Assembly (NCBI RefSeq): GCF_021023085.1
Contig: NZ_PGCK01000010.1
Span: 1-64,000 of the forward strand
Source of the DNA: Methanooceanicella nereidis
Lineage (GTDB): Archaea > Halobacteriota > Methanocellia > Methanocellales > Methanocellaceae
Reading direction: 5' to 3'
DNA: 64,000 nt
The notes beneath the pieces were generated by a model. The model was not told where the DNA came from, made no database searches, and saw only the letters and a program-made list of their open reading frames with translations. This document shows, in pieces, positions 1 through 64,000 of the stretch (positions are counted from its first letter, which is position 1; every line of letters begins with the position of its first letter). The position numbers and the translations under genes were made by a program.

Positions 1-114
1 AAAAAGACCGTTTTCAGACAAAAAATCACAAAAAAACCAACAAACCCCACAACCATCCGCATACCAACCACCAAAAAACACGACCACTACCAACCAAACC
101 CAAAAAACACAAGC

Positions 115-620
115 ACGGGAACACTGGAACCACAAAATTTTGTCAGATATTAAGGGCACGAAAGCTCTAAGAATTCACTCACTAAATCTCTAAGGCTCTA
201 GCATCACCGTCAACGCTCAAACATCCCAAACGCCCGACTCAACGCTCAAAGTGCACAAATCCACTAACTCTAAAACAAACCCCGAACATCTCTAAAGCAC
301 GAAAGTTTAAACCGCAGTTTGTGTTGCGCCTTATTTATCGTGATTATATCCGGTATGCTTCAGTCGTGTTGAACCGAAACTGCGGTTTAAACTTTAGTGT
401 TTTGGGGAGGTTCGGGGTTTGTTTTAGAGTTAGTGAATTTGAGAAGTTAGTGTGTTGAGTCGGGCGTTTGAGCAGTTGGTGCGTTGACGGTGATGCTAGA
501 GCCTTAGAGATTTGGTGAGTGAACTTTTAGTGCCTTTGAGATATTAAAAAATCGTTAAAAAATTTTAGTGTTTCCGTGTTTCTGTGAAATTAGTATCTAC
601 CTGCCATCCGAAAGGCCTAA
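115..620. repeat. Long palindromic repeat, copy A
   Basis: Two arms of about 200 bases are imperfect reverse complements around a centre near 300-395. The inner arms match exactly over 25 bases (263-287 against 410-434), and a second match brackets the centre (AAGTTTAAACCGCAGTTT and its complement). The left arm is poor in G and built of short phrases such as CGCTCAA and ACTCTAA. The right outer end carries CTACCTGCCATCCG, as in the two other copies. Copies B and C lie at 15384-16108 and 54485-55207. Bases 1-114 are an A/C-rich, G-poor tract with no gene. Bases 621-746 are AT-rich leader sequence in which I see no clear signal. Confidence 0.85.
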
Positions 621-746
621 TTAAAATTCCCGATAATTCAAGGCTGATCTGGGGTAAAATATTTTTTCATGATTAAAAACCGCTGATAAGAATATTCAGC
701 CCCTTAATGATAAATAACACTCCATTTCACGTATACGCTCGCGTCT

Positions 747-2702
747 ATGGCCGAAACGCGAAAAAGCTTATTACGTATGATTACATTATTAGCCATTATG
801 TCATTTCTCGAGGGAGAGAAAACGCAGCTAAACCCTGAATATTTTAAAAAGCTTATAGATACAAGGCTTTATGCGATAAAGGAGAGAAAACACCAGGACG
901 GGGCGATAATAACATTCTACTGTCCGGAGTGTAAACATAATAACACTATCATGAAGCCGCTGTTTTTCCAGAGCCTCACAATGGACTCTTTTATGCATAC
1001 GGTCTCAAGCTACAAGTTCGAGACACATAACTGCGTGTGCGGCAAAAAACTGGATTCTAATAATATCGTCATCGCGCTGTATGCCCATTATTTCCCGGAT
1101 ACAAGGCTCGACCTTCAGGCGGAGATCACGGCAGGCAGCGATTTCCTCGCGTTCTATAAAATGGACCTGAAAGGGCGCAGGGAACCTCTCGAGAGCATCA
1201 TGGACTTCAGGCACATGTATGAGACCTTCGGGCATGTGCTGAGCGCGAGAGAATGCTGGAAGCACATGATGAAATCGGTACAGGAGACAAAAAATATCCA
1301 GCTTTATAATGTGGAGAAGGGCTACATTCTTATCGCCATGCCGGGCGAAAAGCCTTATGCAAGGGTGAACATGAGGGAGATCGCAGGTCCGGACTGGCCC
1401 GGAGAATCTGCGCGCGTCATTAAGCTAAAAGAGCTTGAAGAAGAGACCTCGGATTTCAATGAGACATACAGGGAATGGATGCCCGAGTATAAGAACGACA
1501 TCAGGAGCGGCCGTATAGACGCGACGGTGATCATTGATGTCAATGCACTGCAGGAGGTCCTTGAAAGGACATTGAACGAAGAGGGCATGGATTTCGTCAT
1601 ACAGGACAATAATTGCTACGTCGTTAAAAAACCATTCAAGGCGTATCTTCCAATTAAGGAGATCGTTAAAGAGATCGCCTACAGGGGAAAAAGTTTCCAG
1701 GAGATCATAGAGGAGAAAGTCGATATTGCCCTTAACAGCATATACTCGGCGGAGAATATCTACAATACGATAAAAAGGGACATGCCGTCTTATGATATTT
1801 CTGTAAATGACGACTTTTTAGAGATAACTAACCCGAGGAGCGGCCTATCCGAAAAGATCAGCTTATACAGGCCGTTAAAGCGCGGCAGTATAAGGCAGAT
1901 CGTCGCTGACCTCCGGGAAAATCTAAGCAAGAGTGAAGAGTTCCGGCCGTTATGTAAATGCGGCAAAGACGCTTTTATCATTAAGTCAATAGAGCCGGCC
2001 TCATGGCTTTCCGGCACAAAGGACTCTTTCAACTATCTTTATGAAGAAAAAGAGAACGCCATAGTATTATACTACATATCCTGCGGAGAGCATACAAGGC
2101 CCATAATGAAGACAGACCTGGCGGAATGGCTGGTTAACAGAAAAGACCTTGACGAGGCATTCAAGCGGGAGCTAGACAGCCTGAGGATAAACGTCGAGGC
2201 ACATGCTGGCGCATATGATAAAGACGTCATCATAGGAGTGTTAAGCAACAGGGCTTGTGACATAATGATAGACCCGGCATTCGTAAAAGGCCTGACAGTC
2301 GCCCTTGACGTTGACATGGGCAACAAAGTGATAGTATACGCGCCGATGAAAGAGCTGGTGCTTATCTATAGAGAGGACGCAACCCTTGAGAACCTGAACA
2401 TGGCAGTGATGGACCTTCAAAATATCGCCATGAAAAAAGACGTGAATCAGACGGCGCTGGACTATATAGAAGTGTTCGACCTCGATGAAGCACACGGCAT
2501 ATTCAACATCATTTCATTGCCGGATAAGCCGATAAATGAGAACGCTGAAGAAATTGCGAGCGTAGAGGCCCCCGCATACGATAAAACCCCCGTAATGGAC
2601 GATGCTGAGATCATCATAGATAGTAAGCCTTCAACGGCCGTGAAAAACACTGAACAGTCAAGTATGGACAGATTCGAGGAAAAAGTAAAGGATGACAACT
2701 AA
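747..2702 (+). CDS. Hypothetical protein with two zinc-type Cys clusters
   Basis: I do not recognise this 651-residue protein. It has no signal peptide and is predicted cytoplasmic. Residues 59-62 (CPEC) and 96-98 (CVC, followed by GK) could form a zinc ribbon. A second group lies near residues 400-450 (CKCGK, then ISCGEH). Between them, short helix-then-strand segments recur (for example around YNVEKGYILI and DNNCYVVKKPF), which suggests a repeated small fold, but this is only an impression. The last 70 residues are acidic and probably disordered. Methionines at 777 and 798 are alternative starts, and no ribosome binding site decides between them. It stands alone, facing the PAS kinase, with palindromic repeat A directly upstream. 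Confidence 0.7.
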   Translation: MAETRKSLLRMITLLAIMSFLEGEKTQLNPEYFKKLIDTRLYAIKERKHQDGAIITFYCPECKHNNTIMKPLFFQSLTMDSFMHTVSSYKFETHNCVCGKKLDSNNIVIALYAHYFPDTRLDLQAEITAGSDFLAFYKMDLKGRREPLESIMDFRHMYETFGHVLSARECWKHMMKSVQETKNIQLYNVEKGYILIAMPGEKPYARVNMREIAGPDWPGESARVIKLKELEEETSDFNETYREWMPEYKNDIRSGRIDATVIIDVNALQEVLERTLNEEGMDFVIQDNNCYVVKKPFKAYLPIKEIVKEIAYRGKSFQEIIEEKVDIALNSIYSAENIYNTIKRDMPSYDISVNDDFLEITNPRSGLSEKISLYRPLKRGSIRQIVADLRENLSKSEEFRPLCKCGKDAFIIKSIEPASWLSGTKDSFNYLYEEKENAIVLYYISCGEHTRPIMKTDLAEWLVNRKDLDEAFKRELDSLRINVEAHAGAYDKDVIIGVLSNRACDIMIDPAFVKGLTVALDVDMGNKVIVYAPMKELVLIYREDATLENLNMAVMDLQNIAMKKDVNQTALDYIEVFDLDEAHGIFNIISLPDKPINENAEEIASVEAPAYDKTPVMDDAEIIIDSKPSTAVKNTEQSSMDRFEEKVKDDN

Positions 2703-2825
2703 GGAGTCTGTCTCAATATTTCTTTAATTTATTATTTAATTTATTTTTAATAAAATCCACACGAAGGCAACAAAGAGAAACTGACATATGCATCAAAGAG
2801 ATTAAGGAACGGTGCGCTCAGGCTC

Positions 2826-5800
2826 TTATGGAATATTATTTTTAACGTTGCCGTGATCTTCCGAAGGCAATAATATAACGAACCTGCAGCCCTTACTATA
2901 ATCCCCCGTGACACGGTCCTCGATCCATACTTTGCCGTTAAAGTCGTCCAGAAGCATCTTCACGAGATAAAGCCCCAGTCCGCTTCCGCGTACACCGGTA
3001 TTGCCGCGGTTAAGCCTGTTGAACAGTTTTGATTTCAGGCTATCGGGAATGCCGGGGCCGTTATCCTCCACCGTCACCTCATAATATTGAACTTCATCGA
3101 CACATTTCTTATTGATACGGATATCGATCGTTACCAGCCCGTTGGAGTGTTTTATGGAATTTCCGACCAGGTTCATGAATACATCTTTGATAAGCTCGTT
3201 AGCCAGGATATTTGACTCGTACTGCACCACATAATTGATCGTGACATCGACCCCCGGAAAGCCAAGATATTCATTCCTGACCTCGTCGAGAACTTTACCG
3301 ATGTCTATGACCTGCTTCTTCAGGTTGCCGACCTTGGCTTTTTGTATCATTCTCACGTTATCTATGAGCCGGGAACTGTTTTTGAGCATTTCATAAGGCT
3401 TTGCAAGTAAAACACTTTCGTCGCCATTGATATCCAGCATCTCAAGAGCCAGTTCCAGGTATCCTAAGGCTATCTGGTTCATATTGTTGATGTCATGGCC
3501 CATAAGGTCGACGTAAAGCTCGGCCTGGCGCTTCGCTTCATACAGTGCCATCTCCGAAAGCTTAAGCTGTGTGATGTCCCGGGATATTCCCAGGAAGGAG
3601 TTCTTATACCCTTGCGCGTCTTTTATGGGGACCAGCCATGTACCTAGCCAAAATCTGCCTTTACTCGTCCTAACTTCTTCCTCGACATATAATGGTTCAC
3701 AGCTGGCTATGACCTTGCTTAAGCTACAGAGATGGTCTTTTAACCTGTCGTTACCTACGACATCATTCCAGCATTTTCCGATCAGGTCTTTCGGCTGGCG
3801 TTTTAATTTTCTGGCCGCAAAATCGTTGATATATAAGATCCGGCCTTCGCCATCGCAGATAAATATCATATCATGGGCGGCCTCGGCCAGCGTCCTGTAA
3901 CGCTCTTCGCTTTCTATTAATGCATTTTCTGCCTTTTTACGATCGGTGATATCCTCTACGAACACCAGCACTTTCCTTTTACCGTTATCGTCCATCGGTA
4001 TCCCGATGAAGTTCCTTATGTTGGTCTTTTTACCGTAATGCGAAGTATATTCTACAGGGCCCTGGACGAACGGCTCACCCTGGAGAGCGGACTTGATCAT
4101 TTCAGACATGCCGATCTCATCATAGGTTTCCAGCTCGAATATGTTCAGCTTTTCAAATTGCTCATACGTGTCGCCGGATATATGTATCATAGCCGGGTTG
4201 ACATATTCGATATTCCCGGTCTCGCCGACAACGTAAATGCCAAAGGGAGCTTTTTCAAGGATGTTTTGCATCAGGCCGTTCTTTCTTTCGACCTCTTTCT
4301 CTGCAAGTTTGCGATCGGTGATATCCCGCAGATAGACGGACAGCCCGTCTGAAGCAGGGTATGCGTGTCCCTCTACCCAGATGTTTTGCGGCTGAAGATA
4401 ATCTACAAAATCTACAGGGACTTTCTCTTTCATCGACAGGTAACAGAGATTACAAAAATTCGTCGCGGATAACTCGGGAAACTCCTCGCACAGGTTCTTC
4501 CCGGCCAGGTCTTTTCCGTATACGCTGAATATTCTCTCAGCCTCAGGATTTAAGTAGACTATCCTGCACCGGTCATCCACGGCAAAAAACGCATCGGATA
4601 TGCTCTCTAAAATATTTATCATTTTAGAGTTAGCATGATAAAGCTCCATTTCTGCGACCTTACGCTTGGATATATCGGTATAGCATTCTATCCGGCCCCC
4701 TGCATATATCCCGGAACTGACAGGCTGGCTCCAGTGCTCAAGCCACCTTTCCTTTCTCTCGCCCGAAGGAATGATGTGACATTCGAATTTTTCTACATAA
4801 GTATTATCCGAGTATGTGGAAAGCACTTTACTTTCAAAGTTTTCGGGGTGCTCGAAAATGAATTTGATCCTTTCCCGGATCATTTGTTTTTTATCTTTTC
4901 CAAGTACATCTTCCCTTTTTATTCCGAAAAAGGTTTCCAGCGTCTGGTTTATCCACACTACCCGGAAGTCCCTGTCAAGAATGAAAAAGCCGATAGTCAA
5001 ACGATCAAGAACGTCGTTTATTAGCGACCGGTATTTTTCTTCGTTTTCTTGTATCCTTTTTTCCGCCTGTTTACTATCTGTGATATTTCTCGCTATGGTG
5101 GATACTCCCGTTATCTCCCCTTCGGAGTTTAGAATGGGAAAAGCATCCAGGGAAATGTCGATGATGTCCCTGTTTTTTGTCATTCTGCGCGTATCAAGGT
5201 TTACAAAATTTTCCCCGCTAAGGATCCTGTGCAGGTATTTATTTACATCATGTCTACGGTCTTCCGGGATTATGCGATCTACCGGGCAGCCTACCATTTC
5301 ACCGGCGGTGTACCCGTAAATTCTTGCGGCCCCTTCGTTCCAGCTTAGTATGCTCCCCGTTTTATCTAAACTTATGATAGCGTCGGTACATGACTCTACT
5401 ATGGAAGCCATCTGCCTGATCTTCTCCCCGGCAGATTTTCGCTCAGTGATATCCTGAATAAAAACAGAAATGCCGTCATCATGTTTATTAGCCATTATCT
5501 CCAGCCAGATATTATCTCCGGGGATTAATTTTTCAGTTACAAATGTATTTGATCCGGACATATCTTTAAAAAAATCAATGTATAATTCGGTACCGACTAT
5601 CCCGGGAAATACGTCCCATACGATATTGCCCAGTAATTCATTCTTGTCTTTGCCGATGATGCGCTCTGCAACCGTGTTAACATAAGAAAAACGCCATTCG
5701 TTATCGAATATTATGAAACCGCTTGACATACTATCGAGTATGGAGAATATTTTTCCGGTGACCTTATGCAGATCGCCTTCGGCGCGTTTCTTATCGGTCA

Positions 5801-6191
5801 CATCGATAAACGTAGTTACGATCTCTTTTACAGAATTTGTCCCGTCATAAAAGGTCGGCTTTGAATTAAGCTGCAGCCACCTTATTTTTTTACTCGCGCT
5901 GTTTATGCCCAGGACCAGGTCTGATAAAGGTTCTCCCTTCATCAGCTTTAAGAGCCTGATCGTACTTTTCCCGGGGAAGGGAGAGCCGTCCTCATGGATC
6001 GCGTAAAAAGGCAGTTCATGTACCCTGCGCCCCATCAGAAAATCCTGCTCCATTTCAAATAGCTCGCATGCGGATCTATTCGCATAAGTTATGATGTAAT
6101 TATGGTCTTGTATGATTATTCCCGAATTTACTGCGTCTAAAAGGCTCCTGAAATTTTTTGTATCTATGATCGTGGTATTGATTTCAGTCAT
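2826..6191 (-). CDS. Multi-PAS sensor histidine kinase
   Basis: This is a soluble sensor kinase with no membrane segment. Seven PAS units follow one another, each ending in a PAC-like signature (TDKKRAE, ITERKSAG, ITDSKQAE, ISKRKVAE, ITDRKLAE, ITDRKKAE, ITQLKLSE). A histidine box follows (GHDINNMNQ, His about residue 903 of the 1125-residue form starting at GTG 6203). The ATPase domain has an N box near 1011 (FMNLVGN), a G1 box near 1047 (DNGPG) and a G2 box near 1073 (GSGLGL). All catalytic boxes look intact. I chose ATG 6191 because GGTGG lies 8 bases before it. No response regulator lies nearby, so partner and signal are unknown. Multi-PAS orphan kinases of this build are typical of Methanosarcinales and Methanocellales. 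Confidence 0.95.
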   Translation of the reverse strand: MTEINTTIIDTKNFRSLLDAVNSGIIIQDHNYIITYANRSACELFEMEQDFLMGRRVHELPFYAIHEDGSPFPGKSTIRLLKLMKGEPLSDLVLGINSASKKIRWLQLNSKPTFYDGTNSVKEIVTTFIDVTDKKRAEGDLHKVTGKIFSILDSMSSGFIIFDNEWRFSYVNTVAERIIGKDKNELLGNIVWDVFPGIVGTELYIDFFKDMSGSNTFVTEKLIPGDNIWLEIMANKHDDGISVFIQDITERKSAGEKIRQMASIVESCTDAIISLDKTGSILSWNEGAARIYGYTAGEMVGCPVDRIIPEDRRHDVNKYLHRILSGENFVNLDTRRMTKNRDIIDISLDAFPILNSEGEITGVSTIARNITDSKQAEKRIQENEEKYRSLINDVLDRLTIGFFILDRDFRVVWINQTLETFFGIKREDVLGKDKKQMIRERIKFIFEHPENFESKVLSTYSDNTYVEKFECHIIPSGERKERWLEHWSQPVSSGIYAGGRIECYTDISKRKVAEMELYHANSKMINILESISDAFFAVDDRCRIVYLNPEAERIFSVYGKDLAGKNLCEEFPELSATNFCNLCYLSMKEKVPVDFVDYLQPQNIWVEGHAYPASDGLSVYLRDITDRKLAEKEVERKNGLMQNILEKAPFGIYVVGETGNIEYVNPAMIHISGDTYEQFEKLNIFELETYDEIGMSEMIKSALQGEPFVQGPVEYTSHYGKKTNIRNFIGIPMDDNGKRKVLVFVEDITDRKKAENALIESEERYRTLAEAAHDMIFICDGEGRILYINDFAARKLKRQPKDLIGKCWNDVVGNDRLKDHLCSLSKVIASCEPLYVEEEVRTSKGRFWLGTWLVPIKDAQGYKNSFLGISRDITQLKLSEMALYEAKRQAELYVDLMGHDINNMNQIALGYLELALEMLDINGDESVLLAKPYEMLKNSSRLIDNVRMIQKAKVGNLKKQVIDIGKVLDEVRNEYLGFPGVDVTINYVVQYESNILANELIKDVFMNLVGNSIKHSNGLVTIDIRINKKCVDEVQYYEVTVEDNGPGIPDSLKSKLFNRLNRGNTGVRGSGLGLYLVKMLLDDFNGKVWIEDRVTGDYSKGCRFVILLPSEDHGNVKNNIP

Positions 6192-6661
6192 TCTCGCAGC
6201 CACCGCTTATGTTACCCGCGCTATAGCTCATTCTTGCACATTATGCCTGCTATCTTTATCCTATTGAATTTTATACAATTCATGATAGAATTTAATAAGA
6301 GTATCCGCTTGATAGATAATAAATGTTAGGTAAAATAGACAATGTCAACGGTTTTTTGCAATCATGACGGAAATAATCTTAATATTTTTATTATTTGAAC
6401 GAGAAAACCGGGCGGAGTATCCCGTCAACTTACAGACATATACGATCATCGGCTTATCCGGCGGATGTGAACTTTAAGTATATAAGTTGATGTGATGAAT
6501 TCCTACCATATCACTTTCATTGGCGCCCGATCGGATAGTGAACCCATGATCTTGGAATTTCCGGGATACGGTACGAAGGATCCTTACACATATTTTATAC
6601 CGCTAAGTATTTGTTCCATTTACACAAATAAACCGCCTGATATGCATCTGGTATGAATAGC

Positions 6662-6710
6662 TTTATATGGATAAACCGAGTTATAGGATAGCATACAACA
6701 CACTTGAGGT
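6662..6710 (+). promoter_or_regulatory. TATA box and ribosome binding site of the paaK operon
   Basis: TTTATATG at 6662-6669 fits an archaeal TATA box, placing the transcript start near 6690. GAGGT at 6706-6710 is a ribosome binding site 6 bases before the ATG at 6717. The rest of the gap from 6192 is AT-rich and holds the divergent kinase leader. I see no other feature in it. Confidence 0.5.
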
Positions 6711-6716
6711 AATTTC

Positions 6717-8018
6717 ATGGAGTACTGGCAACCAGAGGTTGAGACCTTAGAGCGTGGTGCATTGAGGGAGCTGCAACTTAAAAGGCTAAAGAAGACGGTA
6801 AACAGCGTCTATGATAATGTACCGTTCTATAATAAAAAATTTAAAGAGTTAAACATTAGGCCAGAAGACATTAAAACGCTTGATGACATTAAAAAACTAC
6901 CATTCACAAAGAAAAACGATCTCAGGGAGAATTACCCGTTCGGCCTTTTTGCCGTGCCTATGAGTAAGGTCAACAGGATACACGCGTCTTCAGGTACGAG
7001 CGGTAAGTCCACAGTAGTAGGTTATACAAAAAATGACCTGGACGTATGGGCCAACCTTATGGCCAGGTGTTTCTTCATGGCGGGCGTGAGGCCTGGCGAC
7101 ATTTTCCAGAATGCCGCGAATTACGGGCTTTTCACAGGAGGCCTTGGGATACATGCCGGCGCGGAAAAGCTGGGCTGTACCGTTGTCCCCAGCGGTACGG
7201 GAAGCACCGAAAAACAGATCGAGATGATTAGGGATTTTGGCGTCACGGTGTTGCATTGTACTCCTTCTTATGCATTATATATCGCCGAAACAGCAAAAAA
7301 ACTGGGATATGAGCCGGGCTCGCTTCCGTTAAGAATAGGTCTTTTCGGCGCGGAGCCCTGGTCGATCAATACCAGAAAAGAGCTTGAAAGATCTTTCTGG
7401 ATCAGGGCTTATGACTCTTACGGGCTTTCGGAAATGATGGGGCCTGGCGTCGCTTTCGAGTGTACCGAGCAGAACGGCTTGCACATATGGGAAGATGCGT
7501 TCATCGTAGAGATACTGGATAAGAACGATGAACCATGCGCCCCCGGAGAAAAAGGTGAGCTCGTCCTTACCACGCTTTGTAAAGAGGCGCTGCCGATAAT
7601 CAGGTACAGGACCGGCGACATAACGACGATAGACGACGAAAAATGCTCCTGCGGCAGGACCTCCGTCAAGATATCCAAGTTCTTCGGCAGGGCCGACGAC
7701 ATGCTTATCGTCAGGGGCCTTAACGTGTTCCCGAGCCAGATAGAGCATGTGCTGATGGAAATGCCCGAGGTTGGCGAACATTTCCAGGTCGTGCTTGAGC
7801 GTGTGAACCACCTGGATGAGATGACAGTAAAGGTGGAGATGAGCGACAGGGCATTCTCGGGCGAGCTCGGCGACCTGAAAAAGGTCACCAATGCAGTAGC
7901 CGGCAAGCTGAAGAGCTCTTTGAACCTCCGTACTAAGGTAGTCCTCGTGGAAAAAGGAAGTCTGCAGAGGTTCGAGGGTAAGAGTAAGAAGGTAATCGAT
8001 TTAAGGACGAGTATATAA
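6717..8018 (+). CDS. paaK: Phenylacetate-CoA ligase family protein (1)
   Basis: AMP-forming aryl-CoA ligase: aryl-acetate + ATP + CoA gives aryl-acetyl-CoA, AMP and pyrophosphate. The 433-residue length fits PaaK. The adenylate-binding loop is SSGTSGKST at 91-99, the core motif YGLSEMMGPG at 235-244 and YRTGD at 297-301. The C-terminal cap domain starts near 320. Cys249, His256, Cys310 and Cys312 could bind a metal, as in PaaK-like proteins. It is the first gene of an operon with a second paaK and an ACT-domain gene. In methanogens this set goes with IorAB (16190-18554), either activating imported aryl-acetates for reductive carboxylation to aromatic amino acids or serving their breakdown. 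The true substrate (phenyl-, indole- or hydroxyphenylacetate) cannot be told from sequence. Confidence 0.93.
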   Translation: MEYWQPEVETLERGALRELQLKRLKKTVNSVYDNVPFYNKKFKELNIRPEDIKTLDDIKKLPFTKKNDLRENYPFGLFAVPMSKVNRIHASSGTSGKSTVVGYTKNDLDVWANLMARCFFMAGVRPGDIFQNAANYGLFTGGLGIHAGAEKLGCTVVPSGTGSTEKQIEMIRDFGVTVLHCTPSYALYIAETAKKLGYEPGSLPLRIGLFGAEPWSINTRKELERSFWIRAYDSYGLSEMMGPGVAFECTEQNGLHIWEDAFIVEILDKNDEPCAPGEKGELVLTTLCKEALPIIRYRTGDITTIDDEKCSCGRTSVKISKFFGRADDMLIVRGLNVFPSQIEHVLMEMPEVGEHFQVVLERVNHLDEMTVKVEMSDRAFSGELGDLKKVTNAVAGKLKSSLNLRTKVVLVEKGSLQRFEGKSKKVIDLRTSI

Positions 8019-8062
8019 TAATAGTATTGAAAAAAGATATTAAGGATAATAAGAGGAAAAGG

Positions 8063-9370
8063 ATGGCAATGCTTGATTATTGGAATGCTGCGGCCGAAAG
8101 GACTCCTTTCGAGGAGCTTCGGGAGATCCAGCTCAGAAAGTTAAGACAGCTCGTTGATAACGTGTACAGGAACTCGTTATTTTACCGCACGAGGTTTGAC
8201 GAGGCTGGTGTGAAGCCGGAGGACATAAAAAGTCTTGACGACATTACCAGGCTGCCATTTACGTTTAAAAAAGACCTTCGCGATAATTATCCGACAAAGA
8301 TGTTTTGCGCACCGCTAAACCAGGTCGTCAGGTACCATGCCTCTTCCGGCACTACCGGAAAGCCTACGGTAGTTGGTTATACAAGGGGCGACATCGACTG
8401 CTGGACGACCTCGCTGGCCAGGTCGCTTACGGCATGCGGGCTTGGCAGGGGCGACGTCATGCAGGTAAGTTACGGATACGGCCTGTTCACCGGAGGCCTC
8501 GGCATGCATTATGGCGCAGAAGAGATAGGCGCAAGCGTGCTGCCCATAGGTGTCGGCAATACCGAACGCCAGATCGAGCTTATGATGGACCTGAACACGA
8601 CAGCCATCGCATGCACGCCATCTTACCTGCTCCATATGAACGAGGTCGCGAACTCCATGGGAATAAGCATAAAGGACGATACCAGCCTCAGAGTCGGTAT
8701 CCTCGGCGCAGAGCCATGGTCGCTGGAGACGCGCAAACGTATAGAGGATCTCATGGACATTAAAGCATATGACATCTATGGCACATCAGAGCTTTCGGGA
8801 CCGCTGTTCACGGAGTGTAAATGCCAGGATGGAATTCATATATGGGCAGACCATTTCCTGCTCGAGATCATAGATAAGAATGGCGATCCGGTGCCTGAGG
8901 GGCATAAAGGAGAGCTTGTCGTCACGACATTATCCAAAGAAGCATTGCCGCTGATAAGGTATCGCGTCGGCGATATAACGGTCATTAATAATGAGGAGTG
9001 CGAATGCGGAAGGACCCATCCCAGGATCATGAGGATCATGGGCCGTGCGGACGACATGCTGATCATTCGCGGTATCAACGTATTCCCGAGCCAGGTAGAG
9101 TCTGTGCTCATGAACATACCGGAAGTGGGAGAGCATTACCAGATAATCGCGGACAGGAACGGCGAACTTGACGAGATGACTGTGCGGGTGGAAGTCACCA
9201 GGGCGGCATTCAGCGATAAGCTGGCAGACCTGATGAAACTTGAGAAAAAGATCAAGGAAGCGCTGCAAAAAGTCCTTAACATTTCCACGAAAATAGAACT
9301 TGTCGAGACAGGCACATTGCCAAGGTCGATGGGTAAGGCACAGAAAGTAATAGATAAAAGAAAGATATGA
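8063..9370 (+). CDS. paaK: Phenylacetate-CoA ligase family protein (2)
   Basis: Second AMP-forming aryl-CoA ligase, clearly homologous to its upstream neighbour. It carries HASSGTTGKPT for adenylate binding, YDIYGTSELSGP as the core motif and YRVGD before the cap domain. A possible metal site is spread over TECKC, DGIHIW and ECECGRT. The open frame reaches back to a TTG at 8027, but ATG 8063 has GAGG at 8053-8056 and gives an N terminus (MLDYWN) like that of the paralog, so I prefer it. It lies 44 bases after paaK 1 and 27 before the ACT gene. Two adjacent paralogs could have different aryl specificities or act as a heteromer; the sequence does not decide. Confidence 0.92.
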   Translation: MAMLDYWNAAAERTPFEELREIQLRKLRQLVDNVYRNSLFYRTRFDEAGVKPEDIKSLDDITRLPFTFKKDLRDNYPTKMFCAPLNQVVRYHASSGTTGKPTVVGYTRGDIDCWTTSLARSLTACGLGRGDVMQVSYGYGLFTGGLGMHYGAEEIGASVLPIGVGNTERQIELMMDLNTTAIACTPSYLLHMNEVANSMGISIKDDTSLRVGILGAEPWSLETRKRIEDLMDIKAYDIYGTSELSGPLFTECKCQDGIHIWADHFLLEIIDKNGDPVPEGHKGELVVTTLSKEALPLIRYRVGDITVINNEECECGRTHPRIMRIMGRADDMLIIRGINVFPSQVESVLMNIPEVGEHYQIIADRNGELDEMTVRVEVTRAAFSDKLADLMKLEKKIKEALQKVLNISTKIELVETGTLPRSMGKAQKVIDKRKI

Positions 9371-9397
9371 TTACTATATATTGAGGAGATATTCTTT

Positions 9398-9832
9398 ATG
9401 AAGGGTACGATCAAGCAGATATCATTATTTGCAGAGAACAAGCCCGGAAGGCTCGCCAAGATAGCGGAGGTCCTCTCGAAGGCGAAGATCAACATACGCG
9501 CATTCAATATAGCCGAGGCAGGGGATTTCGGCGTCATAAGGATGGTCGTGGATGATGCGGATAAGGCGTTCAGGGCTCTGCAGAGCGAAGGATTCGCGGT
9601 ATCCGAGACTGAGGTCATCGGTGTCCAGATGAAGGATATACCGGGATCGCTTTATGAGATCGCAAAGTCACTGGGCGAAAACAATGTCAACATTGATTAT
9701 GCGTATGCCTTTATCACAAAGACCGAAATGGCACTGCTGATCCTGAGGGTTGACGACATCCCCGGAGCGCAAAAGGTACTTAATAATATCAAAGTACGCT
9801 TGGTCGATTCTTCTGAGATAAGCTCATTATGA
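9398..9832 (+). CDS. Tandem ACT-domain amino-acid-binding protein
   Basis: The 144 residues hold two ACT domains. The first has ENKPGRLAKIAEVL near 13-26, and the second starts about residue 73 with DIPGSLYEIAKSLG, each followed by the usual beta strands. ACT domains bind small ligands, mostly amino acids, and regulate a partner. No catalytic domain is attached. Linkage to two paaK genes is common in archaea and anaerobic bacteria. I infer that it senses an aromatic amino acid and controls the ligases or IorAB. A strong ribosome binding site (GAGGAG) lies before the ATG, and an intrinsic terminator follows, so it ends the operon. Confidence 0.9.
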   Translation: MKGTIKQISLFAENKPGRLAKIAEVLSKAKINIRAFNIAEAGDFGVIRMVVDDADKAFRALQSEGFAVSETEVIGVQMKDIPGSLYEIAKSLGENNVNIDYAYAFITKTEMALLILRVDDIPGAQKVLNNIKVRLVDSSEISSL

Positions 9833-9867
9833 ACGTGCCGTCATGGCACGTTAATTCTTGTTTTTTT
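9832..9867 (+). terminator. Intrinsic-type terminator after paaK-paaK-ACT
   Basis: AACGTGCC (9832-9839) pairs with GGCACGTT (9845-9852) around a five-base loop. Seven T residues follow at 9861-9867. It closes the operon directly after the ACT stop codon. Confidence 0.75.
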
Positions 9868-10037
9868 ATTTGATCGTTACTGCCTGTATAAGGTCATTTA
9901 TTTTTAAGGTTTTTGATTTTCCTTGAGCGGTTAAAGACTGACGACAGGGAAACATCATGAACATTATCTTATTGAAATACATTTATTTTCATGATCAGGA
10001 AAATGTTAATAATGATGTCGGGTCATAGTCTAAGCGG

Positions 10038-11018
10038 ATGAAGAGCCTGAACATCATTAAAAGTAGGTTATTCACGCATTCTCCGCTGGTCCTTACGCAT
10101 AATACCACGTCATTGTGTAATTGTAAATGCAAGACATGTGACCTGTGGAAAAAATCGCCGTACCATAAAAATGACCTTACGAAAGAAGAAGTCTTCAAGA
10201 TGCTCGACGATGCGAAGCAGGCTGGTATGATCGGGTATGTCGCATGGGGCGGCGAGCCCCTTATGAGGAAAGACCTGCCTGAGCTGTTACGCCATGCGAA
10301 ACAAAATGGCCTTGCCACGACGATCATCACTAACGGGTATTATCTTGAGGATAGAAGTGAAGAGATAGCCCCGTATACTGATTGCATTATCGTGTCTATA
10401 GATGCGGCGGACGAATTGCATGATGAGATGCGGGGAGTTCATGGCATAAGGGAAAAAGCCTTAAAAGGTATCGAAAAATGTAAAGGGCTAAAAATAAGGG
10501 TCATGATAAATTCCGTAATAAGCAGCCTTAATATTGATAAAGTGGACGGCCTTATCATGCTCTCTAAAGAGCTGGACGTCCCGATCGCATTTGAGCCGTT
10601 AAATGTCTATCCGGGATATAATGAGCATTTAAAGCCGGACGACGCGACCATAAAGGACGTTTTTTTAAAGATCATCGAGTATAAAAGCTCGGGCCACAGG
10701 ATAGTGAACTCGAAACAATACCTGGAAATGATCAGGGAGAACTATTCAGAAAGAAAACAATACACATGCCATGCTCCTAAAGTCTTTATAGAGGTGCACC
10801 CCGAAGGGGAGATCGCCTGCTGCCTAAACCTGAGCAAGCCATGGGGGAACTCAAAGGATATCAGTCTCAAAGAACTATTCTATAGCAGCGATTACAAAGA
10901 GTTCTGTAAGGACGTGGAAAAATGCAATAAATGCGTGGTCTCGTGCGTCATAGAGTCATCGTTAGCATATTCTATGGAGCCGGTCTTTTTGCTTGACAAG
11001 GTTAAAAATCTTTTATGA
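10038..11018 (+). CDS. Radical SAM protein with C-terminal Cys-rich (SPASM-like) region
   Basis: The 326-residue protein has the radical SAM cluster motif CX3CX2C at Cys27, Cys31 and Cys34 (an extra Cys29 lies inside). GGEP follows in the next strand, as in the S-adenosylmethionine-binding region. The C-terminal third holds further cysteines (YTCHAP, EIACCLN, CNKCVVSC), which resembles a SPASM or twitch auxiliary-cluster domain. Such enzymes modify peptides, cofactors or lipids; no candidate peptide substrate is adjacent. Its last 17 bases overlap the end of the convergent YkgJ-like gene. The start has no clear ribosome binding site. The reaction is unknown. Confidence 0.85.
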   Translation: MKSLNIIKSRLFTHSPLVLTHNTTSLCNCKCKTCDLWKKSPYHKNDLTKEEVFKMLDDAKQAGMIGYVAWGGEPLMRKDLPELLRHAKQNGLATTIITNGYYLEDRSEEIAPYTDCIIVSIDAADELHDEMRGVHGIREKALKGIEKCKGLKIRVMINSVISSLNIDKVDGLIMLSKELDVPIAFEPLNVYPGYNEHLKPDDATIKDVFLKIIEYKSSGHRIVNSKQYLEMIRENYSERKQYTCHAPKVFIEVHPEGEIACCLNLSKPWGNSKDISLKELFYSSDYKEFCKDVEKCNKCVVSCVIESSLAYSMEPVFLLDKVKNLL

Positions 11019-11982
11019 TCGTTGAACGTTCACCATCATTACTTTTTAGCATCAGTTTTAATTTTTTATCGCCGGTGATAATGTCATCAAGGCATGGCGT
11101 ATCTATTATGAAGGATGCTATGAATGCAATATCATCCGAAGTTATTAAGATCGCGAATATGCCTGTGTCGCCGTAACGTTGATAAAGATATTCGGCGCTT
11201 TGCGTTTTTACAGGGAACTCCCCTTCGCATATCAGCGCTATACCTGGAACACTGCCCACATACGTGGCTCTCACACCGGTATAAGAAATTTTCTTTGTAG
11301 TAATGCCGGACGCCATCGCACGGGTGAGCAAATATCTGTGAAGTATCTTTTTCTCTATATCGACCATCGATCCCCTGTCCGAGGATAAGCCGGTATGGAA
11401 ACGCCGGATGAGACGGTATTTTTCTTCTATGGCCCCTGTTAAGGCATTGTCCGATAGCCTGATCCGGGCAAGAAGGGAAAGCTTTTCCACGATATTATCA
11501 TCCACATTATCGTGAGATGCAAAATAATGCCTGTCCGTATCCTCTTTTATCCTGAACTCCACAGTCGCCTTAATATCTCCTTTCAATATCGCATCATCAG
11601 GGATGTCCCAGACACCGCATCTTGACAGTCCTTCCTGCCCTTCAAGAAAAGTGTCTTTTAGATCATCCTTTAGCCGGCGGGCAACAACATATCCGTCGCT
11701 GTCCGGAAATATCCTGCAGACCTCAGGCTTGAAATCATGGATAGCGCACATGTTCCCCGAAAGGAAAGGGCACACACCATCAATGCCATATATAAAGAGA
11801 CCTCGCCTTCCGTCATTTGTCGTTAAGGCACAGTAGCGGGATAAAAATTCTTTAATGCCGATACCAAGATTAGATGAGATATTACTTATGTCACTTGACG
11901 TGACCGGGTACAGGCCATGTTTTTTGCAGCAGTCGGCGCATTGTTTGCACGAGAATCCATAGAGCCTTGTATCGTGTTCCAT
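11002..11982 (-). CDS. YkgJ-family (UPF0153) Cys-cluster protein
   Basis: The N terminus holds CKQCADCCKKHG, the CxxCxxCC signature of the YkgJ family, thought to chelate zinc or iron. Further cysteines follow in the first 100 residues (GVCPFLSGNMCAIHDFKPEVC), completing the family pattern. The remaining 200 residues are not recognised and make this longer than the usual 100-150-residue members. The frame opens with GTG at 11994; ATG 11982 is a likelier start. It overlaps the radical SAM gene tail to tail by 17 bases. Function is unknown. Confidence 0.8.
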   Translation of the reverse strand: MEHDTRLYGFSCKQCADCCKKHGLYPVTSSDISNISSNLGIGIKEFLSRYCALTTNDGRRGLFIYGIDGVCPFLSGNMCAIHDFKPEVCRIFPDSDGYVVARRLKDDLKDTFLEGQEGLSRCGVWDIPDDAILKGDIKATVEFRIKEDTDRHYFASHDNVDDNIVEKLSLLARIRLSDNALTGAIEEKYRLIRRFHTGLSSDRGSMVDIEKKILHRYLLTRAMASGITTKKISYTGVRATYVGSVPGIALICEGEFPVKTQSAEYLYQRYGDTGIFAILITSDDIAFIASFIIDTPCLDDIITGDKKLKLMLKSNDGERSTIIKDF

Positions 11983-12262
11983 AAGACGGTCCACGCTATA
12001 TGACCTGTATGATATAAAGTTTATCCAAAACTACTTTTCCGATACAGTAGATTCGCATGATAATAATGGTATTTTTTTCATAGCCTTATTGACCTATGTT
12101 TATCCGACCAGTACATGTGTCTTTATATTTTGTGCCTTCTCTCCGGGCGTATAGAGTTAATATTGCTGTAAAACGTGCTATTTCCCAATAAAATCTTTGC
12201 ATTAATATTTAGGCATTAGAATAGAAAATATTATTCCATAGAGTGTTGAGTGGAGGGTAGTA

Positions 12263-13297
12263 ATGAAAAAGATCTTTTTAACCATTTCGATGGTCTTATT
12301 ATTAATAGCCTCGGTCACCATTGTCGGGGCATTTAGCTTTCCGGAGGGTTTGCAGACGTCGAGCCTGATGTCTTCAGCCCCTACATCGGTTACGAGCTAT
12401 TTATCTGATGCACAGAGTCCTGTATCAAGCTATTCAATGCCTGCCAGTTTACTTCAATCCGGAGGCATGACACCGGCTACACAGAGCCTTTTGGGATCAT
12501 ATACCCCGATACAGAGCAGCACGCCCCAATCAGGGTTCATGACATCGTATCCGGCAAGCACAGGCGGATCATTGAGTATGCCCTCGTCGACTTCGCAATC
12601 GTTCCCCACTGCATTTTCGAACGGCGATTGGGCATTGAATAATATGCAGTTCTTCAGTAAACCTGCGCCCCAGCCTGAAGCCAAAGGGTCTCTTTCACAG
12701 GAAGAGATGATGGCGATCATGGATTACATGTCAAAGCTCCCGTCACCGGACCAGATGACCCCGGTCACGAACGATACCATCACAGGAACGGACGATTCGC
12801 AAGACACGGCTGAAGACGTGCATGCGCAGTTCATAAGCGTCTCACCGGCTGTCCCGTCTGACAGTGTGATATTCATAGAAGTGACCGACATGACGCTGCC
12901 TCTTAGCCCGGGAATGGGCTTCCAGGTACCCAAGGTCGATATGGGCTATCAGTTCAGTGACACGAAGAAGAACCTGCTGCTAAGAAATAAGGCTGGCGTA
13001 GACGTTAACACGTCAAACATCGTCATAGGGAAGTTCATAGAGGACGATAATACGTACACGTACAGCTATGACTGGGATGCCGGGAATGCGCCTGACATAA
13101 CACTATACGGATTAGAGATATTGTTCGTCGGCGTGGACGGAAGGGTCGCAATATCTTACGACGGTAAGATAATAGACATGATGCCCGGACAGAAGTATGA
13201 GTCCAACAATAAGGATTCGACCAATCAAAAGGTATTCAAGATAGTGAATTACGGTCTTATCCCGAGATCCGGCGTACAGGTAGTAGATGAGATATAG
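12263..13297 (+). CDS. Secreted Ser/Thr/Pro-rich protein, function unknown
   Basis: A clear signal peptide (MKK, a hydrophobic stretch to about residue 24, then AFSFPEG) leads into roughly 110 residues rich in Ser, Thr, Pro, Gln and Met, with recurrent short phrases such as PSSTSQS and SLMSSAPTS. This part looks disordered and could be O-glycosylated. From about residue 185 the composition becomes that of a folded beta-rich domain (ISVSPAVPSD onward). No membrane anchor follows. I recognise no family. GGAGGG lies 8 bases before the ATG, and a terminator hairpin follows. It lies between aryl-acid genes but shows no link to them. Confidence 0.8.
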   Translation: MKKIFLTISMVLLLIASVTIVGAFSFPEGLQTSSLMSSAPTSVTSYLSDAQSPVSSYSMPASLLQSGGMTPATQSLLGSYTPIQSSTPQSGFMTSYPASTGGSLSMPSSTSQSFPTAFSNGDWALNNMQFFSKPAPQPEAKGSLSQEEMMAIMDYMSKLPSPDQMTPVTNDTITGTDDSQDTAEDVHAQFISVSPAVPSDSVIFIEVTDMTLPLSPGMGFQVPKVDMGYQFSDTKKNLLLRNKAGVDVNTSNIVIGKFIEDDNTYTYSYDWDAGNAPDITLYGLEILFVGVDGRVAISYDGKIIDMMPGQKYESNNKDSTNQKVFKIVNYGLIPRSGVQVVDEI

Positions 13298-13306
13298 ATG
13301 TTTTAT

Positions 13307-13350
13307 CCGGGGCTTATGCTCCGGTAACATTTTATTTTTATTCATTTTTG
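13307..13350 (+). terminator. Terminator of the secreted-protein gene
   Basis: CCGGGGC (13307-13313) pairs with GCTCCGG (13318-13324) with one G-T pair around TTAT. A T-rich tract follows to about 13350. Bases 13352-13380 then hold a fragment (GGTCCGCTATTTTC) matching the border of the short hairpin repeats seen elsewhere in the window. Confidence 0.6.
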
Positions 13351-13462
13351 ACCGGTGAATAATGGTCCGCTATTTTCTACAATAAGACCGTAAGACCACG
13401 GACTTCCGGGACGGAGCTAAAGGATATAAAATAGAAAGAATGCGTCCTGCGACACATTCCAT

Positions 13463-14788
13463 TCAATAATTTCTTTGATCTATGAGACGCTTTGTCTTCT
13501 TTTCCTGCCTCGGGAGCGTACCGACCGGCACGAACTCCAGCTCAGGCTTCAGGCCCATCAAGGTAGACGTCAGGTCCCGGATCATGACATCGCGTATCTG
13601 TAAAAGCTCTTTCGTTGACTTCTGTGCCTCGACTTTAATTTTCAGATGATCAAGCGAGCTGTAATCGGTCCTGTAAGCATATGCATACCATTCCGGCCCG
13701 ATGTCAGGGTGGTTCATCAGCACCGACTCTATCTGCCCGGGGAACACATTAACGCCTCTGACTATTATCATATCGTCAGTCCTGCCGTGTACACGGTCGA
13801 TAATCCTGTGGGTCATACCGCATGAACATTCCCCGATGATACGGCTAAGGTCCCTCGTCCGGTACCTGAGAAGCGGCATCCCTTCTTTCGTCAAAGGCGT
13901 CAGGACTATCTCGCCGCGCTCGCCTTCGCCGCAAGGCTCGCCGTTCTTATCGATGACCTCCAGCAGGAAATGATCTTCCCATATATGTATGCCTTCATGC
14001 TGCCTGCAGTCGATCCCGACGCCGGGGCCGCACATTTCACTCAGGCCATATATGTCGAACGCTTCAAAGCCGAAAATGTTCTCTATCTGGTTACGCATAG
14101 CGTTCGACCAGTGTTCCGCTCCGAAAACCCCTATCTTTAATCCGAGGTCTTTAGGATCTATCCCTATATCACGGCACACTTCAGCGATACGTAAAGAGTA
14201 CGTGACAGTACCGCACAGAACGGTCGTGCCAAAGTCCTTCATCATCTCGATCTGCTTGCGTGTGTCGCCGGGACCTATAGGTATCACCATAGCACCCAAT
14301 TCCTCGACACCATAATGAAAACCGAGACCGCCGGTGAATAATCCATATCCCGGTGTGACCTGGACGACATCTTCCTTAGTGACGCCCACGACATCCAGGC
14401 ACCTGGCGAACATTTTTGCCCATACGGCAATGTCATTCTTTGTATAGAAAACTGCAGTTGGCTTGCCCGTCGTTCCCGAAGAAGCGTGCATCCTCACGAT
14501 GTCCCTTTTAGGGACTGAAAGAAGGCCGTAAGGATAATTGTCCCTGATATCCGTCTTGTCGGTGAAAGGCAGCTTATGAACGTCATTGATACTTTTTATG
14601 TCGTCGGGAGTGATCCCTTTCTCATCAAATTTTTTTCTATAAAATGGATTGTTGTCGTACACCCTCTTTACGACAGCCTTTAATCTTTTCCCCTGAAGCT
14701 CCTCTAGTTCCTTTCTGGATATTTTTCTGATATCGCTATGGAGGGGATCTGCATTAGCATTATTGAATGCGGGTGTAAATGCGCTCAC
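13463..14788 (-). CDS. paaK: Phenylacetate-CoA ligase family protein (3)
   Basis: Third AMP-forming aryl-CoA ligase in the window, on the minus strand. It has HASSGTTGKPT, the core motif FDIYGLSEMCGPG, YRTRD before the cap domain and the putative metal ligands DCRQHEGIHIW and ECSCGMT. Note that YRTRD has Arg where both paralogs have Gly. The frame extends upstream to ATG 14818, but GTG 14788 has GGAGG (14795-14799) six bases before it and removes a residue stretch (MYKYIHWRL) without family similarity, so GTG is the likely start. It points away from iorAB and is separated from it by a repeat-filled gap. It is probably transcribed alone. Confidence 0.92.
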   Translation of the reverse strand: MSAFTPAFNNANADPLHSDIRKISRKELEELQGKRLKAVVKRVYDNNPFYRKKFDEKGITPDDIKSINDVHKLPFTDKTDIRDNYPYGLLSVPKRDIVRMHASSGTTGKPTAVFYTKNDIAVWAKMFARCLDVVGVTKEDVVQVTPGYGLFTGGLGFHYGVEELGAMVIPIGPGDTRKQIEMMKDFGTTVLCGTVTYSLRIAEVCRDIGIDPKDLGLKIGVFGAEHWSNAMRNQIENIFGFEAFDIYGLSEMCGPGVGIDCRQHEGIHIWEDHFLLEVIDKNGEPCGEGERGEIVLTPLTKEGMPLLRYRTRDLSRIIGECSCGMTHRIIDRVHGRTDDMIIVRGVNVFPGQIESVLMNHPDIGPEWYAYAYRTDYSSLDHLKIKVEAQKSTKELLQIRDVMIRDLTSTLMGLKPELEFVPVGTLPRQEKKTKRLIDQRNY

Positions 14789-15214
14789 TGTAAGCCTCCA
14801 ATGTATATATTTGTACATAGATGTATAAGTATAAGTATTAATACCTTTCTATAATCATTTTACTACTTTTGTTATACACCTGTGATGTTCTGATATAGTG
14901 ACCATGTCCCATATATAACGATTTTGTCGGAAACCGGATTCCAGTATATATACACAATACATTGCAGGAAGATACCCACCATAGCAGGTGATAGGACCTT
15001 AAATTGATCAAATAAGAGGCATAATAAAAAATAGCCTATAAATATCATACTGAAAGGCGATTATTTATACACTGCGACGAATGTTTTTGCGTATGTAATA
15101 ATTTTTCATTGCAGGGTTTTATTCTTCCTGCCGGAAGAAGATGTATCTACAGTGTCGTTTATCCTCTGTCCTGTGAGTTTTTTATGTATTCGTTTATTCA
15201 TGATTTATAAAACT

Positions 15215-15388
15215 TAACACAAAGGCGAATAAGGGACGCCAGTTTCCACCACAAAGCGCACGAAGGCGATTAAGGTCCACAAATTTTTTAGATATATGCC
15301 GAATTTCTGAAAAAGTCCTTTGTGTACCCTTGTGTTCCTTTGTGTGCTTTGTGGTGGAAACTGGTGTACCTTATTCGCCTTTGTGCGC
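15215..15388. repeat. Short hairpin repeat (SR family) next to palindrome B
   Basis: CCAGTTTCCACCACAAAGC (15239-15257) is exactly complementary to 15346-15364. Outside it, an AACACAAAGGCGAATAAGG-type segment (15215-15233) pairs with 15366-15386. The arms contain the SR core (CACAAAGCGCACGAAGGCG). Its right end runs into the flank of palindromic repeat B. The stretch 14819-15214 before it is AT-rich, and I see no gene in it. Confidence 0.8.
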
Positions 15389-16108
15389 TCCCATGAAAAA
15401 CTTTTTGATGGTCTCAGTTAAAATGGACATATTACATCTGTTCCGTGATCGATGCTCTGGCGTTGTGCCTGTCGGATGGCAGGTAGACACGTAACCTCAC
15501 AGAAACACGGAAACACAAATTTTTTTATATGATTTTTTAAGGTCTCTAAATCACAAAAAATGCTCACCAAATCACCAAGGCTCTAGTATCACCGTCAACG
15601 CACTAACACCTCTAACGCTCGGCTCAATGCTCGAAGCGCTCTAAGTCACCAACGCTAAAACAAGACCCGAACATTCTCAAAAAACACTAAAGTTGAAAAC
15701 CGCGGTTTGTGTACCCCTGATCCATCAAGGATTATATCGATCATGTAAGCGTCAACCGTGCAGTTAAACTTTCGTGCCCCTTGGAGAATGTTCGGGTCTT
15801 GTTTTAGCGTTGGTGAATTAGAGAGGTTAGTGCGTTGAGCCGAGCGTTAGAGGTGTTAGAGCGTTGACTGTGATACTTGAGCCCTTTGTGGTTTGGTGAG
15901 TAAGTTTTTGGTGCTTTTTGAGCTCTTAAAATATCATATAAAAATTTTTGTGTTTCCGTGTTTCTGTGAGGTTACGTGTCTACCTGCCATCCGACAGGCA
16001 CAACCAAAAAACTTCATCTCAAAGACAGGTAGGTACAACACGTTCTTTCATTCTTAAAACCTGGGCAAAACACCGCTCATCAAAGATTTCGTGGTGAAAA
16101 ATAGTGGC
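15384..16108. repeat. Long palindromic repeat, copy B
   Basis: The palindrome proper spans about 15464-16003. Its outer ends read TTGTGCCTGTCGGATGGCAG on the left and the complement on the right. The innermost arm segments are perfect 31-base inverted repeats (15648-15678 and 15784-15814) around a 105-base core. About 80 bases outside on the left and 105 on the right are also shared with copy C, in the same orientation. It fills the gap between paaK 3 and iorB and holds no open frame of note. Confidence 0.9.
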
Positions 16109-16189
16109 CCTTAGTTACCTTTGTGGTTAACATGCGCAATCTTTTTTGTCGTCAGATATAAATTAATTATCAGAAAATAAAAAAAAGTA

Positions 16190-16765
16190 TCAGGCTTCCC
16201 GACCGAGGTCGAAAGCCTTTAAGTTCACATTGACAGTCTTGGGAGGAACTGACGCTGCGATGATCTCCCTTAAGGTTTCGGGCTTTAACGGCAGATACCG
16301 GGATATCGCTCCGATCATCACCACATTCAAAGCCTGTATAGCCCCTGCCTTTTTAGCAAGTTCCGTGTAATTCTCGGCTTTCACTTCGGAGCACAGTCCT
16401 CCGATAGTGTCGATGATCACATCCACATCCGGGTATTTTACCTTACCTGTAGCCACAATAGGCGGCACTATGCGTTCGGTATTGATCACGGCAATGCCCT
16501 TCGTGCTCAGATATTTTGCGAACCTCAAAGCCTCCACGGGTTCCATGCTCATTAGACAGTCAGCCTGACGTACCGGGATAAGGCTGCCATGGGTGCAGCC
16601 TAAACGGACGTGGTTCTCCACTGCCCCGCCCCTTTGCGCCATGCCATGCGTCTCTGCAGCCCTTACCGGAAGACCCTCGGCGACGGCTGCCTTTCCGATA
16701 ATGTCGGAAGCAAGTATTGCTCCCTGTCCGCCTACGCCTACGATAATGAGGTCATACTTGCTCAT
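16190..16765 (-). CDS. iorB: Indolepyruvate ferredoxin oxidoreductase, beta subunit
   Basis: Gamma-type domain of a 2-oxoacid:ferredoxin oxidoreductase. With IorA it converts aryl-pyruvate, CoA and oxidised ferredoxin to aryl-acetyl-CoA, CO2 and reduced ferredoxin; in methanogens it can run reductively. The protein opens with DLIIVGVGGQGAILASDIIG, typical of the family, and has the expected length of about 190 residues. AETHGMAQRGG is also conserved. ATG 16765 has AAGGAGT (16773-16779) before it. A GTG at 16774 in the same frame would overlap iorA by 8 bases. It is translated from the iorA transcript. Confidence 0.95.
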   Translation of the reverse strand: MSKYDLIIVGVGGQGAILASDIIGKAAVAEGLPVRAAETHGMAQRGGAVENHVRLGCTHGSLIPVRQADCLMSMEPVEALRFAKYLSTKGIAVINTERIVPPIVATGKVKYPDVDVIIDTIGGLCSEVKAENYTELAKKAGAIQALNVVMIGAISRYLPLKPETLREIIAASVPPKTVNVNLKAFDLGREA

Positions 16766-16766
16766 T

Positions 16767-18554
16767 TTAATCACTCCTTATCTTTATGGCGCCGAACTGG
16801 CATATTTTGGTACATACGCCGCAGCCTGCGCATGCATCGGTGATCTTTGCCTTCCCGTTCTCGAACTCGATCGCAGGGCATCCGAACTTGACGCATCTCC
16901 TGCATCCTTCGCAAAGGTCCTCGATCACTTCCATTGGCTTCCTCTTTATACCCATCTTTTTAGCGGTTATGATGCAGGGCTGCCTTGCTATGATGACATT
17001 GACGCCGTCTGTCTGGTAAGCTTTCTTGAAAGCCGCCTTCGTAGTCTCCGGATCGAACGGGTCGACGACCTGCAAGAGCTCTACTCCGCATGACTTGACC
17101 AGCGCTTCCAGAGAGACCTCTGTAACCGGGTCCCCCAGGATCGTCGCCCCGGTACCGGGATGAGGCTGGTGGCCCGTCATTGCCGTCGTACGGTTATCAA
17201 GTATCACCACGGTGATATTGGCCTTGTTGTATACGGCGTTTATCAATCCCTGTATACCCGTATGCAGGAAAGTCGAGTCGCCTATCGTGCATGCGACCTT
17301 GTTCTTTATGCCGGAATGGCTCAGGCCTGACGCTATGGTTATGCTTGCGCCCATGCAAAGGCATGTATCGACGGCCCCCAGCTGAGTGCCGAGCGTATAG
17401 CACCCGATATCGCTAGCAAAGATAGACTCGTCCTTAAAGACGCTCTTCATGATATAGAAAGTGGAGCGGTGCGGACATCCCGGACAAAGTGCAGGCGGAC
17501 GCTGCGGTATCTCGATGTCCACATTAACATCAGCCGGTTTCTGGACCGGTAATCCAAGAGCCTTTTTAATGATGCCTGACACAAGCGTTACGTCGAACTC
17601 GCCCTCGTGCGGCACTGCTCCGTTAAGCTTACCCGAGACCTTTTCAAACGGAGCGTACATCCTTACCTGCTCTTCAACCAGCGGCATAAGCTCCTCGATC
17701 ACAAGGACTTTTTCTACGCTGGTCACTAATTCCCGGATAAGCGAGTCATCGACAGGATACGCGCCTATCTTGAGATAAGATACAGGGATCCCGATACCGT
17801 CCAGTACCTCTTCTACATAAACGCTGGCTACGCCTGAGGATATAATACCAAGTTTGGCCCCTTCCTTCAGGCTCAGTTTATTCCAGGGCGAAGAAGCAAG
17901 CTCCTTGCTCATCGCTTTCTGTTTTTCGTTAAGCTTTTTAAGGAGAACGCGGGTATGTTTCGGAAGAACGACAAAGCGCTCTATGTCCTTCTTAAACTCA
18001 TATGCACGATCCCTGGACTGAAGTTCGTATACGTCCACATCGGATTTCGCATGAGACACCCTTGTCGTAGGACGCAGCATTACCGGCGTCTGGAACTTTT
18101 CAGAGAACTCGTAGGCATATGCGAGCATATCTTTTGCTTCGCCCGGTGACTGAGGGTCAAAGCAGGGTATCTTTGCGAACTTCGCATACATACGGCTGTC
18201 CTGTTCGTTTTGTGATGAATGGCAAAACGGGTCGTCCGCAGAGATCAGCACAAGGCCTCCGACGACGCCCGTATGCGAAAGCGTCATGAACGGGTCTGCA
18301 GCAACGTTCAGGCCTACGTGTTTCATGGTGCATACCGAGCGAGCTCCTGTCCACGCCGCCCCTATGGCCACCTCTAACGCTACTTTTTCATTGACTGACC
18401 ACTCAATATGAAATTTATTCTCTTTAGCATATTGTGCAAGGGCCGTCAGTATTTCAGACGATGGTGTACCCGGATATCCTGTCGCAACGTCAACGCCGCA
18501 CTCGAGCAGCCCCCGTGCGATAGCTTCATTCCCTAAAAGATAATGCTTGCTCAA
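16767..18554 (-). CDS. iorA: Indolepyruvate ferredoxin oxidoreductase, alpha subunit
   Basis: The 595-residue catalytic subunit binds thiamine diphosphate and transfers electrons to ferredoxin. The N-terminal pyrimidine-binding domain opens with GNEAIARGLLECG and GYPGTPSSE. The thiamine-diphosphate domain follows CPGCPHRSTF (about residue 355) and includes IGDSTFLHTG. A C-terminal ferredoxin domain has CEGCRRCVKFGCP and CAGCGVCTKIC, enough for two 4Fe-4S clusters. Translation starts at a TTG with GAGGT 7 bases upstream. It is the first gene of an iorAB operon. With the PaaK proteins it links aryl-acetates to aromatic amino acids. Confidence 0.96.
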   Translation of the reverse strand: MSKHYLLGNEAIARGLLECGVDVATGYPGTPSSEILTALAQYAKENKFHIEWSVNEKVALEVAIGAAWTGARSVCTMKHVGLNVAADPFMTLSHTGVVGGLVLISADDPFCHSSQNEQDSRMYAKFAKIPCFDPQSPGEAKDMLAYAYEFSEKFQTPVMLRPTTRVSHAKSDVDVYELQSRDRAYEFKKDIERFVVLPKHTRVLLKKLNEKQKAMSKELASSPWNKLSLKEGAKLGIISSGVASVYVEEVLDGIGIPVSYLKIGAYPVDDSLIRELVTSVEKVLVIEELMPLVEEQVRMYAPFEKVSGKLNGAVPHEGEFDVTLVSGIIKKALGLPVQKPADVNVDIEIPQRPPALCPGCPHRSTFYIMKSVFKDESIFASDIGCYTLGTQLGAVDTCLCMGASITIASGLSHSGIKNKVACTIGDSTFLHTGIQGLINAVYNKANITVVILDNRTTAMTGHQPHPGTGATILGDPVTEVSLEALVKSCGVELLQVVDPFDPETTKAAFKKAYQTDGVNVIIARQPCIITAKKMGIKRKPMEVIEDLCEGCRRCVKFGCPAIEFENGKAKITDACAGCGVCTKICQFGAIKIRSD

Positions 18555-18711
18555 GTATCAAACCTCTTATTTCATTCTAGATGCATTTTTAGTATATAAA
18601 ATTACATGGGCGATGGCCGCCTTAAAAATTGATATATTTAATATAATCATATAGATATTTTTCGAGTGCGCGGAAGATATTTATAATCGACATTTACTTA
18701 AATTAAGTATC

Positions 18712-19473
18712 ATGGACCTGATAGAGACTATAACATCCACATTTTCATTTCTTGCCACGATACTGGGGTCATTATTATTGATAGCCCTATTATTATCGAT
18801 AGTTATCATTGTTATAGTCCTGATATTGCTCGCATATTCGTTCAAGACAGGCAACTTCCTGTTCCCGAACGTCATGATCATCAGCCTGGTTTTCTTTGAA
18901 GGTCCCATAAGGGCTGTGCTCAGGCTTTTGCGCATAGATGACTCGAGGATGGACAGGATAAGCATATACCTTCGGAATAAAGCGATGTGCCCGACATTCA
19001 GAAAGATACCGTATACGGAGAGGGCAATATTCATACCACAGTGCGTCCGCTCCATTAATTGTCCGGCAAGACTGTCCCCGGAGGGTATAAAGTGTAAAGA
19101 TTGCGGACAATGCAGAGTATCCGAGGCGCGCAAGTTCGCGGAAGGCCTTGGCTATAAGTTTTTCATTGTTCCGGGGTCCAGTTTCATAATAAGGATGATA
19201 AAGCAATATCAGCCTAAAGCCATAATAGGCGTGGGATGCCTGTGCGAGGTCAAGGAAGGGCTCGACCTTATGCATAAGTATAAGATACCATCCATAGGGG
19301 TCATGCTGGACCATTCGGGTTGCGTCGCGACCACTTTGAACTGGGACAAATTATTTGACGTCATGAAGGTCAGCGAGAATAAGGTGGGCATCATGAGCAG
19401 CATCGGATCAAATATGCCGATGGAGGACAGCATCTGTAACACCTGCGGTGAAGGATGCCGGAAGATACCCTGA
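18712..19473 (+). CDS. DUF116 family membrane-anchored Cys-rich protein
   Basis: The 253-residue protein has two hydrophobic stretches near residues 15-45 and then a soluble domain rich in cysteine: CVRSINCPARLSPEGIKC, CKDCGQC, VGCLCEV and a C-terminal CNTCGEGC. This is the DUF116 pattern, found in methanogens and some anaerobic bacteria; the cysteines probably bind metal or an iron-sulfur cluster. The function is not known. The TATA-rich gap before it is divergent to iorA. The start lacks a strong ribosome binding site. Confidence 0.88.
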   Translation: MDLIETITSTFSFLATILGSLLLIALLLSIVIIVIVLILLAYSFKTGNFLFPNVMIISLVFFEGPIRAVLRLLRIDDSRMDRISIYLRNKAMCPTFRKIPYTERAIFIPQCVRSINCPARLSPEGIKCKDCGQCRVSEARKFAEGLGYKFFIVPGSSFIIRMIKQYQPKAIIGVGCLCEVKEGLDLMHKYKIPSIGVMLDHSGCVATTLNWDKLFDVMKVSENKVGIMSSIGSNMPMEDSICNTCGEGCRKIP

Positions 19474-19718
19474 GATCATGATGGATCAAATAAGTACTTA
19501 TTATTTAAAGAAAATAAATGTGCATTATTATTAATGTATAATCAGACATCATAAGTATAACTATTAAATAAATGTAATAATGTCATTTTTACATTCATAA
19601 CAAAAATACATGTTACAATAAAGAGTAATATTTATTTTGTATAATGTACAAATATGTTCTCATATGGCCTATTTTTTGACATGAAAAGTATCAAAAATAG
19701 CATATCGAGCAAAAATGA

Positions 19719-19730
19719 TATATGTATATA
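19719..19730 (+). promoter_or_regulatory. Candidate TATA box for the HTH regulator
   Basis: TATATGTATATA lies 51 bases before the ATG at 19782, at a distance suited to a transcript start near 19750. The rest of the 308-base gap (19474-19781) is strongly AT-rich and shows no gene or stable hairpin. Confidence 0.45.
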
Positions 19731-19781
19731 ATTTAGTTTTAAGTAACAATTTATTTTAAGGAAATTTGAAGGGTAATAAAA

Positions 19782-20156
19782 ATGAGACGCGCTGAAATAT
19801 GTGTATTTGACGAACAAGAGGAAGAATTCATTAATTTACTTGCTAACTCGGGAATGAATAAAGCGATGGCAAAGATACTTGTATGCGTCGCTCTTTCGAA
19901 GGAGACCAGCGGTCGTGACATAGAGATCATGACGGGTATAAAATCATCCACCGTTAGCGTCATGTTAAAACAGCTAAGAGAGCAAAACCTGATAATCGCC
20001 AATAAGAAAAACATCGATGATGGTAACAGAAGCGTGTTTTACTATTCACTGGCAGGGACATTCGAAGACACAATAGTGCGGCTGGAGCAGAAAAAATTAA
20101 GCGAGACATCAAAATATATGGACCAGATAAAAAAGGTCAAAAAATATGCAAGTTGA
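19782..20156 (+). CDS. Winged-helix (MarR/TrmB-like) transcriptional regulator
   Basis: The 124-residue protein has a helix-turn-helix around residues 30-75 (SGMNKAMAKILVCVALSK, then SGRDIEIMTGIKSSTVSVML) and a wing (NKKNIDDGNRSVFYYSL). A C-terminal helix of about 35 residues probably dimerises. It contains no effector domain. It ends 31 bases from the end of the convergent fae gene. I infer local control of fae or of itself, but the arrangement gives no direct proof. The start follows a weak GGGTAA. Confidence 0.85.
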   Translation: MRRAEICVFDEQEEEFINLLANSGMNKAMAKILVCVALSKETSGRDIEIMTGIKSSTVSVMLKQLREQNLIIANKKNIDDGNRSVFYYSLAGTFEDTIVRLEQKKLSETSKYMDQIKKVKKYAS

Positions 20157-20186
20157 TCGCAAAAAATATTGATAGAGAGCTTATTT

Positions 20187-20681
20187 TTAATGCATAAAGG
20201 GGTGCTTTGATGTTTGCCTTTTTGATAAGACCTCTTCAATTTTTGGTTCTCTGTGATATGCCCTTTTAATTGCCAGTTTAGTGGCCTCATAATTATATTC
20301 GTAGATCTTTTTCTTATCCCTGGCGTTCCAGTGAATAAAAACAGATACGATGATCAAGATGTTCTCGACGTCATTTTTAGTTATGATCCCCTCTGCGACA
20401 CTATCAACGACAGCTCTGGCGACAGCGGCCTGTGCCGGGCCAAATATGAGCGTTGCCTGGTTCTCATTCTTGATCGAGACCTTGTTAACCATCAATGTGG
20501 CCGGTTTAGACATCATGTTAGGTTCCAGGACGGCAAGCAATGGAGTATGCTGGCTCGACGGAGATGCAAGTGCCGAAATAAAAGCTGTTTCAAACGCGCT
20601 GCCTTTAGAGCCTACAGCAAGATCGATGTGAGCGACCTCAACTCCTTCGCCGATTAGAGCTTCGCCTATTAGCGTATTCAT
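20187..20681 (-). CDS. fae: Formaldehyde-activating enzyme
   Basis: Fae condenses formaldehyde with tetrahydromethanopterin (or tetrahydrosarcinapterin) to the methylene derivative. The 164 residues match the family along their whole length: EALIGEGVEVAHIDL with the catalytic His at residue 18, GSAFETAF, LLAVLEPN, KPATLMVNKV, FGPAQAAVA, AVVDSVAEGII, FIHWNA and YNYEATKLAIKRA. It is a stand-alone Fae, not fused to hexulose-phosphate synthase. In methanogens it is thought to serve formaldehyde handling linked to pentose synthesis through the ribulose monophosphate route. It is single-gene transcribed, divergent from the small membrane protein gene at 20859. Confidence 0.96.
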   Translation of the reverse strand: MNTLIGEALIGEGVEVAHIDLAVGSKGSAFETAFISALASPSSQHTPLLAVLEPNMMSKPATLMVNKVSIKNENQATLIFGPAQAAVARAVVDSVAEGIITKNDVENILIIVSVFIHWNARDKKKIYEYNYEATKLAIKRAYHREPKIEEVLSKRQTSKHPFMH

Positions 20682-20858
20682 ACTACCACAATAATATATA
20701 TGCCAGATAATTATATTAATATAACTATAAATTACTTTATAAAAAGGTGAATTAAATCAAGAATTCATCAGAGTAATAACAATATACGTAGAATACATAT
20801 TTATACAACTAAATATGAGAATATTTGAAGATCGACTTATCAGAAGTCAGGTGTTAAA

Positions 20859-21086
20859 ATGGTCTTAGGAGTATTGCTCGGCGCTGTGTTCGGCGCAATT
20901 TTCGGTTATATTTTAGGCTGGATAGTTGAATTATTCCCCAACTTTAATGCGGCGCTGCTGGACGGGATCAATCTGCTTACAGGACTTGATGTCTCCGGAC
21001 AGACAAGGGCCCTGTTCACAGCGATAGGCTTTATCTGCGGCATATTGTTCGGGATACTTAACGAGTTCAGAAAGAAGAACTATTGA
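20859..21086 (+). CDS. Small glycine-rich membrane protein
   Basis: The 75-residue protein has two hydrophobic helices (about 2-25 and 50-67) joined by a short loop. The first contains GVLLGAVFGAIFGYILG, with glycines every four residues, as in glycine-zipper membrane helices that self-associate. The tail is basic (FRKKNY). CAGGTG precedes the ATG by 8 bases. It overlaps the DUF447 gene tail to tail by 7 bases. No family is recognised. Confidence 0.75.
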   Translation: MVLGVLLGAVFGAIFGYILGWIVELFPNFNAALLDGINLLTGLDVSGQTRALFTAIGFICGILFGILNEFRKKNY

Positions 21087-21652
21087 GGATGTCCATCAAA
21101 ACCAAGGATCTCCTTCAATTTTTTCATCGCCTCTAATTCTTTTGATCCGCCGCACTTATTCACTATAACGTCATATTCATGGAATTTTTTCCGGGCCTCG
21201 TCTTCCTTGAACAAATGCATCCTTGTGCCCAGTATGGCAGCATCTATCACCGCTGCAAAACCCCTGCTGAACCTGGGCACCCTGCGCTCGACGACTTTAA
21301 CGTCTACAGGTTCAAGCTCGACGACACCTTCCGTTTTACACTTAAAGTACACCCAGCCGAAAGCATCTTTTAACCTTGGGGGAAGCATGCCCTGTTCGAA
21401 CACAAAGAACCCGCAGTTCAAGTCTTCGAAAGCGGATGTGACATAGATGAGCGGGTCAAGGGTAAAGTTCGCGACAAGATATCCGGTCTCCTTAACATTC
21501 TTAAGTGTCCTGGTGCCCGGATACATCCTTATCACCATCCGGTCCCCTCGCCTTACTATGCCCATGGGGGCGGCATTGGGGATACCTTCGCTTGAGATGG
21601 TCGTGACAATGACTTCCGTTATTCCATCCGGCAACATTTCTTCCAATGACAT
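21080..21652 (-). CDS. DUF447 family protein (split-barrel flavin-binding type)
   Basis: The 190-residue protein matches archaeal DUF447, which has the fold of FMN-binding split-barrel reductases. Recognisable parts are ITEVIVTTISSEGIPNAAP, RMYPGTRTLKN and YLVANFTLDP in the first 70 residues, with AAVIDAAILGTR later on. It lies four bases after the CitG-like gene and has GAAGGTG 7 bases before its ATG, so it is translated from the same transcript. The conserved neighbourhood with a CitG-like protein and MMP9 suggests a shared step in cofactor metabolism; that is inference. Confidence 0.87.
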   Translation of the reverse strand: MSLEEMLPDGITEVIVTTISSEGIPNAAPMGIVRRGDRMVIRMYPGTRTLKNVKETGYLVANFTLDPLIYVTSAFEDLNCGFFVFEQGMLPPRLKDAFGWVYFKCKTEGVVELEPVDVKVVERRVPRFSRGFAAVIDAAILGTRMHLFKEDEARKKFHEYDVIVNKCGGSKELEAMKKLKEILGFDGHPQ

Positions 21653-21656
21653 CAGT

Positions 21657-22505
21657 TCACACCTTCAACCCGCTCAATAAAGCGATGAACAGGCCGGCTA
21701 TGATTATGTCGGCTGTCGAGCCCGGGTTTATCTTTTCCATATAAAGACGGTTTGAAAGTTCGTTCAGCGTCATTCTGCGGTCCATCACATCGATCGCAAG
21801 TCTCTGGGTATAATGAGCTTTCTCCAGGTCATATTTTTTAACTATGAACGTATCAGGCTCCTCAGCCAGAAGTTCCAGATATGTCAGCACGGTAGCGTCG
21901 TTCAGTGAGCCGGTCTTGCGCTTCTCCAGTATCGACCGGCCGGCCTTGAAGCATCTTGCGAAACCGTTCACCCATTCTTTTGCCACCATATCGTTCTTCG
22001 AGGATATTTCCATTATATCATACATGGTAAGCCCGCGTTCGCGAAGCTCTTCCAGCGAACTGTCATCCCTGACGTCCAGGTCTTCGGAGTCTTTCATCCT
22101 GACAGCGACTTTGCTGAAAGCCTTATAAAAATCAACGGCATCATTGACCGTTGTGTCCCTGACAATGTCTATGGCGTTCTCCTTAAGATGATCGGTCCCG
22201 GACATCGCGGCTTTTATGAGCGGGAAAAGAAGGATATAAGCTCCAAAATGAGTGTTACCTCCCGATTGCCATTTAACGCACTCATCAGAGGCCTCGAGTA
22301 TCAGTTCGCCTATGCCTCCGCCAGTGCATGCCTTTTCCATGACAGGGAACACGCCTATGGCTGCCGCTATAAAATCTTCATACTTCGTATCAACGTAATC
22401 ATGGTCGCGGTCAATGTTCCCGGGTTTTGGCGTTCCGGAAACTTCAAGTGCCATGGCAAGGACCGCGCATCTGGCTATATAGGGAGGATCGAGATTCGGG
22501 CTCAT
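21657..22505 (-). CDS. Triphosphoribosyl-dephospho-CoA synthase (CitG)-like protein
   Basis: CitG-type proteins transfer a ribosyl or adenosyl-derived group in cofactor synthesis. Here YIARCAVLAMALEVSGTPKPGN, read as LALEVSGTPKPGN in shape, and SGGNTHFGAYILLFPL match the archaeal branch of the family. Methanogens do not make the citrate lyase prosthetic group, so the substrate must differ; a role in pterin cofactor assembly is possible but unproven. The frame extends to TTG 22532 inside MMP9. ATG 22505 comes one base after the MMP9 stop codon and is more likely, with coupled translation. Confidence 0.85.
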   Translation of the reverse strand: MSPNLDPPYIARCAVLAMALEVSGTPKPGNIDRDHDYVDTKYEDFIAAAIGVFPVMEKACTGGGIGELILEASDECVKWQSGGNTHFGAYILLFPLIKAAMSGTDHLKENAIDIVRDTTVNDAVDFYKAFSKVAVRMKDSEDLDVRDDSSLEELRERGLTMYDIMEISSKNDMVAKEWVNGFARCFKAGRSILEKRKTGSLNDATVLTYLELLAEEPDTFIVKKYDLEKAHYTQRLAIDVMDRRMTLNELSNRLYMEKINPGSTADIIIAGLFIALLSGLKV

Positions 22506-22506
22506 A

Positions 22507-23637
22507 TCAGGTGATAACCTTATCCTTGTCAATATTCTTTATTATCTCTTCGGAGAGCTTCTTCTTTAAAGCCACATATTCCTTAGAGTCCATACGGTTC
22601 CCTTCCATAGAATCGTCCCTGAGATAGCATGGCTTGTTGAATTTACAGCACCATATCATGCTCCCGAAGCATGTGGAATGAGCCTTATCGAGCTTTGTGT
22701 CCTTTCCGAAACCGATCTTGATCCTTGCGAACTGTTCGGGATCCAGGTTAGCGCGATTGAGCGCGGAGTGTATCGGGCAGTCCTTAATGGGCGGGCAGCA
22801 CCATGTCAGCCCCCGGAGATCGCCTCCGCGGCATATATGGGAAGGCGCGTTATACCATCCGGTCTGCCTCTGCAGGTCCGCGACATAACCGGCAAGGCCC
22901 TTTATCACGCGCGGGTCGGACATCGCAGCCCTTGCCACCGATATCATATCGGAGCCCGCCGTGAGCATAGCCTGCGCCGTCTCATAGTTCTTCACAGAGT
23001 TATTGCCGATTATGAACAGGTCAGTCCCGTCCCTGAGCCTCTTGATGACATTAAGGTTAGCACCTCTTAATCCCATGGCATCGATATGTACGACGTCAAG
23101 ACCGGCCTTCCTTAGCAGCCGGCAAAGATTTACCTCGTCAACGACCCCGGACCTCATCTTAAGAGAAAGCACGACGCCGGTCTTTTTAACCTCGGATACG
23201 ATCTTGGCAAGCCCCACGCGGTCCTTCAGCATGATCTCCCCGACGCCTATGGCGGCCATTTCATCCTGCCTGCAGTGTGCGTTTATCTCAAGCATTGCCC
23301 CGTATTTTTTTGCAAGTTCGGCAGCCCTGACAAAAGGCTCGACACTCGTCGCACGCACGTTCAGCCCTATTGCGACGCCGCGTCCGGACACTTTCTTGAG
23401 CTCCGACTCCATCAGTTCAAATATATTATCAGAAACAAACTCCTTTCTGCCTCTTTTTACGATCTCGGCCGAAGCGTTCATTGTCGCTTCGTCGATGCTG
23501 TATCCGCCGAGGATGTAAAGACCTGCATCCAGAAAATTTTCGAAAAACTCACTGTCAGTGATACCTGCCATGGAAGCGACAGCCACCGGATTACTGAAGT
23601 TCATATATCCCACTTTGAGGTCAAAAAGGTCTGACAT
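22507..23637 (-). CDS. Methanogenesis marker protein 9 with NifR3/Dus-like TIM barrel
   Basis: About 260 N-terminal residues form a TIM barrel related to the NifR3/dihydrouridine synthase and dihydroorotate dehydrogenase flavoproteins (NPVAVASMAGITD at the start, NAHCRQDEM, LKMRSGV, HIDAMG, GNNSVKN). The C-terminal 110 residues hold the methanogenesis marker 9 domain, with two WCC motifs (LTWCCPPIKDC and MIWCCKFNKPC) and further cysteines, probably a metal centre. The domain is known only from methanogens and has no assigned reaction. ATG 23637 has AAGGTG 6 bases upstream and is preferred to GTG 23646. It leads the operon with the CitG-like gene and DUF447. Confidence 0.93.
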   Translation of the reverse strand: MSDLFDLKVGYMNFSNPVAVASMAGITDSEFFENFLDAGLYILGGYSIDEATMNASAEIVKRGRKEFVSDNIFELMESELKKVSGRGVAIGLNVRATSVEPFVRAAELAKKYGAMLEINAHCRQDEMAAIGVGEIMLKDRVGLAKIVSEVKKTGVVLSLKMRSGVVDEVNLCRLLRKAGLDVVHIDAMGLRGANLNVIKRLRDGTDLFIIGNNSVKNYETAQAMLTAGSDMISVARAAMSDPRVIKGLAGYVADLQRQTGWYNAPSHICRGGDLRGLTWCCPPIKDCPIHSALNRANLDPEQFARIKIGFGKDTKLDKAHSTCFGSMIWCCKFNKPCYLRDDSMEGNRMDSKEYVALKKKLSEEIIKNIDKDKVIT

Positions 23638-23710
23638 ATCCAACACCTTGATTTTTCAATATAATATCCCACATATTGACCGCATCTAAAAAAGTACTTT
23701 TTGGTTGATG

Positions 23711-24547
23711 TCAGGCTTCTTCCTGGTAGTATATATCGACCTCGCCCAAAAATGTCAGAAGCGCTTTATTATAATCTTCCTTTTTCTCTATCGGCGCCAT
23801 ATGCCCGCATCTATCCAGCATCACAAGCCGTGAGCCCTGAATATAGCCCCGGTACCTCTGGGCGTCCGACACAGGCATTATCCGGTCCTCCTTACCCCAG
23901 ATTATCAACGTAGGAGAAACTATAGCCTTTAAGGTGTCGACGTACTCCGGATGAAGCCGGGAAAGATATCTTGCGTTTTTCTGTAACGCTTTTCGATACC
24001 GCGGGTCTTTCATCATTGACCACTGTTCGTCTATCATTTTGTCTGTGATGAAGCTTTTATCATAGAACGAGTCCTGTCCGAAACTCTTGAACAGGTTCTT
24101 GTTTTTAGAGAGCAGCCAGTAAGTGACGTTCAACACGCCATCAGAAAACGGTACGCCCTTGACTCCCGCAGGCATCGGTGTCAGCCCCATGGGAGAAGTT
24201 AATACGAGCTTGATGACGTTTTCCGGATATTTAGATGCGAAGGATGCAGCGACATAACCTCCGAAAGATACACCGGCGACGTATGCTTCCTCTATTTCCA
24301 GGGCATCCATGAATTTTTTGATATACTCGACATAGTAGGGTATGCCGTATTTAGCGTCAGGCTTATCCGACGACCCGAAACCCGGAAGGTCGAGAGCTAT
24401 GACCCTGAAGAAGCGCGACGCTGCTTTAATGGTCTCTTTCCATATCTCGCCGGACATTCCCATACCGTGAATGAGTAAAAGGTCTTCGCCTTTACCTTCC
24501 ACCTCGTAATAAACGTTGATGCCATCTACAAGTACCGTTTCTTCCAT
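23711..24547 (-). CDS. Alpha/beta hydrolase
   Basis: A 278-residue alpha/beta-fold hydrolase. The oxyanion segment LLLIHGMGMSG, the DLPGFGSSDKP loop and the nucleophile elbow GVSFGGYVAA are clear. The acid is probably in IIWGKEDRIMP, and the base in DRCGHMAPIEK near the C terminus. The triad is complete, so the protein is likely active; the substrate is unknown. ATG 24547 has GGTGG five bases before it. It lies 73 bases upstream of MMP9 in the same direction and may belong to the same transcript. Confidence 0.92.
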   Translation of the reverse strand: MEETVLVDGINVYYEVEGKGEDLLLIHGMGMSGEIWKETIKAASRFFRVIALDLPGFGSSDKPDAKYGIPYYVEYIKKFMDALEIEEAYVAGVSFGGYVAASFASKYPENVIKLVLTSPMGLTPMPAGVKGVPFSDGVLNVTYWLLSKNKNLFKSFGQDSFYDKSFITDKMIDEQWSMMKDPRYRKALQKNARYLSRLHPEYVDTLKAIVSPTLIIWGKEDRIMPVSDAQRYRGYIQGSRLVMLDRCGHMAPIEKKEDYNKALLTFLGEVDIYYQEEA

Positions 24548-24865
24548 ATTAGCCACCGATCATAACATACATACCTGTATGCCGTTATTCAACCCCGTCA
24601 CTTATTGCGCGCATCGATCGCTCCTAAGACCTTATTCGCAGGCTTACTTGATGCAGGTTTCACCATCAGCAAAGGCCGCGGCCCCAAGAACGGCAATAAT
24701 CATAATGATGTAACTCCTCATGATATAAACGTTTGTGTCTCGATTAACACTTATGAAAAATACGCCTGTGGATGTCGTGTAATGATCGGACTGCGCCTGT
24801 AAAGACGCAAATTTAAAAATATTGTAATAAAAAAAATTAAGAAGCTTTGAACTTTAGAGCTGATG
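24548..24865. other. Intergenic stretch without clear features
   Basis: This gap lies between the divergent-side leader of the hydrolase and the end of tgtA. Short open frames on the plus strand lack ribosome binding sites and family-like composition. I see no repeat or RNA gene. Confidence 0.5.
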
Positions 24866-26329
24866 TTATCCCAGGTGAACTACCTTAGCCGCCTTTTCAA
24901 TATCCTTTATCCGCGGGCTTTCCCATACTTCATCATACGCGAAAGTATGTTCCGCATCGGGATGGTCCCTGATAAAACTCAGTATGTTCTCCAGTGTCGA
25001 ATCCCTCTCCTCCGGGCCCAGTTCGCTTATCGTCTCCGACTGCCCGATGGGATAAGTTTCTTTTAGCTCTTCCGGGAATACCCCGAATGGCATTTTCACC
25101 ATGTAAAAATTATCATAGCCCTCGCGGCTGACGTCCTTTCTGGTAGATATAAGGATCTTTCCATTCACTGTAAGATTCTTAAGATGCCTGTTGTGCCTTA
25201 TGACCTCAGGCCTCTTCGCGGACTCAGGTCCCAGGTAGAAGAACGTGGATTTTGTAGCGGGGTCGAACCTCTCGATATATGCCGAATGGTCCATCATGCG
25301 CTTTAATCCGGAAAGCATCTTTGGATGGCTTCTGCAGCGCCTCTCCACAAGCTCCATCAGGTCACCGTCAAGTATACTCTGCTTTATGAGCCTGATCTCT
25401 TCGAACGTAACGTACAGGTTATGTTCAGCCAGCAGCCTTGTACGGGTCTTTTCATCTGCCGATGCGATGTCTTTTGCGGTGTGCGACATGCACACAGGGC
25501 ACGAACACGGAAGATGCTGTAACTGGCTTATGTGATACGTGCCGTCCACGGTAAGATACCTGCCGTCCTTCGCGTACAGCGCATAAGCGGCGGAGTCGAA
25601 TAGATCGCACCCGAGCGATACCGCAAGAGCCAGCATCATCGGATGCCCGGCCCCGAAGAGATGTACAGGCGCATCAGAGCCCAGCCCCGTTTTGCACCTT
25701 ACGATGACATCCACCAGGTCCTTATAGCGATAGTTTTCCATTAAAGGCACTACGGCCCCCAGAGGGTAAATATCGAAGTCCATGGCATAGACACGCCTGG
25801 CCGCCTCCTCCCTGAGGTCCATGTAAGTCGAACCCTGTACCGGCCCTGCAAGCATCATATTACCCGAATACTGCCTTGCCTCACCCAGCCTTTCCAGCGT
25901 TATCTCAAGCTCTTCTTTTGCCCTTTCATACGGCACGTCCGGCGCGGTGGGGATATCCAGAGGCACTCCTATATCCGTGCCGATATCCCTCTCGAAAGAG
26001 ATTATTTCACTGTTGTTCACTTCAACGGAACCATAAACGGATAGCTGGAATGATCCCGAGTCTGTCATTATCGGACCGTTAAAATCGAGCATTGCATGAA
26101 GGCCGCGCTTTAAGGCATCCTGCCTGAATTTTTCTGACCGGTAAATGATATATGAGTTAGTGATGAGCATCTGGGCCCCGTACCTCTTTAGTTCTTTAGG
26201 CTCTATCAGCCTGAGGTTCGGGTTTATGACCGGCATGACCGTGGGTGTCTCCACGACGCCGTGAGGAGTGTATAATTTCCCTATCCTGCCCAGCAGGTCT
26301 TTATTGGTTATCTCGAAAACATCTGTCAT
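24866..26329 (-). CDS. tgtA: Archaeal tRNA-guanine(15) transglycosylase
   Basis: Exchanges guanine 15 in the D-loop of tRNA for preQ0, the first committed step towards archaeosine. The N terminus (RIGKLYTPHGVVETPTVMPVINPN) is characteristic. The nucleophile Asp lies in IMTDSGSFQ, and zinc ligands in CSCPVCMSH. After the catalytic barrel a C-terminal domain follows to residue 487. The length leaves no room for the PUA domain found in the 580-residue enzymes, so this is the short form whose PUA domain sits on a separate protein. ATG 26329 is preferred to the upstream GTG 26338. It is a single gene. Confidence 0.95.
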   Translation of the reverse strand: MTDVFEITNKDLLGRIGKLYTPHGVVETPTVMPVINPNLRLIEPKELKRYGAQMLITNSYIIYRSEKFRQDALKRGLHAMLDFNGPIMTDSGSFQLSVYGSVEVNNSEIISFERDIGTDIGVPLDIPTAPDVPYERAKEELEITLERLGEARQYSGNMMLAGPVQGSTYMDLREEAARRVYAMDFDIYPLGAVVPLMENYRYKDLVDVIVRCKTGLGSDAPVHLFGAGHPMMLALAVSLGCDLFDSAAYALYAKDGRYLTVDGTYHISQLQHLPCSCPVCMSHTAKDIASADEKTRTRLLAEHNLYVTFEEIRLIKQSILDGDLMELVERRCRSHPKMLSGLKRMMDHSAYIERFDPATKSTFFYLGPESAKRPEVIRHNRHLKNLTVNGKILISTRKDVSREGYDNFYMVKMPFGVFPEELKETYPIGQSETISELGPEERDSTLENILSFIRDHPDAEHTFAYDEVWESPRIKDIEKAAKVVHLG

Positions 26330-26568
26330 CCAAATCACGTACGCGCTTAGATAGTACCTATATAATATTTAATAAAATCGATAAACAGGGACCAACGATA
26401 TTACAATCGGTTGTAACAGGATGTTTTTCCATAATGGTATATCAATAAAAGTATATTTCGTTAGTTCATTAGAAAATACCAATCCATCTTTGATAAGATC
26501 AATCGCATAGTAGAAGCGATGATTTTTAAACCACACTGCACACAGATGCGAACAAAGACCACTAATTT

Positions 26569-26690
26569 TTCACCACAAAGCGCACGAAGGCGACCGAGGT
26601 ACACAAATAACTTTTTCTGAAGATAAGTATATACTTAAACAAATTAGTGTATCCTATTCGCCTTCGTGCACTTAGTGGTTAAAAAAATAG
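26569..26690. repeat. Short hairpin repeat (SR family), single pair
   Basis: CACCACAAAGCGCACGAAGG (from 26571) pairs with CCTTCGTGCACTTAGTGGTT-type sequence up to 26680, around an AT-rich loop. The rest of the gap 26330-26779 is AT-rich and shows no gene. Confidence 0.8.
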
Positions 26691-26779
26691 TGTACCGTAG
26701 AGGTGAATATAAAGATAGTATAAAATAGCAGATATAGAGACATCTCGCTAGATTTTGTAAAAAAATAAAAAAGTTAGAT

Positions 26780-27367
26780 TCACTCCCTGGATTTGTCCCT
26801 GGGCATGCAGATTATCTCTAAGATATGCAGGTCAAAGAAATTGTTCGCATGTGCAGGCTTTATCACGCATGCCGTATCCGCGCCGCCCCATGTGCCGCCT
26901 ATGGCGATGATCTCATCGTCTACGGGCACATATCCGCCGTCAGCGGCCATAATGCTGATCTCCACGCACACTTTAGCGCCGACACTCACGACGCTCCTTA
27001 ACGCGTCCGCAATGGACTCGACACGCGATGCGCCGCCGAGTTTCCTGCTTATTGACCGCTCTACGCCGGAAAGGGCATGTGTCTGCTGCACGTACGGCAC
27101 ACCCCTGGATCTTAGCTCATTGACATATTTCTCTTCGGCATCGCTGACGCCGGGCTTTGAAAACCCTACAGCGTGCCCGACAACGATCACCTTCGCGCCC
27201 GTGCCTTCGAACGCTTTTGCCGCCTTAACCCCGGTCTCGCCGCTGGAACTTGCGACTACGACATATTTAATGCCTGCCTCCTTTGCCCTCTTCACGGCAA
27301 GGGCGATAGTATCATCAGTATTCCTGTCTCCCGCTTTCTCAAAATATACGATCTCCATCTTTATCAT
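26780..27367 (-). CDS. Stand-alone pyruvate kinase alpha/beta (C-terminal) domain protein
   Basis: The 195-residue protein corresponds to the C-terminal domain of pyruvate kinase only, with no catalytic barrel. Markers are AVKRAKEAGIKYVVVASSSG, GVKAAKAFEG, KVIVVGHAVGF and AIGGTWGGADTACVIKPAH. In bacteria this domain binds effectors; as a free-standing archaeal protein its role is unknown. ATG 27367 and ATG 27358 are both possible starts and neither has a clear ribosome binding site. The separate pyruvate kinase at 48923 lacks this domain, which makes a functional pairing worth testing. Confidence 0.88.
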   Translation of the reverse strand: MIKMEIVYFEKAGDRNTDDTIALAVKRAKEAGIKYVVVASSSGETGVKAAKAFEGTGAKVIVVGHAVGFSKPGVSDAEEKYVNELRSRGVPYVQQTHALSGVERSISRKLGGASRVESIADALRSVVSVGAKVCVEISIMAADGGYVPVDDEIIAIGGTWGGADTACVIKPAHANNFFDLHILEIICMPRDKSRE

Positions 27368-27486
27368 AATAGATGTTTTAGTCGGGTGTGAAAATAAAAT
27401 TTACCGGAGAATGTCTTTAAGAAAGATGTTCCATTTATTTAAACAAATTTTATATAAGTTTAGTTTGAATGAATTAATTAACGACA

Positions 27487-28254
27487 ATGAGGATCATTGG
27501 TTATTCATCGATAGATAAGTCCCTGATAGTCTATCCGAGGCTGAAGGAAATTGACATTTCTAATGACATAGCCATGGTGCTGAAAGAGCGTGGATGCGCG
27601 GGCAGATGGGCAGGAGACCAGTATATCCCCTGTGAAAGCCATGATCATCCGTACTGTAGCAGATGCGCGGCCCCGGATCCCTGTATCATATGTAAAGGCG
27701 AGTGCCTGAAATCCATTAAGACGTGCTGTATCGAGCATTCCGTATATCTCGCGGTTTTCGCCCCCGATATTCTGAAAGTAGGAGTGTCAAAGACACACCG
27801 GCTTGAGACAAGACTGAAGGAACAGGGCGCTGATATCGGCTTTGAGATAGTCAGGCTGCCCGACGGCGAACTTGCCAGAAGAAGAGAGCAGACCATGGCG
27901 CAAAGCATTCGGGATAAGGTCTCATATAAAGATAAGCTTAACGGAATATCTAAAAGAGTGAGTGAACGGCTGTTACAGGATATCTACAGGGACTATGACG
28001 CGGAACGCGTCATGAGCTTTAAGTATTTCAGGGACGAGATCAGGATGAAGCCAATTCTGATCGAGCCTAAAGAGGAGATGGCCATTTCCGGTAAAGTCCT
28101 CGGGATCAAAGGCCAGGTACTCGTGATCGAAAAAAGGAATACTGTGTATGCCGTTAATCTTGACGACCTCATCGGCTATGACATGGAGCCCGGAAAAGGA
28201 TCGATCAACCTGCAATCTTCACTTTTCGAATTTTCTGAAGAGGAGACTGTATAA
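27487..28254 (+). CDS. DUF2797 protein
   Basis: The first 90 residues are cysteine-rich: CAGRW, CESHDHPYCSRC, CIICKGEC and CCIEH, probably structural zinc sites. EHSVYLAVFAPDILKVGVSK and RLETRLKEQGAD follow, the part of DUF2797 that resembles GIY-YIG nuclease strands. The C-terminal 80 residues contain a beta-rich segment (GKVLGIKGQVLVIEKRN). The family is spread in archaea and actinobacteria, and its activity is not established. It stands alone, divergent from the pyruvate-kinase-domain gene and convergent with the HTH gene across a repeat cluster. Confidence 0.88.
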   Translation: MRIIGYSSIDKSLIVYPRLKEIDISNDIAMVLKERGCAGRWAGDQYIPCESHDHPYCSRCAAPDPCIICKGECLKSIKTCCIEHSVYLAVFAPDILKVGVSKTHRLETRLKEQGADIGFEIVRLPDGELARRREQTMAQSIRDKVSYKDKLNGISKRVSERLLQDIYRDYDAERVMSFKYFRDEIRMKPILIEPKEEMAISGKVLGIKGQVLVIEKRNTVYAVNLDDLIGYDMEPGKGSINLQSSLFEFSEEETV

Positions 28255-28304
28255 GAACTGTTTTTATAGAAACTAAGTAGACCATGTCATATTTAGTCGT
28301 CTTA

Positions 28305-28590
28305 TCAACCACAAAGCGCACGAAGTCGAATAAGGAACACTAATTTGTTAACCACAAAGCGCACGAAGGCGAACAAGGAACACAAAACTGTCAACCACAA
28401 AGCGCACAAAGGCGAACAAGGAACACAAAGGACTCTTTTAGAAGATGGCAAATACTTAAAACAAATTTGTGGTCCTTGTTCGCCTTCGTGCGCTTCGTGG
28501 TTAACAAATTTGTGGTCCTTGTTCGCCTTCGTGCGCTTCGTGGTGAAAAATAGTAGGCCTTAGAAGCCTTCGTGGTAATAATAATACTCA
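28305..28590. repeat. SR repeat cluster, three direct and two inverted units
   Basis: Units of about 34 bases (AACCACAAAGCGCACGAAGG followed by CGAACAAGGAACAC) start at 28307, 28350 and 28394. Inverted units start at 28466 and 28509. Spacing is 43-44 bases. The whole could fold into one long hairpin between convergent genes. The right border reads GGTGAAAAATAGTAGGCC, as in other SR copies. Spacers of only about 10 bases rule out a CRISPR array. Confidence 0.9.
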
Positions 28591-28613
28591 AAAACTGATC
28601 AGCGCATGAAAAG

Positions 28614-29090
28614 TCAGCGTAGGGGGGGTACGTCTGACTTTTCTGCGATAGTTAATTGTGATCCTTCGTCAATTTCGTCGAGAATACGATATTCCCGCGA
28701 TACTCTGTTACCGCGCCTTTCGAGGAACCCTTCACTGTGAAGGCGTGAAAGGTATGTTGAAACTGTGCTGAGCTTTATCTCTTCCCCGTATTGTCTCCCA
28801 TAACGCTCTTTCACATCGATAGTGTTAAACCATCTGCTGCGGTACTCAAATTTTAAAAATAACTTGAGCCGTTCCTTGATTGTAAGCTTATCCTTAGAAA
28901 GGTCGGCGATATCCTTTGACATCACTGATGGCCCGGGAGCCGGTGTTGACTGAGCCTCAAGGCTCTCTTTGATAGACCGTATAACTTTTGCTAATACATC
29001 GGAACCGAAGTCCGTGTTAGATCCTGAGATGGTAAAATCCTTAACCTTGCCGCTATTTTCATCCAGACTAAATTTAATTTCCATCGGCAT
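28614..29090 (-). CDS. Winged-helix-like DNA-binding protein, orphan
   Basis: The frame is open to 29138, but its first 16 codons consist of the GGATGGATTGG motif array, so I take ATG 29090 (MPMEIKFS; ATG 29084 also possible). The first 60 residues resemble a small alpha/beta unit (IKFSLDENSGKVKDFTISGS). Residues 80-140 look like a winged helix (IKERLKLFLKFEYRSRWFN, then STVSTYLSRLHSEGFLERRG and EYRILDEI). No family is recognised. The seven motifs in its leader could be its own binding sites, which would make it autoregulated; this is inference. Confidence 0.65.
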   Translation of the reverse strand: MPMEIKFSLDENSGKVKDFTISGSNTDFGSDVLAKVIRSIKESLEAQSTPAPGPSVMSKDIADLSKDKLTIKERLKLFLKFEYRSRWFNTIDVKERYGRQYGEEIKLSTVSTYLSRLHSEGFLERRGNRVSREYRILDEIDEGSQLTIAEKSDVPPLR

Positions 29091-29420
29091 CCATCCCTTA
29101 ACTCCAATCCAATCCATCCCCGTTTTTAAGTTTTTCATACATGGACAGCCCTTGCGGACCGCCAGCGCGGGTTCATTGCCGCGATATCGTCCAATCCATC
29201 CCCTTTTTAATTGCCGTTCCTTATGATAGCGACATCCATCCCCATAGTTGCCGTCATCTCGTTTTTTCGTTTTTAAAAATCGTTTTTATTATCCAATCCA
29301 TCCCTTTTTGCCGTTTAGATGATCGTAAGCCACCCGGAAGGGCAGCACGATGTTTTTGCCAATCCAATCCATCCTTTGTCCATTGCCGCTTTTCGGTCAT
29401 GATGAACCCATCCATCCCCA
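29088..29420 (-). promoter_or_regulatory. Array of seven GGATGG/GGATGGATTGG motifs
   Basis: Read on the minus strand, a core GGGATGGATTGG or its shorter form GGGATGG occurs near 29091, 29110-29120, 29191-29202, 29233-29243, 29291-29303, 29361-29374 and 29409-29419. Four copies keep the GATTGG extension, and two of them double it. Spacings vary from about 24 to 80 bases. Several copies are preceded by an A-run (AAAAACGGGG or AAAAAGGG). The array ends in the start region of the HTH gene. It looks like a cluster of operator sites. Confidence 0.7.
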
Positions 29421-29976
29421 TAGACAGGTATTATCGTCGTTATCCAGCTTTCTGTTCACAATCCGAACATTCAGCTGTGAATTACTGCCGCAATTGACAA
29501 GTGAATTGTAGTATCTCTTAATATTTAAGCCTTTTGGAGATTTTAACAATTTTTATCTGTATTTAGCACTTAAACACAGATTAACACAATATATTACACA
29601 ATATATGTAAAATTTTCAAGTATTTAATTGTTTACTATTTCACTAATATTTTTTATTAGGATAATAATTAGCAATATTACGCCATTTTTCTAAAAAATAG
29701 CGGTAAATATACATCCGCATCATAATCCATTTCAATTTTTTATCCTAAAATCAAATTCAATGTAAAATATGTATTATTCATAACATAAAAAAGGCCAGCT
29801 CAAAACAGATTCACAATTATTCAAAATAATGTGAACCATAGTGAATGAGAAAAATGCCCGGAAATAAAAAAGACGTTAACACTCTGTGTTTTTAAGATAA
29901 TGGTAAAATAGGAAATAAATTTGTTAGTAAAAGAGTGAAATCTTAGAGTGAAATCTTATACACATCAGGCCCGATA
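29421..29976. other. AT-rich intergenic stretch
   Basis: This very AT-rich stretch contains no open frame with a ribosome binding site, no SR repeat and no strong hairpin. It would hold the promoter of the HTH gene and the 3' end of the DRTGG gene. Confidence 0.5.
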
Positions 29977-30975
29977 TTAACCCCATATACGGCTGAGGTC
30001 AACGTTCCTGGCGACCTCTTCTTTGATCGTCTTGATCTTTTTCTCATCCGTAGGGTCAATGCGCGCGATCATGTTATCAACAGCCTCGGACGCGGATAAT
30101 GTATCTTCTTTCACGGATATCATCGGCACCCCAAGGAACCTCGCACGATTAATGACTTCCTGTGACGGCAGAAGCCCGCCTGTCAGTATGATACATGACG
30201 TGGACGTGTTAAGGGCTGTCATTAATATGTCGCTGCGATCGCCGCCTGTTATGACCGCCTTGTTCGGAACCCTCTCGAAATACTTCAAAGCAGATTCTTT
30301 TGACATGGCGCCGATAAGCGTCTTTTCCACCAGGTTGTTCAGGTTATCGTTGCCCGTAAGTACTATCCCGTTCAGCTCTTCAACTATCTCGAAAACATGG
30401 AGCGTCCTCAAGGACGGAGTATAAGGCATGGAGCCAATGACTGGTATACCCTTACCTATTAAGAAGTTTTCAAGTCCCACGTCATTACAAAGGTTCAGGA
30501 TGACACCTTTTAGCGGGATATTCCTGTAGTCCAGGTAGTTCTTTATCATCGCTACCCTGTCAAGTGATTCGGGGCGGGAGTCCGTCAGCAGTATCAGGTC
30601 GGACTTTAGCGTCTCCACAATGTCATACGCGGAGATGCCATAGAGAAAACCGGTCGTAATGTATTCCATGCCCTCTATTATCATCAGTTCCTTATCCTTG
30701 CTGACCTTTTTATACGCGTCGACTATCTGGTCCATCGTTATGTTCGGAAGTTTTTCGCGAGGGAACGGACAAAGTTCGTTCGGGTTGGCCTCAAAGTCGA
30801 CAAGAGATTGCATAAGGTATGCATCTTCCTCTATTTGATGCCCGTTCACAGTGATCATCTTTTCCTGGAACGGTTTAAAAAAGCCCGTGTATACCTTTGA
30901 GTTCAACGCTATGCCCAGCGTTATGACCGTCTTACCGCTTCTTGCATTTATCGAGGCAATGAAAATCGATTTCAT
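29977..30975 (-). CDS. BioD-like P-loop / DRTGG domain protein
   Basis: The N-terminal 200 residues resemble dethiobiotin synthetase and the N-terminal part of long phosphotransacetylases: SINARSGKTVITLGIAL as nucleotide-binding loop, IIEGMEY and ILLTDSRPESLDRV. A DRTGG domain follows at about 205-310 (LNNLVEKTLIGAMSKESALKY, KAVITGGDRSDI, CIILTGGLLPSQEVI). The phosphotransacetylase catalytic domain is missing. Related two-domain proteins are common in methanogens and are thought to be regulatory or CoA-linked; no reaction is known. It is a single gene. Confidence 0.87.
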   Translation of the reverse strand: MKSIFIASINARSGKTVITLGIALNSKVYTGFFKPFQEKMITVNGHQIEEDAYLMQSLVDFEANPNELCPFPREKLPNITMDQIVDAYKKVSKDKELMIIEGMEYITTGFLYGISAYDIVETLKSDLILLTDSRPESLDRVAMIKNYLDYRNIPLKGVILNLCNDVGLENFLIGKGIPVIGSMPYTPSLRTLHVFEIVEELNGIVLTGNDNLNNLVEKTLIGAMSKESALKYFERVPNKAVITGGDRSDILMTALNTSTSCIILTGGLLPSQEVINRARFLGVPMISVKEDTLSASEAVDNMIARIDPTDEKKIKTIKEEVARNVDLSRIWG

Positions 30976-31280
30976 TTTTATAGTTCACAAAAGTTAATGG
31001 GAATAATTACTATTAAACATTTTCTTGAAGCTTATGCTTTTGATTTTTGCCCTGATCCCGACGTGTGAACACAGGATAGTTGTGAAAGGTGTGTAAACAC
31101 TGGCATATTAACAATTATTGACAGATCATTTTTAGCAAGCAATATAATAAAGATAATAAATGATAAAATAATTACAGAATATTTACTCATCGTAAAAGTT
31201 CCTGTTTCATATAATTACTCTTAATTAGCGCCTATTTTAGATAATCACATTTATTTTATTTTATTTCGCATTTAAAAATG

Positions 31281-31331
31281 ATAATATATTTATCGTTATT
31301 ATTAAAACATCATTTCGAATGATTAAGGAGG
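31281..31331 (+). promoter_or_regulatory. TATA box and ribosome binding site of the secreted Gly/Tyr protein gene
   Basis: AATATATTTAT near 31283 suits a TATA box, and AAGGAGG at 31325-31331 is a strong ribosome binding site. The remaining leader 30976-31280 is AT-rich, and I see no gene in it. Confidence 0.5.
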
Positions 31332-31344
31332 CGTGGTTCTAAAC

Positions 31345-31989
31345 ATGTTAAGAAAAATATTATTCGTAACAGCGGCTGCAATTGCTGTGATGATGATCGC
31401 GGCCCCCGCATTAGCATTTGACGGATGCGGTATCGGAGGGTGCGGTCTCGGATACGGAGGATATGGACTCGGATACGGAGGATACGGAGGATACGGAAGT
31501 GGCTGTGGTGCTGCTGCCAGCGCAGTAAGCTATGGCGCGCCTGAAGACTGTGTCGCTACAATATCATGTAACATCCCTGCTACGCAGATGGTGCCATACA
31601 TGACCACTACGACCCAGATGCAGACATACACGTATCCTGTCACCGTCCCGCAACAGTCCGTGGTGACCGTTCCTAAGGCGGTAATAGTACCTGAACAGGT
31701 ACCTGTGACAACATACAGAACAGAGTGTGCTCAGGGCGTATGCCCGGTACAGGTGCCGGCGACGGCTTATGCTCCTGTCACGTACAAGATCCCGCAGACC
31801 TATACAGTCTGCCTGGGAGGCATGGGACAGGCTGGCCCGAGCCCGGGTATGCAGTATGGACAGGAACAGTACCAGCAAATGCCACCTCAGCAGATGCCAC
31901 AGGAACAGTACCAGCAAATGCCACCTCAGCAGATGCCACAGGAACAGTTCCAGCAAATGCCGCAGCAACTTCCTCAGCAACAGCAGTAG
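31345..31989 (+). CDS. Secreted Gly/Tyr-rich and Gln/Pro-rich repeat protein
   Basis: The signal peptide (MLRKILFVTAAAIAVMM, cleavage after ALA) leads to a GGYG-type segment (GYGGYGLGYGGYGGYGSG), then a middle part rich in Val, Thr and Pro with four further cysteines (CVATISC, ECAQGVC). The C terminus has a tandem unit QEQYQQMPPQQMP, twice intact and once shortened. Such low-complexity exported proteins suggest an envelope or extracellular structural role. No anchor is visible. GTG 31333 is in frame but lies one base from the ribosome binding site AAGGAGG, so ATG 31345 is preferred. A terminator follows at 32133. Confidence 0.82.
   Translation: MLRKILFVTAAAIAVMMIAAPALAFDGCGIGGCGLGYGGYGLGYGGYGGYGSGCGAAASAVSYGAPEDCVATISCNIPATQMVPYMTTTTQMQTYTYPVTVPQQSVVTVPKAVIVPEQVPVTTYRTECAQGVCPVQVPATAYAPVTYKIPQTYTVCLGGMGQAGPSPGMQYGQEQYQQMPPQQMPQEQYQQMPPQQMPQEQFQQMPQQLPQQQQ
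31861..31956 (+). repeat. 39-base tandem repeat in the Gln-rich tail
   Basis: The 39-base unit encoding QEQYQQMPPQQMP stands at 31861-31899 and 31900-31938 without a base difference, and starts a third, diverged time at 31939. Perfect identity points to recent duplication or ongoing slippage. Confidence 0.9.
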
Positions 31990-32132
31990 TATTGCTACAG
32001 TCAAGACAGTATAATGACCCGTAAAATGGTTGATATAATAAAAAATGTCGCTGATCATTAGTGGACATATGACCGATAGGATCGTATCAGCCATCACCCG
32101 GTAAACTACACCTGACTGCAAATGGTTGTACG

Positions 32133-32181
32133 GGGTGATATCGATAAAGCGTATCACCCTTCATTTTTTATTTTTTAATTT
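32133..32181 (+). terminator. Terminator hairpin after the secreted repeat protein
   Basis: GGGTGATA (32133-32140) pairs with TATCACCC (32152-32159) over an 11-base loop, followed by a T-rich tract to about 32181. It lies 144 bases after the stop codon, so the transcript has a long 3' leader or a second end. Confidence 0.6.
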
Positions 32182-32208
32182 CATGTATTACGGAAAGTTA
32201 TAAAAACC

Positions 32209-32487
32209 ATGACGTATTTTAGTTTTAAAAACAGGGTCGTTATGTATATCCCAATAGCAGTACACAAGAACAATCTTGTCCTCATTGAAGACATGGATAC
32301 GTTTGCGCTATACTTTTGTTCAAGCGTCAAGCAAAAAATGAAGCCGACGATCGATGACGTTAATACGGATTACGAAGGAATGTCACCGGAAGGTATCGGA
32401 GAAGGTGAGGATGAATTCAGTCCCGGTTACTCGGGGGAGGATTCTTTCGGCGGCATTGACATGCATGATGAGGATGATGACATCTAA
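32209..32487 (+). CDS. Small acidic-tailed hypothetical protein
   Basis: The 92-residue protein has a folded-looking N-terminal half (VVMYIPIAVHKNNLVLIED) and a Gly/Asp/Glu-rich tail ending in EDDDI, probably disordered. I recognise no family. Methionine at codon 12 (32242) is an alternative start. It stands alone between the terminator and the MTH865-like pair. Confidence 0.55.
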   Translation: MTYFSFKNRVVMYIPIAVHKNNLVLIEDMDTFALYFCSSVKQKMKPTIDDVNTDYEGMSPEGIGEGEDEFSPGYSGEDSFGGIDMHDEDDDI

Positions 32488-32582
32488 GTCATCCCCCCTA
32501 GCCTTTAAAATAATAAAATAGTATAGTCAACTCTATTTAATGCGCATGACACATGGCGATTAAAGAGTGACTATATCTCTAT

Positions 32583-32879
32583 TTATCTTAAGCATTTACT
32601 AGTCAGAAGCGTCGCGGCGTCCCCGACATTATTTATCGGGAAGCTGCTCTCTTCGAGTGATTCTATAAGGTCGTGTATGGAGACCTCTTTACCTTTATAT
32701 ATGCAGGTCTGCGGCGTGCCCATAGGGTAAATGCGCTTCAATTCATCCTTGTTCCTGATCGGGAATTTGACCTCGGCCTTTCTCATCTGATCCACTAATA
32801 ATATCTTAAGCTCATCGATCTCCGCAATTTCCTTAGGTGCCGATTCCTCTCCAGTTATCAAAGAACTCTTCTCAACCAT
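32583..32879 (-). CDS. MTH865-like protein (paralog 1)
   Basis: The last 75 residues match the small MTH865-like family of methanogens: LKILLVDQMRKAEVKFPI, KDELKRIYPMGTPQTC, EVSIHDLIESL and SFPINNVGDAATLL. The family folds as an EF-hand-like helical unit with unknown function. A short N-terminal extension precedes it. ATG 32879 has GGTG six bases before it; GTG 32888 is in frame. It follows its paralog at 32928 by 48 bases, in the same direction. Confidence 0.82.
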   Translation of the reverse strand: MVEKSSLITGEESAPKEIAEIDELKILLVDQMRKAEVKFPIRNKDELKRIYPMGTPQTCIYKGKEVSIHDLIESLEESSFPINNVGDAATLLTSKCLR

Positions 32880-32927
32880 AAAGTTCACCAGTATTTATGT
32901 ATACATTTGTTTTTATATTATATAATA

Positions 32928-33230
32928 TTATTTAACTACCATACACTTGCTGGTCAGCAGTGTAGCGGCGTCGCCAGCATTCTTTACCGGGAAGTCGCTG
33001 TCATCGAGCATATCTATGAACTCATGGATGGAGATCTCTTTACCTTTGAACATACAGGTATGCGGCGTGCCCTTAGGGTAAATGCCCTTCAGTTCATCCT
33101 TGTTCCTGATCGGGAACTGGACCTCCGCATCCCTTAGCTGATTCACTATCCTGATCTTTAAGTCCTCGATCTCTTCAAGTTCTGCCGGAGCATGCGGCTC
33201 TCTTCCAATCATCGCGCTTTTCTCAACCAT
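32928..33230 (-). CDS. MTH865-like protein (paralog 2)
   Basis: Close paralog of the next gene downstream, about 60 percent identical by eye over the shared part (LKIRIVNQLRDAEVQFPI, KDELKGIYPKGTPHTC, EISIHEFIDML, DFPVKNAGDAATLL). Both have the same start context (GGTGAAC before ATGGTTGAGAA). This looks like a recent tandem duplication transcribed as a pair. Function unknown. Confidence 0.82.
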   Translation of the reverse strand: MVEKSAMIGREPHAPAELEEIEDLKIRIVNQLRDAEVQFPIRNKDELKGIYPKGTPHTCMFKGKEISIHEFIDMLDDSDFPVKNAGDAATLLTSKCMVVK

Positions 33231-33391
33231 ATCGTTCACCAACCTATATATCTGTCATAATATTATATTAAATAGCATATAATTAAGATTATTTTTCAAT
33301 AAATGCCACTATTGATAAAATAGTGAAGAAAAATGCAAATAATAAAGAAAATACGGACTTTTTAAGTAAAAAATTAATGGCAAGAGTGCTA

Positions 33392-34693
33392 TCAGTCCAT
33401 CCTTTCCGGGTCCGACTTCATATACTCCCGCAACACGGTGGTCGCATAGCAACCCTTAGGCAGGAAAAACCGGATGTCTGCCAGGCCATCCTGGGCCGTG
33501 AACGACGGCGTCACCTTTAACAGCACCTCACGTCTTAGCCCTGCCGACGTCAGTTCGGGTATCTGCCCGGCCACAAAATCATCCGTAGTTATGCCTTCCT
33601 CGTCAAGGACGTTCTTCTCGATCTCACCTATTTCGCCCTCATCGAACTTTGTGTCCCTTCCGATCAGAGGCAAAGTGATGAACGCCCTCTTTCGTTTCAA
33701 CAGGTACATGATGTCGGGCATATTTTTACGAGTGACCACATCAGTCCTTGACGTATCCGGCTCCATCCGGTCGTTGACGAAACATACGACATCCCCTACG
33801 ACAGGAACTACAATAGATATGCCCTTGATTATCCGCCTGCTCAACACTTTATTAAAGAGATATGACTGATACGCATGCACAAAAAGCTTTAAAAGTTTAG
33901 GGGATAGCGACCTGAAAGCCCCGATATAATCACCGGGATGCTCTATCAGGTGATGCATCATGGTGCGTTCGTATCTCAGGTTAAGAGGATATAGCTTAAC
34001 GCCTTCCTTAAAGTCCCGCGTATCCATCACTACATCCCTTATCTGTCGATTCTCCTCGTTTTCCCAGGGGAAAGATCGCGCGATATATGTCATTGCAGCG
34101 CCCTCTATGTCGCCCTTTACAAGCATTTTGCCGACCAGATGAGTGACGGGACGTTTAATGCCAAAGCGCTGATAGCCAAAATAATTCGGGACACCGCCCC
34201 CGGCGTTGATTTTAGAAGTTATGGATGCGAGCCTTTCGTTGATTTCCGTACCCGTGAGCCCGATATTCCTTATCGTAATGTCAAACTCATTGCCGAAAAG
34301 GTCCCCGAGACCGATGTTCTTCCCGGACCGGCCGACAGGGGTCAGCTCTAAGCGCGGCAAATTTACATTATTAAGTTCTTCCTCGGAGATACCGCTTATG
34401 CTCATCAACTGGGTCGTCACTGCCCTCTTGTCCTTGGTCCCGGCTATGCCGATCCTTCCTTCGCTTATGCCAAGCTGCCTTGACAGGTCGCGGATCAGAT
34501 GATGCGTCTCCCAGTTCTCTTTTTTAACCCTGACGATGAGGTGATCCCCGGTTTTGCCCGCCTTGATGTCAGATATCTCGTTTACCTTAAAGTCATCAAC
34601 GTTAACTCTCAGGTCTCCGCCGATACCATCTTCATCCGTGAGGTATGCCTCAATGCCCATGAGCCGCTCAAGCTCGAATTCACTCTGCCTCAC
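33392..34693 (-). CDS. truD: tRNA pseudouridine(13) synthase TruD
   Basis: Isomerises uridine 13 of tRNA. The TruD signature GIAGTKDKRAVTTQ carries the catalytic Asp, NYFGYQRFG follows about 100 residues later, and the insertion-type TRUD domain occupies the middle. The 433-residue length fits archaeal TruD. It is the last gene of a minus-strand run pth2 - unknown - truD, with seven bases to the preceding gene, so it is cotranscribed. Confidence 0.95.
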   Translation of the reverse strand: MRQSEFELERLMGIEAYLTDEDGIGGDLRVNVDDFKVNEISDIKAGKTGDHLIVRVKKENWETHHLIRDLSRQLGISEGRIGIAGTKDKRAVTTQLMSISGISEEELNNVNLPRLELTPVGRSGKNIGLGDLFGNEFDITIRNIGLTGTEINERLASITSKINAGGGVPNYFGYQRFGIKRPVTHLVGKMLVKGDIEGAAMTYIARSFPWENEENRQIRDVVMDTRDFKEGVKLYPLNLRYERTMMHHLIEHPGDYIGAFRSLSPKLLKLFVHAYQSYLFNKVLSRRIIKGISIVVPVVGDVVCFVNDRMEPDTSRTDVVTRKNMPDIMYLLKRKRAFITLPLIGRDTKFDEGEIGEIEKNVLDEEGITTDDFVAGQIPELTSAGLRREVLLKVTPSFTAQDGLADIRFFLPKGCYATTVLREYMKSDPERMD

Positions 34694-34699
34694 TGAGCA

Positions 34700-35158
34700 T
34701 CACGCGTGATAGAAATCGAATTTGTCATCTTTGGCCCCGCCGGCTTCCGGTTTCTGGAAGTTTATAACGGGCACGGGCACCGCGGGCGGAAGGTTAAGGT
34801 TCTGGGAAAGCAGCATTGCCAGCGGCGTGATCCTGACCATCATGTTGTTGGCGACCTCGTTCTGGATGCCGGTATCCGCTTTGCCTGATTCCCAGTCCTT
34901 GAAGGCTTTTTCGGCATCCCCTCCGGCATGGTCGCAATATCCCTCGAACCTTATGTAGCCGATGGACGGGTTAAGATAATTGATCGTCACCGTGTATTCC
35001 ACCCTTAGAACCTTTTCGGGCACTGCCGGGCTCTTTACCACTGAAAGGTTTCTCAGGTTGAGATCATAGTTAACGTTAATATTCTTATACTTGGACAATT
35101 CTTCCAGCGGGACATGCCTCGCTGACTCTATCTTGTTAATAGTGAAACCTATTATCAT
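34700..35158 (-). CDS. Conserved archaeal hypothetical protein, possibly SecB-like
   Basis: The 152-residue protein is beta-rich: IIGFTINKIESARH, NVNYDLNLRNLSVV, LRVEYTVTINYLNPSIGYIRFEGY, then a helix containing VANNMMVRITPLAMLLSQNLNLPP and a proline-rich end PAVPVPVINF. The order of strands and the LPPAVPVP end recall archaeal SecB-fold proteins, but this is a weak impression. ATG 35158 has AAAGGT before it, and the upstream GTG 35176 would overlap pth2. It sits between pth2 and truD in one operon. Confidence 0.75.
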   Translation of the reverse strand: MIIGFTINKIESARHVPLEELSKYKNINVNYDLNLRNLSVVKSPAVPEKVLRVEYTVTINYLNPSIGYIRFEGYCDHAGGDAEKAFKDWESGKADTGIQNEVANNMMVRITPLAMLLSQNLNLPPAVPVPVINFQKPEAGGAKDDKFDFYHA

Positions 35159-35172
35159 GTTATTACCTTTGA

Positions 35173-35523
35173 TCACATCAGTTTTAAATGGCCGACGATC
35201 TTATCAAGCTTGATAGATTCCGCAGGCCCCATTCCGAGCGCGGTTATGGTGCCGGGCGGCACGCACGTCAATCCTGCGTCCTGTATGAGCGCGGTCGGGA
35301 TGTCCATCCTGCGAGCCTCTTCCTTATACCGGAAAAGCTCTTCCACGGAATTTACCTTCAGCACGATCTTTTTTTGGCCTTCGCGCTTCCACTCCTCGAG
35401 AACCGATGGCCTCGCCCACTCAGAAGAGGATAAGGCCGCGTGAGCCACCTGGACAGCCATCTTGCCTTTTGGCAGCTTCAGGTCTTCCCTGACCAGTATG
35501 CATTGTTTATACTCCGTCATCAT
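35173..35523 (-). CDS. pth2: Peptidyl-tRNA hydrolase, archaeal type
   Basis: Releases peptides from peptidyl-tRNA that drops off the ribosome. The full 116-residue length and the conserved blocks KQCILVREDLKLPKGKMA, VQVAHAAL, GQKKIVLKVNS and DAGLTCVPPGTITALGMGP identify Pth2. It leads the operon with the SecB-like gene and truD. Confidence 0.96.
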   Translation of the reverse strand: MMTEYKQCILVREDLKLPKGKMAVQVAHAALSSSEWARPSVLEEWKREGQKKIVLKVNSVEELFRYKEEARRMDIPTALIQDAGLTCVPPGTITALGMGPAESIKLDKIVGHLKLM

Positions 35524-35711
35524 TATTACCGTTTTAAGCTATGAACCCAATATTGCGTTTAAAGACTATAACTTCATCGACACATGCCAGATACTAATTA
35601 TATAATAATAGTTTATATTAAAAGACTTAAAGCTAGCGTACGGGTTACTTTAAGATACTTTAAAATAGTAGACACTTACTAAGGATAAGAGGCTTACCCC
35701 GGGTTGAAAAA

Positions 35712-36896
35712 ATGGAATATGACGTAGTCGTTGTAGGTGCGGGCCCCGTGGGGTCGATGGCGGCCAAATATGCTGCAAAGAACGGCGCAAGGACCCTGCT
35801 GATCGAGGAACATAACGCGATAGGATCACCCGTATCATGCACAGGCCATATCAGCACCAGGGCTCTCGAAGAGTGTGAACTGGCCGAAGGCCCGTTCATC
35901 AACAAAAAAATAAGAGGCGCGTTCGTTTATGCCCCGAATAACAGGTCAGTGGTGATCGATGGCCGCCGAACGATGACATATGTGATAGAAAGAAAGATCT
36001 TCGACAGGGAGATGGCTAGGAGCGCTGCATCAGCCGGAGCCGAGATACTATTGAAGACAAGCGCCAGGTCCGTCAAAAAGACACGTGAAGGGACTATCCT
36101 TTATGCCAGCGGCGAAGGAGGGGACCTCGAGATTAAAACAAAGATCGTTATAGGGGCCGATGGCGTTAAAAGCAAGATAGCAAAATATGCAGGATTGGGG
36201 CGAGTGCCGCATATTTGTTCCGGGGTCCAGGTCGAGGCGAGCTATGAGCCCAGAGATCCGGAATATGTGGAGATATTTACGGGACGGAAGTATGTCCCCA
36301 ACTATTTTGCGTGGTGCGTCCCTACATCGGGAGATTGCTGCAGGATCGGCCTGCTGACCGATACGGATGCTCATATGTACCTTAACAGGTTAATAACCGA
36401 ACACGGTATCGTCTCGAAAAAAGCAAGGTCTTCCGTAGACATGATCGTCGGGGGAGTTCCTGTGGGAACGCTTAAGAAAACGGTGACTGACGGAGTTATG
36501 ATCGTAGGGGATGCGGCAGGGCATGTCAAGCCAGTATCATATGGCGGAATATTTACAGGGGCCAGATGCGCGAAAATCGCCGGAGAGGTGGCCGCGAAAG
36601 CCGCCGCGGAAGGCAATGTCGGCGAGCAAAGGCTTATGGAATATGAAAAACGCTGGAAGGCCGAGATCGGCCGCGAGTTCATGTTCGGCATGAAATTCCG
36701 GGACATATACAGAAGAATGAGCGACGATGACATCAACGAGGCCGTAGCCATGCTCGATGATGAGGAGATACTCGAAACCATCACGAGATACGGCGACATT
36801 GACAGGCCGTCCATACTCGCGCGGGAGCTTTTCAGGATGTCCGGGAACAAGAGACTGTGGCAGTTCATGAAATTATTCGCCCGTGTCATCTTTTGA
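35712..36896 (+). CDS. Geranylgeranyl reductase family FAD-dependent oxidoreductase
   Basis: The 394-residue flavoprotein has the FAD-binding GAGPVGSMAAKYAAKNGA at its N terminus, SPVSCTGHIS with the family's conserved Cys, and the second FAD motif GDAAGHVKPVSYGGIFTGA near residue 265. Members hydrogenate isoprenoid double bonds of archaeal lipids or quinones. Several paralogs usually coexist in one methanogen, and this copy need not be the lipid enzyme. It stands alone. The ATG lacks a strong ribosome binding site. Confidence 0.92.
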   Translation: MEYDVVVVGAGPVGSMAAKYAAKNGARTLLIEEHNAIGSPVSCTGHISTRALEECELAEGPFINKKIRGAFVYAPNNRSVVIDGRRTMTYVIERKIFDREMARSAASAGAEILLKTSARSVKKTREGTILYASGEGGDLEIKTKIVIGADGVKSKIAKYAGLGRVPHICSGVQVEASYEPRDPEYVEIFTGRKYVPNYFAWCVPTSGDCCRIGLLTDTDAHMYLNRLITEHGIVSKKARSSVDMIVGGVPVGTLKKTVTDGVMIVGDAAGHVKPVSYGGIFTGARCAKIAGEVAAKAAAEGNVGEQRLMEYEKRWKAEIGREFMFGMKFRDIYRRMSDDDINEAVAMLDDEEILETITRYGDIDRPSILARELFRMSGNKRLWQFMKLFARVIF

Positions 36897-37028
36897 TACA
36901 ATAATGATATTATAGTACGGTATATCCAAAAAAAATTTAATAATGAAGACCTCATAAGTAACTAGAAATATCGTCGGTGCCTTTTGCGGTTGTTTTTTAA
37001 GCCGTACTTTACATTGTAGGGTCATATT

Positions 37029-37847
37029 ATGGATAAAAAACAAGATGATAATGAATATGACAGATGCATGATCGCGGAGCAGATAATTGAAAATCTCCCG
37101 TTTCCGGTCATAGCTATCGGCCTGGACAAGAGTATCATATACTTGAACGGCAAGGCAAAAAACATGATAGCAGGGCGGGACCTCCCATGCTATGAATCGC
37201 TTCTAAAAAATACGGCCCCGTGTATTGATTGCCCGATGGATAACGGATATTTTGATAAAAACCATGATCAAAAGACATTATACATGAAAAGTGATAGCCC
37301 GGGACATATTTTTAGGTCAATTTCTCCATTATATGCTGACGGGAAGCTCGAAGGAGTCATCGAGCAGATCGCTGAAATGACAGCTTCGGCACACATCGGG
37401 GTCGAAAAGAGCGATGTCAGTGTCATACAAAAGAAGCAAAGCGAGATGAAAGACATTTTCATGAGCATTATACCTGTGTTGACGCGAAAGGTGTGCCAGG
37501 GAGATAGAAACCTTGTCATTAAAGATATAGGGGACAGGGTCGAGGCATACATGGAGTCCGTGATCATGGAAAACATGCCGGATGACCGGACAAGATTAGC
37601 ATGCGTCTGTGAAATTTTCAATGAGATGGGAGGGAACTTCACTGCGGTCAACAGGGAGGACCACATAGAGATATCAGGCACAGTATGCCCCTGGGGCGAC
37701 GATGCAGTTAACAATCCGATATTATGCAACATAACTAAGATGATATTCTCTCGCTCGTTATACAAAGAAAAGTTACATGTCGACCTTGTGGAGTCGATAG
37801 GCAACAGAGATGACAGATGCCTTTTAAGGGCATATAGAAAGTTATGA
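37029..37847 (+). CDS. PAS-domain sensor with methanogen-type output domain
   Basis: The 272-residue protein has one PAS domain at about 12-120 (ENLPFPVIAIGLDKSIIYLNG, then FRSISPLYADGKLEGVIEQI). The C-terminal domain contains HIEISGTVCPWGDDAVNNPILC followed by ITKMIFSR, which resembles a methanogen-specific output domain (MetOD1-like). In PAS there are CIDCP and CYES cysteines that might sense redox or bind a cluster. No kinase or helix-turn-helix domain is present. Signal and target are unknown. Confidence 0.78.
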   Translation: MDKKQDDNEYDRCMIAEQIIENLPFPVIAIGLDKSIIYLNGKAKNMIAGRDLPCYESLLKNTAPCIDCPMDNGYFDKNHDQKTLYMKSDSPGHIFRSISPLYADGKLEGVIEQIAEMTASAHIGVEKSDVSVIQKKQSEMKDIFMSIIPVLTRKVCQGDRNLVIKDIGDRVEAYMESVIMENMPDDRTRLACVCEIFNEMGGNFTAVNREDHIEISGTVCPWGDDAVNNPILCNITKMIFSRSLYKEKLHVDLVESIGNRDDRCLLRAYRKL

Positions 37848-37925
37848 ACATGGAAAAAGTATTATTAGTGTATATCCTTGACCAATATTTTTGGGAATAA
37901 TGATTTATAGGGATCGGATAATTCT

Positions 37926-38390
37926 ATGATCGATATGTCAGGCACTAATGATAGATCATTGGTCGGCAAGTGCGGGATCTATTGCGGCAGTTGCCCCATC
38001 TATAGGTCGTATAAGGACAGGGATGATAAGACGGCTTTTGAATTATCGTTCGCGACAAGATGCACGATAGACCAGGTAAGATGCGAAGGCTGCGGATCAG
38101 ATGACAGATTCGTGCTGAGCCAAGGATGTTTCTACAGAAAATGCGCTGTGGAAAAAGGTTTGGCAGCGTGCGCGGAATGCGGCGATTACCCGTGTGAGAA
38201 GCTATCGTGGTTCTATGATGACGGCATAGCGAAAGAGAAGGAAGCCTCAAATAATTCGAACCGCATGAGGGAGACATCTATCGATGCATGGCTGGAAGAA
38301 GCGGATGATAGATGGCGATGCAAAAATTGTGACAGCCCTGTATCCATAGGAATTAAAAAATGCCATAAGTGCGGCCTGCCGGTTCAATGA
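37926..38390 (+). CDS. DUF3795 zinc-binding protein with C-terminal zinc ribbon
   Basis: The N-terminal 100 residues match DUF3795 (KCGIYCGSCPIY, RCEGCGSDD, CFYRKCAVEKGLAACAEC, YPCEKL), a cysteine-rich archaeal and clostridial family of unknown role. A separate zinc ribbon closes the protein (CKNCDSPVSIGIKKCHKC). The fusion of the two is slightly unusual. It is transcribed alone or after the PAS gene, 78 bases away. Confidence 0.88.
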   Translation: MIDMSGTNDRSLVGKCGIYCGSCPIYRSYKDRDDKTAFELSFATRCTIDQVRCEGCGSDDRFVLSQGCFYRKCAVEKGLAACAECGDYPCEKLSWFYDDGIAKEKEASNNSNRMRETSIDAWLEEADDRWRCKNCDSPVSIGIKKCHKCGLPVQ

Positions 38391-38478
38391 CCCATTGTAC
38401 TTTGGGCGATCTCACATGATCATTATTTTTTAGCATTTAACAAAAAATTCTTATGTGAAGCTATACATTTAGGCTCTG

Positions 38479-39567
38479 ATGACGTCGGTCAAAGAGGGTA
38501 AGGTCACTATCGAGATGGGAGAGGACGTTTTTTATAATCCCCGTATGGAAATGAACAGGGATATTAACGTAGCATGCATAACGGCCTTACCGGAAGTCTC
38601 GTCATACGTGGACGCGATGGCGGCCTCGGGCATACGAGGCATAAGAGTAAAGAAGGAAGTCCCCCGGCACATTGATGTGACTGTGAACGACCTTGAGGTA
38701 TCGGCTTACGAGCTTATAATGGCTAACGCCCGGAACAATGGCGTTAGCGTGAACGCTTCAAACATGGGAGCGAACACGCTGCTTTCATCGACACAGTTTG
38801 ATTTTGTCGACATCGACCCGTTCGGAACTCCCTCGCCGTATATAGATTCTGTCTGTAGATCGGCAAAAAAGGTGATGGGAATAACGGCAACGGACACTGC
38901 GCCGCTTTGCGGGGCTCATCTAAGGTCCGGTATGAGAAAATACGAGGCGTATCCGCTGAAAACGGAGTATCACTCCGAGATGGGCGTAAGGGTATTGCTG
39001 GGAAAAGTTGCCCGTGAGCTGGCGAAATATGACCGGGCTTTTAAGCCCTATCTATGCCATGCTACGGAGCATTATGTCAGGCTCTATCTTGGCGTTGAGT
39101 ACGGCGTTGTCAGCGCGGACAGGATGCTGGATGAAGTGGGCTTCATAGTCCACTGTTTTAAATGCCTTAACAGGTATAGTATCAAAGGCCTTGCGGTACA
39201 AGCGCCTGAAAGATGCCCCGTATGCGGTAGTAAAGTCCAGATAGGCGGACCCATGTGGCTGGGCAGGACCAGGGACAGGGAATTCGTCAGCAATGTGATA
39301 GAGATAATGGAAAAAGGGGAATTCAAGAAAAAAGAGCGCGCGATACGGATGCTGGGGATCATCAGGGAAGAGACGGAGGTCCCGACGTTCTTTGACCAGC
39401 ACAGGATATGCAAAGACCTTAAAGCTACGCCTACGGACATCAATACGCTGGTCGAAGCGCTGAAGGCAGAAGGATTTAGCGCTTCAAGAACGCATTATTC
39501 GGGCACGGGATTTAAGACTGATGCCCCAATAAATGTCGTTAAATCCATAATTACCAAATTTTCATAA
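38479..39567 (+). CDS. trm1: tRNA (guanine(26)-N(2))-dimethyltransferase
   Basis: Methylates guanine 26 of tRNA twice with S-adenosylmethionine. FVDIDPFGTPSPYIDS and ITATDTAPLCGAH are the family's catalytic motifs. FYNPRMEMNRDINV near the start is also diagnostic. The zinc cysteines are CFKCLNRY and CPVCGSK. Length of 362 residues is typical for archaea. It is the last gene before the MoxR operon, 156 bases away, and probably transcribed alone. Confidence 0.96.
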   Translation: MTSVKEGKVTIEMGEDVFYNPRMEMNRDINVACITALPEVSSYVDAMAASGIRGIRVKKEVPRHIDVTVNDLEVSAYELIMANARNNGVSVNASNMGANTLLSSTQFDFVDIDPFGTPSPYIDSVCRSAKKVMGITATDTAPLCGAHLRSGMRKYEAYPLKTEYHSEMGVRVLLGKVARELAKYDRAFKPYLCHATEHYVRLYLGVEYGVVSADRMLDEVGFIVHCFKCLNRYSIKGLAVQAPERCPVCGSKVQIGGPMWLGRTRDREFVSNVIEIMEKGEFKKKERAIRMLGIIREETEVPTFFDQHRICKDLKATPTDINTLVEALKAEGFSASRTHYSGTGFKTDAPINVVKSIITKFS

Positions 39568-39723
39568 ATTTCTACATTTTCTTAGAATAATATCGAAATT
39601 TTTCAATTAGTAATTTCAAAATTGCATTTATATTCGCCTTTTCTTATATCTTTATATACACGAAAGTTTATTTACTCTTATACTGATTATAATAAAAGCT
39701 ATCAGTGATTAATCGGTGAGCGT

Positions 39724-40752
39724 ATGGAAATACTATCGAACATATCAGCGCTATTCCATATATTCCTGCTTGTGTTAGTCTTATTGCTATCTATACTGGT
39801 CGTATTGCTAACGCCAAAGGTCAGAGAAATTGAGAACAACATGATAAAAACGATCTCATATATCATACTTGGTATATTGTCGTTCTCCCTTGTAGGGGTG
39901 GCTTTTAATCTATGGCAGCCTTCCGGCAGTGTTGATGCAGTGTCATTGCTTCAGCCGTATATGCAGTTTTATCCGATATTCATATTATCGATAGCCCTGT
40001 CGGCAGTCATACTTGTCACATATATGGAAAAAGAGAGATACGGCCATATCTTTGCGGGCGCAGGATTTGCCGTGCTTCTACCAGATATTCTAACTTATAT
40101 TCATTATGGAAGATATGACCTTGTATTGCTGGGATTCGCACTGTGGGCGATAATCCCGACCTTATGGGTACGAATGTGGAAGGATAATATCTATGAGCCG
40201 ACAACATTTAAGGAAAAAGCGATAATAGCCTTAAAGGCGGCTATACTAACATATCCGGTATACATCACTACAGGACTTGTCGCGATATTCGGAGAAAGCC
40301 AGAGGAGCATCGACCCGGCGGTCATGTCCTCGCTTACCACGAACATGCAGAACATTGTCTGGTTCGTATTGATCACGTTATGGCTATACCTGCTGATCAA
40401 TACATTGATCGTATCCATCATGTTCGTCATACACGACCTCGCTATCCACACGTTAAATATCAGGAGGGTGGTCACTCCAAAGCAGGACATCCAGTATATC
40501 AAGGAACAGCAGGTCATAATAAAGCGCCAGGAGAAGAAGGAAAGACCGGACGCATACAAGGGCCTTATAGAGGAAATGAGCGTATTCCATAAGTATCTGG
40601 ACCAGGTCGACAGGCTCAGGGCGGCATCGACGATAGCCAGGTTCAAGAATGAATACCAGACAATAGCCGCAAGGTACAACGATGGGTCAAAAGCTGAGGC
40701 GGAAAGGATAATAAAATCACTGGACCAAGAGTTTAAGAGAAGGTATGCTTAA
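39724..40752 (+). CDS. Six-helix membrane protein with cytoplasmic coiled-coil, MoxR-linked
   Basis: I do not recognise the family. About six membrane helices occupy residues 8-240 (LFHIFLLVLVLLLSILVVLL, SYIILGILSFSLVGV, FYPIFILSIALSAVILV and others). The last 100 residues are charged and likely coiled-coil (IKEQQVIIKRQEKKERPD, DQVDRLRAASTIARF). The gene ends 26 bases before the MoxR ATPase gene and is followed by the vWA gene. I infer that it anchors the pair at the membrane or is their client. Confidence 0.8.
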   Translation: MEILSNISALFHIFLLVLVLLLSILVVLLTPKVREIENNMIKTISYIILGILSFSLVGVAFNLWQPSGSVDAVSLLQPYMQFYPIFILSIALSAVILVTYMEKERYGHIFAGAGFAVLLPDILTYIHYGRYDLVLLGFALWAIIPTLWVRMWKDNIYEPTTFKEKAIIALKAAILTYPVYITTGLVAIFGESQRSIDPAVMSSLTTNMQNIVWFVLITLWLYLLINTLIVSIMFVIHDLAIHTLNIRRVVTPKQDIQYIKEQQVIIKRQEKKERPDAYKGLIEEMSVFHKYLDQVDRLRAASTIARFKNEYQTIAARYNDGSKAEAERIIKSLDQEFKRRYA

Positions 40753-40778
40753 TAAAGCATATTTAAGAAGGAATAAAA

Positions 40779-41657
40779 ATGGCACTGTTGAAACGCGATG
40801 ACCTGATCAAAATAATTGAAACTTGTCAAATAAAGGGGCAGGACGAAGCCATTATCAGAGCTTTGATGTATATCAACCTCGGTTATCCTATCATGCTTTA
40901 CGGCCCCCCGGGGAACGGTAAGACAACCATAGCCGAGCATATATTACGCTATATATCAGGCGGGGACAACTATCACCGTATCGAAGCCACTGAAGGCATG
41001 ACAGAATACCATACCATCGGCGGTTTCCACCCGCTCTCCATGTCAGGTAACCCGGAGCTGTCAAAACAATTTGTCTATAAGGACGGCGTTATAACCCGTG
41101 CGCTTGTCGAAAGTAAGAACTTATTGATCGACGAGTTCACCCGGGCGCCAACGACAGCTTATTCCGGTCTTTTCATGCTTTTATCCACAGGAAAACTTCC
41201 CCTGGAATACAGGGAAGAGATCCTTATGAGACCCAACGACTGGGTCCTTATCGTAACGGCCAACCTTGGCGATGAAGGTACCTTTAAGATGAGCGCCGCG
41301 TTAAAGCGCAGGTTTATCCCGATCTTCGTGGGATACACGAGCAGGTACACGGAAGAAAAGATAATAAGAATGTATACGCCCGACCTCGACCCCATGATCG
41401 CAAACTCCATACTTGATTTTGCAGAGGAGACAAGAAGGCTATGGCAGGAAGATAAAGCGCTGCCGCAGGGTCTTTCTACGGACGGTGTCATCAAGATGGC
41501 CAGATATTGCGACTTATCCATCTCAGAGGGCCTTGACCCCAAGACAGCGTTTACCGATGCAGCGATGCACCAGGGCGTCGTCATTGCGGACGAGACCGAT
41601 TATGTATCGCTACAGACAGTGAATGAATTAGCCCTAAAGATAGCAAGCAGGCTGTAG
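40779..41657 (+). CDS. MoxR-family AAA+ ATPase
   Basis: The 292-residue ATPase has Walker A GPPGNGKT at 42-49, Walker B near NLLIDEFTRAP, sensor 1 in LIVTANLGDEG and an arginine finger region ALKRRFIPIF. MoxR proteins act as chaperones that remodel or insert metal into a client with help from a vWA protein. The lid domain is short. It lies in an operon between the membrane protein and the vWA gene, which starts one base after its stop codon. Confidence 0.93.
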   Translation: MALLKRDDLIKIIETCQIKGQDEAIIRALMYINLGYPIMLYGPPGNGKTTIAEHILRYISGGDNYHRIEATEGMTEYHTIGGFHPLSMSGNPELSKQFVYKDGVITRALVESKNLLIDEFTRAPTTAYSGLFMLLSTGKLPLEYREEILMRPNDWVLIVTANLGDEGTFKMSAALKRRFIPIFVGYTSRYTEEKIIRMYTPDLDPMIANSILDFAEETRRLWQEDKALPQGLSTDGVIKMARYCDLSISEGLDPKTAFTDAAMHQGVVIADETDYVSLQTVNELALKIASRL

Positions 41658-41658
41658 T

Positions 41659-42564
41659 ATGATATTTGCGGACGAGCAAAAGCTGCTCGAGGCATGCGCT
41701 TACTGTACAAAGGATCCGAATGATGTGCATGCTTACGAAGATTTCTTGAACGGCTGCCGTTCGATAGGCAGGAATTTTTTAAGGCTATACCAGATTATGC
41801 CGCCGACAATAGAGCGGATGGTATATACAGGTTATTGCGGGAATGGCATCATCAGCCAGCACAAGACAATGTCAGGTTTTTGCAGCAGCGGCAGAAGCCT
41901 GGACAATGTAATTTCCAGGTACAGGGTAAGGGATATAAAAAAGATCCATCTTGCGATAATGTACGATGACTCGAACTCGATGACAGCATGGTGGAGAAAC
42001 CAAACGATGGCGGCCACGATCCCAGAAAGCAGGTCGCCTCAGACATATTCTAAGATCGCGTGCATATCGCTCATGGAAGGCCTATCCAGGAACATGGACA
42101 TGAACCTGTGGACTTTCGGAAGCAAAGCGGACGGGCCTTTTAACATAGATAACAACATGTATAAGGAGCTTTTAATCAGAAATGGCTCGGGCGGCACCAG
42201 GCTTGATCTTGCCCTTGAATCCGTCATTGATTTTGGGTGGGATAAAAAATCGGGCATCAAGATACTTATCGTGCTTACGGACGGCATTCCAGAGATGGGA
42301 AGGAGCGTTTACGACGAGGATGTCATGATAAACATAAAAACCCTGGACCTGCTGCAGGACATGTTGAACAAGAAAGTGAAAGTGCTATACCTCCAGCTGT
42401 TGACCGATGAGTCGCGGAAATTTAAAAAGAGCGGCGGCTACACGATGAAGGAGTTCGGCAAGAACCTGGAAAAAATGGGCTGTAACGTTATCAATGTAGA
42501 TACGGCTTCCAGGATCAGTGATTCGCTGTTTAACGGGCTTTATTCGGTCGTTAAAAAGTTATGA
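41659..42564 (+). CDS. von Willebrand A domain protein, MoxR partner
   Basis: The metal-ion adhesion site is complete in outline: DDSNS at 103-107, GSGGTRLD later, and VLTDGIPEMG as the third loop. The first 90 residues are helical with four cysteines (EACAYC, YTGYCGNG, SGFCSSG) that might bind metal. No signal peptide, so it acts in the cytoplasm with the ATPase. Spacing of one base to the ATPase gene indicates translational coupling and a stoichiometric pair. Confidence 0.9.
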   Translation: MIFADEQKLLEACAYCTKDPNDVHAYEDFLNGCRSIGRNFLRLYQIMPPTIERMVYTGYCGNGIISQHKTMSGFCSSGRSLDNVISRYRVRDIKKIHLAIMYDDSNSMTAWWRNQTMAATIPESRSPQTYSKIACISLMEGLSRNMDMNLWTFGSKADGPFNIDNNMYKELLIRNGSGGTRLDLALESVIDFGWDKKSGIKILIVLTDGIPEMGRSVYDEDVMINIKTLDLLQDMLNKKVKVLYLQLLTDESRKFKKSGGYTMKEFGKNLEKMGCNVINVDTASRISDSLFNGLYSVVKKL

Positions 42565-42812
42565 AAAAACTTCATTTTAAAAAATCTCTTTTGAACAGGC
42601 ATCGTATTTTATGCCTGACCGGATTTACATAAAAGCGCCTCTTTATAGTATACTATCTTTTAAAATAATACCGATAAGTAAGATAAAATCAATGTGAATA
42701 AATTTATTATAAATATATTGATATTCTAAAAATAGACTGGCAGTTACGGCTTTTTTATAAGTGCAAAGTTATAAATGATTTTATGCCAGATTACTACCTG
42801 GTGATATTTTTG

Positions 42813-44183
42813 ATGCGCGTTGTCCAAAACGCATTACAGGGCAGAGCCGATTATTTTGACATAAGGATCACTGACGTGACGAACACGATCCTTGAGCTAA
42901 AGAAAAACGAAGTCTCTAAGGCTATCTCGGGAAAAGATACCGGAGCCTGCGTACGTGTTTTATATGGCGGTGCATGGGGATTTGCCAGCACACCGGATAT
43001 TAGCGAGGAGTCGATCAGGGACGCTGCAGACAAGGCCGCCAGGATCGCCAGGGGAGTGAGCGAGAGCGTAAAAGAAAAGACAGAACTTGCTGCCGTTAAG
43101 CCTGTGATCGATGAAGTCACTATAGAAATGAAAAAGAGCATCATGGACACTTCTATTGAAAAGAAACTTGACCTGTTATTATCCACGTTCGACGTCGTGA
43201 AAGATTATGATTTTATCGTGAACTCGACAGCATCCTATAAGGACACGTATACTGTCGAAGAGTTCTATTCATCCGAGGGAACTTCACTTGTCATGCGGAG
43301 CCCTAACGTCTTATGGTCTCTGGAACTTGTGGGCAAAAAAGACGGCCAGCTACAATCCGTGAGGCGCCGTATAGGTAACACGAAAGGATTCGAGGCTTTT
43401 GACGGAGATCATCATTTAGACTGTTCGAGAGATGCAGTGGCATCGCTTGTATCCCTGCTTAACGGTAAATCCCCGCCATCTGGCAAATTGCCAGTGATCG
43501 CTGACCCGGAGCTGACCGGGGTGTTCGCGCATGAGGCGGTCGGGCATGCCTCCGAGGGTGACCTCGTCACCACAGGGAACTCATGTTTTGAGAATAAGAT
43601 CGGAGAGAAAATAGGCAACTCGATAGTGACGATAAAGGACGATGCCACCATCCCGGGCCTTTTCGGCAGCTATGTCTACGATGATGAAGGTGTCAGGACA
43701 AGGACCAAGGTACTTATCAAGGACGGCATACTGAACGAGTTCATACTCAGCAGGGAGACGGCGAAAAAACTGAACATGGAGCCAAATGGCGGCGCCAGGG
43801 CAGAATCATACCACGGAAGGCCTCTTGTCAGGATGAGCAACACGTTCATCGAAAGGGGAGACTCGTCGTTCAGGGAAATGCTGGAAGAGACAAGGCATGG
43901 AGTTTACTTAAAAGGCACAAGAGGCGGACAGGTCAATACCTCTCAGGGATACTTTCAGTTTAATGCCCAGGAGGCTTACCTGATAGAGGACGGAGAGTTG
44001 AAAACCCCGTTAAGGGATGTGTCCCTTTCAGGCCATACGCTGGAGATATTAAGCCTTATAGACATGGTCGGGGAAGACCTTAGCCTGGGTCATGCAGGGC
44101 TTTGCGGAAAAGGACAGACAGTGCCCGTCGGGGACGGCGGCCCGCATATAAGGATATCCGAATGTGTCGTAGGAGGCCGTTAA
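42813..44183 (+). CDS. tldD: TldD metalloprotease
   Basis: TldD and TldE form a heteromeric zinc protease that cleaves unfolded or modified peptides, known from microcin B17 maturation. The zinc-binding HEAVGH (HExxxH) is encoded at 43530-43547, followed by ASEGD. GARAESYHGRP and QGYFQFNAQEAYLIEDGE are the conserved later blocks. The frame reaches back to 42783, but ATG 42813 has GGTGA upstream and fits the family N terminus. TldE follows with no gap. No peptide substrate gene is adjacent. Confidence 0.94.
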   Translation: MRVVQNALQGRADYFDIRITDVTNTILELKKNEVSKAISGKDTGACVRVLYGGAWGFASTPDISEESIRDAADKAARIARGVSESVKEKTELAAVKPVIDEVTIEMKKSIMDTSIEKKLDLLLSTFDVVKDYDFIVNSTASYKDTYTVEEFYSSEGTSLVMRSPNVLWSLELVGKKDGQLQSVRRRIGNTKGFEAFDGDHHLDCSRDAVASLVSLLNGKSPPSGKLPVIADPELTGVFAHEAVGHASEGDLVTTGNSCFENKIGEKIGNSIVTIKDDATIPGLFGSYVYDDEGVRTRTKVLIKDGILNEFILSRETAKKLNMEPNGGARAESYHGRPLVRMSNTFIERGDSSFREMLEETRHGVYLKGTRGGQVNTSQGYFQFNAQEAYLIEDGELKTPLRDVSLSGHTLEILSLIDMVGEDLSLGHAGLCGKGQTVPVGDGGPHIRISECVVGGR

Positions 44184-45542
44184 ATGAGAGAGGAATTGAT
44201 CAGGATAGCAAATCGTGTCGTCGACCTTGCGATAGAGTCCGACATAGAATGCGAGGCATTCGTTCAGAAAAAGAGGTACAACAGCATCACAGTCGAAGGC
44301 GGGAAGATAACATTCGGATCCCAGGACGGCGACTACGGGATAGGCATAAGGATAATTGAAAAACACCGTACAGGATTTGCCTATTGCACTGAAAAAACCA
44401 TCCCGTTCGGTCTTAAGCAAGCCCTCCAGGTCGCAAGGTTCAGTAAGCCTGGCAAGTATGAGTTCCATGATAATACCGACTACAAGGGGACCAGGTCAAT
44501 ATATGATAACAAGATCGCAACGCTGGTCTCAGAGGAAGGCATAAACCTTGCACAGGACATTATAGACGGCGCATCTTTCGATAAGAGGGTGCTCCCTTCG
44601 AGAGGCGGCATGAGCTTCGGCGTCATGTCATATGCCATAGCGAACTCGAAAGGCGTCTCAGTATATGATGAGGGCACGGTCATAGGCGGATATATGATGT
44701 CAGTCCTTAAGGATGGCGACGTGGTCACGAACGGCGATGAATCGATGGCCTCCAGAGAGCTTGACTTTAATTTCGAGGAGATAGGCCATACCGCTACGGA
44801 ACGGGCGATAGCGCAACTCGGGCAAAAACCGATCGAGACCGCTACGATGACGGTCATCATGAAGCCGGACGCCGCATATGACATACTGGCAAATACGGTC
44901 ATACCGGCGCTTTACGGCGGCGCCGTCAAAAAGAATGAATCTGTTTACGCGGAAAAGATGGGCGAGAAAGTCGCATCGGAGTCAATAGACATCGTGGATG
45001 ATGCCACACATCTTAAAGGCCTTAATACGTTCGTGATGGATGAAGAAGGGTATCCCAGCCGGCGTAACGTCCTTGTAGAGGACGGCATACTCAACTCTTT
45101 CCTGTACGACAGCTTCACAGCCATAGAGTGCGACGCGAAGCCGACGGGCAACGCCATGCATGCGGACAGGTTTACATCGGGTACGACATATAAGGTCGCG
45201 CCTTCCACCTGCGCGCGTAATTTTATCCTCGAAGGTGAGACGATGCCTGAAGAGGAAATGATAAGGGATATAAAGCACGGCATAATAGTCGAAAACGTGC
45301 TTGGAGCCCATACGGCGAACAAGGCGAGCGGGGATTTCTCGGTAGCCATATACTCAGGATATATGATAAAGGATGGCGACATAGCCTATCCGATCAAGGG
45401 CGGCATGATAGGCGGAAATATGCCAAACATGCTTCTGAACGCGTTCCTTGCTGACAATTACAGGGTCGTGGAGTCAGGTGTCTCGCCTGCAAGCGGCTAT
45501 ATACCGAGCATAAAGTTCGAGAATGTCAAGGTTTCCGGCTAA
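44184..45542 (+). CDS. tldE: TldE/PmbA metalloprotease subunit
   Basis: The 452-residue partner of TldD lacks the HExxxH zinc site, as is usual. Family blocks include FVQKKRYNSITVEGGKITFG near the N terminus, SESIDIVDDATHLKG, RNVLVEDGILNSFLYD and SGDFSVAIYSGYMIKDGD. The start codon directly follows the TldD stop, so both are made in fixed ratio. A T-rich tract after the stop (45560-45575) probably ends the transcript. Confidence 0.93.
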   Translation: MREELIRIANRVVDLAIESDIECEAFVQKKRYNSITVEGGKITFGSQDGDYGIGIRIIEKHRTGFAYCTEKTIPFGLKQALQVARFSKPGKYEFHDNTDYKGTRSIYDNKIATLVSEEGINLAQDIIDGASFDKRVLPSRGGMSFGVMSYAIANSKGVSVYDEGTVIGGYMMSVLKDGDVVTNGDESMASRELDFNFEEIGHTATERAIAQLGQKPIETATMTVIMKPDAAYDILANTVIPALYGGAVKKNESVYAEKMGEKVASESIDIVDDATHLKGLNTFVMDEEGYPSRRNVLVEDGILNSFLYDSFTAIECDAKPTGNAMHADRFTSGTTYKVAPSTCARNFILEGETMPEEEMIRDIKHGIIVENVLGAHTANKASGDFSVAIYSGYMIKDGDIAYPIKGGMIGGNMPNMLLNAFLADNYRVVESGVSPASGYIPSIKFENVKVSG

Positions 45543-45648
45543 ATGCCGGCATCCGCCTTTTTATTTATTTCTTTTTCTGACCGCGATATCTTAGTGAATA
45601 CAAAACATTTTATATATACTCATTATATATTAATATGGGGAAGCCATC

Positions 45649-46812
45649 ATGGGTTATACGCTAAGGATAGCGGTCACTGTATTAGCATGTTTGATATTGA
45701 TCATATCACTTCCTGTCGCTATGTGCGCAGACAATGGCGTTAAAGTCTATATGCCGACGACAAGCACCGTCACCGTGGACCAGATACCTTTTATTTATAA
45801 CGGGTCCTTTGTCGTCCTGAATGACGGCCACAGGGACGGAGTATATACAATAAGGGTCTCGGTGGATTACCCTGACTCCATAAGATGGGTCAATATCAGC
45901 AGATCGGTATTTGTTCTAAAGCCCGGAGAGACTGAGATCGTCCATTTCAGCATCGGCATATTGCCCGACCAGGCGCAGCCCGGATATTATGACTTTATCT
46001 TTACTCCGACACTTCTTCCCGACCAGGTCGAGCCATATATGGACCCGTTCGCTAATTATGTATCCATCATCGATAAGTTCAGGTTCACTGTCATCATTCC
46101 GGATACGCTCGGCGCAAGCCTGATGTCATATCCTGAAGAGGCTCCGCCTGGCACACCGGTCGTATTTGAAGAAGACGCTGACGGCAGGAAAGATCTCATA
46201 CAATATCCCGCACCCCTTGATGAAGACAGGACCGTGACCCTGATTGATCGGGCCATAAGGCTGAATTCACCGGGGAATACGGTCGTAGGCGAAACAGTGC
46301 CTTTATCAGTGACAATATTCAGGGAGATGACCGACGCAGGCATAACGATAATGTGCGTGTCCCCGGACGGTACTTTATATCCCGTAGAGGATAATAGCTT
46401 CACCTTTGATAGAGAGGGTAAATGGGCGGCCATAGTGCTCGTAGGCAACGAGATATTACTGGGAAAGCCCATTGATGTAGTAAGCGGTCGTGCTCTTTTC
46501 ACAATTCCCGATATGGGCACTTTGATGGCGGCGTTAGCGCTGCTACTCCTGTTATCAGTCATACCGATATGGATATTCACCGGACGTAGAGAAAAAATAG
46601 TAACTGAAGACCCGTATTCGGATATATCCTATAAGGCATACGTAGTAAAGAAGTATATGGGCAAGTTTGATAAGAGCAGGCTAAAAAGGACCATAGACTT
46701 CCTCTGGGATGAATACAATGACCTGCTGAAGCAGGGCGTGGAAGGCAGGAAGGAAGAGGCCAGGGCATCACTGGAAGAGCTGAGAAGGCTGGCAAAGCCC
46801 GAGAAAAATTGA
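45649..46812 (+). CDS. Membrane-anchored extracellular protein, function unknown
   Basis: A signal peptide (residues 1-26, ending CADNG) leads to about 260 extracellular residues with Ig-like beta strands (VDQIPFIYNGSFVVLN, GDVYTIRVSVD-type strands, KPGETEIVHFSIG). Near residues 285-308 a membrane helix follows (LMAALALLLLLSVIPIWIF), and then a charged cytoplasmic tail of 75 residues with likely helices. I recognise no family. GGGGAAG precedes the ATG. It follows TldE by 106 bases and may serve as a surface sensor or adhesin; that is a guess. Confidence 0.78.
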   Translation: MGYTLRIAVTVLACLILIISLPVAMCADNGVKVYMPTTSTVTVDQIPFIYNGSFVVLNDGHRDGVYTIRVSVDYPDSIRWVNISRSVFVLKPGETEIVHFSIGILPDQAQPGYYDFIFTPTLLPDQVEPYMDPFANYVSIIDKFRFTVIIPDTLGASLMSYPEEAPPGTPVVFEEDADGRKDLIQYPAPLDEDRTVTLIDRAIRLNSPGNTVVGETVPLSVTIFREMTDAGITIMCVSPDGTLYPVEDNSFTFDREGKWAAIVLVGNEILLGKPIDVVSGRALFTIPDMGTLMAALALLLLLSVIPIWIFTGRREKIVTEDPYSDISYKAYVVKKYMGKFDKSRLKRTIDFLWDEYNDLLKQGVEGRKEEARASLEELRRLAKPEKN

Positions 46813-46861
46813 TGCCGGTCCAGTATATGAAAGCGCACAAAGGGTATAAGGGTTGACTTAC

Positions 46862-47240
46862 TCTAACCACGAAGCGCACAAAGGCGAACAAGGAACACAA
46901 AAATGCTAACCACAAAGCGCACAAAGGCGAACAAGGAACACAAAGAACTTTTTTAGAAGGTTATCATATACTAAAAAATTTTTGTGTTCCTTGTTCGCCT
47001 TTGTGCGCTTCGTGGTTAGCAAAATTAGTGTTCCTTATTCGCCTTCGTGCGCTTTGTGGTTAACAATTTAGTGTACCTTCGTGCGCTTTGTGGTTAACAA
47101 TTTAGTGTACCTTCGTGCGCTTTGTGGTTAACAATTTAGTGTACCTTCGTGCGCTTTGTAGTTAACATTTTGTATACCTTGTTCGCCTTTGTGCGCTTCG
47201 TTGTGAAAATAGCGGTCCTTAGAGCCCTTTGTGGCGGACT
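46862..47240. repeat. SR repeat cluster with 34-base tandem deletion units
   Basis: Direct SR units begin at 46864 and 46907. Inverted full units follow at 46982 and 47027. Then a shortened unit of 34 bases (GTGTACCTTCGTGCGCTTTG and 14 more) stands exactly repeated at 47071 and 47105 and diverged at 47139; it lacks the TTATTCG/TTGTTCG part. One more full inverted unit lies at 47171-47205, and the border GTGAAAATAGCGGTCCTTAG follows. It fills the gap between convergent genes 46813-47294. Confidence 0.9.
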
Positions 47241-47294
47241 TGATCATAGATGATCGAAATACACTAAAGAAATTACTGGACACGCTATTTTGTA

Positions 47295-48656
47295 TCATTT
47301 TTGTATTTTTGCCAGTATGCCTTCCGCCGCCACTATCCCGGTAGCTGCCGCGGATACGATCCCGCGGGTGATACCTGCCCCGTCGCCGCCCACATAGAGG
47401 TTATCGATCATCACTGTCTCGAAGTTTTCCCTGGTCTCCGGCCTGACCGCCGCGAACTTTATTTCCGGCGCATAGAGGAGCGTAGCGTCGGAAGCTACTC
47501 CGGGGACGACTCTGTCGAGCATATCCAGGCCTTCCAGTATGTCGGTCACGATCCTGTGCGGAAGTGACATGGATATATCTCCCGGAGTGACAGATTTTAA
47601 TGTCGGCTCCACATAGCTCCTCTTCAGCCTTTCCCAGGTAGAGCGCCTGCCGCTCTTAAGGTCGCCCAGCCTCTGAAGTATCGGCTTTCCGCCGCCTATC
47701 GTCTTTGCGAGCTGGGCAATGGTGGCGCCATACTCGTTTGTGTTCTCAAGCGGCTCTGTCAGGGCGATACGGGAGAGGAAGGCGAAATTAGTGTTATTCG
47801 ACCTGCAATATCGCTGGGAGTGCCCGTTCGCGCCCACGCCGGACTCATATGTGTCCTGCACTACAAAGCCATACGGGCACGTGCAAAATGTCCTTACCAG
47901 GTCATCATATGTCGGAGTATACATGCGGAATTTTGGGTCCCAGTTAGTGCGGACTGCTTCCTCGTAGACTAACGCTGGCACCTCGACCCTGACGCCGACG
48001 TCAATAGGCATGTATTTTATCGGCACGCCAAATTTTTTCATCTGGGAGCCGAGCCATGTGCTGCCCGAACGTCCTGGGGCCAGCAATACAAAATCGGATT
48101 TGATGTTCTCCCCGTCAACGATGACCCCTGTGACTTTTTTATTATCGGCCGTCACGCCTTCCACAGTTCTATTGAGAAGGAATCTTACGCCCCTTGATTC
48201 AAGGTCGCATTTCATGGAATCGATGACCTGCGGAAGCATGTCGCTGCCAATATGCTTTTGCTTTATCGGAATGAACTCTATCCCGTTCGCAGCCGCCCGC
48301 GTCGCGAGAGCCGATGGCGGGACATGCGCGTCTTCCGGAGGCGCTCCGTGCTTGATAAAATACTCGTCCACCTCATCGATGAGCATGTCGGCCTTTTTAA
48401 GCCCCACGAAGTCTATCAGGTCTCCGCCTATCTGAGGGCTCAGGTTCAATTTGCCGTCGGACATGCCCCCTGCGCCGCCCACTCCTGCGGTTATGCTACA
48501 AACGTTACAGTAGACGCAGCCGTTGCCCTGCATCACCTGGCAGGTCCGCTGGTGAATGTCCCTGCCCTTTTCTATTATTGTCACATTCGCATGCCCGGCC
48601 AGCTTATGAGCTGCCATGAGGCCGCATGGCCCGGCCCCGACGATGATAACATCCAT
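47295..48656 (-). CDS. FAD-dependent dehydrogenase (COG2509 type)
   Basis: The 453-residue flavoprotein opens with the FAD-binding loop VIIVGAGPCGLMAAHKLAG. GNGCVYCNVCSITAGVGGAGG follows within 60 residues, a cysteine-rich block characteristic of COG2509. The C-terminal FAD contact is VGGDGAGITRGIVSAAATG. The reaction is not known. ATG 48656 is preferred over GTG 48668, with GGGAAG upstream. It is transcribed alone. Confidence 0.92.
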   Translation of the reverse strand: MDVIIVGAGPCGLMAAHKLAGHANVTIIEKGRDIHQRTCQVMQGNGCVYCNVCSITAGVGGAGGMSDGKLNLSPQIGGDLIDFVGLKKADMLIDEVDEYFIKHGAPPEDAHVPPSALATRAAANGIEFIPIKQKHIGSDMLPQVIDSMKCDLESRGVRFLLNRTVEGVTADNKKVTGVIVDGENIKSDFVLLAPGRSGSTWLGSQMKKFGVPIKYMPIDVGVRVEVPALVYEEAVRTNWDPKFRMYTPTYDDLVRTFCTCPYGFVVQDTYESGVGANGHSQRYCRSNNTNFAFLSRIALTEPLENTNEYGATIAQLAKTIGGGKPILQRLGDLKSGRRSTWERLKRSYVEPTLKSVTPGDISMSLPHRIVTDILEGLDMLDRVVPGVASDATLLYAPEIKFAAVRPETRENFETVMIDNLYVGGDGAGITRGIVSAAATGIVAAEGILAKIQK

Positions 48657-48922
48657 GTTTATGTGCACTTCCCATCAATATATTAAATATCAATTATTTT
48701 TATTTGCTTATTAATAGATCATATTACATTTAAGCAATTAATCATTATTAAAGACATATAACACATAATATACAAAAACATAAATAATTTCTTAAATGAG
48801 CAGATATTTATAATAAAGTTTTTTAAACAGTTTATGTAAATCTAAGAGAATTACATAAATAACAATATTTTACATAGATAATAATTATATTATTAAAAAT
48901 CGAGATATGGAAGGGTTTAATT

Positions 48923-50875
48923 TTGCATACCGAAAAAATAGGATCTCATCCGGTCAAAGATATAGTTTTAACTTCTTATGAGTGGGATCGGGACCAGCTT
49001 GAAAAGATCATTGAAGAGCTGGAGAGCATTCTGCTTGAAATGGTAAAGCTTGAGACGAGCTTTAATGAATTTTTAGAGAAAATACATCCAACTTACAGAG
49101 ATAGTGCCATTAATTTCTTACATTATCTTGCATTAAGGCAAAAAGACATAAGGGAACTACAGGAAAACCTCGCGCACCTTGGAATATCCTCGCTGGGCAG
49201 GGCTGAGTCTCATGTCATGGATAATATATCTTCCATCTTAAAGATCCTTTATTATCTGAACGGGCGCCATGGCCGTTCTCCCATGATAAGCAAGAACCTC
49301 ATAAAATATGAGGACGGTAAGAGACTGCTGGAACACCATACGAACGGGCTTATAGGAGATAGGACGGCAAAAAGGGATACGCGCATAATGGTCACGATGC
49401 CAAGCGAAGCGGCAAATGATTACAGGCTTGTACGGGACCTTCTAGCCAGCGGCATGGATTGTATGCGGATAAACTGCGCTTACGACGATGTCGATGCCTG
49501 GGCCCGGATGATATCCAGTTTACGCCGGGCTGAAAGGGAGCTAAAAAAGACCTGTCGGGTCAGTATGGACCTGGCAGGACACAAGCTCAGGACAGGCCCG
49601 GTGGAGCCGGCTCCTGCAGTCATCAGATGGAGCCCCCGTCAGGACGGTTACGGAAGAGTCATGGCCCCGGCAAGGATATGGCTCACGCCTATGGAGTACT
49701 GCGCGCAGGCACCTACAGATACGGACGCAAGCCTGCCCGTCCCGGTAAAATGGCTTTCGGGTATAAATATAGGGGACGTTGTAAAATTCAACGATACCAG
49801 GGACAGGTCAAGGCGATTGAAGATCGCTGACTCGTTTGAAGAATGTAAGCTGGCAGAATGTTATAAAAGCGCATACGTGATCGAAAATACAGTCATGCAC
49901 CACTATGTGTCAGGGGACGAGGACAGCGAACCGATAGATGCGCAGGTGGGAAAACTCCCTGAGAACGAGCGTTATATTGTCCTTAAAAAGGGCGAGACCC
50001 TGATCATGACGGAAGACCGGACGCCCGGTACCGCCGCGGTGCGTGATGAGGCCGGGAACGTCGTGATACCAGCGACAATAGGCGTTACGATGCCGGAGAT
50101 ATTTTCACGCGTCAAGCCCGGCGAAAGAGTATGGATAGACGACGGGAAGATAGGCGGGATAATAAGGCACGTTAATAAAAACCATATGCACGTAGAGATA
50201 ACCCATGCGCGGCCCAGAGGAGAGAAACTTAGAGGTAGTAAAGGCATTAACCTTCCTGACAGCCGTCTTGACCTTCCCCCGCTTACGAAAAAAGACGTGG
50301 AAGACCTGGCGTTCATCTCACATAACGCAGACATCGTCGGATTCTCGTTCGTGAACAGTGCGTCGGGTGTCTATGAGCTGCAGAGCCGGCTCAAGGAGCT
50401 TGGCGGCGATAACCTGGGAATACTTTTAAAGATAGAGACAGTGAGCGCGTTCGAACATTTGCCGGAACTGCTTCTCGCCGCGATGCGAAGCCCGGGCGCA
50501 GGCGTCATGATAGCCAGAGGAGACCTTGCTGTAGAATGCGGGTACGAAAGAATGGCGGAAGTCCAGGAGGAGATACTCTGGTTCTGTGAGGCGGCACATA
50601 TGCCGGTCGTGTGGGCTACCCAGGTCCTTGAAAAACTTGCGAAGAAAGGGATGCCGTCCAGGGCGGAAATAACGGATGCCGCCATGGGAGTCCGCGCCGA
50701 ATGCGTGATGCTGAACAAAGGAGCGTACATAGTCGAGGCTGCCAGGACGCTTGACGATATCCTGATGCGCATGCAGGTCCATCAAAAGAAAAAAAGGTCG
50801 ATGTTAAGGAAACTGGACCTTGCCAAAAGGTTCAAGGTACTTAAAGAGAACGTCGAAAAGCCGGACAGGAACTGA
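48923..50875 (+). CDS. Pyruvate kinase-like protein with N-terminal extension and no C-terminal domain
   Basis: Residues about 150-620 form the pyruvate kinase barrel: RIMVTMPSEA, SGMDCMRINCAYDD (for MNVARLNFSHG), MDLAGHKLRTGP (for DTKGPEIRTG), a long B domain, LLKIETVSA with catalytic Lys and metal Glu, GVMIARGDLAVE and VWATQVLEKL. The DTKGP lysine is lost. About 145 helical residues precede the barrel, and the C-terminal effector domain is absent. The start is a TTG with GGAAGGG upstream. Whether it makes pyruvate is open. The missing domain is found alone at 26780-27367. Confidence 0.88.
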   Translation: MHTEKIGSHPVKDIVLTSYEWDRDQLEKIIEELESILLEMVKLETSFNEFLEKIHPTYRDSAINFLHYLALRQKDIRELQENLAHLGISSLGRAESHVMDNISSILKILYYLNGRHGRSPMISKNLIKYEDGKRLLEHHTNGLIGDRTAKRDTRIMVTMPSEAANDYRLVRDLLASGMDCMRINCAYDDVDAWARMISSLRRAERELKKTCRVSMDLAGHKLRTGPVEPAPAVIRWSPRQDGYGRVMAPARIWLTPMEYCAQAPTDTDASLPVPVKWLSGINIGDVVKFNDTRDRSRRLKIADSFEECKLAECYKSAYVIENTVMHHYVSGDEDSEPIDAQVGKLPENERYIVLKKGETLIMTEDRTPGTAAVRDEAGNVVIPATIGVTMPEIFSRVKPGERVWIDDGKIGGIIRHVNKNHMHVEITHARPRGEKLRGSKGINLPDSRLDLPPLTKKDVEDLAFISHNADIVGFSFVNSASGVYELQSRLKELGGDNLGILLKIETVSAFEHLPELLLAAMRSPGAGVMIARGDLAVECGYERMAEVQEEILWFCEAAHMPVVWATQVLEKLAKKGMPSRAEITDAAMGVRAECVMLNKGAYIVEAARTLDDILMRMQVHQKKKRSMLRKLDLAKRFKVLKENVEKPDRN

Positions 50876-50896
50876 CAGCAGCGATGACGGCATAGA

Positions 50897-52507
50897 TCAT
50901 AGATATCTTAATGACAACAGGATGTTCACGAGCACGTCCCCGGCGATCAATCCGGACGCAGTTATACCGTTATCGTCCTTAAGGTAGTTTTTCTTTTCCA
51001 GACACCATGCTATAAGCCCTCCGAGTATTATCGTTGCGCATGTCGAAAATGGCAATATGAGCCCTATAGAGAACGTTATAGCCGATATCCTCTTCCGGTA
51101 CAATATTAAGGCGACCAGCGCGCCGGCAGCTATTAAGAATATGTTGACGGACGGCGGCACGACTTTTGTGACCGCCGACTGTGCCATTTCCAGCCACATA
51201 ATACTATACGGCGCGGGCAATAATTCGGTGCCTATCCCGTAGATGCTGTTAAAGAACTTTATGCACGGGACACAAATGACAGACCCGACAAAACATCCTA
51301 ACAGGAGCATTTTTATCAGCCCTTGTGATGATGCATTACAGAATTCTGCCTGCTTCAGCACATAGAAGGTCAGTGAAAAGCTGAATATCATCGCAAGCAC
51401 GAATCCCTCAAGTATCAGCAGCGGCACAATATCACTGAATGCAAGGCCTACGAGCAATATGATCACGAAAGATGAGATGCCGACGCTCATGGACGTTTCC
51501 GCCCTTCCCCGGGATTCTATGATCATGAAGAGTAAAGAGATAGGAAGGCTTACGAGGAAGATCAATACGGGAACACCCGGAAAGTAGTATAGCAGCATTG
51601 ACGCTGAGATCACAGCCAGAGTAAGCAACAGCGTTCTATTATTTATTTTGAAGAATGTGCTGTTAAATGCAATATTATTCCCGCCGTCCCTCAAAAGGCT
51701 ATTTGCGCCAGCCTTTTTACTTTTATGGCCGGCTGATGACCTCAACACGACATATAAAGATATAACAGCCGTAGTCACCAGCATGGATATGGCAGTGGAA
51801 AATACCCATGGGTTTCTCATATGTGTGAAATAGTCAGTCGAGGCCCCCTCCAAAAATATCCATATAAGCAGGGAGATAACAGCGCCTCCGGCTATTTCCA
51901 GGCAGGCCTTTGTTCCTATCAGCATGCCTATGCCGGCAAACATAGGCGATGTGCTTAATCCCAGATTTATAGAGCCTAATATCTCGGGGCGGATACCGAA
52001 CCCCTTAAGAGAAGTGACCAAGCCGGATAATATGCCGGCAGTGCCCATTCTAACCGCTGATGACCTGAATGACGTATTTTTATTCTCCTGCGAGAAAAGA
52101 TTGATCAGCGATGAATTCACCCTGGCACCGGGCCACGGAAAATCCGCCTTCAGGAAATAGTCCGTGAAATAATAGGATAGAAGCACTCCTATAATACCAG
52201 AAAGGAGAGGCAAAAGGATCATAACGGGATCAGGTACGTCAAAAGGCTTGCCTGAGATCATGATCGCTCCGAGCCCCTCTGTATATGAGATGACTATGCC
52301 GGTCGACCCCGTACCTATAGCCACCATATATAAAAAGCCGCGCGACCGGACATTTTTAAGAAGTGCGAAAACAGCGAACGCAGCGAACAGGAAAAATATC
52401 TCAAGCCCGACGCTTATCCCCGCTTTCAGTGTCAGAAAGACCACGACGACAGCATTTATAATGCTAAAAAGTATCCCCATAACGACAGCGAGGATACGCT
52501 CGTCCAT
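50897..52507 (-). CDS. OPT-like oligopeptide or metal-chelate permease
   Basis: The 536-residue protein has about 14 membrane helices. FPWPGARVNSSLINLF near residue 125 resembles the OPT family's proline-containing loop, and SPMFAGIGMLIGTKACLEIAGGAVISLLIW corresponds to the later conserved helix (shown in two parts: SPMFAGIGMLIGTKACLEIA and GGAVISLLIW). OPT proteins import peptides or metal chelates. Its ATG follows the stop codon of the HTH gene with none between, with AGGGGG upstream, so it is controlled with its regulator. Confidence 0.75.
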   Translation of the reverse strand: MDERILAVVMGILFSIINAVVVVFLTLKAGISVGLEIFFLFAAFAVFALLKNVRSRGFLYMVAIGTGSTGIVISYTEGLGAIMISGKPFDVPDPVMILLPLLSGIIGVLLSYYFTDYFLKADFPWPGARVNSSLINLFSQENKNTSFRSSAVRMGTAGILSGLVTSLKGFGIRPEILGSINLGLSTSPMFAGIGMLIGTKACLEIAGGAVISLLIWIFLEGASTDYFTHMRNPWVFSTAISMLVTTAVISLYVVLRSSAGHKSKKAGANSLLRDGGNNIAFNSTFFKINNRTLLLTLAVISASMLLYYFPGVPVLIFLVSLPISLLFMIIESRGRAETSMSVGISSFVIILLVGLAFSDIVPLLILEGFVLAMIFSFSLTFYVLKQAEFCNASSQGLIKMLLLGCFVGSVICVPCIKFFNSIYGIGTELLPAPYSIMWLEMAQSAVTKVVPPSVNIFLIAAGALVALILYRKRISAITFSIGLILPFSTCATIILGGLIAWCLEKKNYLKDDNGITASGLIAGDVLVNILLSLRYL

Positions 52508-53143
52508 TTAATGCCCCCTGGCATCGGTTAGCAGTTCCCTTATCTCATTTCTAACGGCATTTAGCTCCTCGTCCTCGATCTCGCGGAGAATGATAGCCAC
52601 ATGATATGCGTCGCTCACTACCTGACCGTCCTGCTCGACATTTTCTAAGCCGGCCTGCTGTATCTCCCTGAGTATCTCCTTCTTCCTTCGGTCATATTTT
52701 AATAGAGATGCCTTAAGAGCTTCTGATCTTTCATCCGGCAGGTCATATCCAAAATGGGTAATGGTGCCCATCAGCCTATCGATAAAATCCTCCATAGGGT
52801 TTATATCTCCGGGCGACGCTACGTTAAAACGAGAGCCGTCAAGATAAAAATTCCTGGCCGTTGCCCGGTAATACTTTTTAACGATATTACCTTTTACCTC
52901 TTCCCTTACCTGTATTGCCAGCCCAAGTCTTTCCATCTCTTTTAAATAGTAATGGATAGAGCCGGGATTTACACCCAGAGCTTTTGCAAGTTCTGACACG
53001 GATGATTCTCTCGCCTGCAGTATCTCGATGATCTCAATGAAACGGTCCTTGAACATCAGTTTTATAGCATCCGGGTCATCGATGACCATTATCTCTTTTA
53101 TTTTACTCCCTTTGCTCTCCCCATTCATTTGTGGCATGAACAT
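52508..53143 (-). CDS. ArsR-type winged-helix regulator of the OPT-like permease
   Basis: The helix-turn-helix lies at about residues 32-80 (IIEILQARESSVSELAKALG, VNPGSIHYYLKEMERLGL), with the wing VREEVKGNIVKKYYRAT. The C-terminal 110 residues are helical and probably sense a ligand or dimerise. AAGGG precedes the ATG. It heads a two-gene unit with the permease, so it most likely governs that gene and itself in response to a peptide or metal. Confidence 0.87.
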   Translation of the reverse strand: MFMPQMNGESKGSKIKEIMVIDDPDAIKLMFKDRFIEIIEILQARESSVSELAKALGVNPGSIHYYLKEMERLGLAIQVREEVKGNIVKKYYRATARNFYLDGSRFNVASPGDINPMEDFIDRLMGTITHFGYDLPDERSEALKASLLKYDRRKKEILREIQQAGLENVEQDGQVVSDAYHVAIILREIEDEELNAVRNEIRELLTDARGH

Positions 53144-53325
53144 ATGTTCTTGCCCTTTTTATTTAAATCTTATTGTACGTTTAAATTGTTTTAATGGATA
53201 TAGTATGCCGTTTATTACGCCAGGATAATTCATGAGAGCATCGATCAAAAAATATGCTCCAGAAAATTTTAATCTATGGACATAACATAGGGTAGAGCAT
53301 ATAGCTTTAAGGGTGTATTCGCAGG

Positions 53326-54204
53326 GTGTATCATCGAATAAAGTCACGAGTATACGAGATCCTAGAAAACTCGTTACAAGAGGATGGATTCGGAAAAGCG
53401 TTCAACATATTCATCATAGTACTCATATGCCTCAATGTGACTGCTGTCGTCCTTGAGACGGAAGAAAGTCTGGCATCACAGTACGGAGATCTTTTCTGGA
53501 ACTTTGAAGTGTTCTCGGTCGCAATATTCTCGATAGAATATATTCTCAGGCTATGGACCTGTAACCTTAATCCGGAGTACACAGGAATGCTTAGAGGCAG
53601 GATTAAATATATATTCACGCCGTTCGCCATCATTGACCTGCTGGCTATTATGCCGTTCTACCTGCCGATGATACTGCCGGCAGACCTGCTGATAATAAGA
53701 GCCCTGCGTCTCTTCAGGCTTTTCAGGATATTCAAGCTGGGAAGGTACTCGGAATCGATGCAGACGTTCATAAACGTCATCAATAATAAAAAAGAAGAGC
53801 TTACTATCACTGTCGTCATGGGATTTTTACTGCTGTTGATAGCTTCAGCGCTGATGTATACGGTCGAGCATGACGTCCAGCCGGATAAATTTTCGAGCAT
53901 ACTTACATCGATGTGGTGGGGAGTTATCACCCTGGCAACTGTGGGCTATGGAGATGTTGTGCCGATGACGCCGCTCGGAAAATTCCTCGGAAGCATCATA
54001 GCTTTGCTCGGGATCGGGCTTTTCGCGCTGCCGACGGGCATAATGGGCTCAGGGTTCGTCGAAGAGCTTCATAAGAGAAAAGAGACCGAAAAAAGAATTT
54101 GCCCTCATTGCGGAAAGGATATGGATGAGCCTCCCGAGAAGCATGTCCCCATAGAGGTTCCTGAGCCGTTAACGATCAAGATCATCGAAAGAAAGAATAG
54201 ATAG
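53326..54204 (+). CDS. Voltage-gated potassium channel
   Basis: The 292-residue channel has six membrane helices. S4 carries Arg or Lys at every third position (Arg125, 128, 131, 134, Lys137, Arg140). The selectivity filter TVGYGD is at 205-210, between pore helix MWWGVITLA and S6. The cytoplasmic tail has CPHCGKDMDEPP, a short CxxC that could bind metal. It would form a tetramer passing potassium. Translation starts at GTG with AAGGGTG about 10 bases upstream. It is transcribed alone. Confidence 0.94.
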   Translation: MYHRIKSRVYEILENSLQEDGFGKAFNIFIIVLICLNVTAVVLETEESLASQYGDLFWNFEVFSVAIFSIEYILRLWTCNLNPEYTGMLRGRIKYIFTPFAIIDLLAIMPFYLPMILPADLLIIRALRLFRLFRIFKLGRYSESMQTFINVINNKKEELTITVVMGFLLLLIASALMYTVEHDVQPDKFSSILTSMWWGVITLATVGYGDVVPMTPLGKFLGSIIALLGIGLFALPTGIMGSGFVEELHKRKETEKRICPHCGKDMDEPPEKHVPIEVPEPLTIKIIERKNR

Positions 54205-54261
54205 AACTGGCCATGGGTTTTCCATGGGCGATCCGCATAATTCTATGATCGATTCCATCAC

Positions 54262-54495
54262 TAAGGCAACGAAGGTCCGCTATTTTCACAACGAAGCGCA
54301 CAAAGGCGAAAAAGGAGCGCAAAAGACTTTTTTGTGAGGTCATTTGGTTCCGTCCAGGTTTGTCCGTAATATTATCATCCATACACGTGCTTTAAGGCAG
54401 TCATATCGAATTTACTTATAAATAAAGATAATTCCTGAGATGACAGATATATTTAAAAAAATTTGTGTAATTTGTTCGCCTTCGTGCGCTCCCAT
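54262..54495. repeat. SR hairpin repeat split by an AT-rich insert, next to palindrome C
   Basis: The left border CTAAGGCAACGAAGGTCCGC and TATTTTCAC lead into CACAACGAAGCGCACAAAGG (54288 on). The inverted half stands at 54466-54493 (TTGTTCGCCTTCGTGCGCTC). About 145 bases of AT-rich sequence separate the halves, against 40-80 in the other copies. The right end merges with the flank of palindromic repeat C, as at copy B. Confidence 0.75.
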
Positions 54496-55207
54496 GAAAA
54501 ACTTTTAGATGGTTTCTTTAAAAATGGGCATATAACATCAGTTCTGAGATCGATGTTCTGGCATTGTGCCTGTCAGATGGCAGGTAGACACATAACCTCA
54601 CAGAAACACAGAACCACAAAAATTTTTTAGAATTTAAGGTCACGAAAACCCTAAGAATTTACTCACTAAATCACGAAAGGCTCCAGTATCACCGTCAACG
54701 CACTAAAGTCTCAAATGCACGGCTTAATGCTCGAAGTGCTCTAATACACTAACGCTAAAACAAACCCCGAACATTCTCCAAAACACTAAAGTTTAACTGC
54801 ACGGTTGACGTTTCACGATCGATATTCATGTTGATGGATCAGGGGTACACAAACCGGGATATTAAATTTTTGTGTTTTTGGAGAATGTTCGGGTTTTGTT
54901 TTAGCGTTAGTGACTTGGAGAGGTTAGTGCGTTGAGCCGAGCGTTAGGGATATTAGAGCATTGACGGTGATACTGGAGCCCTTCGTGATTTGGTGAGTAA
55001 GATTTTGGGGTCTTTGAGCCCTTAAAAAATCATAAAAAAAATTTTTGTGTTTCTGTGTTTCTGTGAGGTTATGTGTCTACCTGCCATCCGACAGGCACAA
55101 ACATAAAAAACTTCATCTCAAAGACCGGGTAAGTACGACACGTTCTTTCATTCTTATAACCTGAGCAAGACCCCGCTCATCAAAGATTTCGTGGTGAAAA
55201 ATACATA
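54485..55207. repeat. Long palindromic repeat, copy C, with core inverted relative to B
   Basis: The palindrome proper spans about 54564-55100. Inner arms 54748-54783 and 54876-54911 match in 35 of 36 positions around a 92-base core. The outer flanks match copy B in the same orientation on both sides. The core segment 54789-54855 matches copy B 15704-15771 only as its reverse complement. No open frame of note is inside. The remaining gap to 55289 shows nothing. Confidence 0.9.
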
Positions 55208-55289
55208 TTAAAACTATTGTTAACGGGACACATCACTAATTTTACGAAAATATAGAATCACAAAGTTAAAAATTTGGAGCTGATACCCC

Positions 55290-56117
55290 CTAGTTACCTC
55301 CGGCGTAAGCGAATAGCTCTCCTGCGCGAGTAAGGCTTATCTTCAGCTCTTTCTTTTCCCTCTCGGTAGTTATAAGCCCCTGCTTTTCCATGTTGTCTAA
55401 ATAATATTTTATGTTTGAACGGGGAGTGACGCGGCCTGTCGACATATCCAGAAGCTCTTTCATCTCTTTGATCGAACTGATAACCTTTTTCTCATTAATT
55501 ATCTTTAACATATCATATTCGATGTCCGTGAATTGGGCAAGCGGGAAAGGCGGAAACTTGTAAGTATCCTTTTTGCCAGACGCCATGCCATGGTCCCGGA
55601 TCTCTCTGGCGATGTCCTTTAGTTTTTTTATCGTATTTTGTTCATCCTCATCCTTTTTCAATAGTTCAAAAACAGTACCGATAAGCTCTCCTTCATAATA
55701 TCTTTCCGGCTCGACGTAGAACAGCTGGACGGCCGGTTCTTCCGTCCCGGGCTTATTATTCAGGAATGCAGCCATTGTCAGGGCAAGCTGGACGACCTTT
55801 GATGCGGATGATATGTTAATATATACTGGATTCCCCTCACCGACCTCTTTTTTAATGATATCGTACGATCTTTTAAAAACATCATCAAAATTGTAAATAT
55901 TAGTCGAGATAATTTCCCATTTAAAGGGGATGTCCTTGATCTTTCTTATGTACCCGTTAACTATCTGTGTCTGCTTATCATGATCCTCAGTCCTTTTCTT
56001 CGTATCATGAACAAGCAGGTATGCCTTTTTAACAGTAAAGTCGTTTATCAAAGGCTGTATTACCCGGTCATACTCAAAACCGGTAGGTACTATGTGGACT
56101 CCAGGTTTCATGGTCAT
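55290..56117 (-). CDS. CARF-like / winged-helix regulator (HFX_2341 or Csa3 type)
   Basis: The N-terminal 140 residues resemble a Rossmann-type CARF domain (GVHIVPTGFEYDRVIQPLIN, KKAYLLVHDTKK, PVYINISSASKVVQLALTMA). The last 80 residues form a winged helix (LAQFTDIEYDMLKIINEKK, TGRVTPRSNIKYYLDNMEKQ, GLITTEREKKEL). The frame extends to 56231, but the first 38 residues are unlike the family and ATG 56117 (or 56111) is the likely start. CARF domains bind cyclic oligonucleotides or nucleotides. No CRISPR array or cas gene lies in the window, so the family's Csa3 role cannot be assumed. Confidence 0.85.
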   Translation of the reverse strand: MTMKPGVHIVPTGFEYDRVIQPLINDFTVKKAYLLVHDTKKRTEDHDKQTQIVNGYIRKIKDIPFKWEIISTNIYNFDDVFKRSYDIIKKEVGEGNPVYINISSASKVVQLALTMAAFLNNKPGTEEPAVQLFYVEPERYYEGELIGTVFELLKKDEDEQNTIKKLKDIAREIRDHGMASGKKDTYKFPPFPLAQFTDIEYDMLKIINEKKVISSIKEMKELLDMSTGRVTPRSNIKYYLDNMEKQGLITTEREKKELKISLTRAGELFAYAGGN

Positions 56118-56385
56118 TATTAAACAGTTGTACCTATAATACTTATAATTAACTATTGTAAATGTTATACAACAATAATATACGATACTTAACAAAATAC
56201 AACTAGCATCGGCTTTTATGGCAGCATTCACGACAAATGAAAGTTTTTTTCGTATAAGATAAGTTAAAGATAACTTTAAATAATAACATGTATCATTAAA
56301 TTATGTTATAAGTTATAAAAAAAGGTCATAATTAAGGTCAGTATTTTGCCGTTATATAATAGCGCTTCTGGTGGGAGAGTAATTT

Positions 56386-57390
56386 ATGGGGGAAGTTCAT
56401 ACGTTATGTAGCAGAAAGAAAGCTCATGTACATGCTTTTAACAGGATATACCTGTTAACGGATATCAAAGCGCCGGAGATCGGGCACATATGGCGCCCGA
56501 GGCTGAACCTGTGTATCCTGATAGATAGAAGCGGCTCGATGTACGGGGACAAATTATTATTTACAAGAGATGTCGTAAGCCTTATGATAGATAGCCTGCT
56601 TCCGGAAGACATCGTATCCATAGTCATGTACGACGATGTAGCGGAGAAGCTCCTGTATCCCGCGAACCCCCTGAATAAAGATTTGATAAAGGACAGGTTA
56701 CAGCGGATAGTGTCCAGAGGGGGTACAGACCTATTCGGAGGGCTGTCCAGCGGCATCAAGGAAGCTGAAAGAGCCTCGGAAAGAGATACGATTAACCACG
56801 TAGTGCTTATATCAGACGGATCTCCCTCCGCAGGCAGCTTCGACCTTGCGGAAATATTAAGCCTGTCGGAGGATGCGCTTAAAAGGAATATAAGGATATC
56901 TACGATAAGCGTCGGTGACGATTCCGACAGGGACGTGTTGATCAGGATAGCGGAAAAAGGCGGAGGCACGCCGCATCATATAAAAAGTGACCGGGATATT
57001 CCCGCCATAATAGAAAAAGAGCTTGAAGACCTCTTTTCAACTTATGCTTATGCAGTGAAACTGAATTTATTTGCTCATGAGGAGGCATGCATTACGGGTT
57101 CCCCGGGACGTGAAAACAGGAAATTCATGACCGGAAATGATCTGACAGTCGAACTCGGCAATATTCGCAGTATGGAAAAAAGGTCTGTCGTCACTGAGCT
57201 TGTGATCCATAAAACATTAAAAGGTAAGAAAAAAATAGCGACCGTCACGGTCGAATTTGACACATTTGAAGGAAAAGTTACACATAGCCAGGATATTTAT
57301 GTCGATATTGTCGACGAAAATATCGAAATTGAAATACCGGACACCAGGATAATGGAGACGGTTAAAAGATTAATTTCCTGCTGTCATTGA
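56386..57390 (+). CDS. von Willebrand A domain protein
   Basis: The vWA domain occupies about residues 40-220, with a complete metal site: DRSGS at 47-51, GGTDLFGG near 113 and SDGSPSAG near 144. A beta-rich domain follows (LNLFAHEEACITG, LTVELGNIRSMEKRSV), as in Mg-chelatase-like or YfbK-like vWA proteins. No signal peptide or ATPase partner lies beside it. It ends with ISCCH. GGGAGAG precedes the ATG by 8 bases. Function unknown. Confidence 0.88.
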   Translation: MGEVHTLCSRKKAHVHAFNRIYLLTDIKAPEIGHIWRPRLNLCILIDRSGSMYGDKLLFTRDVVSLMIDSLLPEDIVSIVMYDDVAEKLLYPANPLNKDLIKDRLQRIVSRGGTDLFGGLSSGIKEAERASERDTINHVVLISDGSPSAGSFDLAEILSLSEDALKRNIRISTISVGDDSDRDVLIRIAEKGGGTPHHIKSDRDIPAIIEKELEDLFSTYAYAVKLNLFAHEEACITGSPGRENRKFMTGNDLTVELGNIRSMEKRSVVTELVIHKTLKGKKKIATVTVEFDTFEGKVTHSQDIYVDIVDENIEIEIPDTRIMETVKRLISCCH

Positions 57391-57549
57391 CGCGGCACAT
57401 GCCTGCCGGAACCGCTTCCGGCAATATGGATACATAAAATGCCGGTTTAATGAAAAGAAAAATAAATTTTTCCATAGTATGAAAATAGGAATGTGCGATG
57501 GCAATATCAACAAAAATGGATATATGATTCATGACCGGGCGACCGGCCA

Positions 57550-58713
57550 TTATACATGTATCCTCTTGAGATATTGTTCGCTCACTCCGAGTATGTTCAT
57601 GGATAAGGATATCACTCCGTTCGTGAAGATATAGGCGTTTATTTCGGAAATAGATGGCCTTGTCTGAACGGTTTTCGTCGCGAATATCTTGCTCATCTCT
57701 TTTTCGCCGTATAAACGCAGATCTTCTTCCGGAAGCGGGACATACATGATGTTTTTCGACATTCCCCAGGAGTCCATTAAAGCACCCAGCTTTGAGTCTT
57801 TGTTTACCATGATGGGGAAAATATCCGCGCCGTGAGACTTTGCGGACATGGCGCCCTCTATTATTTCTCGTGTATTGCCGCTGCCGCTTATCGGGATATA
57901 CGCGTCGCCACGTAAGAATGCGGGAGTGGTAGGGCCGTCACGCATGAATACATTGTGCCCGAGGTGAGTGAGCCGCATGCCGAAGGCTTTCGCCACGAAT
58001 CCGGAACGGCCGACACCATCCACGATAAAGTTGCCCCTGCGGTTCAATAGCTTATCTATCCATTCGGACAGGTGATCCCTTTCTATCTCCGATAAAAGTG
58101 TAGCGTTCTTGATAAAATGATTTACCTGGTTATAATATTTTGATGTCACTTTGCCGTCGCTATGCTCATAAAGAGCCGGTATCAGTGAGTTCAAGAGCAC
58201 TGCAAGCTTAAGCTCGAACTCCGAGCCAAGTGCTATCAAATGCTTTCTGTCGACTGCTTTCATAGGGTCTATGACAAAAACATAGCCGTTATCATAATCC
58301 GAGACCATTTTATAGGCGGTGGAATTTACCCCCGAGGTTATCAGCAAGACCGGGACATTCAGCTTAAATGATTCCTCCAGATACCTCAAGACGCTTTTTG
58401 TCTCGCCGGAACCTGTCGCCGCAATGACGAGATTGTTTCTTTCAGGGTCTATGTAGCGGCGGATAGGATCGTCCAGCGTTAACGGGAAAATGTTCTCATA
58501 CTTGGAGGACTGCTGTAAAAAGTCATATAGCGATAGAGCGCTTCTACCTTCGGCGATGCCGTATATCACTTTTGTGCATACGGTGTTCTCCAGTATGAAA
58601 CCGCTTAGCAGTGCGATGAGTTCGCTTATTTTCTTTTTATCTATATCGTAAAGCTGCTTTATGAACCGCCTTTGTATCTCAACGGATTCATAATAGATGT
58701 CAGTAGAATACAT
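57550..58713 (-). CDS. Tandem SIS-domain sugar-phosphate-binding protein
   Basis: Two SIS domains lie in one 387-residue chain: AATGSGETKSVLRYL near 100 with VLLITSGVNS, and ISGSGNTREIIEGAM near 275 with FPIMVNKDSKLG. SIS domains bind sugar phosphates in isomerases and regulators; two in a row are typical of aldose-ketose or amino-sugar isomerase relatives. Loop VDGVGRSGFVAKAFGMR recalls 3-hexulose-6-phosphate isomerase, which would fit the Fae pathway, but that enzyme has a single SIS domain. No glutaminase or helix-turn-helix domain is attached. ATG 58713 is used. Confidence 0.87.
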   Translation of the reverse strand: MYSTDIYYESVEIQRRFIKQLYDIDKKKISELIALLSGFILENTVCTKVIYGIAEGRSALSLYDFLQQSSKYENIFPLTLDDPIRRYIDPERNNLVIAATGSGETKSVLRYLEESFKLNVPVLLITSGVNSTAYKMVSDYDNGYVFVIDPMKAVDRKHLIALGSEFELKLAVLLNSLIPALYEHSDGKVTSKYYNQVNHFIKNATLLSEIERDHLSEWIDKLLNRRGNFIVDGVGRSGFVAKAFGMRLTHLGHNVFMRDGPTTPAFLRGDAYIPISGSGNTREIIEGAMSAKSHGADIFPIMVNKDSKLGALMDSWGMSKNIMYVPLPEEDLRLYGEKEMSKIFATKTVQTRPSISEINAYIFTNGVISLSMNILGVSEQYLKRIHV

Positions 58714-58835
58714 CAAATATAGATTATGTAAAGTTAGATATAAAATTTGACATTAGTATAAATTCACAAAATTAAAAAATATAGACATTGTTTTGAATGA
58801 TAAGTGCATAATATTAAGCAATTACCTATGTAGTG

Positions 58836-59636
58836 ATGAAAATGAGCGCCGTACAAAGTGAGAATAAAGTTGTGATAATGGGAGTCGGGCAAAGCGGTTC
58901 GATCGTCACGAGCTTGATCAGGCAGTCGAACGCGGAAGCACATATCATAGCGGTCGACGATAACAAAGATATATTGGGCTCTGCCGATGCTGACGTAAAA
59001 ATACTGATCAAGGATGGAAAATTCGAGCCGGAGCCTGAACTTGATGCCTTTAAACTGATATTTATCATAGCAGACCCTTCGGAAGGTTCATCCCTGACAT
59101 ATTCACAGGCAATAGCATCAAAAATGTCGGATAAGAGTTTTGTTTACGGCATAATGATCAAGCCCCAAAGAGGATGGACGGAAAAGGACAGGGACGTATA
59201 TTCTTCATTCGATGGTGCCGCAGTCGTTGATGTAGGATGGGTCTTCGAAAAGAGAGGGAAGAGTGACGTTGAGGACGCCATGAGGATATCATTTAACTTT
59301 ATCGCTCACACCCTGGCATTCATTTCGGCAGCGATAACGTCCGGCGACCTGAGCCTGGACGCGTTCAGGAATATACTCGCAGGAAAAGTCGCATCCTTTG
59401 CCGCCACATCTGTATCGCAGCCCGCCACCCTTTATATCCTCACTATGAGCGATATGAACAGGAGTATGGTAAGTTCAGGACTGATATTTATGCCAGAGGA
59501 TACCGAAGATATTATTGCCCGCAGGCTATTCCTCGGTGTCGCCGGCACTCTGCCGCCCGCTTCGGACCTTGCCACGTTCAGGATAAAAGGCGTGGAGCCT
59601 TTCAGGATACTGGCTATACTCGCCCGCCCGTATTAA
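58836..59636 (+). CDS. FtsZ/tubulin-fold protein with degenerate GTP loop
   Basis: Order and spacing follow Fts[15 protein letters not shown] as T1 (17-23), AVDDNKDIL at the AVNTDAQAL position (40-48), [19 protein letters not shown] at the T4 position (77-95), [10 protein letters not shown] for the later strand, then [20 protein letters not shown] and [18 protein letters not shown] as in the helix H7 to T7 part. The glycine-rich GGGTGTG of T4 is replaced by DPSEGSS, so normal GTP binding is unlikely. The C-terminal domain is short. It overlaps trpB2 tail to tail by four bases. Confidence 0.72.
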
Positions 59637-60946
59637 AGGCTGAAGATATTTGCATAGTTTTGAAGGTCTAAAAGCCCATGGCCGCTGAGGTTAAAGACAA
59701 TGACCCCGGGGTCGCCGGTCTTTTTACACTCTAAGGCATGGCTTATGGCGGAAGCAATTGCATGAGAGGATTCGGGCGCGGGTATGATACCCTCGGTACG
59801 GGTAAAAAGCCTGCTTGCGGTGAACGTGTCCTCCTGCCCTATGGCCTCCGCGTCGATGATACCGTGATCATAAAGTAATGATACTGTCGGTGCCATGCCG
59901 TGATATCTGAGGCCGCCGGCATGTATCGTCTCCGGTATGAAATCATGGCCGAGAGTATGCATCTTTAATAGAGGCGTCATTCCGGCAGTATCCCCGAAGT
60001 CATACTCATAGCGGGAGGTACCTTCGGCAACGCCCGTCAGCGACGGCACGCTTTTAGGCTCGACAGCTATGAACCTGATGTCGTTCTTGCCCTTCATTTT
60101 GTCACGGATGAACGGGAATGTAAACCCTGCGAAGTTACTTCCGCCCCCGACGCATGCTATGAGCTTATCGGGTTTTTCGCCAATCTTTTCAAGCTGTTTT
60201 TTAGTTTCTAAGCCTATGACAGTCTGATGGAGCATGACATGGTTCAATACGCTCCCTAGAGAATATTTTGTCCTCTCGCTTTTCATGGCGATCTCTATCG
60301 CTTCGCTGATGGCGATACCGAGGCTGCCCGAACAGCCGGGGTCTTTCTTTAGCATACACCTGCCGTATTCGGTCGTATCGCTTGGCGACGGGATCACGTC
60401 CGCACCAAAAAGTTTCATGACATATTTACGATATGGCTTGCTATCATATGACGACCGGACCATGAACACTGTACACTTCATTCCGAAATATGATGCGGCC
60501 GCGCTAAGGGCAGATCCCCATTGGCCCGCGCCCGTCTCCGTAGTAAGGTGTTCAATACCTTCGGAATAGTTGAAGTAGGCCTGGGCTATGGCCGTATTAG
60601 GTTTATGCGAGCCTGCAGGGGAGACGTCTTCACGCTTATAATATATCCTTGCCGGGGTCTTTAAGGCGTCCTCAAGCCTTTTCGCCCGATATAGCGGCGT
60701 AGGCCTGCCGATACGTATAAGTGCTTCCCTTACCTCATCGGGTATCCTTATGTCGGTTTCTTCGGACAGTTCCTGCCTTACCAGCCCTTTAGGGAACAAT
60801 GCCTCCCATTCCTCCGGCCTCAGCGGCTCTTTCGTCGCCGGATGAAGTGCTGCCGGGAGCGGCTCAGGCAGGTCCGGCAAAATATTATACCATGTCTTCG
60901 GCAGCTCATCAACGTCCAGTGTGACTTTTATGATATTTTCGGCCAT
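59633..60946 (-). CDS. trpB2: Tryptophan synthase beta chain, TrpB2 type
   Basis: Makes tryptophan from indole and serine with pyridoxal phosphate. [18 protein letters not shown] holds the cofactor lysine, and [13 protein letters not shown] follows. The extended N terminus ([20 protein letters not shown]) marks the TrpB2 group, which works without TrpA and may salvage indole. [16 protein letters not shown] binds the phosphate. ATG 60946 is the sensible start; the frame reaches 60973. It is a single gene, and its leader carries phased palindromic motifs. Confidence 0.95.
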
Positions 60947-60985
60947 AAGAACACCTTCAACGATCATTAACAAGAATACATGAGC

Positions 60986-61028
60986 GTATAATTATACACC
61001 ATAACGTACATAATTATACATAATTATA
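60986..61028 (-). promoter_or_regulatory. Phased AT-rich palindromic motifs upstream of trpB2
   Basis: GTATAATTATAC (60986-60997) is a perfect 12-base palindrome. ATAATTATACA occurs at 60988-60998 and 61010-61020, 22 bases apart, and ATAATTATA again at 61020-61028. The distances of about two and one helical turns suit a repressor array overlapping the promoter, though AT-rich sequence makes chance possible. Confidence 0.4.
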
Positions 61029-61126
61029 AAATATTGTATAAGAAAAATTGGGACTTGAAGAAAATCCGGTCAGAGTTGAGTTTCGAGAAAAAAACCTGGA
61101 AGCGACTGCATTATCATGCAGTACGC

Positions 61127-61501
61127 TTAAAGCCACTCTTCGAGAAGATACTTATTCTCGGATCTGATAGTACAAAAGAGATTGTCATCTATAAAGTACT
61201 CTTCTTCCCCGGATAATAACATGATCTTTGCCGTCATGTCCTTTACGGAGAAGCATAATCTTATTTGCTTTCCACTGTCAGTCGTGGTAAAGTAGCAAAG
61301 TAACGTATCGTCTCCAACACTAATCTCCTCTTCGTCCCACTTTTCGAACGGAGGCGCTATTTCATCGTTCTTTGCGAGTATAGCGTACGCTGCACTCAGA
61401 ACAACGTCAAGCGACGCTTCGGAAATAGCATTCCCGTTGAGCCGGTAGGCCCTGGTAGTACTATCCAACACTTTCATTATGTTACTATATGGCACGGTCA
61501 T
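61127..61501 (-). CDS. Hypothetical protein
   Basis: The 124-residue protein has a helical start (SNIMKVLDSTTRAYRLNG, EASLDVVLSAAYAILAK) and then beta strands (TLLCYFTTTDSGKQIRLCFS, AKIMLLSGEEEYFID). I recognise no family. ATG 61477 is an alternative start. It stands alone between trpB2 and a featureless gap. Confidence 0.55.
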   Translation of the reverse strand: MTVPYSNIMKVLDSTTRAYRLNGNAISEASLDVVLSAAYAILAKNDEIAPPFEKWDEEEISVGDDTLLCYFTTTDSGKQIRLCFSVKDMTAKIMLLSGEEEYFIDDNLFCTIRSENKYLLEEWL

Positions 61502-61914
61502 TATATATAAATTTATTGTTTGTTGTAATATAATTTTGTCTATTTTGATTTAAAAAGTGAACAATATTTAAAACATAACTGTATGGAGGGCTGATAATTA
61601 TACAATAATCGCCGGGATCAATTACCATTTGTCCTGCTTAGAAGTATATCACGTCGGTTCGTGGTTCGATATCCCCGATCTTATGGCTTCAAAGGCAGCA
61701 TAGAGGCTACATATTTCACTATTCGGGAAAAGAAATTGACCCCGGTTTCAAAAATTTTTTGATAGTATGCTTATTTTAAAAAAGAATTATTGAGCCTTCT
61801 GCTCCCATGTGCCCATTTATGTGAAAAAGTAGTAGACATTTGTGCCTGCTTTCTTTTATGGAACGACCGGAACGGACAGAGGTTAACGTAAGTATCGTAA
61901 AAACCGGTAAGGCG
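61502..61914. other. Intergenic stretch without a clear gene
   Basis: The gap is AT-rich at first and more balanced from 61600. GTGGTTCGATATCC near 61662 recalls a tRNA T arm, but no acceptor or anticodon stem accompanies it. A minus-strand frame through 61776-62084 runs against the better gene at 61915 and is discounted. Confidence 0.5.
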
Positions 61915-62226
61915 TCACATCCATTCCACAGTGATATGCACGTCATACTTTGAGATGCATATGCCGGTAGATTCGATAGCCTTGAAAAATGCGGAAATGA
62001 CATCCATAGGATGATGACAAACGGCCGTTTCGGACACATAGTCAAACATAAATCGTTTAGGGTACAGCACAGATGCCTGGTCAAAACTGGTCTCTATCGT
62101 AAAGTCATATTTTTCTCCAAGCGAATCGACCATCTGTTTTTTTATCCCGTAAACCTGTTTTTCAAACTCAAGCATACATGGCAGGTCATTTCTGTCCTTC
62201 TGCTTAACGGTAAACATTACCTTCAT
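61915..62226 (-). CDS. Small hypothetical protein
   Basis: The 103-residue protein mixes strands and helices (VMFTVKQKDRND, CMLEFEKQVYGIKKQMVDSL, FTIETSFDQAS, MDVISAFFKAIESTG, YDVHITVEWM). No family is recognised. GGGAT stands before the ATG. It is divergent from the gene at 62318. Confidence 0.55.
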   Translation of the reverse strand: MKVMFTVKQKDRNDLPCMLEFEKQVYGIKKQMVDSLGEKYDFTIETSFDQASVLYPKRFMFDYVSETAVCHHPMDVISAFFKAIESTGICISKYDVHITVEWM

Positions 62227-62317
62227 CTAATATCCCGGCATAAATGAGGATCTATCTAATAATATGTTTTTCCCCGGAATGTCAATGATTTATATATGGC
62301 GGCGATAATTACTCATT

Positions 62318-62614
62318 ATGGACTCTCCTTACGAAGCCGTGAAGAGGACCTTAGGGCAGGATATGGTGGAAGCCGCCGGTATCAATATCTTCAGGTTCCC
62401 GGGCACGAGGGATGATTTTGCGGACAGGCTTATAAATACGGGAGCGCAGCAATGTATCATAAAATATGGCCTAAGATTTGAAGACAGGCTGATCGACCTT
62501 GACGTGCTATTCCAGGTAGTCGATATCATAACGACGATAGACGGATGTGTCATATTTTATAATCCGGACAGCAGGATACTGGACCTTAAGGTCGTAAGGC
62601 GTCCGCCAGCGTAA
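62318..62614 (+). CDS. Small hypothetical protein
   Basis: The 98-residue acidic protein (DSPYEAVKRTLGQDMVEAAG, FRFPGTRDDFADRLI, CIIKYGLRFEDRLIDLDVLF, VVDIITTIDGCVIFYN) looks like a small alpha/beta domain. No family is recognised. The next gene begins 37 bases later, so the two are probably cotranscribed. Confidence 0.6.
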   Translation: MDSPYEAVKRTLGQDMVEAAGINIFRFPGTRDDFADRLINTGAQQCIIKYGLRFEDRLIDLDVLFQVVDIITTIDGCVIFYNPDSRILDLKVVRRPPA

Positions 62615-62651
62615 GAAAGGATTATTTATTATAAGATTAAATTTGTTTTTA

Positions 62652-63014
62652 ATGAAACATTCCATATGTTTATCGGAAAGGTCACGGATATTCGTCGAGT
62701 TAAGAAAAAAGGATCTCTCAAGCGACGAATATGTAAACATGATACTGGAAAACCTGCTTGACCTGAGCGAAAAAGGTCACTTCATCCCGGATCGTATCAG
62801 CATCATAGACGCTATTGAAAGCCATGTCATACTGAACCCGCAAGAGAACCTGATCGAGAAAAGCAGGGAACTCGAAAATATAATAGATATGTTAAGAGAT
62901 GCTTTCCATGATAAAGTCCCTGCGCATATCTTTCGAGAAAAATGCAGGATAGCAGGGATGAACGAGAAAGATATTGAGTTCGCTGAAAACATGTTCAAAG
63001 AATGGCTGGTATGA
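62652..63014 (+). CDS. Small helical hypothetical protein
   Basis: The 120-residue protein is almost all helical (SSDEYVNMILENLLDLSEKG, IDAIESHVIL, LENIIDMLRDAFHD, NEKDIEFAENMFKEWL). ATG 62652 is preferred to TTG 62643. No family is recognised. It probably shares a transcript with the gene at 62318. Confidence 0.6.
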   Translation: MKHSICLSERSRIFVELRKKDLSSDEYVNMILENLLDLSEKGHFIPDRISIIDAIESHVILNPQENLIEKSRELENIIDMLRDAFHDKVPAHIFREKCRIAGMNEKDIEFAENMFKEWLV

Positions 63015-63060
63015 GTCCTCAGGTGATATATACCAGTTATAATGAACAAATGATATTTTA

Positions 63061-63085
63061 GGAAGCGGAATATACGTCCGCTTCC
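63061..63085. terminator. Perfect nine-pair hairpin after the small gene pair
   Basis: GGAAGCGGA (63061-63069) pairs with TCCGCTTCC (63077-63085) around a seven-base loop, 47 bases after the stop codon. No T-run follows, so it may be a 3' end structure and not a true terminator. The rest of the gap to 63505 is AT-rich, and I see nothing in it. Confidence 0.45.
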
Positions 63086-63505
63086 TGCGTATCCACAACC
63101 ATCCGGATATTCTCAAATATCATCTTTGGGAGGTGTCCTCCGAATGGAAATATAAGGCCCACATTATTTTGACCTACCAATTATTATGTTAGAGTCAGAT
63201 AAGTTAAAGGTTTCTATGATAAAAACCAACATTACCATACATTTTGGTTATTTTCTAACAATATTATTAATGAAATACTAAAATAATAATAAAAATCCGG
63301 TATTTATCAAAACGGTCATTATCTTTAAAAAGAAACATTACTGATTTGTTTTCAATTTATTAAGCGTAAGCGATACATGGATATTTTTAGCAAATCGGCC
63401 ATTTACAGGACATACAGTCAAAAATATAGCAAATTATGCCAAATTAACTAAAATTACAGATAAATAACTACGATCTGATTTGTAGTCTAAATAAATGTTA
63501 TATAC

Positions 63506-64000
63506 ATGGCTATCGATGATTTATACGGTGAATCTCTTATGGAGTTTAAGCGAGGGTTTCTATTTGGTCTCGGCATGATCACTGCATTTGCCGTTTTACT
63601 TGCAGTGTTAGGCAATTCGTGCGTAAACGGCATAGGTGTCGCAAGTTCGGCATCGGAGAATAACGAGTCCGAAAGAACCGTAACAGTAACGGGTAACGGA
63701 TATGTCTATACGGAACCCGACATAGCAAAGGTGAGCGTGGGCGTAGTGACTGAGGCTAACACCTCGTCCGAGGCGATGCAGATGAACGCGGACCAGATGG
63801 ACGCCGTTATGAAATCAGTTAGAAGGTTAGGTATACCGGAGAAGGACATCAAGACAAGCCAGATCTCGGTACAGCCGGTATACAATTACCAGTATCAGCC
63901 AAAGGACGCTACGGAAAAGCCGAAGATAGTCGGCTATAAGGCCAGTAACACTGTCACTATCACTGTAAGGGATATGTCCAAAGTTGGCCCTGTTATCGAT
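63506..64000 (+). CDS. SIMPL-domain (DUF541) exported protein, partial
   Basis: Only the first 165 codons are in the window; the frame is still open at its end. A signal anchor (GFLFGLGMITAFAVLLAVLG) precedes the SIMPL domain: TVTVTGNGYVYTEPDIAKVS, VGVVTEANTSSEAM, KDIKTSQISVQPVYNYQYQP and ITVRDMSKVGPVID are typical. The family is found outside the membrane in bacteria and archaea and has no defined activity. ATG 63506 and ATG 63539 are both in frame; the second begins nearer the hydrophobic segment. Confidence 0.88.
   Translation, partial: MAIDDLYGESLMEFKRGFLFGLGMITAFAVLLAVLGNSCVNGIGVASSASENNESERTVTVTGNGYVYTEPDIAKVSVGVVTEANTSSEAMQMNADQMDAVMKSVRRLGIPEKDIKTSQISVQPVYNYQYQPKDATEKPKIVGYKASNTVTITVRDMSKVGPVID

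Follow-up and report, generated by a model that had tools for sequence, protein, structure and literature searches.

The array of short direct repeats in front of a winged helix-turn-helix (HTH) gene of Methanooceanicella nereidis is very probably not a protein operator but a set of sites, within the 5′ leader of the mRNA, at which a trans-encoded antisense small RNA (sRNA) pairs with this transcript. This assignment is based on the comparison of genome sequences, in which the repeated sites, a hairpin complementary to them, the co-variation of these loci, and a strand bias in the promoter elements and T-runs are all observed. The coordinates refer to the window, that is, the entire stretch of 64,000 nucleotides that was analyzed.

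Repeat array upstream of the HTH gene

On the minus strand, the exact word GGATGG is found eight times between positions 29091 and 29417, in seven separate places (the copies at 29408 and 29412 overlap). All eight copies have the same orientation and are irregularly spaced, and the last of these sites (29097 to 29089) covers part of the start codon (ATG at 29090 to 29088) of the HTH gene. This count confirms the preliminary description of the locus, which listed seven same-sense, irregularly spaced copies ending at that start codon, and its remark that the upstream extension of the reading frame is made of the same motifs holds for the in-frame segment from 29091 to 29138. The 64-kb window contains 40 GGATGG words on both strands, close to the shuffle mean of 35.09, and ∼0.2 copies would be expected per 330 bases. 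The repeat unit, correctly recognized as including GGATGG, had been drawn too short, and the second repeated word, (A/G)CGGCA, which alternates with GGATGG in the leader, had been missed. The genome-wide motif search that had been suggested as a check showed that the motif is not frequent: the long form, the 11-mer GGATGGATTGG, has only five exact copies in the 3,193,629 bases of the genome, four of them in the array and the fifth in the loop of an intergenic hairpin on another contig (C1), outside the window.

Upstream mini-ORFs starting from GGGGATG were considered and rejected, as their lengths and frames, compared by eye, differ between species. Just downstream of the HTH gene (28302 to 28574), there is a 43-nt repeat of the AACCACAAAGCGCACGAAGGCGAACAAGGAACACAAA type, with three copies in direct and two in inverted orientation, which form an inverted repeat with arms of ∼85 nt.

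The HTH gene and its product

The target gene (28614 to 29090, minus strand) was delineated from its open reading frame, homologues, alignment, and structural model. It consists of 158 codons and a stop codon and encodes a winged-HTH protein that starts with M-P-M-E-I-K; a second ATG is found at 29084 to 29082. Homologues are encoded in 32 of the 60 relatives and, according to a profile search, in 140 of the 392 genomes of the phylum; just 4 of those 140 have a second copy. The gene is thus not the orphan that it had been supposed to be. The alignment shows conserved residues in the recognition part (LSTVSTYLSRM...RRGNR..REY). In the structural model, confidence is high for the winged helix alone (pLDDT of ∼90 to 95, compared with ∼50 to 67 for the N-terminal part). 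No match above the threshold was found for this protein in Pfam, NCBIfam, or PDB sequences, and the fold search returned weak winged-helix matches (RosR, Fur, MecI, and PadR), none of them at E ≤ 0.001. This protein is a widespread, unstudied archaeal regulator. Its representatives from Methanosarcinaceae (L073, L074, L076, and L081) have gained a long Q/P-rich linker between the N-terminal part and the winged helix, and the respective genes are found near uvrB and a gene for an AAA ATPase with a proteasomal ATPase domain.

The array precedes the orthologous gene in all three other genomes of the Methanocella family, so that the comparison of leaders in relatives, also suggested earlier, finds it conserved together with the HTH gene in 4/4 genomes; the number of copies varies between species. 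Genomes labelled as Methanocellales, and some others, carry a single GGGGATGGG(N)(N)(A/G)C(C/T), or a slight variant of it, right before the start codon. In the 11 named leader loci of Methanosarcinaceae, the word GAGGGGA is found in hairpin loops, two of them in 10 loci and one in L130. The pattern CTGAGGGGATRNATGG is present in 40 of the 41 Methanosarcinaceae genomes and is found only before the HTH gene, except for one extra place each in G023 and G250. No such motif was seen before the HTH homologues in family f6 (L029 and L031 to L033), Methanothrix, or Bathyarchaeota.

The putative partner hairpin in the Methanocella family

The fifth copy of the 11-mer and its counterparts in the three related genomes (G001, G002, and G003) are all located within one and the same intergenic hairpin. 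In M. nereidis, this hairpin is found on the plus strand of contig C1 (approximately positions 193,187 to 193,262), with the partner locus and the HTH target (C10) thus being on different contigs, and consists of an 8- to 9-bp stem (GAGCGGGT/ACCCGCTC) and a loop of ∼45 nt. All four genomes share, almost unchanged, a block of ∼110 nt that runs from the promoter-like CAGCAAAGTATTTATTATA, located ∼40 nt ahead of the stem, through to the end of this stem, while the flanks diverge. When the loop is read from the CAGCAAAGTATTTATTATA side, its CAAUCCAAUCCAUCCCC part is antisense to the leader sequence GGGGAUGGAUUGGAUUG over 17 bp and AAUUGCCGUU is antisense to AACGGCAAUU. The second arm of the loop, AAUUGCCGUUUUU, is complementary to the AAAAACGGCAAUU sites of the leader, which alternate with the GGGGAUGGAUUGGAUUG sites. 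The loop thus holds both TTGCCGTTTTT and CAATCCAATCCATCCCC, antisense to the two repeated leader words, which explains why the leader contains two words. The order of the words is reversed: on the motif strand, the hairpin has B followed by A, and most leader units have A followed by B. Even the variable part of the loop (GAATTGCC, GATTTGCC, or GAAATGCC) is matched by the leader, by GGCAATT in G000, GGCAAAT in G001, and GGCATT in G002; in G003, this part is matched only partly.

The Methanocella hairpin is followed by a weak T-run only, and a conserved gene of unknown function starts ∼60 to 170 nt downstream on the same strand. Given the weak T-run and this distance, the hairpin could belong to the leader of that gene, so the Methanocella RNA may be either a free sRNA or a leader part of the downstream gene. 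An Alba-family gene adjoins the sRNA locus in 4/4 genomes of the family (L305:7910-8185 and its neighbours).

Predicted promoter, leader, and target sites

The HTH gene is preceded by a TATA-like element, CTTAAATATT (29520 to 29529, minus strand), whose place is taken by CTTATATAAT in L007 and L008 and by CTTATATACT in L009. With transcription expected to start ∼26 nt past this element, the predicted 5′ leader of the HTH mRNA, as judged from this sequence and its relatives, spans ∼400 nt (29091 to 29498, minus strand; leader index i corresponds to window position 29520-i). The sRNA loop is predicted to form ungapped helices (energies in kcal/mol) with seven B sites of this leader, all on the minus strand: B1, GGGGATGGAT (29410 to 29419; -22.1); B2, GGATGGATTGGATTG (29360 to 29374; -28.3); B3, GGGATGGATTGGAT (29291 to 29304; -28.5); B4, again GGGGATGGAT (29234 to 29243; -22.1); B5, AGGGGATGGATTGGA (29190 to 29204; -32.8); B6, GGGGATGGATTGGATTG (29105 to 29121; 17 bp and -34.8, the best in the leader); and B7, GGGATGGAT, which overlaps the start codon (29089 to 29097; -18.8). 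Second-arm sites, also on the minus strand, are predicted for A1, AAAAGCGGCAAT (29382 to 29393; -18.4 with the loop part ATTGCCGTTTTT); A2, AAACGGCAA (29308 to 29316; -16.2); A3, GACGGCAA (29248 to 29255; -15.5); A4, AGGAACGGCAATT (29209 to 29221; -20.9); and the weak A5, GCGGCAAT (29175 to 29182; -14.4). The predicted unpaired probability of the leader sites in G000 is not high, ranging from 0.21 to 0.69 compared with 0.45 overall, and such average accessibility suggests that binding may depend on an RNA chaperone or take place co-transcriptionally.

Analogous hairpins in other lineages

Hairpins with similar properties are found well beyond the Methanocella family, and the pairing seems to have persisted in several families of methane-linked archaea. 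In 20 genomes of other families, the word GGGATGGGNNRCC is found before the HTH gene in most cases and, again in most, at one further intergenic place. In 17 of these 20 more distant genomes, the second site, GGYNNCCCATCCCC, is located in a hairpin loop whose sequence differs from that in Methanocella and whose opposite strand is antisense to the HTH mRNA; no partner hairpin was found in the remaining three (G019, G026, and G081). The 17 sequences show double-sided changes at five of the seven stem pairs. The GGGATGGGNNRCC word presumably resembles the loop E region of 5S rRNA. The possibility that the second genomic site is a 5S gene was rejected, as 5S genes are located elsewhere and the scanned second sites have no Rfam match.

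In Methanosarcinaceae, 41/41 genomes have a conserved hairpin whose AACCATTCATCCCCTC sequence is antisense to the leader loops CTGAGGGGATGAATGGTT. Its loop sequence, ACCATTCATCCCCTCAAA, has one exact match away from the leader in 36 of these genomes and a match with one or two mismatches in the remaining five (G200, G390, G220, G023, and G250); the same search in the four Methanocella-family genomes produced a single two-mismatch match, without a hairpin. Almost all tested ACCATTCATCCCCTCAAA matches (26 of 27, L422 being the one below) exceeded, in pairing between the arms, the 95th percentile of 224 control positions, and double-sided changes are seen at 4 of the 10 stem pairs in 33 sequences. 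For both groups of hairpins, the stems were predicted on the same alignments that were used for covariation.

A second hairpin, with the loop GATCCCCTCAGAT, is present in 19/19 Methanolobus-like (g38) genomes and in 0/14 others. This loop is also antisense to the HTH leader loops (L302, L282, L304, and L345 to L362), and three genomes have diverged extra copies of it. This hairpin was rejected as a general partner in Methanosarcinaceae because of its restriction to g38 and is regarded as a second, lineage-specific one. Most other ATCCCCTCAGA matches are not within such hairpins. An extra hairpin in L442 (G005:C1, ∼344,960), which contains ACCATTCATCCCCTCAAT in the loop and precedes a T-run, could be an sRNA paralogue. 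In Rfam scans at the gathering score, neither the hairpin loci nor the leader loci matched any family, other than tRNAs elsewhere in the hairpin loci and one tRNA elsewhere in a leader locus.

Likely transcribed strand

The strand from which the partner hairpin is likely transcribed can be judged from its flanks. A TATA-like element is found upstream, at roughly the distance expected of a promoter, on the antisense strand at 14 of the 17 loci from other lineages, compared with 0/17 on the other strand, and at 41/41 versus 4/41 loci in Methanosarcinaceae. Likewise, the T-runs past the hairpin are longer on the antisense strand, with mean lengths of 5.8 versus 3.2 at the 17 loci and 4.4 versus 2.7 in Methanosarcinaceae. 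Promoter elements and T-runs both assign the putative partner transcript to the CCAUCCCC strand and not to the GGAUGG strand. Judging by its sequence, the partner locus has the properties expected of an sRNA gene: it is intergenic, is located away from its target, and appears to have its own promoter.

This strand assignment bears on two protein-based explanations. The preliminary description had suggested an autoregulatory operator array or a multi-site loading region; a regulatory role linked to the HTH gene is borne out by the conservation of the array in 4/4 genomes, but the complementary hairpin favours RNA target sites over a protein operator. Binding of the HTH protein, or another factor, to the GGGATGGATTGG duplex, next to its own gene as well as at the second locus, with the sites drifting together with the protein, would agree with the position of a one-orientation motif next to a gene for a DNA-binding protein and with its presence at one further intergenic place per genome, and co-variation between the two loci would also be expected if a single evolving protein reads both. 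Such an operator is nevertheless improbable, as it leaves the strand bias unexplained, as well as the location of the second-locus motif in the loop of an inverted repeat with compensatory changes in its arms and that of the Methanosarcinaceae leader copies, which are also in hairpin loops; the reversed word order suits free RNA arms and would not be favoured by a fixed protein site. Further, an operator would be expected on or upstream of the promoter, but all seven B sites are located ∼80 to 410 nt downstream of the transcription start, with the reservations that this start is itself a prediction and that some repressors bind downstream. In many relatives, TTCACA/TGTGAA half-sites cluster around the TATA box of the HTH gene (29440 to 29500 and 29800 to 29860; loci L010 to L022), which makes them a better candidate operator of the HTH protein than GGATGG.

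Even less probable are sites for an RNA-binding protein of the CsrA kind, which acts on GGA motifs, in both RNAs and without any RNA-RNA pairing. GGA-rich words are indeed found in hairpin loops and in single-stranded parts of a leader, but the partner would be transcribed from the strand that does not carry GGAUGG, and a protein of this kind would not account for the complementarity, which reaches 17 to 18 bp plus the second arm.

Specificity and co-variation of the predicted loop-leader pairing

Since the partner loci were found through a motif search, their raw complementarity to the leader is partly circular, and only the hairpin context, the extensions, the second arm, the co-variation, and the promoters are independent of that search; by chance, ∼1.5 second copies of an 11-mer would be expected in 3.2 Mb. 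In the four Methanocella-family genomes, the loop and the leader form 11, 7, 6, and 10 helices at E ≤ -16, counts that were reached by 0/500 dinucleotide shuffles of each leader (means of 0.96, 0.77, 0.41, and 0.95). At the laxer E ≤ -12, two genomes fall inside the shuffle range (15 and 16 observed, with shuffle maxima of 18 and 19), while one shuffle equalled the best G003 helix. Whole-molecule duplex folding is uninformative, as it joins distant helices, and ungapped helices were used instead; among 300 shuffles, 78 were as good as the native sequence in G143, 70 in G134, 30 in G344 (these three with the second Methanolobus hairpin), and 17 in G030.

In the other lineages, the leader and the loop are complementary at three free positions in 38 of 45 cells, compared with a permutation mean of 31.07 and 0/20,000 permutations reaching 38; this comparison covered 15 of the 17 genomes, leaving out G028 and G082, from which no leader was extracted, and its shuffle does not remove relatedness. 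G030 fails at these three positions and has a longer upstream match, TTTGGAGGGGATGGG. Within family f12, the pairing is G opposite C in G051, A opposite U in G018, G036, and G043, and G opposite U in G076. The change in G051 compared with G018, G036, and G043 appears to be the most telling case of co-variation. The wobble-substitution counts were equal (12 versus 12). Taken together, the comparison points to both leader complementarity beyond chance and a conserved secondary structure.

These numbers leave little room for a chance origin of the array or for a mobile repeat that expanded in the leader. The irregular spacing and the different copy numbers in different species could be seen as signs of such an origin, but it is hardly credible for a motif that has been kept with the gene across genera and families, is unique in the genome, and, at E ≤ -16, forms more helices with the loop than any of the 500 shuffles.

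Proposed mechanism

In the favoured scenario, a trans-encoded RNA of ∼75 nt would be produced from the C1 hairpin and would pair with the HTH mRNA in the cell, its CAAUCCAAUCCAUCCCC arm with the GGGGAUGGAUUGGAUUG sites and its AAUUGCCGUUUUU arm with the AAAAACGGCAAUU sites. Its binding would block translation initiation and, presumably in response to some controlling signal, repress the HTH gene. A translation block appears likeliest because the most widely shared site either coincides with the ribosome-binding region and the start codon or immediately precedes them. Repression of translation is also favoured by the example of sRNA162, which masks the ribosome-binding region in the same group of archaea (PMC3510493). 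The extra upstream sites in Methanocella could add sensitivity or cooperativity or titrate the sRNA. Activation, mRNA stabilisation, and a sponge role are possible alternatives to repression.

The last of these, in which the leader array soaks up an sRNA that regulates other mRNAs and the HTH mRNA serves as a decoy, overlaps with the explanation preferred here. Seven B and five A sites in one leader are far more than simple repression requires. Still, a sponge seems unlikely: the other lineages have just a single site ahead of the start codon or two sites within the leader, which better fits a target, and there is no other perfect 11-mer target in the genome.

As for the history of the proposed sRNA-mRNA pair, it can be tentatively suggested, at somewhat less than even likelihood, that it is a dedicated pair inherited from the common ancestor of Methanocellales and Methanosarcinales, in which the loop and the leader have co-evolved and the sRNA gene has been relocated, and that the 12-site, two-word array of Methanocella arose by multiplication of the target site and counts or titrates the sRNA before the regulator switches.

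Comparison with known archaeal systems

The closest parallel is sRNA162 of Methanosarcina mazei, an intergenic RNA of 191 nt that pairs via a 39-nt single-stranded linker and targets the adjacent gene MM2441 for an ArsR-family regulator (PMC3510493). Both are archaeal intergenic sRNAs for which the mRNA of a transcription factor is the pairing partner (here, by prediction), with masking of its ribosome-binding site, as proposed here for the HTH mRNA. However, the partner described here is a short hairpin that would pair through its loop with several sites in a distant target of another family, and it has analogues across several families, while the sRNA162 homologues reported by Jager et al. 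2012 (PMC3510493) are confined to two close Methanosarcina relatives. Two other M. mazei RNAs, sRNA154, with an anti-ribosome-binding-site sequence in its loop, and sRNA41, which masks ribosome-binding sites, are similarly trans-encoded but have several metabolic targets (nif, glnA, and ACDS), with no target array reported in the relevant part of the review (PMC5867862). EarA, the euryarchaeal archaellum regulator, resembles the present case in that short sites are repeated for an archaeal regulator, with four of them, 6 bp each, ahead of the fla promoter; unlike the array described here, these are DNA sites upstream of the BRE/TATA of another operon, with no hairpin or antisense partner described for them (PMC5512572, PMC10665913). 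The dRNA-seq study of Methanolobus psychrophilus reports 195 sRNAs, including nine that are conserved and induced by cold, and the present hairpin may be among them (PMC5378194).

Among the openly accessible papers listed by full-text searches, none names this sRNA-HTH pair. Trans-encoded sRNAs are already known in archaea; it is the array and the depth of conservation that are unusual. Targets are known for only a small number of archaeal sRNAs, and the best studied of these, sRNA162, was described from close relatives alone (PMC3510493). The pair proposed here, recognizable from genome sequences in several archaeal families and with its two RNAs co-varying, makes it possible to test directly whether sRNA control is deeply conserved in Archaea. 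A multi-copy target is unusual, and its dose response is measurable. The pair also gives a handle on an unstudied and widespread winged-HTH regulator.
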